Source: Acanthamoeba lenticulata
Lineage: Eukaryota > Discosea > Longamoebia > Acanthamoebidae
Direction: 5' to 3'
Assembly: GCA_002179805.1 (NCBI GenBank)
Contig: NAVB01000069.1
Location: 1 to 64,000 of the forward strand
DNA: 64,000 nucleotides
Shown: piece by piece, positions 1 through 64,000 of the stretch
Position numbering within the stretch: position 1 is the stretch's first letter
How the letters are laid out: each line of letters starts with the position of its first letter
Notes under the pieces: model-generated
Told to the model about the DNA's origin: nothing
Databases searched by the model: none
What the model saw: the letters and a program-made list of their open reading frames with translations, nothing else
Position numbers and translations under genes: made by a program

Positions 1-22
1 AACACACACACACACACACACA
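1..22. repeat. (CA)n microsatellite
   Basis: A dinucleotide run opens the window. It lies in the intron just before the first visible P450 exon. Confidence 0.9.
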
Positions 23-31
23 AACCAACAG

Positions 32-1451
32 ACGGACATGAACGGCTACTTCCGCCGGATGACGCTAGACATCATCTCTGAAGCCACCATGGGGCGCGAC
101 TACGGCTTCCAGCAGAAGCCGTACGCCGGCCCCATTGTCGATCCCTTCATCGGGCACACAGATGACCTTTAAACGTGTGTCTCCCACGCTTGTGCGCAGG
201 AATGACCCGGTCCTGCAGCTGATGATGAACATCTTTGAGGAGCTGAGCCACCGCGAGATCAACCCGCTCCGGTCGTTCAACCCTTGGCGCTCGTTCATGC
301 TGCACCGCAACCTCGACACCTTCACCAAGCACTGCGCCGACCTTGTCCGCAAGGAGCAGGATCGCCTCGCTGTACGTCGCTGTCTCACGAGCACCACCAT
401 CATCACCATCGCCATCACCATTTGGTCAACTGTCTTGTCCCTCTTCGCGTACCCGACTTCTCACACAAGTGGTAGGCTGAGCGGGCCGCCGGCGCCGAGC
501 GCAAGTACGAGAACGGCATCTTGTCCGTCATGCTGGGCGAGGACGAGGACGGCTCCTCCATGCCGCTCGTCCGCATCGTCGACAATATCAAGACCTTCCT
601 GTGTGTGCGCCTCCTCTTCCTTCCCTAGACTGGGACCAGCGCCAATGCTGATGACTGGTGCGTGTAGGTTTGCCGGTCACGACACGACGGCGACGCTGCT
701 GTCGTTTGCCGTGGGCATGATCGCCACCCACAAGGAGGTCGAGACTAAGCTGTTGGCCGAAATCGACGCCGTGCTGGGTGACCGCGAAGTGCCCACCCAC
801 GATGACCTCTCCCGCTTCGTCTACCTCAAGATGGTCCTCCTTCTCTCCTCTTCGACTCTTGCTTTCAAGATTCTTATAATCTTTTGCAGGTTTTGAAGGA
901 GACGCTGCGCATGTTCCCTCCAGCGGCCACCGGACGGCGGCTGCCCATGGGCTACCAGTTGGGCGAGTACGTCGTGGACTACCCGAAGACGGACGTCATC
1001 ATCTCGTCCTTTGGCGTCCACCACGACCCCGACGTACGCCCACAACATTATTCAATATTCTTATTATTCTACATTATAAAAGAAATAATATACATCCACC
1101 GTAGTAATCAAGTAAAATTAACATTAAATCAAAATAAAATACGTGCAGTTGTGGCCGGATCCGGAGATCTTCGACCCGGAGCGGTTCACGGAGGCCAACT
1201 CGAAGGGGAGGAACCCGCTGGCCTTCATCCCGTTCCTGGCGGGCAACCGCAACTGCATCGGACAGCACTTGGCCATGTTGGAGGCGACGGTGTCGCTGGC
1301 CATGGTCTACCGAAAGTTCACGTTCCGCATGGCCTACGGCCACGTCCCGCAGCTGTCGTACCGCGTCACCAACGTGTGCGCCAACGGCATGCAGGTCTTT
1401 GTATTCAAGCGCCACCCGGCTGACACCACCGCCCAGACGGCTTCGTCTTAA
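32..1451 (+). CDS. Cytochrome P450, 3' part (5' end outside window)
   Basis: Haem-thiolate monooxygenase, 332 residues visible. Exons: 32-120, 200-371, 476-600, 668-833, 890-1033, 1149-1451. Landmarks appear in the right order: I-helix oxygen-binding motif AGHDTT in exon 4, K-helix ExxR as ETLR in exon 5, the PERF-like DPERF, and the haem loop [10 protein letters not shown] carrying the Cys ligand in the last exon. The N-terminal anchor and substrate-recognition region lie upstream of the window. An acceptor at 29-31 opens the first visible exon, so the ATG at 38 is internal. The donor at 121 (GTACGCC) avoids a TAA at about 173. The substrate cannot be read. The gene is co-oriented with the next one, a PDR-type exporter. 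The P450 call is certain; the exon 1 boundary is inferred from frame. Confidence 0.92.
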
Positions 1452-2013
1452 GCCTTCTTCTTCTCTTCCAAGAATCCTCTTTGTCCTATTCTTGTGTTCT
1501 TCATCGTGGCGGCGGAAGTAAAAGTTGAAAAAGACAAAACGGAAGGTTTCTCGGATTAGCGGGAGGGAGCCCAGTGGGACGAACGAGACGAACGTCCTGT
1601 TGTGTCGTTTGTCGTTTGCTTGACGAGACCCTGCTCTGGTTGCGCGACTCTATTCTCCCGCCAAAAGCCCAGCGGTCCGATTGGCTCTTCGCAATTTTTT
1701 CGTCCGGCGAACTCACCAGGAGCCAACCAGGTTTCACTAGCCGCCAAATTCCTATTGGCGCCTTCCCTCGGGCCGGGCAACTTGCTCGCCTCGCCGAGTC
1801 ATCCTCTTTTAACCCTTCTGGTCTCGGCTCACCAGACATACGCAAAGATTCTCCTACCCCATCAGGTCTCCTCTGTACAAGCTTCTCTCCAGCAATCAAC
1901 AAGTGCTGTTGCGTGTACGAGAGTTGCCATTTCCGCTACGCTGTTTCCGAAAGCAGAGCGAGAGACCAAGCTTTAACCCAAGCTGAGCGAGTGTGGACGG
2001 AGAGGAGTACGAG
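1452..2013 (+). promoter_or_regulatory. Intergenic region, probable ABC transporter promoter
   Basis: 562 bp between the P450 stop and the transporter ATG, with no gene. Visible elements are an E2F-like CTCCCGCCAAAA at 1655-1666 and ATTGG (inverted CCAAT) motifs near 1680 and 1754. The long overlapping reading frames here match no family. Confidence 0.4.
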
Positions 2014-5000
2014 ATGGACTTGGCCCTGTCCGGCAGCCGAGCGAGCGCAGGCACCACGGTACGCACCCTGACCTTCGCACGCCTACATTCTCTTCTTTTT
2101 CTTTCCCGTAGGTCTCCGCCTCCCGCGGGTTGCACGAGACCATCGAGCTCACCAGCTCTCCCCGGGCTGCAACTTCCGGACCCCCTCCGTAACAGGATGT
2201 GGAAAGCGCGCGCTCCGGTGAGAGGCTTCTGCACCTGCCGGGTCGGCCCGACCCGGTGCCCTACTCGCAGTTCATCGAAGAGGAACGCCGACACATCAAC
2301 CCCGACTTCAAGCCCCTGTTCGCTGCCGCCCAGGGGCTCACCGTGACCGTCAATGCGCCTCCGCCCACCCACCGCCAACGAAGTGTGGCGTCGACTGTGG
2401 TCGACTTGGCCGCCAAGGTCACGCGAACCCGCCCCGCCGCTCCGAGGGACATCCTGCACGACCTGGACTTTTACCTCAAGCCCGGCGAGATGACGCTCCT
2501 CCTGGGCGCCCCCGGCTGCGGCAAGAGCGTGCTGCTCAAGCTGCTGGCCAACCAGCTCCACGTCGGGCGAGTCAAGGGCGGCGTCACCTTCAACGGCCAG
2601 GTGCCCGATCGCGACACGCACCACAGCACGGTGGCCTTTGTCCAGCAGGCCGACGTCCACTTTGCCACATTGACCGTGCGCGAGACGCTCCAGTTCAGCG
2701 CCGACTGCCAGATGCCTCCGGGCGTGAGGAAGGAGGCGAGGGAGGAGCGCGTGGAGGCCATCCTTCAGCTGCTCGGCCTCAAGCATCGCGCTGACACCAT
2801 CGTGGGCGACGCTTTGCACCGCGGCGTGTCCGGAGGCGAGAAGAAGCGTGTGACCATCGGCATTGAGTGGACCAAGTCGCCCGGCGTTTGGCTCTTTGAC
2901 GAGCCCACCACGGGCCTCGACTCCAAGGCCTCCTTCGACGTTCTGCGTGCCGTGCGCACCGTGGCCGACACCGGCGGCGCCGTCCTGGTCTCCCTCCTCC
3001 AGCCCAGCATGGAGGTCTTCCGCCTGTTCGACCGAGTGCTCATCATGACCAGGGGCGAGATCGCCTACCTTGGGCCGCGCTCTGAGGCGCTCTCCTACTT
3101 TGAGGGCCTTGGCTACAAGTGCCCGCCGCACATCAACCCGGCTGAGTTCTTGCGTAAGCGCCCTTCTCTCAGTTGATATATTTGATTATGATTTTAAATA
3201 TCAAGCTTGTGATTGCTGACCTTGACGTTGTCCATCGCAGAGGAGGTCGTGGAGTCTGCTTCGTCCCGCGACCGCTCCAAGTTCTGTCCTTCGGACGAGA
3301 ACGACGACTTCAAGTGGTTGGAGCCGCACGAGTTCGTAGAGCACTACAAGAAGTCGCCCTACTACCAGCAGGTGCTCGACGAGATCCGTCAGCATCTGGA
3401 CGACCCCAAAAAGTTCGGGGCCGACGACCAGTACGGCGACGACGACGGACAGCTGCCCCTGCCCGGGCGCGACAAAGCGCCCAAATACCCGACGCCGATG
3501 TACAAGCAGTACTGGCTGTTGATCAAGCGTGCGCTCATCCGCGAGTGGCGCGACATGGTGACCAACCGCGCACGTCTCGTGGGCACCTCCATCATGGCCT
3601 TCTTCATCGGCACGCTCTTCCTTCTCCTGGGCCACGTCCAGGTACGTCCAATCTCCCGCTTTTTCCGCCGAAGGAAAGCTGGTGACTCACCATCTTCTCT
3701 CGATCTTGCGACGCAGTCGGACGCCACGACGAGACTTGGCCTCATCTTCTGTATGCTGGCCTTCTTCACCTTTGAGTCTCTGGCCGCGCTCCCGATCGCC
3801 CTCTTCGAGCGGCCCGTGTTCTACATGCAACGCGGCGTGAAGTACTACCGCACGGCGCCCTACGTCGTATCGCACCTCATCGCCGAGGTCCCGATGGTCA
3901 TCATCGAGATCACGCTCTTCAGCACCTTCTGCTACTGGATGACGGGCATGTCCCATCTCGACGCTGGTGGCCGCTTTGGTTACTTCTACTTCATCTTCAT
4001 CATCTACTATCTGGTACGGCATGACCACCTGCTCGAGAAGATTCCTTCGAGTCCTCAACCTGACACCAACCTGTTGCTGTCGTGCGCAGACGATGAGGTC
4101 GTTCGTGCGGATGGTGACCACGTACTGCCCCTCGCTGGCCGTGGCCCAGACCGTGACTCCGCCGTGTCTGGCCTTCCTTCTGTTGTTTGCGGGCTTCATG
4201 CTGCCCCGAATGGACGTCCATCCTTGGTGGATCTGGATGTACGTCGGCCCAAAACACTTGTTCGCTGGCGCTTTTTTTTTTCTTACATTTTCGCATTTCG
4301 TTCTTTCTTCGTTCTTTGTTGGGGGCAGGTACTACGCGAACCCGACCACGTACGTCTTCCAGGGCATGATGTCGAACGAGTTCTGGGGCCAGGCCTACCA
4401 CTGCACGCAGGACGAGCTCATGCCGCCCACGACAGCGCCCAACTTTGCGGCCGCCTGGCCCGCCGGCTACTCGAGCACGCAGGTGTGCCCGATGACCGAC
4501 GGCACGGCCTACGCCATCCACAGGTGGGGCGTGTACGATCGCGAGGACATGAAGTGGGCCATGGTACCGGTCCTCATCGGGTGGTACCTCGTCTTCAACT
4601 TTGTCACCTACCTCGGCATGCGCTTCCACCGCCACCCGCCGCCGGGCAAGCCGCACATGAAGGAGGTCCTCTACAGCGAGGAAGAGGAGCGCGAGATGGA
4701 GGAGTTCAACATCAAGGACTACAGGAACAAGCAGGCCCAGGCCCAGCAGCAGCAGTTCAGCGACAGCGACGACGAGGCCAGCGGGAGCGAGGACGGCAAC
4801 GACTCGAGCTTCAGCGAGTTGATCAAGGGCGGCGCCTACCTGTCGTGGCACCACCTCAACTACACGGTGTACAACCGGTCGGGCCTGCGCAAGAAGCCGC
4901 TTCAGCTCCTGCACGACGTGTCGGGCTACGTCAAGCCCGGCAGCATGCTGGCCCTCATGGGCTCCTCCGGCGCGGGCAAGTCGACCCTCATGGACGTGCT

Positions 5001-7068
5001 CGCCCGGCGCAAGACCGGAGGCAAGATCACCGGCGAGGTCCTGGTCGACGGCCGCCCGACCGACAACAACCTGTCTCGCATCATCGGCTACGTCGAACAG
5101 CAGGACCTGCACGTCCCCACCCAGACCATCCTCGAGGCCATCGAATTCAGCGCCTTTGTATGTGCCTCATCTCATTTTATTTTTTAATCGATTAATATTT
5201 AATTGATAATTGTTAACAAATCTTAATTAATTTTGGTGTGTAACAGTGTCGGCTGCCGCACTACATCTCGCGAGAGACGAAGAAAAAGTACGCGAGGAGC
5301 CTCCTCAAGATCTTGGGCCTGGAGAAGAAGGCCAACCGCGTGATCGGCAACAACGCTGCCGACGGCATCTCCAACGACGAGCGCAAGCGCGTGACGATGG
5401 GCGTCGAAATGGCGGCCGACCCGGCCATCCTCTTCCTCGACGAGCCCACGTCGGGCCTGGACTCGCTCGGCGCCGAGCGGGTGATGAAGGCCATCAAGAA
5501 CATCGCCGCGCGCGGCACGTCCGTCGTCTGCACGATCCACCAGCCGAGCAAGACCATCTTCAACATGTTTACCCACCTGCTCCTCCTCAAGAAGGGCGGC
5601 TACGTCACCTACTTTGGCCCCGTGGGCCCCCGCGAGGGCGACTGCTCCACGCTGCTCAACTACCTGGCCGCACACGGCCACCACATGGACCCGGAGGCCA
5701 ACCCGGCCGAGTTCATCCTCGAGGTCACCGGCGCCGGCATCAGCAAGGCCCCGGTCGACGATGACGCCAGCATCGGCAGTGCCGAGGACGACAGCGAGAG
5801 CAGCAGCCAGGACAAGGCCAAGAGCGTCGACGAGAATTACTTTGTCCAGGCCTACAAGGACTCTGCGTTCTACGAGAAGACCGAGGCCGAGCTCACCCGC
5901 GGTATCTACCGGGCGGCCAAGTCGGAAAAGAGCGGCACCGAGGAGGGCGCGCGCGAGCAGGGCTGGCATCACAAGCTCAAGCGCCGCCTGACGGACCGCT
6001 ACGCCAGCCTGCCCACCACCCAGCTGTGGGAGCTGATCCTGCGCGGCACCAAGGGCTATTGGCGCCAGCCGGAGGAGTTTATCATGAAGCTGTGCCTGCC
6101 GCTCGTCATGGGCATCGTCCTGGGCACCTACTTCCTCGACCTCGGCCGCGACCAGGCCTCCCAGGTGCAGCGCGTCGGCATGATCTACTACGCCCTCCTC
6201 TTCTCCAACATGGGCGCCCTTCGTACGTCGCCCTCCACCAATCATTATTGATTTATTTATTATATATATATAAAATTTCTTTCTGGTTTTTACTTATAAT
6301 TTTTTAAATCTTGGCCCCATCTGCAGAGCTCAAGGCCAACTTGATCCTGTCGCGACCGCCGATGTACCGCGAACGTGCGTCGCGCACCTACTCGTCGTTC
6401 ATCTACCTTCTCAGCCTCATCGCCGTGGAGCTGCCCTACATCTTGGTCAACACCGTCATCTTTGTGTACGGCTTTCATCCTTGGCGCATGACCATCATCA
6501 TGATCATCAATGCTCACCCTTTCCGTCCTCTTTCAGTGTGCCGGTCTACTTCATCTCGGGGCTGCAGACCGACGCGGGCAAGTTCTGGATCTTCTTCGCG
6601 CTCTACCTTCTGGCCAACCTGATGTCGCTGGCGATGGTCTACACCTTGTGCTTCTCGGCGCCCAACATCGCCGTGGCCAACGTGATGGCCGGCCTCGTGT
6701 TCACCGTGCTGTCCATTCTGGCCGGCTTCCTGATCGCGCGCAAGAAGATACCCGACTACTGGATTTGGCTGCACTACATGGACGTGGACATGTACCCGAT
6801 CGAGGCGCTGCTCATCAACGAGATCAAGGGCATGAGCTTCCACTGCGCCGCCGACGAGTTCGTCGACGTGCCCATCCAGCTCAGCGCCACCGGTGAGACC
6901 GTCGTGGCCCAGTACTGCCCGATCACCACGGGCGAGCAGTACCTGGACAGCCTCGGCATGTCTGCCGACAACCTTCTCCGCAACTCGCTGGTCATGCTCG
7001 GCTGGACCCTCGCCCTCTTCCTCGCCAGCGCCCTCCTCCTCAAGTTTGTCGTCCATCAAAAGCGATAA
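2014..7068 (+). CDS. Full-size PDR/ABCG-type ABC transporter
   Basis: ATP-driven exporter, 1441 residues, arranged (NBD-TMD)x2 as in fungal PDR and plant ABCG pumps; expected at the plasma membrane. Exons: 2014-2058, 2196-3153, 3241-3641, 3717-4013, 4090-4238, 4329-5157, 5247-6222, 6327-6465, 6537-7068. NBD1 has Walker A GAPGCGKS, signature VSGGEKKR and Walker B LFDEPTTGLD. NBD2 has Walker A GSSGAGKS and Walker B LFLDEPTSGLD, but the signature reads ISNDERKR instead of SGG, the degenerate second signature typical of PDR proteins. Hydrophobic helices follow each NBD, each with a Cys-containing extracellular loop (for example STQVCPMT and VAQYCPIT). The first intron is taken as 2059-2195: an acceptor at 2111 would lead into an in-frame TAA at 2190. 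Xenobiotic or lipid efflux is likely; the substrate is unknown. Confidence 0.93.
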
Positions 7069-7139
7069 AAACAAAAAAATGTAAAAAATGTCTCTCGATA
7101 TCATTTATTATTTTATTTATTATTATTCACAGTTTTCTT

Positions 7140-10100
7140 TTACTTTTGGCGCAGGAGGAGAAGATAGCGAATGCGCACTTGCTCCTCGTTTGGCACCACG
7201 TACTCGGAGAAGCTACGTGAGGAGAACTTGCCTTCACGGTTCCCGAGCAGGATGGTGACCCCATCGTCCCTGTTTGCCAAAGCATCACCGCCAGACAGAC
7301 AGTCAGCTGGCATCCCCTGGCTTGGATGGTCAGACACGCACACACGTACGTGTGCAGCGACAGTCCGGGGTCGGGAACCGTCTTGCCCGGCGCCAAGTGG
7401 TGGTGCCACCCCTGCGGCCAGCGGTCAGTCATTCCCAGGGAGGATACACACAAGGCGTCGTACGTACCGGAGGCAGCAGCCGCGCGCCCTTACTATCACG
7501 AATAAAGGGCTCACCGAGCGCCACTTCACACAGAAGGGCGCAACCCAGCCTGTCCGTGGCCCACTTGGTGTACTGCAAGCTTTTCGCGGGCACGTCGGCA
7601 AAGTACACTACCCCCACGCAAGACGCCTGGTCAACAATCACGGCAACACGCGCATAGACAGCTGGAAGCGGGCAGGCAAGGTCGCCGTACGGCCTTTGCC
7701 CAGCGTGGCGCCGGTGGTCTTGGCTCCGAGCGGCGTGAGCGAGAGGCCCTTGCGCAGGATGCCCATCACATTGGCCACGCGGGTCCCATGCACTCTGTGC
7801 CCCGTGCACGCCGGTCAGCCGTCCACCCGCCACCAGTGCATGCAGGAGAATGCCAGATGAATGTACAGGAGCGTGCGGCGGGGCAGGTTGGCAAAGGGTC
7901 GGTAGCGCTCGGCCTCGCCAGCGCGCTCCACCGCAAAGGCGTCGACCACCTGTGCAATGTCGCCCTGCATCATATCCACGACCATTCGCCACTCGTCTGC
8001 GTGTCGAGGCGTGAGTATGAACCCACCACCTACATGCGAACGCGTTGGGCGTTGCGCTCAATCCGCTGCTGTGCTCTAGTACCCGAGTGCTTGTCGAGCG
8101 GCGTGAGCTTGGCCCGCAGGGCGTGGCACAGCAGGCGCATCCGGGCCCGCCCAGTCTGCTCGTCGGCGGACTGGAGCGGCTCCGCAGCGCGCTCGTCGAT
8201 CACCACTTCATCTTCCTCCTCCATCTCCTTCTCCTTCTTCTCGTCGGAGGCGACGACTTTGCTGGTGCCCTCCTGCTCCATCTCGTCGGGACTGTTGTGA
8301 TCTTGGCTGTCCTCGCCGTCGACGCCGCCTCCGAGGCTGGCGTGCCGCCGCGGGAGGGACACCTCGTGCAGCACGTCGAGCCCGATCCCGATCTCCTGCA
8401 GCGACTGTGGCGGTGGTCGACAGCAGCGACCGCCCAGCGTGTGTGAGCCAACGCGCGACGGTGCCGGTACTCTGAGGGACGCACCACCAAAATGTCGCTC
8501 TTCTCGTCCAGTTTCTCCTGCGAGTCGATGAGCACGTCCTCCTCGGCGCTGTTGTTTGGGTCGTTCGTGTTGCTGACGGGCCTCCTCCGGCTCTTCTTAC
8601 GGTCGGGCACGGTTTTGTTGTTGTTGTTTTTGTTGTGGAAGGGCAGCAGGCAATGAAGCAGGTGAGACAGGTAGGCGCGGGCCTGAGCCACGTGCGCCGG
8701 CAGCTGCGCCTGGCTTCCGTCTCCTCCTCCTCCTCCACGCCGACAATGTCGTTGCTTGAGCTCCTCCTCGTAGCGCAGGATGCCTGAGTTCAGGCCGTCG
8801 CCGCCGCGCGAGTGTGAGCACATGCGCGAAGAGAAGAGGGGGGGGGGGAGTCGGCATACCAGTGAGGACGTCGAGGATCTTGGACGCGTTGCGCAGCTGC
8901 GGTGCCGAGAGATGGCTGATCGTGGTCAAGCTCAAGCGCGCCCTGCCATTCGTAAATTTGAAAAATCAACAATTTCTATTAAAAAAATAGCCTTGGTTAT
9001 TACAATTTTTTTGAAATATTGAAATATTAAAAAAAAATAAAAAGAGGGAAGAGCGCAACTGATTGCAGAAGGTGGTGATCTGGCGCTTGCTGGAGATAAA
9101 CGACAAAAAGTCGAACAGGCGCTGTTCGCTTGAGCGCGTGTCGGGCTTCTCGATTCGGGCGAGCGAGGCCGTGAGCTCGGAACTGGTGTCAAGAGTGTTC
9201 TGGATGGCCAACACGGCCTCGTGATTGGTAGGCAGGTACAAGTACTCGACCTTGGCTTCGCCCTGGTCCTCGTTTGTGTCCTTGTCTTTGTCCTTGTCCT
9301 TGTCGAGCTCGGTCTCGGCCGCACCCTCGGGCTCGGGCTCGGGCTTGGGCTTGGGCTTGAACACGTAGGACGGCTGCTGAAGGAGAACGCGCGGGAGGCG
9401 CTGCCGCTCGGCCCAGGCGTTGCCCGTAAGCTCCTGGAAGCGCGAGCAAAAGGCCGCCCGCGCCTCGTCCGCCTGCTTGAACGCCCGCGCGCTCCGGTTC
9501 GTCTCCCACACGCAGTAGACCATGACTTGGCTGTCGCCGGAGCCAGCATGGACGGCGGCAACGATGGCCTGAAGCAGGACCACCGTCGCATTCGTCGTCG
9601 CCTCCGTCGTCGGAGGCCCGGCGGCAGGCTGGGGCAGCCGCGAGAGAAAGGCATCGAGCAAATAGCCGGCGCCGTCGTCCATCAGCCCCACAAGCCGCCA
9701 CGATGCCTGCTTCTGCTGCTGCTCGGGGAACTGTTGCATGACGACCGAACAGACATCGAGGCCGGCCTGGTCGCTGATCAGCGTTGCGTGCTCCGCCGCC
9801 AGGTCATCGCGACCGGCGGTGGACGAGAGGAACGGCGGCGGAAGGGAGAGGGCCTCCAACGCGGGCACAGCCAGCGGCGGCTCGGGCGGCAGATCGTCGT
9901 CGTCGGCTCCCTCGCCTGGCGCGACGAGACGCGGCCTCTTGACGTCGATCACGTGGTCGGCCAGGAGGCCCTCCTGCTGGGACGACTCCTGGGGCGCGGC
10001 CTCGGCCTCAATTTCGGGCCGTTTGCGTTTGTTGTTGGCGGCCTGGAGGGACTTCCACTGGCGCAGGTAGATGGCCATCTCGGTCTCGCTCAGGGTCGAG

Positions 10101-13100
10101 AAGGACAGGTCGCGCGTGATGCGCGGGATGCGGGCGCGGTTGGCCCGCAGCCAGCCCGTGAGCTGCCGCTTGAGCTCCTCGAGCGACGCGTTGCGCGTCC
10201 AGGGGCGAAATAAGAGGCCCAGCTTTTGTTGTAGTCGTTGTTGTTGTGTCTTGTCGGCCTCGCTCGGCGCTTCGCGGTAGAGCTGGAGGGCCTCGAGCAC
10301 GTTCTCGAGCATGTGCGTCACGCGCTGCACCGTGCGAGAGCGCCGCGTGCGCTCGACGGCCCGAGCCGCCTCACCGCCGACCTGCACGGCCGCCTCTTGC
10401 TCGGCCGACAGCGACGTGAGCTCGGGAAAGGCCTCGATGAGCGGCTTTGGCCTGGCGGGCTCGACTTGCATCGGCTCCGGCTGGGCCAGGGAGTCGGCTC
10501 CCTGGATCTGGGCGTTGAACTTCTGGGCCAGGTCGCCGGCACCGAGGTCCGTGGCGAGCGAGGAAAGCGAGCTTGGGCGCACGACAAAGTCGTAGACGAT
10601 GGCCGCGCACAGCGGCCGGGCTGCAGCCAGCACACACTCGCCGGCCTTGTTGGTCGCGTGCGGATCTGCGCCTCGCTACACGGCCGGACGCATTTGCCGG
10701 CACATAGATGATGGTGTGTGTTAATTGATTGTCAATTCCTCAAACGGGAGGCCGCTCGCGTACAAGGAGAAGGTAGAGCGTCATGTGCCACAGGTTGTGG
10801 CGCACGGCAAAGAACAAGGGCGTCTCGCCGGCGTGGTTCTGCAGATTGACGTCGGCTCCGGCGTCGATGAGCTTTCTGGTTTTGGTCACAAAGGCAACAG
10901 CGCCAGTCAGACATTGGAGAATACAAGGACGGATTGATCGACGCGTACTCGACCAGAGGAATCGAGTCCGTGGTGACCGCGTAGCTAAGCACTGGATTGC
11001 CCGTCTCGGCCTCCACGGCGCGCACGTCGGCAAGGCCCAAGGTGAAGAGCGTGTTGACCAGGCTCAGGTTGCCGCGGGACGCGAACGCGTAGGGCCGGAT
11101 GGCGCGCATCAGAATCAACCTGCCTTGTCCTTCCCGCATGGCGTCGAGCTGCGATCGAAGCTTGGGGAGCCAGTCTCCAGCATCACACTGGGACGTGTCG
11201 CTTGCTCGTTTGGGCCCTCGCGCGAGCCGGCGGCAGAGGCCCTCGAGGAGGGGCGTGTGGCCGGTCTTCACAGCCAGCGTGAGGCACGACTCGCCGGCGC
11301 GGTCATCGTCACCATCGCTGAGCGGCGCCAGAAGGTACGCCGAGGCGCTGTAATCGAGGACGAGCTTCATGGCGGCCTTGGAGAGATTCTTCCTGCGCGA
11401 CTTGACCATGTGTTCCAGGACCGACTCGCCTGTTGGGCTCCGCCCCGGGTCGTAGGCCCAGCCTGGAGTTCCCCGGACACGGACGCATGTCGTTCGTGAG
11501 TGGAGGGCCATGGGCTCATGTTGCTACGTTGAGTCGTACCGCGCGTGACGAAACGGAAGAACGACAAAAAGTCCTTCTCCTGTTCGGCCCACTTGCCCTT
11601 CTTTCGTTCCGACGCGGGCACTGTGGAGACCACCAGAGCCCATACGGGGCTCTTGTGGCCGGGCCGCTGCAGGTACTCTCGGAGCTGACCTTGCACGACC
11701 AATTTCTGTAGAGAAATAATTGAAATGAAATTGATTTTTAAAAAAAGAAAAAAGTCAGCAAGTTGACTGCTTGGCCAAGGGCGTGTGGTAGTGACCACGC
11801 ACGTCCATCAAGGCGATGGCCGCATCCCACATGCCCCTCACGACAAGCGGGTGGATCTGGTCCGGCCCGGCGGAGGGGCTCTGCACGGCCGCCAGTGCGA
11901 GCTTTCTGTGCGGAATCACCACAGCTCAGCGCGCGCGTGTAGCGTGAGATCGACGAGCTTCCATCACTGGCGCAGCAGCAGCACAAGCACAGCATTAACG
12001 CTGCTTCAGTAACGCACGGGCACAACTCGTGCAGGAAGGCCAAGGCGGGTTCTTGTCCGTTGGGCTGGCACACATCGACGCGCGCACCCGCGGCGAGGAG
12101 CACGGTCGCCGTCTTTGCGTCATTGCAGCACAAAAGGGGCGTGTCGCCCTCCTTGTCCCGGGCCTCAAGATCGGCCCCCGCCAGGATCAACGCTGAGATG
12201 AGCCCCTTCTTGCTGGACTTCCTGTTAACCACAGATGGCTGACGTCAGCACGGCCAATCGCAAGTTTTTGGGGATCAACTGCTTGGGGTGGCGGCAGCTG
12301 TCGCACCCAAAGCTCAAGGCCTTGTGGAGGAGGGTGTAGCCGTGGACAGGGTGGGCCTGGTTGATGTCCTTGTCCGCCAGGCCCAACATGGGCAGGAACC
12401 GCAGCATCGCGAACCAGCTTTTGTACTCGGCCTTGTTGAAGAGCTTCCACATCACCTTTTGGCGCACTGCGGACGAGATCTCGACGCCCTGTGGTTACAT
12501 GTTAACAGTGAGCATGGTCGCGTGCTTCAAGAGAGAGCTCGAGAGCTTCATGCGTGCATGTGAGCACGTTGCGTACTTGGGCGTGCAGGTAGTGGAGGCC
12601 TCTCTGCAGGAACCAAGGGTCCTCGTCGTTACGGAGCCGCTTGGCGGCCTCCTCGAGAGGCATGACCTGCTTCCGACGAACGCCGAATCCGCCGATCGAG
12701 TCCGGACGCACGAGCAGGTCGGGCTGCGCCGCGACAATGCGCTCGAAGAGCGAGCGCCTTATGTCGCCAATGATCAATGAGAGCGCTGAAGTGCCACGAA
12801 CCCGCGAGAAATGGTGGCCGAGAGCAAGGTGGCGCTTGGTGTAGAGGTCGTGCTTGAGCGACCACGTGGCGTCGTCGTCGACCAGCTCGATCTCGTCCCA
12901 GTCCTCGTCGTCGGCGATGTCCTGCGCAAACTTGAGCTGTTTCTGGTCTTGTGGCATCGCCTCCACCACAAGCGCCTGATGCTTGGCCTTGCGCGCGTCG
13001 AGGTAGGCTTTCATTACACGCGTGACAGGCCTCGGAAAATCCCACTTGACGAGCTCCGAGGCCAGACGCTCACTCTGCTTCTGCTGCTCCCCGTCGGGGA

Positions 13101-14730
13101 GTAGCTCGAGCAGGAGCTCCACGCCCCAGAACTGGGCCACCAGCCCGTAGATGACCGCCGAGTTGCCGGCGACGTCGCGCGCCCATGGATCGAAATTGAA
13201 TTCCTGCGGACATACAGCCACCCGGTGGTGAGAGGCAGCCGCGGTCACGATGAAGGCAGAGGTCTAGGGTCAGGCGAACCTGGATGAGTCTCTTGCAGAA
13301 CTCGTAATGTTTCCCCAGCATCGCTGCGTGCAGCGCGCTTTGGCCATCTGTGTGCCAACATCAGCGGCAACACACACAGCGCGGCGACAAGGCCAAGAGA
13401 CGTACGCATGTCGACCGAGTGGATGTCCGCCCCAGCTTCGAGAAGAAACTTGACGTCTGAATCAGTGTGCTGGCAGGCGAGGAGTATGGGCAGCTCGCCG
13501 CTTGTCGATGTAGGCTTGTTCACATCGGCGCCGTGTTTGATCAACAGCCCGATGACCTGCGGTGACAAGCCGCTGGGCCTTTGCTTAATGGCCAACGCCA
13601 GGGCGTCGAGGGCGTTGAGGTCGATGGGACGCGCAAACTTGTGATTGTTTTCCAGCAGCAGTTCGAACCACTCGGCCGGCTTGCGGCCAATGATCAGCTG
13701 AATCAGCGGGTTGCCGTCGTCTTTGCTCTGCGAAAGCGGTGGGACAAAGCTCTGTCGCGGCGCTCATCGTCAGTTTCCTCACATCTACAAGGGCAAGCTT
13801 ACAGGTTTTTGTCACAACACAACAGCTGCGTAGAGTCGACGTGCCTTGAGCGCGTCGTCGCAGGAGAGCAGGAACTCCAATAGCGCGGGGTTCAGAGTTC
13901 GAGTGGCGAGCGTGAAGAGCTCTTCCATCAATACACTCGTCACTTGCGTGTGCTTCATGAGCGATCGCCAAGTGGCATGGCTCATCGCCGCATTGGCACT
14001 GTTGTACGTCTTTTGAATGACCGTCAGTAGCGGCAATTTCCCTGTGTCGCTCCAGTTGATCAGCCATCGACCACGAAGACGTGGTGGAGACCGAACACGC
14101 GTACCACAAAGAGGTCGATTGGGATCGGCACCGCGAGCGATCAACAGCTCGATGAGCTCCGGGGTCGCTTGGCCGCGCCCTGCAGCAACGAGCGGTGTCG
14201 TCTTTGGTTTGAATTCTGTCACCCCGTTGGGGTCGGCACCTGCCCGCCCATTGGGGGTGAGTCACGATGAGAGGGAAGTGTAGTCATAAAGTGGTGGTTA
14301 CCCCAATCCAAGAAACAGCGGGCAGCTACCACATCACCCCTTTTGCAGGCCTGAACACATCAACAACACCAACGCGGTGAAAAGGTAAGGACCGTGCGAC
14401 AGGCGCCAGTCAACTTGGGCGAGTGGTACCGCAAGCAGGGGCGTCAGCCCCTCTGACTGCTGCTCGAGCAGCTTTTGTGCTCCAAATAATCGGAGCAGGT
14501 GTGCGCCCATGGTCTTGACATACTCTTCTGTCTTGACGACAGGTGGCACCGAAACGAGCGCATGCAAAGGGCGTAAAGCCAAAAGTGAAGGGGCATCAGC
14601 TGCAGCCAGCAGTGCTTCGTCGGCCTTGCCAGCCTTTAACGTTTCCAAGACTTCCTGCCCCGCTGCACGAAGAGCACAGTTATGACGTGCAGTGCACATG
14701 GAAGGAACACGCACAGCGTGGGTTGGCCAT
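7140..14730 (-). CDS. Ankyrin-repeat, WGR-domain poly(ADP-ribose) polymerase
   Basis: NAD+-dependent ADP-ribosyltransferase, 1936 residues, 23 exons: 14730-14715, 14662-14430, 14350-14302, 14239-14105, 14041-13845, 13727-13406, 13347-13280, 13203-12577, 12488-12307, 12221-12018, 11905-11803, 11705-11540, 11462-10943, 10875-10764, 10675-9060, 8942-8860, 8783-8485, 8395-8083, 7996-7867, 7794-7691, 7607-7468, 7411-7350, 7269-7140. Residues 1-990 carry ankyrin repeats (for example LLRGADPHATNKAGE, GADLEARDKEGDTPLL). A divergent WGR domain lies near 1300-1420, then the PARP regulatory domain, then the catalytic domain from about 1750. The H-Y-E triad is intact: His in VHGTRVAN, Tyr in LYFADVPAKS, Glu in SFSEYVV. 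GKTVPDP precedes the Glu, as in PARP1/2. The residue before His-Gly is Val, where Trp is usual. Splicing unites the ankyrin and PARP parts at LYLLL|RGADPH. Known PARPs of this type act in DNA repair. The 16-nt first exon is the least certain part. Confidence 0.88.
8838..8848. repeat. Intronic poly-C tract (11 nt on the sense strand)
   Basis: Poly-G on the + strand, so poly-C in the PARP transcript, inside intron 8784-8859. Confidence 0.85.
13728..13844 (-). other. GC-AG intron in the PARP gene
   Basis: The donor reads AAG|GCACGT, the usual GTACGT donor of this window with C at position 2. Joining here gives DDALK then SKDDGNPL in frame. No in-phase GT donor offers an equally good join. Confidence 0.6.
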
Positions 14731-14854
14731 CCTTGAGCGGAAAACAGTGCAGCAGGGCCAAGAGCACGCCGGAGAGCTAGAAAAATGAAGCTGAGAAGAA
14801 AAGATTGGCAAGGTACGGAGAAAAAAATAAAGAGACAGAGCTGAATTGGGAAAG
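14731..14854. promoter_or_regulatory. Divergent promoter between PARP and Yippee-like genes
   Basis: Only 124 bp separate the two predicted start codons. No TATA box is obvious. If the PARP start is further upstream, the gap shrinks. Confidence 0.45.
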
Positions 14855-15384
14855 ATGTTCAAGACCTACCTCTCCGGAACAGTTCTTTACACTTGCACTC
14901 AGTGTCACTCCCACATTGCCCGTCGTGAAGACCTTGTTTCCAAAGTGCGAAACCGTTCACTTGTGCCAGATTACAGCTGACACTGACTTCCAAAACTTGC
15001 AGTCTTTCCAAGGACGACATGGGCAGGCCTTCCTCTTTGGTTCAGTGTACATCATTCATTCATCTCAACTTGCGTTCGTGTTCCCACTTTTTTTTTAATT
15101 TTCTTTTTCTCTGTGCGCACAGAGCGAATGTTGGCGTGGGTCCGGCTGAGGACAGGATGCTGATGACTGGCCTTCACACAGTTGCTGACATCACTTGCAA
15201 CGAATGTCACACCGTCCTGGGCTGGAAGTATGTACGTGGTGCCCCCTCCCCCGCCTTCTCAAAGCGTGCGCGTGCACCTGACCTGTTCATTCATCAGGAG
15301 GACGCAGTGGAAGAGAGCCAACATTACAAAGTGGGCAAGTTTATTCTTGAGAAGACAAAACTGACAAAGAAGGTGGAGCAGTAG
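14855..15384 (+). CDS. Yippee-like zinc-binding protein
   Basis: 109 residues in four exons: 14855-14944, 15003-15046, 15123-15231, 15298-15384. The start [14 protein letters not shown] matches the family N-terminus. Two CxxC knuckles, CTQC and CNEC, are about 52 residues apart, as in Yippee proteins, and the family blocks [34 protein letters not shown] and LGWKYE all follow in order. Yippee proteins are small zinc-stabilised folds found across eukaryotes; animal members associate with centrosomes or serve as ubiquitin-ligase subunits. The sequence is nearer the animal YPEL1-4 type (GPAE, GLH.VADI) than YPEL5. The donor at 15047 (GTACATC) is chosen because it restores SVANVGVGP. Confidence 0.93.
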
Positions 15385-15700
15385 CAGCTCTTCCTTCCTG
15401 CTGGCCTGTAAATAGTTTTAGAGCCCCCCTTGTAGTGGTGCGCGACACTCTTAAAATACAAGAAGAGCTTCAAGTCACCAGGTGTCCCGGGACGGGTAGC
15501 TGGTGGCCAGTGACCGCTGATCCCGTGCCATGATGAGGAGTCAGTTCTCTGTGTGCCCACTACACGGCGGCCTTGTCTAGGCAAGAGGTAAGTCAAGGAA
15601 ATTTAGCGCTGATGGCGCCGAGAGAGGCAAGCTCAAAAACGCCGCGAGCACGCCCGTGCTTGCATTCTCAACTCATCCACTAGATCCAACACAACACACT
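15385..15700. other. Intergenic, Yippee 3' end and chaperone promoter
   Basis: 316 bp without a recognisable gene or RNA. It ends in a CAACACAACACACT leader just before the next ATG. Confidence 0.5.
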
Positions 15701-16056
15701 ATGTCGTCCACCACTGTACTTACCTCCTCCCAAAACTTGCAAGTGCTGCATCTTTGCCGTCCTGAGATCTCAGGACTGACGTCGTGGCGCAGTACGAATT
15801 TCACGTCGCGATGACCTGCGAGGGCTGCGCCAAGGCCGTGCGTACGCTTGTGAGCAAAGTCCCCGGTAGGTTTTCCGTCAATCAATGAGTGTAATTCGTT
15901 GCATCGCCCCACTAACTTGTTTTCCTTGCAGGCGTGGAGGAAGTGAACATTGATGTGGCGAAGAAGCAGGTGGTGGTCAAGGGTACGGCCTCGAGCGAGG
16001 ACCTCTTGACTGCTATCAAGAAGACGGGCAAGGAGACCTCTCTCGTCACTGCTTGA
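15701..16056 (+). CDS. ATX1: ATX1/ATOX1-type copper chaperone
   Basis: 70-residue heavy-metal-associated protein that carries Cu(I) in the cytosol to P-type ATPases. Exons: 15701-15715, 15793-15865, 15932-16056. The metal site MTCEGC (MxCxxC) lies at residues 11-16 and is followed by the usual beta-alpha-beta-beta-alpha-beta pattern, with VPGVEEVNIDV and KKTGKETS near the end. Length and layout match ATOX1 (68 aa). The initiator lies in a 15-nt micro-exon (MSSTT) joined in frame to YEFHVAMTCEGC. A start at an internal Met would delete the first beta strand, so the micro-exon is preferred. Confidence 0.92.
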
Positions 16057-16195
16057 AGTACTCTATCTTGTCTTTTTCAACTCTCGAATTAATAACAAAG
16101 CGTGTGGATTCACTCGAAATGGAGCCGATCTTCTCGTCCCCACGATCTACATCAAATTTCCCCTTCTCCCTCTTCTCTTCTTCTCTTCAGTCGCT

Positions 16196-18238
16196 TCACC
16201 AGTCCTCGTCCTGCATGGGGCTGTCGGCGGCCTTGGCCCTGGCTGTCTGTCGTAGGGGCACCAGCACCGTCTTCTCGAAGAGGCGCACGTAGTCCTTCAG
16301 CGACGTCTTCTCGTACTGCTGCGGCCCTCCTGTACATAGGCGAACAAGATCCTACGGTCAGCACACGTGAAGCTTCATGCCGAACCGGAGCAGGAGGCCG
16401 CACCCTTCTTGGGCGCCTCGTCAGCCGCAGCCGTGGAGGACGATGATGATGATCGCTCGTGCTCCTTGTCGAAGTGGTCGATCTCGGCGAGGAGAGACTC
16501 CACGGTGGGCACCGTCATCGGGTCAAACTCATCGCAGTGCTTCGGGTCGATCGGCACACACACGCGGTCTGCCCATTGCGCGCAATCAGTCACCGCCAAC
16601 ACGCACGCACAAAACACACACGTACGGGTGCCGGGGTGGATGCAAAAGGGCGACTTGAGCAAGTGGTGGAGGTGCTTGGAGACGTTCACATCGAGCCGCG
16701 GGTAGGTGCACGTGAACACGATGTCGTAGATCGGGTTCGTGTGGCGCAGCACTCCCTTTTCCTACATCCGCGCACCAACGCCGGCGAGTGAGCGTCGTGA
16801 ATTTGGTGTTTCAAGTGTGTGTGTGTGTGTGTAGGTACGATGGCCTGCTGGGTGTTGGTGTAGAACTGGTCCCATCGGTCTTGGGGCGTGAGCTCTTGGT
16901 CGTCGCGCCAGGCTCGGGCGATCGGATCGCGCAGGTCGTCGGGCAGGGTGGCGAGCACGACGCTCCAGCCGGCTTCGTTCTCAAACAAGTGCACCGGGAA
17001 GACCTTGTTCTCAAAGTAGTCCAGGAGAACCTCGTCGTACGCTTGCCTGTCGTCTAGGGTGAGCAGAGAAGAAGAAGAAGAAGAAGACAAAGGACACAAG
17101 AATGAAGACGGAAAGCGCACTTGAGGGTCGGGTGGAGGTTGGGAGGCATGCGAATGAACGAAAACGTGTCGCTCTGCTTCCTCTGCCCAGCCACGCTGAT
17201 GTACTCCACCACGGCAGACCTCTCCTCGACGCTTAGCTTACGAGCGCGCGGGTCACAGACCCAGCAATGGACACCACGTCGGCCCGAGTAAACCCAGAGG
17301 ATGATGTCGAAACCAAAGTCCTCTACATATGACAATAGTTTATAAGATAACGCAGGAAGAATCATTCTTTGATGGTGGAGAGGCATACCACGAAGGATAC
17401 GATCGACGACCTTGATGGCCACGTTCATGAGCGGCCAGCACTTCTCGCAAATGTCGGCACCTGCGCGAAAGTCGGCCCGAGAGATGAGGTCAAGGTGAGC
17501 AGCTGCCCACATGGAGCAGGATTGGGAGTGTTGGGTCACCTTTGCAGCAGCGGCGCACGTCGTCATAGTCTGAGATATCAATATCGAACACGAGCTCCTT
17601 TTCTTGCGGCACAGCTCGCTTGGTGGCCACCAGCACCTTGTCCTTGGGCTGGCCAGGCGTAATAGGAAGTCAGCACGCCATCATAGGAACGTGAGAAGGC
17701 AGCTTGCGAACCTGCTGCGAAAAGACAGCACCAAGATCGATCCTTCGTGGGCACTCACGGTGCAGGGCCTCCTGGAACTGTGCACGGCAAAAGAGAAGGA
17801 CTCAGTTTGCGGTGTGTCTGTGTGGGGTGGCGATGAGGGACTGTACGTCTCGAGCGGTCGCGTAGGTGTTGTACCGCGAATAAGTTGTTTCCCCATTGCC
17901 GATCTCAATTTCATACGAGAACTCACGAAGAGCCAAGCTTGCCCCGTTTGGAGCTGACGACGTACGTAAGCGATTTGTGATGCAAGCGAAATGGCAAACC
18001 GAATGGCCGTACCCAACATTTCGCACATTTGCTTGGCCGGGAATAGGGAAGCTAGAATTGAATCACATTAGATTATATATGAAAATGGCGAAAAGAGATA
18101 AGGTGACAAACCCCAGTAAGTCTTCAGAAGGAAGCGAAAATCGAACGCGGCAAAAGCGTTCGCTCCCTCCGCTGCGGGCGCATTCTTATCCTCAACCTCT
18201 AGTGCCTTACTCTTCTTGTGAGGCGGACTCTGGCTCAT
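16196..18238 (-). CDS. PRIM1: DNA primase small (catalytic) subunit
   Basis: Makes RNA primers in the polymerase alpha-primase complex in the nucleus. 460 residues, 11 exons: 18238-18112, 18051-18013, 17953-17847, 17777-17712, 17648-17540, 17460-17389, 17322-17121, 17046-16839, 16761-16626, 16568-16386, 16329-16196. Family blocks in order: [27 protein letters not shown], the catalytic DxD in [14 protein letters not shown], zinc-site cysteines [11 protein letters not shown], the signature [33 protein letters not shown], and the C-terminal [10 protein letters not shown]. Human PRIM1 has 420 residues; the extra length is an N-terminal lead (MSQSPPHKK) and a Ser/Ala linker. Paired E2F-like sites lie 61-84 bp upstream. 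Confidence 0.95.
16815..16832. repeat. (GT)n microsatellite in a primase intron
   Basis: 18-bp dinucleotide run inside primase intron 16762-16838. Confidence 0.85.
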
Positions 18239-18671
18239 TTCACCTGCAATTTGTGCTTACAAAATTGGTGTTCTTTCTTGCCCTATGAGTTTCTCTCGTT
18301 CCCGCCAAAACTTTGGCGCCAATTTACAATTAAGTTATTGGCCGAGCAGGACCGCCCTTGGCACTTCCACACCTGCAATGACATACTACTCTCCAAGCAG
18401 CGCCAGCTTGACGAGAGACTCGACAACCTCACTCGATGTTCTAACACTGTAGTCAAGAAGGTGTCGAGATCACCAACTGAGGAGATAGGGCTCTCTTGCT
18501 GTTGTTACCAACGTGCCACGCTAAGCAACCCAATCTCCAAGTTTCAATGCTGCTGTCGGCAAAGGTCGTCGTGAGGGTGCAAGCCCCTCAAGCTGATAAC
18601 TCATAAGGTTTCAGGTTGCGCTGGTGGTTGTCAAGTTCCAAACACACAAAGGTTGATGGTTTTATTGACCA
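18239..18671 (-). promoter_or_regulatory. Intergenic, primase promoter
   Basis: 433 bp between the LRR gene stop and the primase start, both on the minus strand. It holds the E2F-like pair listed separately and no recognisable gene. Confidence 0.5.
18299..18322. promoter_or_regulatory. Paired E2F-like sites upstream of primase
   Basis: TTCCCGCCAAAA (18299-18310) and TTTGGCGCCAA (18312-18322) sit back to back, 61-84 bp before the primase ATG. Both fit the E2F/DP consensus TTTSSCGC on one strand or the other. Confidence 0.65.
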
Positions 18672-19469
18672 CTAGAAGCAGTAGTCGAGGGGAGGCTGGC
18701 CGTTCGGCGGCGTGTTGTCATGATAGCCGAGGCCCGACCCGAACTTAGTCATGTAGCAGTTAGGGATGCAGCCCGAGAGCTGGTTGCCACCCACATCTAG
18801 CTGGTTGAACGACGCAGGGCCACTGCAGAAGGTGTCCGGCAGCCCGCCGGAGAAGAAGTTGTACTCGAGCTCTACGGTCTGCAACACCGAGTTCCACTTG
18901 ATCTCGTTGGCCGACGGCAGCGGTCCGCTGAAGTTGGCTCCGGCAAAGGTGACGTAGGTCAGGTTAGGCAGGCTGAAGAGCCACGTGGGGAAAGGACCGC
19001 CAATGCTCATATCGCCAGGTGTCGGTGGGTCAGTTGAGGCGCTCAAGTCCAAATGCTGCAGCGAAGGAAACCCTGTTCCCCACTCTGTGCACGGCCCAGT
19101 GTTAATGCAACAGTAAGGAAAGCATGATCTCGGTCGTCACACACCTTTCGGAATGGAACCGTTGATGTAGTCGCCGCTGTAGTTGATGGTGGTCAGGTAG
19201 GGCAGTTGGTTGAGCCACGCAGGCAGAGGGCCCGAAAAGTAGTCCGAGCCGTAGAAGTCAAGGCCCCAGAGGTGACCGTCTGGGTCGCAGGTGACGTAGG
19301 GCCACCGACAGTCGGGCGGCATCCACCACTCGTCCACTTTGTAGCGAACATACAAGAGTTCCATTACCTTGATCTCGATCGGGTCAAACGCTTCGGTTTT
19401 CGCAGGTGCGCCAAGCAGAAGGGCAAAGGTGAGGCCTACGCCCATAAGGAGCAAGCTTGATGTGTGCAT
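18672..19469 (-). CDS. Secreted leucine-rich-repeat protein
   Basis: 245 residues, exons 19469-19145 and 19084-18672. The N-terminus is a signal peptide (MHTSSLLLMGVGLTFALLLG, then a probable cut after AKTEA). The mature part has a plant-type LRRNT-like cap with a Cys pair (DCRWPYVTC) and repeats of the xxLxGxIP class: FSGPLPAWLNQLPYLTTI, NGSIPKEW, FSGPLPS, LSGCIPNC. A closing Cys-rich segment ends at LDYCF. There is no transmembrane helix or kinase domain after the repeats, so this is a soluble, secreted or lysosomal LRR protein, perhaps a surface-recognition or inhibitor protein. The ligand is unknown. Met at 19469 is the first ATG giving a proper signal peptide. Confidence 0.85.
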
Positions 19470-19812
19470 GATGGCCACGACGGAGGTTGTGAATGACTGT
19501 CCAGTTGTGGCGAGGCTGAGAGACTGCCCGCAGCTTCTTACTACTTCCAGGAAACAGATGTTATGCCATAAGGTGGCTAATTGGCCCAGTTATTCCCGAA
19601 ATTGTCTCTTCACCGTCATTGGTTATAATACCCAGTCACACACGACTGCAAGCTTATTAACGGGTGATGTACATTACAAAGTGTTGTGTCGAGACGTCTC
19701 ATGCTCCTCTTGAGCGGCAAGGAGACACATGGAGATCAGAGAGAGAAGAGAAGAGGAAGAAGGCAAGCAAAACAGGACGACAGCTGGCCAGACCGCGGGA
19801 CACGAAGTCCGC
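19470..19812 (-). other. Intergenic, LRR-gene promoter and RasGEF 3' end
   Basis: 343 bp with no recognisable gene. On the minus strand TATTATAA occurs near 19630, about 155 bp before the LRR start; weak as a TATA box. Confidence 0.35.
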
Positions 19813-22800
19813 CTACTGGATGTCAGCACGGCCAACGCCTCGGGGCTCGATCTTGAGGGACTGCGCGTAGAGCTCGTTCTCGTTGAGGGGCCTGATGGAA
19901 TCGAACCACGTTTGGATCTCTTCGTGGCGCGTGATGCCGTACGGCTGCTGCTGGTACCGCTGTGCTCGTCCCCGCCCAAGAAAGGGAGCAAGAGGCGGAG
20001 GGTCAGCTGAGAGCGCAAGGGGGGAGGAACATGACACGGCGAAAAAGAGAGAGAGAGGACGCACCAAAATGGTGGAGATGATGCTGTAGACGAGGATGCG
20101 CTTGGTAAAGTTGATGAGCTCCATTGGCTTCTCGCCGTCGACCACCACGTCATCCGCATTACCGTCCTCGATGAACGTCAGATCCGTGAGGTAAACGCCA
20201 CTACACCCATCATCATCGCCGCCGCCATTCAATCGTTGTCAGTCCCACATGAGCAACGACAAAAGGGAAGAGTGGACAGAGAGAGGGTCGTACACGTAGG
20301 GGATGCACGGAGGCGAAGAAGCCTCGAGGGCTGCGCGATAGCCCTTGAAGGAGCCCTCCATGCTCATGAGCTCTTCGAGCTCCTTGAGCGTGGTGAGGGC
20401 GCGCTTGGGCAACTTGGCGCGCGTCCACTTGAGGCGGAGCAGCGCCGAGTTGTTCATGCCCGAGACAAAGGCCATCACCAGCTGGTAGTTGTTCATCTCG
20501 CGCAGATGCTGGGCGATCTTGATGCAGCGGGTCATGATCTTGGCTCGCTCGCGGACCTTGTCCATGGTGACGATCATGGTGCCCACCCAGAGCGAGACGT
20601 GGTTGAAGAAGTTGATCGCCGCCAGCAGATTGGGCGACAGGTGCCACGTCGACGGCTTGCTCCACGCCGTCTTGAAGAACTCGAGCGGCTAACATGTCCC
20701 CCAATCCCACGTCAGTATCACCATCGACTTCTGTACAGCAACAGCCCTGGGACAAGGCAGTTGAGCGAACCTGGAACTTGGAGTAGATGTCCCACGTTCG
20801 GAGGGTCAGCTGCTTGGCGACTTCGAGTTCCTCCATGTCAAACAGGCTGATGTTGTCGGACATGTTGCGCAGCTTGAACTTGGAGCTGGAGGGCGCCGCC
20901 AACGCGATCACCTTCTGCTCTCACAAAACATCACCAGCCACACCAGACGAGTCAGAGGACAGACGCCAGACCAGGTGCCGCATCGAGGAGACGTACGCTG
21001 GGCGGAGTGGAGATGGCCTTCTGGAGCATGGACGCGTGCATCTGCATGCCCTCCGTGGTGTTCAACTTGTCGTTGATAAAGTCCGTGATCCGCACGGCCA
21101 GCGGGCAGTCCGGGAAGCCCAGCGAGTCGTAGTGCGCCTGGATGAAGTCGCGGATGGCGATGCAGACCCGCAGCTGGATCTTCTTCACAATGGCCTTGTC
21201 GACATGCGGCGGCGCGTTGAACCGCTCCATGAACTTGTCTAGCAGCTCGTCAGGCTCACAGAACGACTGGAAGGTCATGATGAAGGCCTGCTCCCCACAA
21301 CCACCACAACTCGTGATCAGATGATCGAGGCTCCATCCACTGTCACCTCCCATTCTCAGTGTCAGTACGTACGTCATCGTAGGCCTTGAAGAGGCCCTGC
21401 TCAGAGGTCAGGTGCTGGACGAGCTTGTTGAGGGTACCAGCGCGAACCGTCGCACGCGAGGCGTCCTCCCACTGGATGTAGCTATCACCACTGGGCTCCT
21501 CCCAAATATTCAGGCACCAACGCCCTGTGATTTTATGTTATTAGCATCGTTAATATTACATACTTCAATTAAATAATGAATAGGTAATAAAATCATAATA
21601 CTAAAATAAATAGCGTCGAGGGCGTACGAGTCTTCTCAGACTTAGGCTGCGGGACGAACTCTTGCTTAGGCCCGAGGACGAGAACGGCGGTGTAGGGCAC
21701 GTTCTGCTCCTTGAGGCTGGCCGCCGGGTTGAGCAGGTGCATCTGCTCCTCGTTATTGCCGGCGCCAGAAGTATTCTGCTTGTGGGCGCGCTGGAGGTAG
21801 AGCGAATGCTGCTGGACGGGCAGGCTGGCCTTGGTGCAGATCTTCTCCAGCAGGCTCTCCACCGGGTCGGTGAAGTGAAGCTTCATCGTCCTGCGCTCGT
21901 GTCAACCACATCGCGTGAGCACCCAAAGCCAACACACGGGTCACGAGCCAAGGGAGGGGCGAACCGCTGCTTGTCGGGGAGGACGACAACGACCGACCGA
22001 GGCTTGAGCATGAGCTCGACTGGCCGCACCTTGCGATGGGCGAACAGTTCCGGGTAGTCCGCGAGGGAGCGCGTGGGCTTGAGCCACACGCCCTTGTGCG
22101 TCTTCCGTCTGATGAAGAGCCCATAGTCCTGTTCACGCGGTCACCACAAAGTTCAACAATACAAAATAACAATTTAGAGGGAAAAAGGAGGGGGCACCTG
22201 TGATGAAATGGCCATCTGGGAGGGGCCCGTCAAACGTCCGATAATTTGCTCGATCACGTCAGCGATCTTGAGGTCGGGCTCGAACGGCATCTCCTCGACC
22301 GTGTGGCCCGGGAAGGACACCTGAGCGAGGCGGGCACGTCACATGGCGTGAGCTCTATTTTCCTTGGAACTCGAGGGAGAGAACAAGGAAGATAGAGGGA
22401 CGAGGAGGCCGCGGTAGACACCTTGAGCAACCAGGGCTTGCGCCGAAGGGAGAGGCGAGGCGCGCCAAAGAGTTCCTTGTACTCGCCCAGCTTTTTCATG
22501 TCCTCGAGCCAGCAGACTTCGCCTGTCTTGGCCGTGTCGCGGGTCGACGACAACAAGACAAGGCCGTAGTCTTCGCCCTCGGCGTCGGTCGACAGGCCAA
22601 ACTGCTGCAGAGCCAGCGCCAGCGCGCTGCTGACCGTCGTGTTGGGGTCCACCGACACGTCCCGCCGGTCATCTGACGAGCCCGCCACGCTCTTGCCCTT
22701 GGTCACTATAAGCTTCCTGTGTTGCGTTGTGTGTGATTGGAATGTCAGGCACGCAAGCTGCGCGCCCGAGGAGGACGAGGTTGGAGACGCACAGGGGGCG

Positions 22801-25800
22801 CATCTTGAACTCGCACACGATTTCGCCCGAGCCCAGAGAGCACAGCAGGGCCGATGTGTCGTCCAGCCACTGGCCCGCGCTGCTGTTGTAAATGCCGTAG
22901 TACGTGATGTCCTGTAACCCCATGACGACGATGTTTATGGTGCTGGTGATGATTGATGGTGGAGACGACAATGGTTGTACCTGCGGGCGGCTCAGCGGTT
23001 GCTTCTGCAAGATGATGTCGATAGCAGTGGCCACGGTGGTGGTGGGCTCAAAGGGCACCACCAGCTGCTGACCAGTATGGCCCAGTAGCACGCGCAGATA
23101 AGCGCCCTCGGCCACGCTGGTGTGGCCCTGCGACTCCATCCGCTAAAGAGGGACAACCAAGGCGTGGTGAGACTGTGGCCTCAAGAGGGAGGCGACACCA
23201 AGAGGAGGCGAGATCCAAACCTGTAGCACTTTCTTCTTCTCAAACTTGGACAGCATCTCCTCGAAGTCGCCCTCGAGTTCGTCCTCGAACAGATCCAGCT
23301 GGATGTGTAGCAGCTCCGACGAGTACAAGCGCAGTTTCTTGATGTCGTTGACGTATAAGCAATCGTCAGTGGCCCGCTAGAGCATCTTGGTCAGGAAGGG
23401 AGGTACCTCCATCAGCTCAATGATGCCCAGCTGCACAAACTCCTTACGGATGTCGAGACGCGCCTCAAGGTCCTCCTCGTCTCCGATCAAGGTGTTGATT
23501 ATGTCCATCGCGTTGACCTGGTAGCGTCGACACACCATCCGGTCAGGAGTTAGATTATCGGTTCAGTGTCCGGTTGGAGTTGAGGTTCAGGCCGGCGTAC
23601 GAGGGCTTCGGTCGGGTAGGCGCTCTGGATGAGCGGCTCCATGAGACTGGCAAATCGAGACACGTTCTTGTCCTTGAGCACCACTTTCTGGTAGTTGTGG
23701 AAGGCCTGTGTGCATGCGCAAGTGGGGCACGTACAGCCAACAACAACGACGTGTAATCAGTTCTCGTGGTCACAGTAAGAGCATGAGGGAAGAGGCATGT
23801 ACCGCGTGGACCAGGCGCTGGCCGACGTAGTGCACGTCAAGCACCATGGCGATGAGCTCAAGGGCCAGCGTGCGCACTTGCACGTTGTCCAGGCCCGCAC
23901 AGATCACCATGCAGTTCACGCTCTCTGATGTCGTCAACACGCTGCGCAGCGACAGCTGGAAGAGCAAGTGCCACACCCCCGACGAAGCATGTCAGCCACT
24001 TTGTCATCTTCGCCATGGCTTCGACATGCATGCGTACGCCGAGGAGAGTCTTCAGGGCGGTGAGGGCGTGTAAGATGACGTCGGCGTCCTCCTGGCTCAA
24101 ACGCAGCTTGAGCGCAGTAGTGTTCAGCAGCGCCACGAGGGCCTCGATACCGCCGGCTTCAACAAACATGGCCACCCACGAGCTCGCCTGGCCCTCGAGC
24201 GCCGTGGAAAGGCCTGCATGGAGAGAAGCGTCAGCCAGTGGCCAGGGCAGGGAGGAAGGGGGATGGGCCCAAACCTTCGAGGTCGCGTGTGGATGGACGG
24301 CCCTTGAGCAGCGGCACGTAGTCCTGCGGCTCCATGGCGGCCTTGCCCTTGCCCCTCATCGACCGGGTGTCCTTCTGCAGAAGGGAACACGCAGCCAAAG
24401 AAGTAAGGTTAAGTACGAGCTCTGTGATGAAGACAAAGATAAAGATTAAAGCCCGTACGAGCATCTCCAGGGTGGAGCCCTTGTACTGGGTGAGGAGCTT
24501 CCATTTCTGGTTGGCGGGAAGCTTCTTCAGCGTTTCTTGCCTCCGCGACGAGAAGTCTTGCGTCGTCTGCAGACACATGCGGTGAGCGTGACCTCATCAT
24601 GAAACCGAATGGTTGGGACGCTGACTGCCGAAGCCACGCTGGGCAAGAGATCGACGCCGTACCAGCATGCGCTCAAAGGCGTACTTGAACTTGGAGTAGG
24701 ACGGGATGTCCTCCTCCTTCTCCTCCTTCTTTTCCTGTGCCCGCCAAGGGTGGCCTTCAGTCAAGGCCTGACTATTGTACAATAGTGAATGGTCTTTCAG
24801 GGACGAACCTCGTCTTCTCCGGCGGCAGTGGCGGGCTTGTGCGCCACCACGCCCTCAGAGGCCGAGTGCGACCGGAGGACGGTGGGACCAGAGGACAGGT
24901 CCTCGGCGCCGCCAATCGTGGAGCCCTGGGCAGCATTCCGGCCTCTGAGCGTCTTTCGGCGGGCCTCAACAAACTTCTTCATCTCGTCCTCGGGCGAGTC
25001 AACCTTGGCCGGGGCTGGCGCAAGAGATCAACCGAGCAGAAGAGGTCAGCCGCCACCATACCCACCCCAGTGGGCAATGGCTGTGACACAAGCGGGCGGC
25101 AACGCACTGGACAGGCTCCGCAGCTTCTCGCTGGTCAAGGACGACGCACGGAGTCGGCTGAGGATGCTTGTCTCCCCCTGAGCGTTGTTATCGACTTCCA
25201 GCGACCCGCTCTTGCGAGGGCTCTGCTCGCCCTTTAGTAGAGGAAGCAGGCCCTTCTTCATCTCCTGCAGCCTGGTACCGTGATAAATTAAACATTGATC
25301 AACGATTTTGTAAGTGCATGTAATAATAAATCAATCAGATTTAACAATAACAAAATCATACTTTTCTAGCCCGATGCGCGGAGAGAGGATGACGCTGCCG
25401 CGAGACCCGGCCACGGGGGTGACCACAACCTGGGTCGAAGAGGCGAGCTGGTTGCGTAGCGAGCCGCGCAGCGTGCCGATGGAGGAGCCCGCCGTGCCGG
25501 CCTTTTCGGCCAAGAGACCCAGGGCGCCCTTGGTTTGGATCACCTCTTGCACATGCTCGGGCAGCGGGTTCGAGTCGAGTGACAGCCGCAGCAATTGCCG
25601 CATGCCCAGCAGAGCCTCGGGCACTTCCTTCAGTCTGTGATTGGCCAGCGTCAGTTTCAAACGAACCAGAGCAATAAAAGCGTTACATAAATGCCTATTT
25701 TTCTAAAACAATCAATTTTAAAATAAATAAACAATCACGATGCGCACCGGTTGTGGTGGAGGATGAGGACGACGAGATTGTCGAGTCGGCTGAACTCGGT

Positions 25801-26987
25801 CGGTAGCGAAGAGAGGCGATTGTATTCGGCGTAGAGCTTGCGGAGGGAAGTGCAGCCGCAAATCTCGGCGGGCAGCTCCTGTAGCTCATTCTCCTGGAGG
25901 CATATCTCGGTCAAGTTGGTCTGTCCAAGCAGGTGCAGCACGGTGGCTCGCCGGTTAGAAGGTGTAAAAAGGCAAATGCCTCAGATAAATGATGAACGCG
26001 CACCAACTGGCCCAAGGTGGCGGGCAGATGCTCGAGTTGATTATCGTGCAGCTTGAGATTCCGCAACTGAACCAGCTCGCCTGTTTGAGGTGGCAACTGG
26101 GAAATCTTGTTGTGCTGGGCCGACAAGACAGTGAGGCCCACGAGCTTTCCGATCTCCTGCAGACGTGTGAACGCGCGGGTGAGCGCACAAGCGAGCTGCC
26201 GAACCTGAACCTAAGGCCATCCAAGGTACCTCCGGCAGGCTAAGAAGCTGGTTCTCAGAGACGTCGAGGTTGGTCAGCGCCACGCACGCACACAACTCGG
26301 CAGGGAGGTGCGAGAGGGCGTTGCGCCGCAGCACAAGGGTATCCAGTGCTTGGAGGCTGCTTATCTGCGGCACACGACGGCAGGGCAGTGGTAAGGGTGT
26401 GAGTGTGGAAAGAGTTACAAAAAGGGAAGGAAGGAAGAACGAGGAACCTGTTTCGACACAGCAGGAATGCGGTTGTCGCTCAGGTCGAGTGAAGTGAGAG
26501 CGGGGAGGAGGCAAATCGAAGTGGAGAAGGTGGTCAGAGCATTCTTCGCAAGAACGAGGCTGCGAAGGGCTTTCATCTTCTCGATCTCCTTCGGTAGCTC
26601 GGCAATGGCATTGTTGGAGAGATCCAACACCTCCAGGTGCGGCAATTCAGACAGCGTAGTGGGAAAGGTGATGAATTTGTTTTGTGGGAGGTGCAGCTCA
26701 CGAAGATGAGCGTCTAGCTTGGCCATAGGCGGCAGTGTAGTGAGTTTGTTATGTTCCAGATTGAGCACCGCGAGGCTGGCAAGATATGCAAGTTCCTGAG
26801 GCAGCTTCTGAATCTTGCATTCCTTGGCGGTAAGGATGTGAAGGTTAGGAACTTGCCTGACTAGGTCCTCGATGGCCGTCAACAAATCCTTATCTTTGTT
26901 TGCCTTTATCTTCAATATGGAAATCTCTGGCTTGTTTCCTCCATTCTCCTTCGCCTGCTCCACCAAGGTCGAGAGTTGGGAACCCAT
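19813..26987 (-). CDS. LRR / GBD-FH3 / talin-head-like / RasGEF protein
   Basis: 1658 residues, 27 exons: 26987-26448, 26364-26230, 26156-26004, 25920-25748, 25634-25362, 25271-25108, 25014-24809, 24734-24663, 24566-24459, 24374-24275, 24213-24038, 23955-23803, 23705-23601, 23517-23407, 23337-23221, 23142-22981, 22911-22793, 22716-22422, 22320-22198, 22128-21965, 21890-21628, 21524-21373, 21287-20997, 20914-20771, 20688-20294, 20200-20065, 19959-19813. Residues 1-350 are about a dozen LRRs (LxxLxLxxNxLxxLP). Residues 545-860 resemble a formin GBD/FH3 armadillo module (YVPLLKGRPSTRDLEGL, SSWVAMFVEAGGIEALVAL). Residues 860-1240 are serial ubiquitin-fold units like talin F0-F1 (DYGLFIRRKTHKGVWL, VESLLEKICTKASL). 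RasGEF-N follows (GTLNKLVQHLTSEQGL), then CDC25 (LTLRTWDIYSKFQPLEFF, GMNNSALLRLKWT, PYVGVYLTDLTFIEDGN). It should activate a Ras/Rap GTPase at the cortex. Confidence 0.85.
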
Positions 26988-27312
26988 TTCAGGGGAAGGC
27001 CGTCTAACAATAACGTTGCGCCGGCAGCCGACGATCGATGCGAGACTCGATCGTTACGCGGGCAACCAAGAGAGCCCCTTCGTCAGCCTGACCCGAGCAG
27101 GAAATAAGTACTCGTGGTCGTTGGGGTCGCACAGGGACGTTAGAACGAGAAGGAAAGCCATTTCCCTGGTTTTCCTTTGTCATTATAAAGCTGCTCGATT
27201 TGCGCCGAAGCTGAAACTGTTTTCTGCCATATTATTTCCTTTTCTTTTCCAAGGAAGGGTTTCCCGCTTGGCCACACGCGTAGCGATCTCTGGAAAGTTA
27301 TGAACCACAGGG
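26988..27312. promoter_or_regulatory. Divergent promoter, RasGEF gene (-) and PRRC2-like gene (+)
   Basis: 325 bp between two divergent start codons. No TATA box or other named site was recognised. Confidence 0.4.
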
Positions 27313-30300
27313 ATGAAACCAACGACTAGCAAACCTCAAAATGTGAGTGCCAGCAAAACTAAGTTCGCCACACTCAACCTCAACCAGACCTACAAACCGC
27401 CAAAGCCACCTGCCCCTGGTGCGCACTTTTTTGAGCTATCTTTTTTTTTTGAGTTATCATTTTCGACTCATTTCGTATGTACTGCCAATGCGCATCTTTT
27501 GACCTGTTGTTTTGTGTACAATAGGTCGAGCTGGCCCTGGATTCGGGCACAGCGCAGCCAAAGGGCCACGCAACCTTACCAAGGTGCCTACCTTTAACTC
27601 GTGCTGTCAGATCTGGTTTTAATCGCGTGAATTCTCATAAACATACAGCCTTTTGGGAAGGTGACGGCGCCTCCTCCCGTCAATCTTCCCAGCCGCAAGA
27701 GTGAGCAGAGCCTTTCTGCCCGCGGCGCCTCCGCTGCTCTTGAAGGGGCAGGCACGACGCCCACAGAACATGCTTCCCTCCATTCGGAGGGCAATCTATC
27801 AACCTCTGCTACAGCGCAAAAGGAACCCAGTGGCGTTCCTTCGACTTCACCTCCAACTCATAGCGCCACGCCATGGAAGAGCATCGTCGCGGCAACTTCC
27901 GTTACGACTTCTTCTCATCCGATCGCTGCATCTGCCCCTCATGCTGCCGATGAGTCGCTGTCCCGGGGAAGGTCAGATTCAGCGGGACACGCCCCTCCGC
28001 CAGTCCTCTCTGCCCGGGAGTTTCCGTCTCTTGGCGAGGAGCCCAAGCCCCAGGATGAGCCCAAGCGGCCGCGAGGTACCCTCCATCTTCTCTTTCGATT
28101 TCTTGTTTTTGAGCCCATTTTTTGTAATTGATCGCAAGGACGGCCATAATCTATCCTATCACAGCCGGCTCCGGTAGCAACGAATACCGGTTAGCGCCGC
28201 ACTCCTCCTATGACGACCTCCGTCCCGGCTGGCGGTCGACCCATGACCGCCCAGACCGCTTTCCCATGGACCGAGGTTCGTGTACACCTCTGTGACCACC
28301 ATCTACGCTTTCCTCGCGCGCTGACTTTCGACACGCTTCGGCATCAGGCGCTCCTTCGGAGAGACGATTTGATGATCATCACCATCACCCCCGCGGCGAT
28401 CACATGGGCTACATGGACCGCCCTCGACCGATGGAGGACTTGCGGCCGTGGCGGGAAAGCGGCGGAGCTCCCACGCGACCTGCCCCGACGACGTCAACGT
28501 CGTTGTCGTCGTCGTCAATTCCGACCACGCGACCCGCTGCAGCGGCGATCGAAACCGCACAGCCACGAAAGCCCGCGATCACTGCGCCTTTGCCTGCTGC
28601 CAAAGCGCCCGCTCCTACTGCTGCTCCCTCCCGGAGCAATGGTGCTGGTGCGCCGTCGGGCTTGACACCGGGCACGGTCGAGTGGGAGGAGATCATGGAC
28701 GAAGAGGAAGAGGAGATGGACTTCAACAAGATGCCCTCTTGGATGAAGCCTGAAGAGGAGGGCCTCGAGGACTCGGGCGACACGGGCGAAGCCAGCGCCA
28801 CCCCTTCAGCCAGGCCAAAGCCCAGCGCTGCTGGTGCCACGTCTGCGCAGAAGACTGCCGGTGCCACGTCTGCGCAGTCAAAGTCGCCGCAGCAGCCCAA
28901 GTCCCCGTGGGCCAAGGTCCCGAGCGTGGCTCCCGCCCCCGTCACTGCTGCCGCTCCCGTTACTGCCGCCGCTGTACCCGTCGCTGCAACCGCCCCCGCG
29001 ACAGCCCCCACGGCCGCCGGGGCCCCTCGTGCCCAGCCGCCAGCTGCTGCCTCCGCCGCTGCCGCTCCAGTGCCAGCCAAGGAGCCCGTCCGCTCACCGT
29101 GGAGCCGCCCTCAGCAGCAGGCTCCCGCCCACCCAGTCGCCACGCCGGCCCCGGCCGTGCAGCCGCGCCACATCCTCGCCCGAGGCGAATCGCCCTCGGC
29201 CCCGCTGCCCGCCGCCCGCACTCCGGCGGCACCCGCTGCCACGCCCGCGCCTACGCCCTCACCCACGGTCACGCCCACAACCACACCTACCGCGGAGCCT
29301 AAACCGGCCGCGCCGGTCCGCGTCGCTGCCGCCGCCACCCCTGCGGCCGTGCCTCCAATGCCTGCCGTCCCGGCTACCGAGTCACCGCTGCTGGTGCCAG
29401 TTCCGGCGCCTACGATTGTGCAGGCGGCGATCCTCACGGAGAAGCACCACGAGCACCGAGAAACTGCCAAGGAGCAGGCCCTGCAGCGGCTGAAGGAGCG
29501 CGAAATGGAGATGGAGCGAGCCAAGGAGCGCGCCAAAGAGCGCCTGCGCCAGCTCGAGGAGAAGAAGCAAAAGGAGGAAGAAGAGCGCCGGAAGAAGGAG
29601 GAAGAGGAGCGCAAGAAGCGTGAAGAGGAGCGATTGCGCCACGAGGAGGAAGAGCGCAAGAAGCGTGAAGAGGAGGAGCGTCGGAAGCGTGAAGAGGAGG
29701 AGAAGCGGAGACGCGAGGAGGAAGAACGCCGGAAGCGCGAAGAGGAGGAGCGCAAGCGCATCGAGGACGAACGGCTGCGCCGAGAGGAGGAGGAGCGCAA
29801 GAAGCGTGAAGAGGAGCGGCTGCGTCGGGAGGAGGAGCTGCGCCTGAGGCGCGAGCGTCAGGAGATCGAGCGCAAGAAGCGCGAGGACGAGATGCGCCGG
29901 AAGCGCGAGGAGAAGAAGCGGCAGGAGGAAGAGGAACGCCGGAAGCGTGAAGAGGAAGAGCAAAAGCGGCGTGAAGAGGAGGAGCGACGCGCGTGGCGGC
30001 GTCCGCCCCCGCCCGAAGCCGGCCACGCTGCACAGGAGGAGTACATGCGACGCCTGGCCCAGGAGCGTAAAGAGCTCAAGGAGCACGACCTCAAGAAGGA
30101 GCAGGAGCGTCGGGCCAACGCCCGGGCCAAACTCCTCATGCTCGAGCAAAAGGCCGCCGCCGCTGCCGCTGCCGCCGCTGCGACCGCAGCCACGACTCCT
30201 CAGCCCATCGCCACGCCCACGTCCACTCCCGCCCCGACTGCACAGCTCCCCGCGACCGAGGCTGTCCCTGCGTCGACCGTGATCACCACCGAGACCAAGC

Positions 30301-33300
30301 CACAGCAGGCCGAGGTCGAGCAGCCTGAGGCCGCCAAGGAGGTGGCGACAGCTCCCGTCGTAGACTCGTGGCGACGCGCGCCTGGAGCGGCTCCGGCATT
30401 TGCCGCGGGGCGTGGTCGTCGAGGTGGCGGCCGCGGAGGAGACGCGGCGCCTCGTGGTGGCCGTGGAGGTCGTGGCCGCGGCGGCTTCGCCAGATCCGAC
30501 GAAGCTGTGGCCGCACCTGCACCGGGTGATGGCCTTCTCGGCGCTGAGCCCGGCGCCGTGAGCGATGAGGCGGCGGCCAAGAAGGAACACACAGGCAAGC
30601 ACAAGGTCTACCGGCCCAAGTCGCCCGCCCCGGCGACGGAGCCATCGAGCGCCGAGCAGACCGAGGCCTCCGGCCCCTCGACAGCCGAATCGAAGCCAGC
30701 CGACGCGCTCCTCCCGGTCCCTCAGGAGCCCGCGCCCGGCCAAGCCCGTCCTTATCACCACCACCAGCAGCCACCCCGTGATGGCAGCTTTGCCGGCGCC
30801 GGCCGTCGAGGCCGAGGTGCCGGCCGCTCCGCGCATGGTCCGCAGTCGGCCGATGGCACGACACCCGCCGATTCCGGCAGTAGTTTTGAACAGCGGAGCC
30901 TCCGAGGCGGGCGCGGTGGCGGGCGCGGGATGGGTCGTGGCGCGGGCGTCGGCCTTCGTGGACGAGGACCGGCCGGCACCGCCGCCGCTGCGTCGAGTCC
31001 AGTCTGGTCGCGCAAGGACCAGCCCGCGTCGACCGACGCCGTCGTCGCGTCAGATTCGACTCGTCGAGGCCGCGGCCGAGGCGGAGGAGTTTTGGACCAC
31101 GGCGAGTCCCGGACCCAGCAGGCGCAACCAACAACCTCAGGAGAGACGGCCAAAACCTCCGCCGAGAAGTCCGGAAGCGAAGCCATGGCGACTACCTCGG
31201 CAACGACGACAGAGACGGCCAAGCCGCCACCGACGACGACGACAACAGCAACAGAGGCCAGCAGCAAGACAACTACATCGAGCGAAGAGCGACCCCAGCA
31301 ACAACAGGCCAACAAGCTGGAGGACTTGCCCCTCGGCAGTGGCGTGGTAGTCATCACCGAGCAGACAGGCATCGAGCATGGAGCCGACCAGGGCGAGTTC
31401 ATCGCTGTGCGCTCCAAGAAGAAGGGTAAGGCCCAGGACGGCGTTGTCAACAAGCCCAACAAGCCCGCCAGCTTGGCCGCCGCCAGCAGCCAACGCATGT
31501 TCAAATCCTCCGACGCTCTGAACACGACATCGGCGGCGACTACGACGGCCAATGCCGAACCGCAGGTGCCTGGGGGCCACCACGCCAACGGGCGGCGCGA
31601 GGCCGGCAAGTTTCGGGGCTCGAGCTCCTTCACCGAGGCCACGCGATCCGAGTCGTCGGACGCCATCCTGCTCGGCAAGCCAACGCGCCATCGCGCCACT
31701 GGCGACAAGCCTGCCAAAGGTCAGCAGTTCGCCCACCGCCCATGTGGTTCGAGAGGCTCACGCGACTGTCGTGGTGTGCACAGGTGCCAAGTCTGGGAAG
31801 AAGCCGCGAGGCGGCGCGGCCGAGGGAGCCACCGCGACAGTGACGGTGACGGCGGCAGGCTCGGATGACGCCGCTAAGGCCGCCCCCTGGTCGACTCCTA
31901 CGAAGCCCGTCGTGCCCTTTGCGCAGATTCAGGCCGAGGAGCAGGACAAGCTGACGCAGACCGTCGAGGCGCCTCCCGCGCCCGTGGCCGAGGACAACAA
32001 TAGCAAGCCGCCCAAGAAGGCTCGCGGCAGCCGCAAGGACAAGAAGCGCACTACGCCCAAGTCCGAGTCAGGCGGTCCCGTAGCAGCTGCGACCAAGCCG
32101 CAGGGCCCTTCGGCCAGCCCTGTCATGGCCACGGCCCAGCCATCATCGCCCATGCCGACGACCCAAGCGGCCCCGGCCAGCCCGGCCACCACTGTCAGCA
32201 GCGCAGAGTCGGAGGGGCAGGCGGCGGCCAGCCCGGCGGTGCTCCCCCAGAGGCCTGGCGGCGCATCAACCCAGCGCAAGCGCGGCGGGGCCGAGCGGCC
32301 CTCGCAGACCGCCTCCTTCCAGCGAACTCCCAAGGCGGTTCCTGCGTCGCCCCAGGAGACTCCGGCACCGTCGCCACAGCCCACAGCTCCAGTCAAGGAC
32401 CAGACTCCCGCCGCCGCCACCGGGGCGGCGCCAGTGCCTACGCGACCCACACAGGCGTATTACCGGCCGCCCGGCAGCGGCGGACGGCCCTCGGCCGTCT
32501 CTTCGCTGGCAGCACCCGTCCGTGGCCCGTTCCAGTCGCCGGTGGTCCATCAAGGCCGGCGCCTGCCTCTGTCTACGGCCTCAACGGCGACGGCGGCAGT
32601 GCCGGCGCCGCAGCCGTTGGCGCTTTCTTTCGGATCGTTCTCGGCCGCGCAGACCATTGCCGCACCTGCGCCTGGCGCCGCCGGATCGCCCTTCCTGCCC
32701 CCGGCCCTGTTCGGGCCCGTTTCGGTTCCGACAACGACAACGACGACGCCGTCGAGCCCGATCGTGCCCACGTCGACGACGCCCACGCCCAGCAACAGCG
32801 TCAGCCCGACTCAGCCAGCAACTGGCCCAAGCAGCTCGTCCAACGGACCTCAGGCGGCCGCGGCGACGACCAGCTCCTCCACGACGACCACGCCGACGAG
32901 CGGCGGCGGTGGCATCAACGGCGCGTCGACGTTTGTGCGCCGACAGCCCAGCGGCGGGCGGGGATCGTTCTATGTCCATGACTCGCGCGGGCCCAAGCAG
33001 GGTGGCCGCGGCCGGCCAGACTACGCCAACAACGGTGTCGCTCGCGCCGCGTCGTCGAAGCCCACGCCTGCCCAGGAGATGACGCCATCATCGCCGGCGC
33101 CTTCAGCAGCAACGTCGGTGGCGCCCGTGAGTGACGGCAGCGGCAACAGCGGCAGGCGAGACCACCACGCGGCGGCTAGTCCTTCTGGGCCGTCCAAGCG
33201 GGGCGGTCGGACCGCGTCCTACGCGTCGCCCACAAACGGTCACCACCAACACCAGCCGCCGCAGTCGCCCTCTGCCGGCGGCCACCGGGGCCGAGGACGT

Positions 33301-33643
33301 GGTGGTAGTGGACGCAGTGGCGGTGGCAGCGGCGGTGGTGGCAAGTTTGGAAGCCACGCGCCGGCTTCGCCTGCGGGCGCTTTGGCGCCGGCTTCGCCCT
33401 CGCCAGCCACAGCGGCCCACCCGAGGAAGCAGCAGCAGGTGTGGCGCAAGACCCAGCGAGACGCCACTGGAGAGGTTCCTCTCATCCCTCCTTCCTCTCC
33501 TTCCTCTTCATCTTTCGTTGGTTGTCCTTATCGTGCTGACTTTATTTGGTTCTCGCCAGGGTGCGGCAACACCATCGCCCCAGACCAGCAGCAGTGCCGC
33601 GAGCAGCAAACCAGAGAACCCACCATCGTCGTCTTCATCTTGA
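27313..33643 (+). CDS. PRRC2/BAT2-like RNA-associated protein
   Basis: 1949 residues, seven exons: 27313-27418, 27525-27583, 27649-28075, 28165-28275, 28348-31719, 31784-33474, 33560-33643. The N-terminus resembles the BAT2_N domain (KFATLNLNQTYKPPKPP, then LSAREFPSLGEEPKPQ). The rest is low complexity: Pro/Ala/Thr tracts, an acidic patch, a highly charged E/K/R single-helix or coiled-coil segment of about 200 residues encoded at 29450-30130, then RGG/GRG boxes (GRGRRGGGRGGDAAPRGG), and further Pro/Ser/Gly-rich tail. Animal PRRC2 proteins bind RNA and translation-initiation factors and enter stress granules; the same role is inferred here. The frame change at 31720 is a normal 64-nt intron (G|GTCAGC to CACAG|GT). 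The large antisense frames over this gene are composition artefacts. Confidence 0.82.
29450..30130 (+). repeat. Charged E/K/R repeat region within the PRRC2-like gene
   Basis: Imperfect repeats of codon blocks for EEERKKREEE-type heptads. A coding repeat expected to form a long single alpha helix or coiled coil. Confidence 0.8.
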
Positions 33644-33987
33644 GCGAGCTGGCCCCATTAGCTAGCCCCAACCGGCCAACATCCCACCTTCTTTCCTCCC
33701 ACCTCTTCTTCTTCTTCTTACTCCCACCACGTCTTCTTCCATTCGACCGGCGCCAGGAGTGGCGCGATGTCTGTAGAGGGCAGCATCGTGTTGCCTGCCC
33801 CGCTGCATTTTTACCACTTCCTCCACACACCCACTCAACCACCGCTTCACCATGGTTGATGGTCCAGCATTTTGCTTTTTGATTCTGAACTGCAACTTCG
33901 TCCTTCTTTTACTTTTACTTCTACTTTTTTTTACCTCTCGTGCCCAGGCGGTGAAGAGACGTAGCGGGGTTGTTGGGAGACACGGCA
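33644..33987. other. Convergent 3' region, PRRC2-like and F-box genes
   Basis: 344 bp between two convergent stop codons; T/C-rich, no gene recognised. Confidence 0.5.
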
Positions 33988-35401
33988 TTACTCGCGGTAA
34001 AGGCGGTCACAATCACAGGGTGGATTGCAGAAGCGAAGCTCCGCATCACCCCGGGGCATGAGCGCGCTGCTGAAGAAGTCCTGCAGCGCCCAGCACCCGA
34101 CCAGGGAGGCCTTGTCCTCACCGAAGAGGAACGTTCTCAGCTGCTGGAATTTTTGCTTCTGTTCGTTTTCCTCGTAGCGTCTTTGTCGGTCGAACTCTCC
34201 CACGAGGTCTCCCGTGCCTGTGGATAGACGTGCGGACGGAAAGGGTTTAGACCAGGAACAGCTCTCCTTGTTCTTCGTCACATTGGACTGGCTTCGTACC
34301 TCTCCACTTGCAATCAACAAGAGTTGAGTCGTAACCATCACGACTGTGCTCAAATGTCATGTTCAGTGGTAGGCCTGAAGCCAAGCTGTAGATTGTGATT
34401 GAAACTGTACGTGTCGTCCAACGGTCATCATTGTCCCTGAATGTCAAGGTCAAGGTCGATGTCAATGGTTATGGATTACTTGAGAGGAGGGTCATGCTGA
34501 CATACTCCGAGATCTCACTGTAGTAAAGATTGTTGTACAGGAGCGCCAGCAAGCGATACACTTCCTTACTTTTCTTGAAGCGTCTCTTCGACTCTGTGCC
34601 ATGCAGCACCTCCCTGAAAGAAAAATTTAAAAATAAATAAAATGACAAATGGCAGAGCATTTTGTAACAAAAAATAGAACGTGATGTACCTCCAGTTTTT
34701 AAAGAACTCTTGGCCTCTCAAACGCAGTGTTGCCACGTCGGCTAGCTGCTGTAGGATGGAGTCTGCCTCACTTACCTCGCTCTTAACACTACTAAGATCG
34801 TGCTTATCAGGCAGTATGTGAGGAGCCACCACAGGAGCCAGCTCTTTATCTTGCCTGGCTCGCTTCTTCTTCTGCTTCTTTTCTTTCTTCTGTTTCTTCA
34901 TTCTCTTCTTGTCCCTTTTTTGTTTCTTCTTCCTCTTTTTTTTGTCCTTCTCCTCTTCCTCAACTTCCTCCTCACTATTCTCATCATCGTCATCCTCAAA
35001 ATCATCTTCAACGAACTTGGCCAACACCGTCGCTCGTTGAAGGGCCGCGACGACGTCCATCATCCTTGCTTTCTTATTACCTACCACATTTATGCAGCTC
35101 GCGTAAGGACAAAAAACATAAAATAAATACAATAAAAAAAAAACCAGGAGTGGCGAGTACAGAGGCGGAGGAGTGCCAGGCGGTCCAGTGCCATCTTTCT
35201 CCAGTCGGCTTGCACACTTGGCACCTGGGTCGGATCAAGGGGAGGTGGCCAGGAGTTGAAGTAGACGCGCCGCCACAGGCTCAGTGTCTTGTCCTTCTGC
35301 ATACGGCGCCATTGCTTGCACACCTGGCCAGCACGCAAGAGGTCCACAATGCCCAGCCAGCCCCACACCTCGACTAGCATTTCCACGGGCAGTGCGTCCA
35401 T
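33988..35401 (-). CDS. F-box protein
   Basis: 357 residues, exons 35401-35161, 35080-34690, 34613-34539, 34436-34300, 34217-33988. The first 50 residues are an F-box (MDALPVEMLVEVWGWLGIVD, then AGQVCKQWRRM and LWRRVYF), which would dock on SKP1 of an SCF ubiquitin ligase. A strongly acidic stretch (EDDFEDDDDENSEEE) and a long Lys/Arg run (KKKRKKKQKRDKKRMKKQKK) follow, suggesting nuclear or nucleolar targeting. The C-terminal 150 residues, which should bind the substrate, match no domain I know. The third intron is the weakest part: the donor at 34538 was chosen because it alone keeps the frame into DNDDRWTTRTVS. Confidence 0.72.
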
Positions 35402-35655
35402 GCTGAAGGAGAGAGACAGCAATGCAGCAGGGGAACTGATTTATTCTTCTTTGGCCATTTTCGGAGCTTGGACAGTTTTGAAATAAACTGAGAATTTTAC
35501 ATCCACTGAAAAATTCCCAACTTGGGGCCAGACACTCAAGACTCGCGGTCGGGCGCAAGTGTGGAGAAGAAGCCACAGGCCCAACTGAACGAGTCGAAAG
35601 TTGCTGTTTGTACAACGGCCGCGAGGCGTTCGTCGACGGGATTCACGAGATACGT

Positions 35656-38678
<3,023 letters not shown>

Positions 38679-38962
38679 CTTGTACGTGTGTACTGAAGGC
38701 AACCGCCGAAATGGGTGCTCGTTGAGTTGCGAGCTGATCGTGAATGTGCAGTGGGCTTTCCAACAGCCCCAAGGTCGTTTTGGCGGGAACGAACGTCGAA
38801 GAGGGTTGTGTCGACATCACCACGGACAGTCGACGTGTCCCTAAATTAGTCGGCAGAACCACCAACGAAGACGGCAATATCCGACCACCCCCAAGCGGCG
38901 AATTTTGCGTGCGTCCAGATTGGCGTAGGGAAACACGATCAGCTCTCGCTAGACACTAAAAA
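38679..38962. promoter_or_regulatory. Divergent promoter of MCM3 and the mitochondrial protein gene
   Basis: 284 bp between divergent starts. An E2F-consensus TTTTGGCGGGAA occupies 38778-38789. Confidence 0.55.
38778..38789 (+). promoter_or_regulatory. E2F-type site upstream of MCM3
   Basis: TTTTGGCGGGAA, an exact match to the E2F/DP consensus, 100-111 bp before the MCM3 ATG. Confidence 0.7.
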
Positions 38963-41036
38963 ATGAGGAGGATCAGCAGAGTCGTCGCGTCGTCCGCCCC
39001 CCGCGCTACGGCCGTGGGCAAGTCCACCCGCGCTGCGGCGATCTTCTCGCGTGGCTATGCTGCCCCCGAGACTCCCCAGACTGAGTTCAAAGTTACCGAC
39101 TCGGGCATTCGCGTTTACGCTGTACGCCTTGCCTCGGAGCACAAGTTAGGATTTTTCAACTTACTGTCTACTAACGCCTCTCTGCTCAATTTGTCAACAT
39201 TATTAGCATGGCGTTGAGCACGACATGAACTTCCTGGGTGATCTCCCCGCCGAGGCGAAGGAAGTGCTCTCGGGAAAGGTGGAGGAGGCTAAGTCGATTT
39301 CCGATTTCACCGCCCGGTGGGAGAAGGACGTTCCTGAGCTTGCTCAGACCGCCCGCGACATTGATTCGCTTATCACCAAGTTGGAGCGTGAGCCTGTCCA
39401 GTTTGGTAAGTCTGAGGCCTACCTGCGCGACGTTGCCATTCAGGTACGTTTGAGTGGCCCTGGAAAAGGCAGCCCGGACATTTTGTTGCAGCATTCTTCT
39501 TATCACCCCTGTTCAATGCTACTAGTCCACCCTTGCCCGCTTCGCTTCCCGTGATGTGAGCCCCTTTGAGGTCACTCTCGCCCATTTCTGGAGCGCTTAC
39601 TCTGAGGTCCCCGCCAACGGCAAGCGTACGGGACCCTCCAAAATCGAGGTGCCAATTCGAAGTTTCTGACATGGTGGCCCCTCACAGTGCGAGAGAGCGC
39701 CCCCACGCAGATGGACCGAGTTAAGGCTCTTCTGCAGAACAAGAAGGATCCCCAGTCCGTTCGACAGCAGGCGCAGGCCGCTAAGGGTCAGGCCATCATC
39801 AAGTACGTTCAGGCCAAGAATGTCGACGAGAAGGCTGCTGCCGCCATTGCTCTCCTCGGCGCGGAGAAGGGTCAGGCCCTCAAGGCTGCCCTCCAGAGCG
39901 CGAGCGGAGCTCAGAAGGAGCAAATCATCAAGCAGCACCTTCAATGGGATGAGGCCACCCAGGCCGCCGCCCAGCTCACCCAGAGGCACCCCGAATTCAC
40001 CGAGCTTAAGGAGGTCCTTGCCCAGTTCCCCCCTCTCGTTCACCACATCGGCGAGCCCTCCGCCGTGCAGTACAAGTTCAAGGTTCACCCCCCCCCCCGC
40101 CCAAACATTCTTCAATTCGATTACAAATGATTTTGTCCACATTTTTCTTATCACTCCTTCTTCACTTGTCCCACAGCACGCTACCGACAAGGCTTTCCAG
40201 AAGTGGCAACAGAACAACACGCTCACCAGCGCCGATGAGATCTCTGAGAAGGTAGTTCACTCTTTCCCCTTTCGTTCTGGCTTTGGCCCTTCTCCTTCTG
40301 CTTCGGGTCGAGTGTAAAAATGATGATGCAATTACGCTATCGATGCCTCTTGTTAACAACCAAGAGCGCAACACCATGAGAATTAATTATTGGAGCTGTC
40401 TGACAACACCTCTGCCCTCGCTGTCCTTCTTCTTCTTCTTCTTCTCTGCTCGTTCGCATGGTCATTAACCGCGCAACTCTTCTCTCTCGCTGTCACCTCT
40501 ATCAGGATCCGCTGCTCAAGAACCTGAGGGAGCTCGTGCTGTCGGACAAGCCGCAAAACGCGATCGACACGAAGAAGGTGCAGAGCCTCCAGCGCACCTT
40601 CCCGAGCCTCCTGTTCTCGAGCGACGCCGAGTCGTTCTTCACGTACCTCAAGAACGACGAGGAGATGAAGACGCTGGCCAGCGCCCTCTATGAGGAGAGC
40701 GTGAAGGAGTACCCCAACGACCCGGCCCTCGCCCCCCTCAGGGAGTTTGAGCAGAAGCTCGCGCAGTGGGACCAGCACGTCACCGAGATCGCCGACGTCC
40801 AGAGCAAGTGGCTTGACGCCAAGATCGCTTTCATCGACGCCAAGATCGAGGAGGGCATGGTCCAGATGGACAAGTTTGTGAACGGCACCGTCGACGACAT
40901 CCTCGCCGACCACCCCGAGTGGGAGAAGGAGATCGAGGACGACATCGCCAACCACCGCTGGGACCCCGAGATCGAGAAGAAGGAATACGACCACGCCCTC
41001 CACCACTACTATGAGCACCACAAAGTCCACGCCTAA
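38963..41036 (+). CDS. Predicted mitochondrial protein, function unknown
   Basis: 498 residues, six exons: 38963-39121, 39207-39443, 39526-39625, 39688-40082, 40177-40251, 40506-41036. The N-terminus is a textbook mitochondrial presequence (MRRISRVVASSAPRATAVGK, Arg/Ser/Ala-rich, no acids), then an acidic mature chain from about residue 30. The rest is soluble, predicted mostly helical, rich in Lys/Glu/Gln/Ala, with no transmembrane helix and no enzyme motif I can name. The C-terminus has a His-rich end (HALHHYYEHHKVHA). Codon use is strongly biased to GC-ending codons (CTC, AAG, GAG), suggesting high expression. A lineage-specific subunit of a respiratory complex or ATP synthase is conceivable, but that is a guess. 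Confidence 0.8.
40088..40098. repeat. Intronic poly-C tract (11 nt, sense strand)
   Basis: Lies just after the donor in intron 40083-40176 of the mitochondrial protein gene. Confidence 0.85.
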
Positions 41037-41236
41037 GCTGCTCGCCGGTGGCTCAAGCTGCGCCACACAGCCCTGCTTGTGTGCTCCCTCTGTTGTTCCC
41101 CCCTTCTTTTCTCTCTCTCCAGCTAAACCCGGTGTTTGTACCAACTCGAGTGCCCTTTTTCTCTCCTCTCTCTCCTCTATCTCTTCCTCGTCGGAAAAGA
41201 ACAAGTAAGGCCATGTACAACATGGTTTCATGAAGC

Positions 41237-43197
41237 TCAGGCCCTGTCTTGGAGGGGCCGGCCAGAGGGCATCTCGACCCACCCAAAGTTAAAGAGGGTG
41301 GGCTGGCCGATGTGGTAGATGTGGGGCCAGTCTGCGTCGACCCACTCGAATGGCGGCTGCTGGTCGTGGGTCGGGCCGCTCTGCGCTTGGCACACTCCAG
41401 CCTCGACCTGGGCACGAATGGTAAGCGCACAGTCGACTGGATGACCGTCATCACATGGCCGCGATCACCATGAGGGGTACGAGGTCGCACCAGAGCCTTG
41501 GAAGTGACCTTGGAGTCGGTCCCGCCAAATGCCGCACGAGCCTAGAGTGAAGTTGTGCGGTACGTCATAAAAGTTGACACATGAGTGTGTAGTTCTCGCC
41601 TCCTTCATGAAAGAAAGAGACGAGGCAAGATGACATAGGTACCAAGTAGGGGTTGGGAGGGTTGTCGCCTTTAGGCACCAGGTCGAAGCGCGACGCGATC
41701 TGATTGCCCGGATTACCTGGGGCGCCAAGCCCTCGGATTAGGCGCTAGACTGACCCAAAGGGAAGCAACAACGCACCATAGGAGGCCGGGTCGTGCTGCC
41801 AGTCGTTGTAGCGGATGAGCCGACGCGCGGCGGCGAGATCGGTGATGCCAGGCGCGTCACGGCGGAAGATACGAGCGCGCGGGTGCATCTGGTAGTTGAA
41901 CCAGTCGCCATAGGTGCGCTCCAGCTCGATGAACCCAGACACGTTGTAGATGCTCTCGAAGAAAGGGATGTTGTAGCTGGGCCAGTAACCCAGGCGTAGG
42001 TAGTGCGTCACGTCGGCTGACTCGACACGGCCCGGGATCTGCTCCGCGATGTGGAACAGACCGTCGGGCAGAGGTTGGCCAGGCTTGAAGAGGGCGTAGT
42101 TGACCACGAGCCACTGGTTGTTGTAGGTTCCCGAGTTGTAGCGCTGAAAGACGTCGATCCACGCCTGGCCAGAGGCCGCCATGCGGTTGGCCGCTGAGAC
42201 GCGCAGCCAGCTGAGCACCGAACGAGGCGTGACGAGTTTGAAGAGGGCGAGATTGGTGACGCCATTGGTGGTCTCCGTCACCACAAGCCCAGTTGACATC
42301 TGGTAGAAGTCGTCCACCGAGGACAGGAAGCCGGGGTAGCTCGAGAACAGGGCCACTCTGGCGTTGGTGCCCTCGGCCCGTAGTGGGAACTCGTAGCGCT
42401 TGAAAAGGCGCACCATGTTGTAGTAGTCGCCCCATGTCGTGTGTCCCGTGTAGAGCTCCTGCAAGTCGGGCGTCACGCGCACGAAAGACGAGCAGTGGCC
42501 ATTTTGGTCGATGGAGGGACGGCGAGCTGTGAAGGAAGTAGCGGGACAGGACACCACTTGGCACAGGTCGCCCATATCACCGTTACTACTTAGAACAAGA
42601 AAGGCGCCCATGCTGAGGGCTCGTGATGATGTCCCGTTGGCGTAGACAGACGAGTAGCCAGCGTGCATGCCGCGCAGCTGCCTTAGCAAAAGCTCGATGT
42701 GGCGCCAGTAGGGGTCGGTGGCGGCGTGCTGGGCGACCTGGGACTCCATCCAGGCCATGTTGGCGTCGAACCAGCCCTGAAGGGCAGGTGGCACGCGGCC
42801 GCCCAACGAGGTGTAGGCGATGTTGTACCAGTTCTCCCAGATCATGCTGGCGGTGACTGCGCCCTCCAGGAAGCCCGCCCCCCACATGGCAATGTCATCC
42901 TCGTAGATCGGGTTGGTGACGATCGCAATACGTGCCCAACCGGTGGCGTTACGTTCATCAGCAAAGGTGCATGTGGCCACTGTGGCCCCACAATGTCGGA
43001 TTAGACCAGAGCGCGTCAAGTGAGCATAGTGGCTGGGTGGTACCGCCGTTCACCGGATCGTGGGTGGCAGATACCGAGTAGGCGTTGGTTACAGGATCAT
43101 AGAAAACGGTCCAGCTCTCAGGAAGAGAACTTGCAGAAGCAACCAAGGCCAGACAGCCAAGCCACAACAGCCACACCACTGCAGCAGTTGAGGCCAT
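41237..43197 (-). CDS. Phospholipase B-like (PLBD) lysosomal hydrolase
   Basis: 550 residues, exons 43197-43044, 42979-41777, 41716-41643, 41541-41491, 41407-41237. A signal peptide (AAVVWLLWLGCLALVASA) opens the protein. Family blocks follow in order: ATGWARIAIVTNP, GFLEGAVTASMIWENWYN, NGDMGDL, the nucleophile site GHCSSFVRV where autocleavage exposes the N-terminal Cys, GHTTWGDYYNMVRLFKRYEF, TPRSVLSWLR, NNQWLVVNY, RYNDWQHDP, NQIASRFDL, and the closing GPTHDQQPPFEWV with FNFGWVEMP. PLBD proteins are Ntn-type amidase-fold lysosomal hydrolases of lipids; Dictyostelium PlbA is secreted. Length matches the family. No key residue is missing. Confidence 0.95.
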
Positions 43198-43513
43198 TGT
43201 GGGCTCTTTTCTTTAGCTTTTTCCTTCCCACTTTTTTTCTCAGCCCAACCGCAAGTTGCGCGCCACCAGGATAGTCCTACGATGAAGAAGCGGTACAGCC
43301 CACAAGCGGCCGAGGAGAAGAGCTCATGGACTAGGGTGCTACTTCGTCTGCCAGGCTCTGCGAGATCTCTCATCACCCTCCGCTGTCCCTTCTCCTTTTG
43401 TCGCTGCAGCGGCTCTTGTGATTGTATTGACAGGAGGAAACAAAGTACAACCTGGTACGAGGAGTTGAGAAGGTTAAGGGCTCCTTGCTCCTCTTCATCA
43501 CCATCACGAGCAA
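43198..43513 (-). other. Intergenic, PLBD promoter and Nudix 3' end
   Basis: 316 bp, nothing recognised beyond a T-rich stretch next to the PLBD start. Confidence 0.4.
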
Positions 43514-45070
43514 CTACTTGAGGCGGAGTCGCGATCGTGACTTTCGTTCGTGCAGCCACAGCTTGACAAGGTGGTGCGAAATGGTGAGCGGTGGAGGCAA
43601 GTGGAGCTCCCCCTCGGGTGCGCCCTCTTGCGTGCTTCGGGCGAGCATGGCGGTCACCTCCTTGACGTCGAACCAGCGCGCCTCGTCGAGCTCGTGGTGG
43701 TCGACGCTGACGTTCTGCCGCTGGATTTCGGCCTCGGGCATCGTCGCCACGCAGCCGATCATCAACGACGCCGGGAAGGGCCACGGCTGCGACAGCTTAT
43801 AGACCACCTTGTCGTAGTCCAGCAGCAAACCAGCCTCTTCATAGACCTCGCGCAGCACCGCTACGTAGCAGCAAGAAAGGGCAGGTCTGTGTCAGTGGTT
43901 GAGCGCGACAGGCCAGCGCCAGGAGAGATATGCATACCAGCTTCGATCGTCTCGCCCGGCTCCATGAACCCGGCGAGGAGGCTGTACCTGTGTTGTGTGG
44001 AGGAAAGACGCGCGCGGCGTGAGTCAGATCATGACGTGATGACAAACGCGAGCGAACGAGCGAGCCGTACCGGCCAGCGGGCCACGAGGACTTCCGGCCC
44101 AGGAGGCACTTGTCCCTGTTGGAAGACACCACCATGGTGATGATACACGGGTCCGTGCGCGGATAGTGGTCCATGCCGCAGCTGCATGCATGGTAGACCA
44201 CCATGAGCTGGTCAGCAAACAGGGCCATAATGATTTGGGGGGGGGGGGGGAAGAACGAGTCGGCGGCCGAAGAGATGTACCCAGCGTGCTTGTCGTCGTT
44301 GCAGCGACGCACGTAGCCGCCCTCGGTTGACGAGGTGGTGGAACCACACGAGCCACAGAACCCGTTCTTCTTGTGCCAGTGCAGCAGCGAGCGGGCCTGG
44401 GCGACGACGCCTCCCTCCCAGGGCGGCAGATAGGGCACGATGGCTCGCGGCTCTTCAAAGCCGGTCCGCACCTCGAGCAGGGACTGATGCGCGGAGGCGT
44501 AGCGCAGGGCGTCGTCCTCATTGTCGCCCACGATCGGATCGAGGTCGAACGCAAAGACGTTGATCTGGTTGCTCTCATCGCTCAGCTGCTCCTGGATGGA
44601 CCGCTCCGAGTGGGTTTCGCGCAGCGACTGGCCCAGCATCAGCACGCGGGCCTTGGGGTCCGTGATGGCCGACAGGACTTCGGCTCGCTCCTGCCAGGCG
44701 AGGATGGGCCCGAGGTGCGTGGGCGGCGTCCGGTGCTCGACCATGGGCCGCAGCTTGTGGAAGGCCAGGAACCGCGAGTTGGGGCTCTTCGCGAACATAC
44801 GCGCGTTGCAACTGACGTCAGTCGTCGATGAACAAGGTGACGAGAAGGTGAGGCACGGACCTCATGAAGGGCGTAGCGGAGCCACTCGCTGTCCCTGCGG
44901 AGGTGGTGTGCGTGGAACCGATTGAGGCCGTTGATGGCAAACCCCACGATCTCGTCGTGGTGATGGTGGCGGCTCTGCACGTCGGCGCCGGCGTCGGCGT
45001 TGGGCTCCTCGCCTGACTCCTCGTCATCATCGCTGTCATAGGTTTCATCCTGTGAGCCGTCCGCCCGCAT
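43514..45070 (-). CDS. NADH pyrophosphatase (NudC/NUDT12-type Nudix hydrolase)
   Basis: Hydrolyses NAD(H), and possibly NAD-capped RNA, to NMN(H) and AMP. 407 residues, exons 45070-44861, 44786-44281, 44181-44071, 43987-43938, 43860-43514. The N-terminal domain includes NRFHAHHLRRDSEWL, then LAFHKLRPM. The four-Cys zinc ribbon is FCGSCG and RRCNDDKHAGC. DHYPRTDPCII and CLLGRK precede the Nudix box GFMEPGETIEAAVLREVYEE, and the diagnostic NADH-pyrophosphatase motif SQPWPFPAS follows. Intron 44182-44280 is 99 nt with no stop, so it could be misread as exon; splicing it out restores the zinc ribbon. There are no ankyrin repeats and no clear peroxisomal signal (C-terminus RLRLK). The acceptor at 44787 (GCGAAG) is the weakest junction. 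Confidence 0.9.
44237..44250. repeat. Intronic poly-C tract (14 nt on the sense strand)
   Basis: Lies in Nudix-gene intron 44182-44280; prone to slippage and assembly error but not coding in this model. Confidence 0.8.
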
Positions 45071-45597
45071 GCCCGACCACCGCGGGAGTGGGCCCGCTGC
45101 GGCAGGCGAGCAGAGTGAGCTTCCTCGGCAACGGGACTGACCAGTCCAGTGGTACCGGGTGGTCAGTGCAGGGAGCGTAATAGCGTACCAGAGGGTCGAG
45201 TCAAGGACGTGAAGCACATCTTGCTGTTCGGCCAAGCCCGCAGCGGAGGCAGTCCAAAGACCCGCTCTGTGCGCCGCACCCCGATACAAATCAACACCAG
45301 CGGATTCATGCCTGGCAAGCACAGGTAACGTACGACGGGCGCGCGAAAGCACCATGCAAGACCGCATCAGTTGATCAATTTTGTGGTTTTATCGAAATAA
45401 TAATAAATAAATGTCTTATTTGCCACGACGTGCACATAGTTGGCATAGCTTCCAGAAATAAGAGTCGAAGATTTGCCATCACGCGATTCAATCACGATCG
45501 TTTGCAGGGGTAAAGTGTGCTCATTCGTTAAGTGCAAGCGGATTTTGTGCAGTTGCATCAGCAGCCACATTGCATCACTTCTTTTACACACAAGAGG
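45071..45597. promoter_or_regulatory. Divergent intergenic region, Nudix (-) and VTI1 (+)
   Basis: 527 bp between divergent start codons. A 74-codon minus-strand frame at 45367-45591 has no ATG in good context and no family resemblance. An extra 5' exon of the Nudix gene could lie here, but I cannot support one. Confidence 0.4.
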
Positions 45598-46545
45598 ATG
45601 GACCTATTTAAGCGGTACGAGACAGACTTTGTAGAGATAACCAACAGCGTGAACGATCGAATCGAACGAATTCCTTCGCTCTCTGGCAGTACGTCCTTTA
45701 TTCATTCTATTCCATTTTCTTTTTTTTAGTGGCACCACCTGCCAGATGAGCTGTTCTCACTCACTGGTGACCTTCTTCAAGACGACAAACGGGCGGAGAT
45801 TGAAGAAGCTGAAAGCGAGTTGCAAGATGCCGAGTCCACAGTGCGTCTTGTTATTGTCTATTTTTCAACTCTCCTCTCATCTCTGCTCGGTGCAGCTGCA
45901 ATCGATGGGGATGCACGCGCGCAGCTTGCCAGCAGCCGACAAAGACCGATGCCTGGCTTCCCTTCGACAGCGCCAGCAGGAGGTTCAAGCACTGAAGAAG
46001 CAGTTCCAGCAGGCCCAAATTGCCTTCACGGTACGCGCGCTCTGCACGTGCACTGAGTGGCTCTCCCATCTCACTTGAGGTTGTTTGTTGTCTATCAGAC
46101 AACCCAGAACAGAGAGAGCCTGTTTCACGGCGGGGCAACTGAGCTGCAGGTGACTTCAATGGACCACCGGGAGCGTTTGATCAAGATGGCCGAGAAAAAT
46201 GAACAGAACAAAGAGCGGCTCATCGCTTCACGACAAACACTCGAGCATGTATGCTTCCTTCTCTCCTACTCTTTTTCGCTGTGGCAAAGCCTCATGTACA
46301 AGAGACGTGATGAACTGCAGACGATAGATATTGCCGATGATGTGTTAGAAGAGCTCTCTGATCAGCGAACACGCATTGAGATGATGCGAGACAAGCTACG
46401 AGGGCTAAACGCCAAACTTGACGAAGCGGGACTGATTATCGGACGGATGACACGAAGGATCATTGCGAACAAGTTCTTCCTCCTCCTCATGATCATCGTT
46501 CTTCTCCTTGTTGCTGCCGCTATCTTCTACATCAAGTTCTTTTGA
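45598..46545 (+). CDS. VTI1: VTI1-family Qb-SNARE
   Basis: Tail-anchored SNARE for Golgi-endosome-vacuole fusion. 237 residues, exons 45598-45688, 45746-45840, 45896-46030, 46099-46248, 46303-46545. The N-terminal half is the three-helix Vti1 domain (MDLFKRYETDFVEI, EIEEAESELQDAEST, RQQEVQALKKQFQQAQIAF). The Qb SNARE motif follows, with the zero-layer Gln in ELSDQRTRIEMM and the hallmark IIGRMTRRIIANKF just before the membrane anchor (LLLMIIVLLLVAAAIF), ending YIKFF; animal Vti1 ends YYKFF. The acceptors at 45745 and 46302 were chosen for frame; nearby alternatives run into stops. Confidence 0.92.
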
Positions 46546-46860
46546 CCAGCAGCAAACAAAAAAAAAGCAAAAAAGCAATTCTTTAAATTCCTTGTAGGCA
46601 AAGTGCGACCGTGGGTTTGGGGCCGAAAACCGGTCTTGTTGCGCGCGACAAGCTCGCGTGAGCAGTAACACACATCCAAAACGACTTGGCGAACGTTTGC
46701 CTGCATTATTAGATAGATAGATGATCGAAGAAACCTGGGTTGCCTGAAGTACATCTTGAACTCGCACACATTACACGTCTCGATCCGCCCCTACTCGGCA
46801 TCCATTCGGTGCGAGGAGTCGAGTTCTGCTCGACTTCTTCGCAATTGAACAGATTGGAAG
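46546..46860 (+). other. Intergenic, VTI1 3' end and next promoter
   Basis: 315 bp with no recognisable gene. A-rich just after the VTI1 stop, probably polyadenylation sequence. Confidence 0.4.
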
Positions 46861-49800
46861 ATGAAGAAGGGGGCAACACCGGGACACAAGAATTCTAAAT
46901 CAACAATATGGAGGTGGTTCGGCAAACTCTCGCTAGAAGAAAGGAGGAATGTGCTGTTGTGGGAGGATCGTGAAGGCACTTGCCTCCTAAAGCAAATGCA
47001 CAACAAGAAGCTGACTGAAGGTGAAGGCTTCTTTCTCTCTGGTACGTGATCTTTACCTTCATTTCTCTAGATTTGTTGGCTACGTGCTTGAGCTGACCCT
47101 GCACACGTTGGACAGTCGACGACCCGGCCCTGCGCAAATGGAATGCGCATACGCGCAACGAGCTCATGCTCCCCCCAACTGAGAATTTCTGCTTTAACAA
47201 GTTTTCAAATCTTGACAATTACTTTTGGTACAAGCTTGCTGCACCACGGCGAAGCCCTGTGTCCTATGTTGTGTCGTGTCGTGTCGTGTCGTTGCAGCCC
47301 CATATGCGCACCTCACACTGGTTGCGCACACCCTCAAGGCACCCCGAGCGGGTCATGCAAGTGGACCGGCAGCTGGAGGACGCCATTCGATTGTGCGACA
47401 CGCGCGAGTATTGCGACACGCTCACCATCGCCTCTGATCTGCTCAAGGACGCCGACAAGTACGTCCTTAACCACATCTCTTCTTCTTTTCGGCTTCTCAC
47501 GATGGTGGCGGCGCAGGTTTTTGCGAACGATGGAAGTGGCCACGCGCGGTGGCTTCCTTCAGAGCCCGTGCAAGGTCAGTTGGGACGACAAGCCGGCTCA
47601 GTGGGTGTGGGACCAGCCCGCATGGTTCCAGCGCATGGGCTACTACACCCTCGGCACCTATGTGGCGCACAAGCTCGAGCAGGCTATTTGGAGGAGCTAC
47701 TGGCAAGCACACGACCTAGACCCCCGGAAGAACCCGACGCGACCACTGGCCAAGGGCAAGGGCACGCGGGAGCGCATGTATAACTTCTCGCCCAACACAC
47801 AGGGTCTGCACTCCAAGCGCCATCTCATCAGTTTCTGGAATAGCCTCTCTGCCGATGGTACAATCGTCGTAGTTCTTAACGATGATGCCGGTGCACTGAC
47901 CTGATAATGTGTTACGCAGAGCGCCACCGGATTGTGGGGAAGATGGGCAACATCGTGGAGGAGGTGCTGAGGACGGAGGCCAAGAAGCTCGACTACAAGA
48001 AGCCGCTTGAAACGCTGCTGGCTCTCTTTAGGACGTTCCTTGACGAGAAGTCCCTGGAGGTCGAGGGCTGTCTGGACTACCCCGTCGCCAATGGCTACCG
48101 CTCCGCCCTCCATGGCGGCTACTCATCGGCTAACGACGAGCCTCACTTCATAGAGTTTGTCTACTTCTCGCCCATGCAACGTGCCTTTGAACCGCTGGAC
48201 CTCATCGTGCGGCGCATTGGCCGTTGCATCCAGTCAGGCTACACCGAGAAAATTGGTTCGTCAATAATAAGTTTTAAGTTTTTGTATTTATATCAATTTA
48301 TTTTATAGAAATTACACTTAGACTTTATCATTTCATTTTGTCTTACCTGCTTGTTTGTGGCCAGCGATGGACCTGATCCTGGGTGAAGAGAATGACAAGC
48401 GCAAGCGCAAGTCAAAGAACAAGCACAAGTCTGGCGCCAAAGGCAACAATAAAGTGGCCACCAATGGCGGCCGGGGAAAGGCCAAGAGGCAACAGGATCA
48501 AGGCACCCAGAAGCGACAGCGCGAGACGGCCGAGAGACAAAAGCAGGACGCAGCCAAGAAGAGCAAAGACCTGCAGGTATGATGCATGCATTTATTTTAT
48601 GACCGCATGGGCCCTTGTCTATACGCGAGTCTCACGATCTCTCTTCATTTCCTCTTTGCAGCGATACGTCACGGCGCTCGTCCGATCGTATCTGTTAGAC
48701 CGAGTCGAGGCCGTTTTGGTTCGTTTTACATGAACTCAACATCAACTATTTCATTTTGGTTAATTTCAACTGCGCAGAACGAGAAAGCCCTTGCGGTCAG
48801 TGAGAGTCAACAATTTTCTGCCTTGGTGGCATCCACTTCCTCTTCATCGTCATCTTCTTCCTCCTCTTCTACTTCTGCACCAACTTCATCGTCAACATCA
48901 TCAACGTCTTCGGTGTCACCCATGCACAGTGCGTCGCATCCAACCACACCCAAGAAGCGCAAGAAAAAACGATCCAAGGGACGGTCCCGCAGCGCCATTC
49001 TCGAGCGGCCACCAGAGAGCCGCACACCCGAGGTTGAGGAGAGCGTCATCGCCGCGGCCGCCGCTGCTGTCGTCAACACCGCCGGCACCGCTGGCTCTGG
49101 CGCCGCGGCGGGCGAGGCCAAGAAGACGGTCCTCCGCGACACGCTCTATCGGGGCAAGTCCGCCGAGCTTGGTCGAAGCCTCGACGCCATCATGGAAGTG
49201 GGCGTAACCGAGGCGGCGGAGCTGATCCCTGTGCGGCGAGTGACGCTACGGTCCAGCGTGGGCAGCAGCCTCGACGACGCCGCGGCGGTGATGAAGCGGC
49301 GCTACAGTTCGCCGGCGCACATCCCTGACCATCACCCATCGACCACCAGCAGCAGCTACGCGAGCAACAGCAACAGCTACTGCACCACCGACGACGACGA
49401 GCTGAGCTACACGTCGGAGAGCTATTACTCAACCGATGAGGAGAGCGGCTCCGTGGAGGACCTGGCTTCGCCCCTGTACCATGGCAGCGAGATCGGCTCG
49501 TGGCACTCATCGGGCGAGTCGGCCCTGGTGGCCCTTGCAGGTCTGCTCCCGGGCGCTGACCCACTCAGCCTCAACGCGGCGGTGATTGCCAGCCACGTGA
49601 ACCCGCCGCGGGATACTTACTACGATATCAAGAGCGACGACGAGTACTACTCGACTTTCACCGTCGTTTCGTCGCGCCGGAAACGCAACCGCAACCGGCA
49701 GAAGGCCTCCTTCAGCGTTACCTCGTGCGAGGAGGTTGAGCCCGAGAGCGAAACGCACAGCGAGAACGAGGCGGAGGCCGACAAGGACGGCGCTGCCAAG

Positions 49801-52800
49801 GATCGCGGGCGCGGTCGCCGCCGCAAGGCCGTCATGAAGCGCAGCAAGAGTCAGGAATGTTGCAGTCGCACCGAGGTCGAGAAGCTTGCTGGCGCCGCTA
49901 GCACCGCGAAAAAGCCCACCAGTGCGGGGGCCAACTCGGGCGGCAGCCACAGCGCCGGCATGCCGACCACGCCAACTACGACGACGACTACCACCTCGAG
50001 CAGCGCTGGAGACGAGGGCCTCTGGGCGCAGCGCGTCGGACGGACCACGAGGAAGAGCAGCAGCAAGTCGCTGCCGCACGAGGTAACCAAGCGGAGCAGC
50101 ACCACTCCGGCAGCCTTCTTTCGCGAGAAGGTTTCGGGCATTCTCAACCGGAGTGCGCCGTCCTTTTCGGCTATCGTAAAGGGACTTACCGAGGAGAAGC
50201 TGGCCGCCACCGGCAAAGGCGGCCGCGAGCGGCCAAGTCTTGTTGCTGCTGCCACCGTTGTACAGAAGGAGAGGGACTTGGCAGCAAGCGCCGGCGAAGG
50301 CAGCAAAATCTCGCCTGGTGGCGGCGGCGGCGGAAAGGAAGCCGTCGCTGTCACCTCGCCCGTCAAGGTCATGACCTACAGCGAAGCCGTCAACCGCAAG
50401 GAGACCAGCGGCGGTGGCAGCTTCATCGTGCATAGAGGCGGAGAGGAGGAGCGGCGAGACAAGGACGCCCTTGGCGAGGAGAAGCGACCACCAGGCGTCT
50501 CCGCCGTCAGCGCCGGCGCAGACAAGGGTAAGGAGAGGCTTTACGCGCGCGACGACGAGGACGAGACCGAGGAGACCGAGGAGGAGCCCGAGGGACCGGT
50601 CGATGAGGATGATGAGAGCAGCTGCTTGGCCGAAGAGGAAGATGACGACGAGAACGCCGGCAGCAGTAGTGGGGTATCGACCTCGGGTGCAGCGGACGCG
50701 AATAGCAGCGGACGCCCAAAAATTCGGCCGCTGCCGTTCACCAACCTCAACATGCATGCGGGACGAATGACCAACTCGTCACCACCATCGCCGTCATCCC
50801 ACTCGTCGCCCTCGCTTCACTCCCTGCTCCCATCGCTCTCGCCCCCGTCTTCGCCCGACGCCATCCAGCGACGGACCCGTGCTCGGTGCGTCACGTCACC
50901 TGTCTGGGAGCCTCTTTCCTTTCATTTGCCCACGTCTAACCACCACACCAGAGCTCGGTCTCAGCCGCCGACCAAGGAGACGCCGGCCACCGCGACGCCG
51001 CCGACCGTCACTCAGGTCACCCATCGACCTCAGCCCTACCGACACTTCAAGACCACAGGTGCGTGTCGTCAATAATGACGGCGCCAGCTCAGGACTGTGT
51101 CATTAACGTGTGTTGGGGCGGGAGCAGACAGCCTCATCCAGCTGGACAAGCAGGGCCAAAGGCGGAAGGTGGTGGAGTCGTTGCCGGAGCTGCAACTGGC
51201 CGATCACCTGATTTCTCAGAGGAGGAACACTTACCAGCAGTTCCCGCACCACTATGTGCGCGAGAACGGCGGGGGCGGAGGCGTGGCCGGAGCCGGGGCC
51301 GGAGCCGGGGGCGCGGCTGGCGTGGCCGGTGGTGGCGCGTGGAACGTCGGCGAGAACACGTACAACAATGCAGGCAACACGGTCAACCGATACGGCTACA
51401 ACTACAACCGCCCACGCCTGTGGCAGATCATCCAAGAGGAGAGTGAGCGCCGCGAGCGCGAGCGCGGGAGCAAGGGCGAGCGCATCGGCGCCCGGTCCAA
51501 GCAGTGGCGCGGTGCTGGCGTGCCGCCTTTGCCTCTCTTTAATGGCCGGTATGTCTGGGCAAGGGCCAGCTGGAACTTCTCCTCACACTGACTGGTTTCT
51601 CCATGTGCGTGGGTGACGCGTCGGACAGGCCGTCGCCGCACGGGCCGCAGCGCGCGGTGCCGTCGGTGCAACAACAGGCCTTGCGCTACGCGCGAGTGAG
51701 CCATTTGCTCACTCAGTCCCTCTCCGACGTGGAGCGGGTGGTCTTCCTGCACAAGGAAATCGAGGACTACGTCAACCACATCGTCTCCCTCACCAGCGTC
51801 CGGTACGACCATAGGCGGCTCCAAGCAATCGGCTGGTGAGCTGACGTCTTCTAAACCACGAACACAAACACAACGTAGGCGTGTGTACCAGGAGTTGATG
51901 GTGTCTAAGATCCGCGGCATCGTGGCCCAGCTGTGGAGCAACTCGCTGGTGGAATGCTATGGCTCCTACGCAACCTCGCTGTGCATCCCGTCGTCCGACC
52001 TCGACCTCGTCGTGCTGCTCTCGCCCTCAAGCACACTCCTGAGCGGCTACAAGTGCCTCGAGGCTAGTAGCAGCGGAAGCGGCAGCAGCACCAGCGGAGG
52101 CGGAACCGGTAGCAGCAGCAGTAGTAGCAATTCGGGGGCCAACGACAACCTCCTGCGACGAGACTGGACCCATATGCAGATCCTGGTCGAGGAGCTGCGC
52201 AAGCATGACTGGGTCCACTCGCTCCAGTTCATCGACACGGCCAAGGTACATAGACTTGGGCTGGCCCAGGCAGGCTGTTCAGACTGAACCGCGTCATGTG
52301 TACGTCCTACGTACAGGTGCCGGTAATCAAGCTCATGACGGTGGCCGATGGACACACAATTTTGATGGACGTCACGTTCAGCTTCTCCAACGCAACACCA
52401 ACGCCCGCCCACAACGCTGCGGCCGAGATTTTGGCGGACCTGTCGTCCAACCCGACCTCGCTGCTGCGCTCTAACTCCACCTTTGAACATAGCGGAATCG
52501 GTACGCCACAAGTTTCGTATGACCTTTCTACCTCTAGTCACTTCTCACACTCGACAACGCTATAACAGCGGCATCGCATCTGGTGCGAAGCTACATCCGA
52601 TCGCTGCCGGCGCTCACGCCGCTGGCGCTGGTGCTCAAGCAATTCTTGAGCGAGCGCGGCCTCAACAACACTTATACTGGAGGTAAGCACCATCACCCCC
52701 GGCTTTTGCTCTTGCGTGTGTCTTTCCTTTCGCCCTTCAAGCAAGTTGGACTCACCGCCGCACCCCCATCACCGTCGTTGTCCCACAACAGGGCTATCGT

Positions 52801-53837
52801 CGTACTGCCTGGTGCTGATGATCGTCGCCTTCCTGCGAATCAACAAGGTCCCCACCGTGAGCGTTGAGCAGGACTCGGCCAGGTACGTTGAGACCGTTGC
52901 AACTTGAAGAAGTAAAATGCGCTTAATTAATCTTCCTTAACCGCCTGCAGGCGAAGAGATGTGAGTGAGCGGGGCCAGTCGTCGTCGGCGTCGGCCCCCG
53001 GGCTCAAGGAAGAGGAGAACCTCGGGGCCGCGCTTCTGGGCTTCCTTCGGTTCTTCGGCCTCCAGTTTGACTTTGACAGGATGGGCATTTCCCTGCACAA
53101 TGGCGGGTTCGTACATTATTTAATTTTCTTTTTATCTTCATTTTTTTAACAATAATATTCATGATATTTGCTTGGTGGTTCAGGTGCTACTTTTACTTGA
53201 GGGAGCCGTGCAACACGTTGGTGATCGCCGACCCGTTCAACCCGGAGGTACGCCTGCCTTGCCTCCCCACTTTGTGGGCAAGCTTGAAACTGACAATACT
53301 AATGATCATTTTGCTTGTGATGCGTGCAGCGCAATATTGGCCATAGTGTGTTTGGCATGTGGCGGGTCAAGGCGGCGTTCAAGCAAGCCTTCCACACGCT
53401 GATCTCGCCCTACACCACCAACTTCGCGCCCACCCTCCTCTCCCGTACGACCATCATTATCCTTGATTGCTCTCGAATCATCGTCATCATCATGATCAAC
53501 TAATCGCTCGATCAACGGCGCAGGGGTGCTGCAAAACGTGCCTGACGAGGAGCGACGCGAAGGCGGCGTCATGCCACACGGCGCCGCTGCCGCGGGGCGA
53601 GCGGGAGGCGGACGCGCGCGTTGTGGGCCCGAGTTTGTGATTCCGCCGTGGGCGCAGTCGCACGCGGCTTACCTCAACCTCGAGTTTGGCAGTGGCGAGA
53701 GCGGACGCCGAGACCATGCCGCCGCCGCAGCTGCTGCCGCTGCCGCCGCCGCGGCCGCTTCTTCTGCTGCCGCTGCTGCTGCATCTCCCACTGGTGGAAG
53801 CGTCGGTCGATCGCAGCCACCACAACACGGCGCCTGA
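46861..53837 (+). CDS. Non-canonical poly(A) polymerase (TRF4/PAPD5-like) with very long N-terminus
   Basis: About 1857 residues, 19 exons: 46861-47041, 47116-47227, 47339-47458, 47517-47857, 47920-48255, 48365-48576, 48662-48718, 48778-50885, 50952-51058, 51128-51548, 51629-51802, 51879-52245, 52317-52500, 52569-52682, 52792-52882, 52951-53106, 53184-53247, 53330-53444, 53524-53837. The last 600 residues are the enzyme: LHKEIEDYVNHI, nucleotidyltransferase motif ECYGSYATSLCIPSSDLDLV (GS then DxD), third Asp in TILMDVTFS, the PAP-associated domain (HLVRSYIRSLPALTPLALVL, GLSSYCLVLMIVAFLRINK) and LREPCNTLVIADPFNP. Family role: adding short tails to RNA for decay or maturation. Before it lie a conserved-looking segment (WFGKLSLEERRNVLLWED, WDDKPAQWVWDQPAWFQRMG), a Lys-rich stretch, a Ser run and a long acidic/Ser disordered region. 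Poly-Ala ends the protein. Two separate genes are possible; the splice at 48577-48661 supports one. Confidence 0.8.
47271..47290. repeat. (GTGTC)4 pentanucleotide repeat
   Basis: Four exact copies inside intron 47228-47338 of the poly(A) polymerase gene. Confidence 0.85.
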
Positions 53838-53979
53838 AAAGTTCTCCTCACCTTGTAGAAAATGAAGTTGACGTCCTCAAGCGTATTATTTTCGCGCTTT
53901 TTTTGAAACAAAAGGAAACGATTTCAGAAACGATTTAAAATTGAGAAAAAGGCACATAACAAGAGACTAGCACTCCGGG

Positions 53980-55939
53980 ATGGACAAGGCACTGGTAGCT
54001 GAACACCTCAAGCTCTACCGCGAAGCATTGTTCTCAGACGTGCTTCCCTTCTGGATCAAGAACTCGCCTGACCGCGAGAAAGGGGGCTACTTCACCTGTC
54101 TGGACACCACTGGCAAGCCCTTCGACACTGACAAGGTATGTTGCGCACCAGCACCATGCGGGAAGAGCGGTGTCAAAACTGTCAGTAAGTACTCAATGGC
54201 CTGTTCAGTTCGTGTGGCTTCAAGCAAGGCAAGTATGGATGTTTTCCAAACTGTACAACGAGGTTGACACGGTCGATGCGACCACCAAGCAGACCTGGCT
54301 CGACATGGCCAAGTAGGGTCCCATTCACCAGTTCCTCTTCCTCCAAGCTTCATTTGACCCACTTTCCTTGTCGAGGACAGGCTTGGTGCGGACTTCCTGC
54401 GTGAACAGGGCGTGGACTCGGACGACAACTACTACTTCTCGTTGACGCGCGAGGGAGAGCCCATCATTGAGCCCTGCAACATTTTCAGGTGAGTCTCTCT
54501 GCTGTTCCTGGTGGTGTTGTTTGCTGATGCGTGATTGCAACCAAACGTCACAGCGACTTCTTCGCCTGCATGGCCTTTGCGCAGTACGCTAAGGCCTCAG
54601 GCCATGCGTGGGCCAAGGTGCGGTCCCTTGAGTTTGTGTACCGAGGCTGGTCTGACAGTGTTGATGGACGGACATACGCAGGATCGCACAGCGATCATTT
54701 TCCACAACATCGAGCGGCGGAAGAACAACCCTAAGGGCCGCTGGAACAAGGCCCACCCGGGCACTCGTCCCTTCCGAGGTCGCTTTTGCCTTCTTTGCTG
54801 GCCGACCAGGTCACGCACAACTGCGCTGACGTCCAACGAAATGGCGGGTTCCAGGATTGGCCTTCCCCATGATCGACATCAACCTGTGCATGGAGATCCT
54901 CGAATTGAAGGACAAGTTCCCCGACTTTGATGTGGGCCTCACGAACGACGAGATCGAGAAGCGTATGGAGGTTCACATGGATGACATCTTCGAACTCTTC
55001 CACGACAAGGAGAAGGTGAAGCCTTACGCAGTCATCAGTGGAGGGGGGAAATGCTTCTTGCTGCTGACCTCGCGCGCGAACCTTCTAAGAACTTGCTGCG
55101 GGAGAACGTCATCCCAGAGAAGCCCGAGGCCAAGGACACCTTCGAGGGCCGTCTCATCAACCCGGGCCACACGATTGAGGTACGCTTCTGTCCCACCGCA
55201 CCTTGACATTGCGCTCAGGAAAGTACTGACGGACGGTCGCGCAGTGCATGTGGTTCCTCATGAACGCGGCGCGCAGGAAGGGCCGTACGGACCTCATCGA
55301 GAAGGTTGGTCGTCTGCCCTGGATAGCTCTTTGAAAGAATTGTTAACAAACTTACACGGACGGATGGGGTTGGTGGTTGCAGGCTGAATGTGTCCTGCAG
55401 GCCACGCTCGAGTTCGGGTGGGACAAGGAGTTTGGCGGCTTCTTCTACTTCATGGACATCGGTGCGTCAGACCTTGTGCTGATCCCCCCGAGGGGAAATG
55501 GCGACTCGCGACGCTCACCAAGACGCCCGCCGTGTGCTGCGTGTGAGGTCAGAGGGCAAGCCCCCGCAGCAACTGGAGTGGGACCAGAAGCTGTGGTGGG
55601 TGCACGGCGAAGCCCTTGTGGCACTCGCCTTGGCCTACCAGATGACCAAGAAGGTCATCTACGCCGAATGGTACCTGAAGGTGTTTGACTACACCTGGAA
55701 GCGCTTCCCGGACCCGCAGCACGGCGAGTGGTTCGGCTACTTGAACCGGCGTGGTACGTCCTGTCTGCATTGGTGGCAGCCCACCATCTTGACTGGCTGA
55801 TGGTTTACACATGTGCACCATGACAGGAGAGGTCCTGCTGCAGCTGAAGGGAGGCAAGTGGAAAGGCTGCTTCCACGTTCCACGCACGCTCTACCTCTGC
55901 GCCAAGATCTTCCAAGAGCTCCTTGCTGAGGATTCGTGA
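53980..55939 (+). CDS. N-acylglucosamine 2-epimerase (renin-binding-protein family)
   Basis: Interconverts N-acetylglucosamine and N-acetylmannosamine in the cytosol. 410 residues (animal AGE about 417), exons 53980-54135, 54209-54312, 54381-54488, 54554-54617, 54682-54778, 54855-55015, 55090-55179, 55245-55304, 55383-55461, 55553-55753, 55827-55939. An (alpha/alpha)6-barrel sequence begins [20 protein letters not shown] and includes [26 protein letters not shown], and the two catalytic His motifs NPGHTIECMWFLM and [10 protein letters not shown], with [18 protein letters not shown] between them. No N-terminal signal. Typical cytosolic enzyme, with no missing active-site element seen. Confidence 0.95.
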
Positions 55940-56266
55940 ACTCTCTTGCCCCTATTCTTGTGATGTTGCCCAGCAGGCAAAACAGCACATTCCTGGCATT
56001 GACCACTCTTTGCTTGCATGGCCATCTCTGAGATCGCTTTCTTGCAGTTTGAAGCATCATGACGATCTCCCCACGCGGTCATCTGGCAGCTTGCGCCATT
56101 GGAATTTCTGCCCAGTCGACACCAGGTTTTCTGTAGGTTTTCATTTGACTCAACCACTCTGTCGGGTTTTCGGGCGGTACACAGGCCAGGTATAAATGCA
56201 GGACTAGCTTGGTGCAGAAAGTCATCAACTCAACTACAAAGCACTACCAACAACTACTTACTCAAC
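55940..56266 (+). promoter_or_regulatory. Promoter region of the first hydrophilic paralogue
   Basis: 327 bp downstream of the epimerase stop. It contains a clear TATA box (next entry) and otherwise nothing recognised. Confidence 0.5.
56191..56197 (+). promoter_or_regulatory. TATA box
   Basis: TATAAAT, 70-76 bp before the ATG of the next gene, followed by a CAACTCAACTAC leader. This is the clearest TATA box in the window and suggests a strongly transcribed gene. Confidence 0.65.
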
Positions 56267-56641
56267 ATGTCGACCCACACTGATAAGACCAAGACCGGCA
56301 CTGGCGCCAACATCATCCACGATGCGCCCGTCGTGAAGAAGGACATCGTGCACGAGCACCCTGAGATCGTCCACAAGGAGCACCACGTCCAGCCCATCAT
56401 CCACGAGAAGGAGCGCCACGTCCAGCCCGTCCACAAGACCGAGATCACGACCGAGCACCCGGTTATCCACAAGGAGACCATCGTCGCCGAGCCCTCCAGG
56501 CACGAGGCCGCTGGCACGCACGCCACCATGGGCCAGAAGATCAAGGGCACCATGAAGGAGGCCGTCGGCGCCGTGACTGGCAATGAGGCCAAGAAGCAGG
56601 AGGGCAAGGCTCTCAAGCAGGGCATCAACACCACGCACTAA
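56267..56641 (+). CDS. Small hydrophilic His/Val/Glu-rich protein, paralogue 1
   Basis: 124 residues, single exon, no signal peptide or membrane helix. The middle is a run of short motifs of the type EHHVQPIIHEKERHVQPV and EHPVIHKETIV. The tail THATMGQKIKGTMKEAVGAV, then NEAKKQEGKALKQGI, resembles the conserved ends of small stress-associated proteins (CsbD-like and fungal allergen-like families), though this is only a visual resemblance. It is the upstream member of a tandem pair: the next gene shares the repeat motifs and the GQKIKGT tail. With its TATA box and intronless structure, it may be abundant or stress-induced. No function can be assigned. Confidence 0.8.
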   Translation: MSTHTDKTKTGTGANIIHDAPVVKKDIVHEHPEIVHKEHHVQPIIHEKERHVQPVHKTEITTEHPVIHKETIVAEPSRHEAAGTHATMGQKIKGTMKEAVGAVTGNEAKKQEGKALKQGINTTH

Positions 56642-56987
56642 AAGCGCTGTCCCTAGTTTTTCTTTGTCCTTTTAGCCCTTACTGCGAGTGAAGCTCGAGT
56701 AGCTCTCGGGCAACACCCAAGCAGTGAGTTTTGAAATACAATATCTCTCTTCCTAAGCTTCTTCTTCTCTGTTTCAGGGAGTTTAGAAATTCAAACAAGA
56801 GACGCTCCTTTGTTGGGGCGAAATCTCACCTGTCTTATCAGCGAGATCTGTGGCGATCTTGATGGGGCCGTCGGCCCAGCCATGAGCACGCAGCTCAGGC
56901 AGTCTTATAGCCCACGGCCCACCCTCACTTCCACAACAAGAAACTCTTGAGAGCGTGCCTTTGCCACAACCTCCTTCTAACCCCAGA
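56642..56987 (+). other. Intergenic between the tandem paralogues
   Basis: 346 bp with no gene and no clear TATA box. Confidence 0.4.
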
Positions 56988-57683
56988 ATGTCGATGATGA
57001 ACACAACCCCTGTTGCAACCGGCACCATGCCGGCCGCCGCCACAACGGTTCTGCCGCACACCGTCGGCACCAACGCCCCAGCCATGAGTGGCATGGCCAC
57101 GCAAGTGTTGCCCGGGACGACCAACGTGGTAGAGCACCAGCCCATAGTGGAGAGGGAGGTGGTCGTCGAACACCCTGTCGAGATCAGGCGCGAGCACCAC
57201 GTGCAGCCCATCATTCATGAGCGAGAAGTTCAGGTTCAACCCATCATCAGGACACACGTCACCACCGAGATGAAGGTGACCGAGACGGTACGTGTGTTTG
57301 AGTTGGCGACGTGCTTCAAATCAAGTTGTTGAACCTTGCCCCAACCTCAGGAGCGCGACATCATGCTGCCGCCAATCGTGGAGCAGCCGCAAGTGGTCAC
57401 ACGGCAAGTCCTTCCCAACGTACCGGTCGGGGCCGCCACGACGGCTACCACCACAGTCCCGGCCACCACAGTCCCGGCTACCACAGTCCCGGTAGCCGCC
57501 ACCACAACCAGCACGGGACGCGTCACAGGCACCGGCGCTGGCGCCCGCCACGCCACGCTCGGGCAGAAGATCAAGGGCACCATCAAGGGCGTGCAGGGCG
57601 CCCTCACCCACAACCCGGCCAAGAAGGAGGAGGGCCGCCTGCTCCGGCAGGGCATCGAACCCACCCGGCACACCATGGCCTAG
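56988..57683 (+). CDS. Hydrophilic His/Val/Glu-rich protein, paralogue 2
   Basis: 210 residues, exons 56988-57287 and 57351-57683. It shares with its neighbour the block REHHVQPIIHEREVQVQPI and the tail HATLGQKIKGTIKGVQGAL, NPAKKEEGRLLRQGI. Extra features are a Thr/Ala/Pro-rich N-terminus (MSMMNTTPVATGTMPAAATT) and a TTVPA triple repeat in exon 2. The likely origin is a local duplication followed by intron gain (or loss in the neighbour) and growth of low-complexity sequence. Soluble, no known domain beyond a possible CsbD-like end. Function unknown. Confidence 0.8.
57451..57495 (+). repeat. 15-bp tandem repeat, three copies
   Basis: CCACAGTCCCGGCTA-type units encode TTVPA three times in paralogue 2. 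Confidence 0.85.
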
Positions 57684-57732
57684 AGAACGAAAGAAAAACT
57701 CTTCAAGTACCCAAAATAAATGACATCTAAAA

Positions 57733-60700
57733 TCAGACAAAGATGGCGACAGCGAAGGCCTTGACGTTGGGGCCGAGATCGCGCACGCTGCGCCAGTATT
57801 CGACGGCCGTGGCGTGCTCGCCCTTGTGGAGGGAGAAAAGGAAGGCCTTCTGCTCCTTGGTGAAGCGCGCGATGGCCCGCGCCAGCTCTCGGCGGTCCTC
57901 GATGTGCCGCACCCCGGCGTGGAGGCCATCGATCGCCGCGAGGAACGCGTCCAAACGCGCTTGCACGTACGTCAGCCAGTGGGCCCACTGGGGCACGCAG
58001 GCGCAGAAGCGGCGGACAAGCAACGGGTCGTCGTAGAGGTCCTTGAGCACGCCGTAGAAGAGCCGCTGCTTCTGGTTAAAGGGCAGGTAGACGTCGAGCT
58101 CTTCCATGGTCGCATAGCGCCGGCCGTTGAAGGTCACCCGCTGCATTCGGCTGTCGCACGCGACGAGTCCCTCGTAGGCCAGCCAGCTTCCTGGCGCCGC
58201 CGCGTGCATGGCGTCGCACACGCTCTGGACCAGCGCCATGAGTTCGGCTTGTTGGGCCAGTTTGGCCTCTCGGGCCTCGTCGTCGCCGAGCTCGTTGTAG
58301 CGGCGGAGCCCCGCGGCAAAGGCCGGCGTGGCCCGCAGTGCCGCGTCGTCAATGGCAAACTCGGGCTGGCCGATGTGCTGCCAGCCGTGCCGCTCGGCCA
58401 CAGCCGCCAGCGCCGCAGCGTCGGCCTCTCGCATGGCGCCGCTCAGATCGCGCGCACCGACGGCCACGATTCGCTCGGCGCGCTCATCGACAATGGTGCC
58501 GCCAGCGTCACGGCACCACTGGAGGACAAACATGAAACACTGCGGCCGCTCCGCCGCCTCGGCCGTCGAGGGTAGGCGGTAGCCGAGCCGAGCCCACACC
58601 TCCCAAAACAGACGCGCGATCTCTTCGCTGACCTGCGCCCTCACTCGGCCCGCGTCGACGTGCTGACCGCCCGCTTGGCGCAGCTCGCGTTCGAGGTCGG
58701 CGCGCACTCGCCACTCGAGCTGGCGGCCCATCAGATTGTTGCCCACGTAAGTCGACACCAGCCACCGGCCGTCGTGCAGGAACAGGTTGACCGTGGGCCC
58801 ATTGAGCTTCTCTGCAGGGACAAGGCGAGATGAGGGCTCGAGCCGAGGCACGGGACACAGAGGAGTGGAAGCAGGGAAGGGGGGCGGTACTGGTCAACAC
58901 CACCGAGTCCCAGTCGAGCAGGGGGAGGTGCTCCTCGGCGCTCTCGGCCGACACGAACCTGCACCGGAACCACACCAGCAGAACAGCGGTGAGTAGGCGA
59001 GCCCAACAGAGCTCTGGTGGCGCCCCGTACCGCTTGAAGCCATAGCACACAGGCCGCCAGTCATCGGAGGCGTCCAGGACGAGGCCTGCAGGAACCGGGC
59101 CATATGGCCAGGATTATCAGCCAAGCCAGCGCAAGCCCACGGGCTGGATGGGGCACGAACGAACCACAGCACTGGTCGGCGGCCTTGGACTGACGAGGCG
59201 CGTAGTTCGGGTCGAGAGCGAGCTGAACCAGGTCCTCCGCCTCACCCGGGACGCGGGCGCTCAGCACCGACAGCTCCAGTTCCAGCTCGTCCAGCGACAG
59301 CCGGCCTGTGTGGTGCGCCTGAGCCCAGCGCATATGTCCGACGTGGCGGAGGGCCAGCAGCGTACCGTCACGCTCGAGCTTGCACCGTTGCTTGATGTAG
59401 TCTCGCACGTAGACCTCGCGCGGGTCGGCCTCGTCCTCCCTGCTCCAAGCCCGAACGGTCAGTCGATGCACCGCACCAAGGCCAGACAGAGATGGGTCGA
59501 GTCCACACCTGATGACGCGGAGCGGCGGGGCGGCGGCCTCGGCGGCCTCGATGAAGGGCACCAGCGCGGGAATGGCCTTGTATCGATCGATGGGCAGCGG
59601 CTCGCTGTTGATGGGCGAGTGGAACTGCACACAGGTGTTTTTCACGCCGCGTGGTGAGTCGTCAGTCGGGATGCGAGCCATGTCGGGAGGGCTCGAAGGT
59701 CCGGGATGAGGACGCCATACCTTGTAGCAATTGACGACGGCGCGGAAGGCCTCGTCGAGGTGATACCTGCCGAGGGAACGCGTGCGCTCGCGTCAGTGCT
59801 GTAGCTGCCGGCCAGCGGGAGTACGCGCGTACTCTTTTTCATAGAGCCAATCGCGGGCCTTGTCCTGGTGATCAAAGGTGAGGCCATCGAGCTCTTGCTT
59901 GTACTTGTTGCCAGCGGTGAAGTCGTACACGACGCCCTTCTCGAGGATCTGCTGCGCAAACTCTGCAGACGCGCCACAACATGAAAATAAATGTAAAAAA
60001 ATTAATCAAAAATCATGAATAAAGCGTCGTCGGGGAAGAAGGTACCGAGGACGCGCAGCGGGTGGACGACGATCTTCTTGCCCTTGGCTTGTTTGCCTTG
60101 CTTGAAAAGCCGATAGGAGATCTCCTCGTGGGCGCCCTTGAACTTGTCTACCTCGTGTTTGAGCTTCATGAAGCTGAGCTCGAAGCGGAAGGCGCCCGGC
60201 GAAAAAGGCTTGATCACAGCAAAGGCCGGCAGCGAGAGCGACGAGACGGCCCTGTGGTCGACGATTCATGTGGCCGCGTGAGGAGTGGCATGCCACGGGG
60301 GACATACGGAGCCGAGCGTACGGGACAAAGTTGCGGTCGATCAAGTACTGCCAGTGGTGCTTCACCACGGAGTGCACGTCCACCATGACGTCACCCACCT
60401 TCTTTTCTGTCAGTTGCTCTGGCACGCCTGTGGGAGAAAGTCGCTCTGCTCAGCCCACGACGACAGTGACCATCACGAGATGCAGGCAACAGCCACGTGC
60501 CGCCGTCGGGGATGTCAGGACGGGCCAGCACGCCCACGTAGTCCTCGAGGATCACGTAGATGTCCCAGTCTGCGTGGGCCAAGTCAGCAGTGGGAGACCC
60601 GGGTTTGGTGTACAAGTGGAGAGGGCTGCAAAGACTGACCTGAGTCGGGCCGTGCGGTGCCGTAGAGGCGCGAGCCATAGCTGCACAGTTAATGGGACAG

Positions 60701-60847
60701 AAAGCCACATGTGAGGGGGGAGCTTGCACCCGTCGCGGGGTAAGGCTAGTACAGGAAAGCAAAGCTAATGCCAGCGGGTTCAACACAGAGCCATTCGCAC
60801 AGAGTGGCCACATCCACCGGGCAGACAGCCAGTGCCGCTTCCTCCAT
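57733..60847 (-). CDS. Nucleotidyltransferase fused to T4 Rnl1-like RNA ligase
   Basis: 769 residues, 12 exons: 60847-60753, 60680-60640, 60569-60477, 60427-60322, 60251-60046, 59962-59833, 59766-59721, 59624-59509, 59439-59165, 59085-59031, 58958-58891, 58811-57733. The N-terminal third is a minimal nucleotidyltransferase: LYGSRLYGTARPDSDWDIYV gives the GSxxxGT...SDxD site (Asp46, Asp48), with a possible third acid in GDVMVDVHS. The C-terminal half looks like a phage T4 Rnl1-type ligase: LVLDASDDWRPVCYGFKRF before the site, motif I KLNG (Lys412 as predicted AMP acceptor), motif III-like RPQCFMFVLQ and ERIVAVGA, motif IV YEGLVACD, and downstream lysines (FNQKQRL). The fused activities suggest RNA end healing or tRNA repair. 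No organelle signal. Ligase identity rests on motif order and is less certain than the nucleotidyltransferase. Confidence 0.72.
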
Positions 60848-60989
60848 CTGTCGGTGTGGTCTGGCCAGCTGCTCTTTGTTGTTTGGAATCCTTCAGCTAA
60901 CTCAAATAAAACAATTTAAATTAAAAAAAGAAAGAAAGAAAGTAACACAACAAACATTTTTTATTTGTTTTATTGTGCCAGTTGGCGCT

Positions 60990-61980
60990 TTACTCATCGA
61001 TGGGAGCCTCGGCCGCAGAGGGCGAGGCCTTGTCCTTATCGTCGCGCGCGGGCGAAGGCGACCTCGACTTCTTGGCTGCCGGCGAAGGCGACCTGGAGCG
61101 CGACTTGTCCTTGTCGTCACGCGCGGGCGATGGCGACCTTGATTTCTTGGCTGCCGGAGAAGGCGACCGCGAACGCGACCTGTCCCTCGAGCGAGACCTG
61201 GAGCGTGGCGACTTGTCTCGCGGAGGCGTCCTCGAGCGCGACCTGTGACGGCGTGGCGAAGGACTGCGCGAATGGCGGGAGCGCTTGTGCTTACGGTCCT
61301 CAGAATCGCTGCGCGAGCGAGAGCGGGAGCGAGAGCGAGAACGCGAGTAGGAGCGCTTCCTGCGTCGACGACGGTCATCGTCACTGTCTGAATCATATCG
61401 GCTGCTGTGTCGGCTACCACGGCTGCTATAGCGGTCGCCGGAGCTCCGTCGATTGGCGCCCTCGACCTTCAGAGCACGGCCGTCCAGCATTTCGCCGTCA
61501 AGTTCACGGCAGGCCCAACGAGCATCAGAGCTCCTGTCATTGATGCACAAACATTAACATTAACAAATGGTCGAACTAATAGTGATTCATGCAGCATAAT
61601 TGTGGAATTTAGAAAATTTGGCAGCGCTGATCAAAGTGATTGGTTGGTGATTACGGTCAGAGAGAGCGGCGGTGCCATCTCATCCAGCACACGACCGTGC
61701 GTTGCCCAACCGTGCCACCGGTGAAACCAAACCAAACCACACCGACTAATCACAACCGAACAGCTGCACCATGTTTCTAGCTGTTCAAGGGATGAGTTGC
61801 AGCTGCAAAGAAGAGAATCGTGCGGCAGTACCTATCGTATTCGATGAAAGCGTAGCCCTTGCCATACGGGTGGAACACACGCCTAATGGGGCCAGCCTCG
61901 TCGAAAACACGCTCAAGATCACGCGTGCGGGTTTCGTAGTTCAGGTTGCCCACCCAGATTGTGTACTTGTCCGTGCTCAT
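60990..61980 (-). CDS. SR-type splicing factor (RRM plus RS domain)
   Basis: 230 residues, exons 61980-61832 and 61533-60990. An N-terminal RRM starts MSTDKYTIWVGNLNYETR, with RNP2 IWVGNL and RNP1 KGYAFIEY, and ends RELDGEMLDGRALKVE. From residue 80 the protein is an RS domain: RSYSRSRSRSRSRSRS, then repeated PSPAAKKSRSPSPARDDKDK units, ending AAEAPIDE. SR proteins bind exonic enhancers and recruit U1/U2AF in the nucleus, a fitting factor for a genome with so many introns. A single RRM with this spacing is like SRSF2/SRSF3/SRSF7 or plant SC35-like factors; I cannot choose between them. The single intron of 298 nt is one of the longest here and splits the RRM. Confidence 0.92.
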
Positions 61981-62237
61981 GCTCTCTTCCTGGCACACAC
62001 AGCAATCCAACACCAAGAAAAGATGCTGTGCAAGAAAAGGCCAGAAAAAATCAGGCAACGCCACCTTACACCGTCGCTTGGTGCATCCAGCATTAAGGTG
62101 GCGCAAGGTAACGGAACGGACCTTCGCAACACGGCCTGAGTTCAAACACCAGGCGGTCCACATTGTGTTCGCATTTCTTTTGGCTTGAGTTCTCCCGGCC
62201 ACCTCCCCTGGCATCTTTCGAAACCGCGCGTCTGATC
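61981..62237. promoter_or_regulatory. Divergent promoter, SR factor (-) and Ste20 kinase (+)
   Basis: 257 bp between the two start codons; no named site recognised. Confidence 0.4.
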
Positions 62238-64000
62238 ATGGATAACCTGTTGGCTGTGGCTTCTAAGGATGATCCTGAAGAGCTCTTCGAGCTCCTTGAC
62301 GTTGTTGGCCATGGGTAGGCTCTCCCTTCCACTGTGCGCTGCGCATCTTCTCCGCGCTCTTGTTGCTCCTCTTTCGCCTTGCTTTGCCCGACTACTGCTT
62401 TATTGATATTTAAATTATTCACCTCGAGTAGCGAGTTAATAATTGGATTCATTTCCGTGCAGCGCCTTCGGCACTGTGTGCTCTTGCCTGAACAAAAACA
62501 CCATGGAACAGGTGGCAGTCAAGTTTATTCCCATCGATCCATCGTCCTCCGATACACGAAAGCTCCAGCGTGAAATTGACATTATGAAGATGATTCCTCA
62601 CGCCCCAGAAGTGGTAACGTTTATTGCATCTTAAAGCCCGAAAATAAGCTTTTTTTGACCTCGCTATTGCTGCAGGTGACCTACCACGGCTGTTATGTAA
62701 AGGACGACATGCTGGTACACCGTTTCCTATCAGTCCCTGCAGAGCGCTCCTTCTTTCTTACTCCTTGCGTGCGTGCAGCTTATCGTGATGGAATTCTGCG
62801 ACGGCGGCAGCGTGATGGACATCCTCCGCCTTCCACACAAGCTTACCGAGGAGGTATGCACAAGGATCCGCGACACAACACACACACACAACACATTAAT
62901 TGACTATTTTTTTCCTATATAGCAAGTTGCGGCTGCTTGCGCAGCTGTGGTGAAGGGCCTTCACCACCTTCACAAGAACGTGAAGATCATGCACCGCGAT
63001 GTTAAGGTGCAGCCCTATGCTTCCAACCTCCCACCTGCTGCGATGCACCCACATATTGACTGATGATCTGGGACGTGAAGGCTGCCAACGTGCTTCTCAA
63101 CAGCAAGGGCGAGGCCAAGCTGGCTGGTACGTTACTCTCACAAAACTGTCGTCTAGTAGCGTCTGCTGCTAAAGATGCTCATTCGTTTCTAACTGCGCTT
63201 TCCGACGGTTTAGACTTTGGCGTTTCGGCGCAGCTCAACACGACTGCTCAGAGACAGAAGACAGTGATCGGATCCCCCTTCTGGATGGCTCCCGAGTACG
63301 TTCGCTCCTTAAGCAAACAGTGTTTTCGAGCAAGTGGTACTAATACAACACGCCTGACTGCCACAGGGTGATCGATCAAGCCGATGCTGAGAATGCGACC
63401 GGTTACGACTCTAAATCGGTTCGTCTTTTCGCCAACGCACAAACGTGTTCTCACTGAACGATATGGTCGTGCTCATCCTCGGACGCGATGTTTGTTTACG
63501 TAGGATATCTGGTCTCTTGGAATCACGGCCCTGGAGATGGCCGAGGGCAAGCCGCCTCACTACGAGCTGCAGCCCATCAAGGTACGTCCAGCGCCATTCA
63601 CCAACTTTATTCGAGCTTTTTTAACACACCAGCCGCTGCTGGCAATTTACAGGCGATCCTCAAGATCCCCAATGAGCCTCCTCCCACGCTCAAGGAGCCC
63701 CACAAGTGGTCAGAGGACTTCAGCAACTTTTTGGCCAAGTGCCTGCAGAAGGATCCTGCTCACCGCCTCAGTGCCGCCGAGCTTCTTGAGGATCCGTTCA
63801 TCCAAAAGGGCATGAAGTTCAAGCATGTCCTGGCCGAGCTCGTCGAAGGGTGCATGCCCGCTTTGCTCAAGGCTCGCGCCGAGAAGCAAAACGAAGACAG
63901 CGATGCGGTACGCCGTGGGCCTTTTGGCGTGCTCGTGCTTTGCAGATAAGCTCACTGCTAAATGGCGTGCGTGGACAGGACGACGGCGATTCGTATGAAG
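62238..64000 (+). CDS. Ste20-family (MST/Hippo-like) Ser/Thr kinase, 3' end outside window
   Basis: Protein kinase of the GCK class, at least 320 residues visible. Exons: 62238-62314, 62463-62613, 62676-62714, 62779-62853, 62923-63006, 63081-63126, 63214-63295, 63367-63418, 63504-63581, 63653-63907, 63979-beyond 64000. The kinase domain starts almost at the N-terminus ([20 protein letters not shown]). Motifs: Gly loop GHGAFG, VAVKFI lysine, catalytic [19 protein letters not shown], activation segment [11 protein letters not shown], and [20 protein letters not shown]. Sequence is closest by eye to MST1/2, Hippo and Dictyostelium Krs1 rather than PAK kinases (no upstream CRIB). A C-terminal SARAH domain, if present, would lie outside the window. 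Confidence 0.93.

What the first reader, a model, noticed from the sequence alone, without database searches (positions are those of the whole stretch)
57733..60847. Nucleotidyltransferase fused to an Rnl1-like RNA ligase: candidate RNA-repair enzyme
One 12-exon gene joins a GSRLYGT...SDWD nucleotidyltransferase to a ligase with motif I KLNG, pre-motif I block and motif IV EGLV. Eukaryotic RNA ligases (Trl1, RtcB, Naegleria Rnl5) do not have this layout as far as I recall. The pair could rebuild and reseal damaged tRNA or other RNA ends, perhaps after attack by bacterial or viral nucleases in an amoeba host. All 12 exons close in frame over 770 codons, supporting a single gene.
Basis: partly seen in the sequence, partly recalled or inferred. 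Interest (0 to 1): 0.78.

Follow-up and report, generated by a model that had tools for sequence, protein, structure and literature searches.

The report
Nucleotidyltransferase fused to degenerate RNA ligase
An amoeba gene joins a domain predicted to add nucleotides to a second domain shaped like an RNA ligase that has lost key sealing residues; it is one of at least fifteen such genes in this genome, which suggests the amoeba turned a repair enzyme into something else.

Summary
The gene is real and one fused frame, but not quite as described. It runs 60847-57733 (minus), 12 exons, 761 codons, since intron 3 looks GC-AG. The N half is a Pol-beta/RlaP-like nucleotidyltransferase with D46, D48, D85. 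The C half is a T4 Rnl1-type ligase fold: HMM E 4.4e-36, 0 of 1000 shuffles reported; the predicted fold puts K404 on known catalytic lysines. The ligase site is eroded: motif III Glu is V498 and both motif V lysines are gone. At least 15 such fusion loci exist in this genome; 0 of 15 keep all five residues K,E,E,K,K, against 2 of 2 stand-alone ligases of the subfamily. Selection still constrains the gene between two near-identical copies (pN/pS 0.18). The nucleotidyltransferase site is uneven across the family too: D-x-D in 14 of 15, third acid in 6 of 15. Most likely a nucleotidyltransferase using a dead or crippled ligase as RNA-binding part, with intact ligases doing the sealing. Function is inferred; no activity is shown. 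No database protein with the whole fusion was found, within limited sensitivity.

The parts
57733..60847 (-). whole coding region, 12 exons, 761 aa (ATG 60847, TGA 57735-57733)
   Evidence: matched by the near-identical copy on C916 from 6127 (L017)
60753..60847 (-). exon 1 (aa 1-32)
   Evidence: GTACTA...GTGCAG intron follows
60640..60680 (-). exon 2 (aa 32-46), GSRLYGT and first base of the first acid of SDWD
60501..60569 (-). exon 3 (aa 46-69); followed by a probable GC-AG intron (60500-60428)
   Evidence: P0121 lacks the 10 residues of the GT-AG alternative
60322..60427 (-). exon 4 (aa 69-104), third acid D85
60046..60251 (-). exon 5 (aa 104-173)
59833..59962 (-). exon 6 (aa 173-216)
59721..59766 (-). 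exon 7 (aa 216-231)
59509..59624 (-). exon 8 (aa 232-270), end of the nucleotidyltransferase half
59165..59439 (-). exon 9 (aa 270-362), linker and start of ligase N-terminal region; donor uncertain
59031..59085 (-). exon 10 (aa 362-380), pre-motif I block (GLVLDASDDWRPVCYGFK)
58891..58958 (-). exon 11 (aa 380-403)
57733..58811 (-). exon 12 (aa 403-761 and stop), ligase core and C-terminal helical domain
58807..58809 (-). K404, motif I lysine (KLNG): kept
58525..58527 (-). V498, at the place of the motif III glutamate: lost
58171..58173 (-). E616, motif IV glutamate: kept
58126..58134 (-). T629-F630-N631, at the place of motif V K-x-K: both lysines lost

Best explanation
The protein is a Pol-beta (RlaP-like) nucleotidyltransferase joined to a T4 Rnl1-type ligase that no longer performs the whole ligation cycle. 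The ligase fold is kept under selection as a module that binds RNA ends or nucleotide, and it positions an RNA 3' end for the nucleotidyltransferase, which adds one or more nucleotides. Sealing, where needed, is done by the intact stand-alone Rnl1-type ligases that the genome also encodes. Shown by sequence and model: the fused frame, the ligase fold, the Pol-beta motif, loss of catalytic residues here and across the family, selective constraint. Inferred: RNA as substrate, nucleotide addition as the chemistry, docking as the ligase half's role, sealing by other proteins.
For: Nucleotidyltransferase half: Pfam Polbeta 3.5e-7 and NTP_transf_2 9.5e-5, both over cut-off, and phrog_388 nucleotidyltransferase 1.8e-6. 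D46, D48 and D85 are all present here. D-x-D is read in 14 of 15 fusions, GS and D-x-D together in 13 of 15. An exon of one fusion's nucleotidyltransferase (C166/C1369) passes the RlaP cut-off (25.4 against 23 bits). Ligase half: canonical-ligase HMM 4.4e-36 and fold match. Erosion: five catalytic columns kept in 24 of 70 aligned cells against 181 of 319 in the other 24 conserved columns, while two core glycines and the motif III phenylalanine stay (15 of 15, 13 of 13, 15 of 15). Both stand-alone ligases of the subfamily keep K,E,E,K,K, and a more distant Rnl1-type ligase (C78) shows motifs that look intact by eye. Constraint: ligase half pN/pS 0.21, p 3.5e-5; pooled over six other fusion pairs 0.39, p 3.8e-7. 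One locus pair (C1483/C60) joins the nucleotidyltransferase to what seems only the C-terminal ligase domain. RlaP enzymes are predicted to work beside RNA ligases (PMC7824862, passages read).
Against: K404 and E616 are kept, so some adenylylation is possible: an active-site mutant of human RLIG1 (E250A) was still partly adenylated (PMC11494293, passages), Rnl2tr K227Q still joined pre-adenylated ends (PMC3149579, passages), and a Diplonema ligase with predicted rewiring of its ATP contacts has been proposed (PMC4599027, passages). The erosion is not specific to the five: other conserved polar positions are kept in only 76 of 175 cells, non-polar ones in 105 of 144. The third acid of the nucleotidyltransferase is Asp in only 6 of 15 fusions (Asn in 6, other in 3), so nucleotide transfer cannot be taken as the role of every member. 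The window's N half scores below the RlaP cut-off (15.8 against 23 bits) and its structure model failed (pLDDT 32). No activity, expression level or substrate was measured.
Confidence: 0.47

Rival explanations
1. One reading: a bifunctional RNA repair enzyme that restores lost nucleotides and then ligates the ends itself.
For: Both halves are present and K404 and E616 are kept; RlaP and RNA ligases are predicted partners in phage repair (PMC7824862).
Against: Motif III Glu and both motif V Lys are lost here; 0 of 15 fusions keep all five residues while 2 of 2 stand-alone relatives do.
Confidence: 0.13
2. A partial ligase: it no longer carries out the full cycle but still holds AMP on K404, or performs only the last step on RNA that another enzyme has already adenylylated.
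For: K404 and E616 kept; Rnl2tr motif V mutants still join pre-adenylated ends (PMC3149579); 6 of 15 fusions read K at motif I.
Against: 7 of 15 fusions have another residue at motif I (I, D, Y, R, C, M, Q) and 2 could not be aligned there, so this is unlikely to be the family-wide role.
Confidence: 0.14
3. The nucleotidyltransferase modifies a protein, like the MntA antitoxin, and the ligase-like half chooses the target.
For: NCBIfam MntA match 3.2e-6 over 29 residues, but 27 bits against a cut-off of 60.
Against: The match is limited to the shared catalytic loop; the ligase half points to RNA; a HEPN partner was not looked for.
Confidence: 0.08
4. An RNA-end sensor: the ligase-like half recognises broken or foreign RNA and switches on the nucleotidyltransferase to make a signal nucleotide.
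For: Expanded family on long branches with D-x-D kept in 14 of 15 and an eroded ligase, a pattern known from immune sensors (general knowledge). PADLOC candidate-defence models match the catalytic loop (PDC-S09 2.5e-5 and 5.8e-4, PDC-M05A 0.018, about 30 residues each).
Against: Those matches are short and may only reflect the shared Pol-beta loop. No link to infection was tested. No match named as a cyclic-nucleotide synthase came up. The third acid is lost in 9 of 15 fusions.
Confidence: 0.1
5. A pseudogene or assembly artefact.
For: Catalytic residues lost.
Against: Intact 12-exon frame in both copies with pN/pS 0.18, p 2.5e-8; intron-free relative P0121 of the N half.
Confidence: 0.03

Closest known systems
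T4 Rnl1 family, Pfam PF09511 (RNA_lig_T4_1); nearest named relative P0001, 'RNA ligase (ATP), putative' of Acanthamoeba castellanii Neff, and the stand-alone C9/C365 ligase
   Same: Sequence profile, order of motifs, predicted fold, C-terminal helical region.
   Different: Fused to a nucleotidyltransferase; motif III Glu, motif V Lys-x-Lys, the pre-motif I Arg and two other near-invariant positions (Asn, Ser) are lost; below Pfam's reach.
RlaP (PF10127), RNA ligase-associating Pol-beta nucleotidyltransferase
   Same: Pol-beta motif and partnership with an Rnl1-type ligase; one paralog exon passes the RlaP cut-off.
   Different: Window copy under the cut-off; the partner ligase is in the same chain and degenerate; the family is expanded in a eukaryote.
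Fungal Trl1 tRNA ligase and Naegleria gruberi RNA ligase
   Same: Adenylyltransferase fold, among the top structure matches; by recall Trl1 also has K-x-N-G at motif I.
   Different: By recall those are active ligases with other partner domains and none has a Pol-beta domain.

Membership tests
T4 Rnl1 family (PF09511) | homology over the ligase domain | tested here: met
   HMM of 108 canonical ligases, 120.5 bits, E 4.4e-36 in two stretches (320-551 and 598-746), 0 of 1000 shuffles reported
T4 Rnl1 family (PF09511) | Pfam curated cut-off | tested here: not met
   no match for the C half at E <= 10; stand-alone relative C9 matches at 8.6e-21 and fusion C1506 at 2.9e-7
T4 Rnl1 family (PF09511) | covalent nucleotidyltransferase fold with lysine at motif I | tested here: met
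T4 Rnl1 family (PF09511) | motif III glutamate | tested here: not met
   V498; Glu in 99% of 108 canonical ligases
T4 Rnl1 family (PF09511) | motif IV glutamate | tested here: met
   E616
T4 Rnl1 family (PF09511) | motif V K-x-K | tested here: not met
   T629, N631; Lys frequency 1.0 (two decimals) at both columns in 108 canonical ligases
T4 Rnl1 family (PF09511) | ATP-dependent RNA ligation | not testable with these tools
   needs an assay
RlaP (PF10127) | Pfam curated cut-off | tested here: not met
   15.8 of 23 bits, E 0.011; paralog exon C166/C1369 passes with 25.4; 4 of 10 family nucleotidyltransferases match at E <= 0.1
RlaP (PF10127) | Pol-beta GS...DxD and third acid | tested here: met
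   G34 S35, D46 D48, D85 by position in the window protein; third acid Asp in 6 of 15 fusions only
RlaP (PF10127) | association with an RNA ligase | tested here: met
   same polypeptide, though the ligase is degenerate
RlaP (PF10127) | fold of the nucleotidyltransferase half | tested here: inconclusive
   model of P0121 from 5 rows failed, pLDDT 32.2

The most novel reading that the evidence does not exclude
A lineage-expanded family of at least 15 amoeba proteins in which an Rnl1-type RNA ligase was turned into a catalytically silent RNA-end sensor that steers or switches on a fused nucleotidyltransferase, as a defence or RNA-surveillance system.
Probability: 0.13. Interest if true: 0.85.

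Novelty: new variant of a known kind. Interest (0 to 1): 0.6.

Why it matters
Nucleotidyltransferases and RNA ligases are known as separate partners in RNA repair. Here they are one chain, in many copies, and the ligase half has lost residues needed for sealing in every copy read while staying under selection. If confirmed, it is a family of pseudo-ligases and a way to ask what an RNA ligase fold is good for apart from ligation, in an organism that hosts giant viruses and intracellular bacteria (general knowledge).

Tried and rejected
Protein database: the single-protein search found nothing; the 7-member fusion alignment found only P0121. Both scored only about 8000 word-sharing candidates, so absence elsewhere is weak evidence. 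Viral contigs: none. Bacterial and archaeal genomes: 1 locus, an Acidobacteria MAG, 29 residues at the catalytic loop, not followed. Phage records: none for the N half at E <= 0.01. PDB by sequence: none at E <= 1. NCBIfam gave one more weak match in the ligase half, a mannosyl hydrolase model at 0.12, taken as chance.

Considered and dropped: the GT-AG intron 3, replaced because of P0121; the active bifunctional ligase as leading view. My notes call the FEL block motif IIIa; PMC3149579 and PMC11494293 place that Glu in motif III, and the report uses that.

Literature: nine searches ran. From the titles and abstract starts listed (20 of 26 papers, 20 of 28, 19 of 20, 5 of 6, all in the others) none is about this fusion or a pseudo-ligase family in Acanthamoeba. 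The 2016 Nucleic Acids Research paper on RNA repair systems that I recalled was asked for by a DOI from memory and is not held; it may already mention eukaryotic fusions, I cannot tell. Papers were seen only as passages found by terms.

Full report
What is there. The gene runs from 60847 to 57733 on the minus strand. A near-identical second copy on contig C916 of the same genome keeps the donor and acceptor dinucleotides of all 11 introns of that model. Indels lie in 6 of 11 introns and in 1 of 12 exons (3 bases, in frame). The only database match to the fused family, P0121, comes from a contig of at most 1165 bases and is 75% identical over 253 residues. It reads without interruption across the places of introns 1-7. 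At intron 3 it lacks ten residues, so the donor there is probably a GC at 60500, giving 761 codons. P0121 ends in residues unlike exon 9, which looks like a retained intron 8; that it stems from RNA is my inference.

Selection. Between the two copies there are 28 synonymous and 16 nonsynonymous differences, pN/pS 0.18, binomial p 2.5e-8. The ligase half alone has 18 and 12, ratio 0.21, p 3.5e-5; the nucleotidyltransferase half 6 and 4, ratio 0.20, p 0.013; the linker 4 and 0 (which counts two double-change codons step by step, unlike). Over six other fusion pairs the pooled ratios are 0.22 (nucleotidyltransferase) and 0.39 (ligase), p 3.2e-9 and 3.8e-7; single pairs range from 0.23 to 0.77 in the ligase half. 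That count used aligned blocks of 15 or more residues with at least 60% local identity, so the worst-agreeing stretches are left out. I treat the pairs as alleles or haplotigs; recent duplicates are possible.

Nucleotidyltransferase half. Pfam Polbeta 3.5e-7 and NTP_transf_2 9.5e-5 pass their cut-offs, RlaP at 0.011 does not. The matches cover only the catalytic loop. PADLOC candidate-defence models match the same loop weakly. The helical region after it (KGKKIVVHPLRVLEFAQQILEKGVVYDF) is shared by the family. Of 10 family members scanned, 7 match NTP_transf_2, 6 Polbeta and 4 RlaP at E <= 0.1. In the genome-wide RlaP search the exon of one fusion, C166/C1369, passes the cut-off, beside other RlaP hits at C664/C1093 and C883/C215. 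As read, D-x-D stands in 14 of 15 fusions, GS in 14 of 15, and the third acid is Asp in 6 of 15 (window, C890, C618, C100, C216, C1403), Asn in 6 and something else in 3. The window copy has all three acids, but the family as a whole does not, which counts against a uniform transfer activity. The structure model of P0121 failed for want of an alignment.

Erosion of the active site. In 29 columns that are at least 90% identical in the 108 canonical ligases, the window protein keeps K404 and E616 and loses motif III Glu (V498), both motif V Lys (T629, N631), the Arg of the pre-motif I block, and the Asn and Ser of two other blocks. Across 15 fusion loci the five catalytic columns keep the canonical residue in 24 of 70 aligned cells, against 181 of 319 in the other 24 columns (Fisher p 8.7e-4; cells of related genes are not independent). 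The control within that set matters: non-catalytic polar columns are kept in 76 of 175 cells, non-polar ones in 105 of 144, so what is lost is polar conservation in general, catalytic residues included, while the core stays. Kept of five, per locus: window 2, C890 0, C618 3, C100 2, C185 1, C683 1, C1506 3, C141 3, C254a 1, C254b 1, C166 1, C66 1, C216 0, C817 3, C1403 2; stand-alone C9 and C550 5 and 5 (five cells in C254b, C166 and C216 were not aligned and count as not kept). A more distant Rnl1-type ligase at C78 shows motifs that look intact by eye.

Family census. Protein searches of the own genome led to 32 fetched stretches, read with my spliced aligner. Merging near-identical pairs gives 15 fusions, 1 nucleotidyltransferase with what seems only the C-terminal ligase domain (C1483/C60; ligase-profile scores 121 and 100, against at most 59 on reversed DNA and 75 on one opposite strand), 4 nucleotidyltransferases without a clear ligase (C1063/C575, C153, C368/C1271, C454; scores 48-61) and 2 stand-alone ligases (C9/C365, C550) whose nucleotidyltransferase-profile scores (47-53) stay under the reversed-DNA maximum of 65. 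Models of C683 and C216 are poor. The profile was built from the window protein, five paralog models, four more nucleotidyltransferase pieces and five canonical ligases, so paralog scores are flattered; the window model was made by hand, except that the exon 9 donor follows. Hits at C664, C1093, C883, C215, C825, C35, C1320, C1078 and C155 were not read, so the counts are lower bounds. A FastTree of 125 ligase domains groups all 15 fusions with one other protein (P0033) at support 0.725, on long branches; the window's nearest relative is C890 (0.91). A single origin of the fusion is plausible, not shown.

Mechanism. Published work on T4 Rnl2 places motif I Lys on AMP, motif III Glu on the ribose and motif V Lys on the phosphate. 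The second motif V Lys is required for adenylyl transfer, while strand joining of pre-adenylated ends survives its loss (PMC3149579, passages). In a viral RLIG1, mutation of motif III Glu, motif V Lys and others reduced autoadenylation and ligation (PMC11494293, passages). By that standard the window protein should be unable to run the full cycle, though AMP loading or last-step joining cannot be excluded. Three acids of a nucleotidyltransferase next to an eroded but constrained ligase fit an RNA-modifying enzyme with a pseudo-ligase docking module. Phage RlaP is predicted to restore nucleotides beside RNA ligases (PMC7824862, passages), which makes RNA ends the natural first substrate to test.

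Organism. The genome (48.5 Mb in 1825 contigs) is unnamed. Exon identities of 61-91% between the C9/C365 ligase and the Neff protein suggest an Acanthamoeba relative other than Neff; this is inference.

Novelty. Both domains are known and their partnership is known. The fusion, its expansion and the loss of ligase residues were not found in the databases and papers searched (limits in Tried and rejected).

Noticed in passing
L021 about 2300-3300 (C9): Pieces just upstream of the stand-alone ligase look like a SIR2-like domain (SIR2_2 at 0.3 and 0.13 in two neighbouring pieces, below cut-off; the same call also gave TAFH 7.9e-4 and Gelsolin 0.058, both below cut-off).
   Followed up: partly
L035 and L036 (C1483, C60): A nucleotidyltransferase joined to what seems only the C-terminal helical domain of the Rnl1 type.
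   Followed up: partly
C254, about 579-3006 (-) and 32398-35673 (+): Two different fusion genes on one contig.
   Followed up: no
L050 (C78:28900-30300) and L051 (C588:54100-55500): More distant Rnl1-type ligases; the C78 one has motifs that look intact and lies in an open frame reported as 2428 aa.
   Followed up: partly
   Followed up: no
window 60990-61553, minus strand: Frame rich in RS repeats beside the gene, like an SR splicing factor.
   Followed up: no
window 60500-60428: Probable GC-AG intron; two differences between the copies that looked like amino-acid changes fall inside it.
   Followed up: yes
fusion loci: The third acid of the nucleotidyltransferase is Asn in 6 of 15 fusions but Asp in 4 of 4 nucleotidyltransferases without a ligase.
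   Followed up: no
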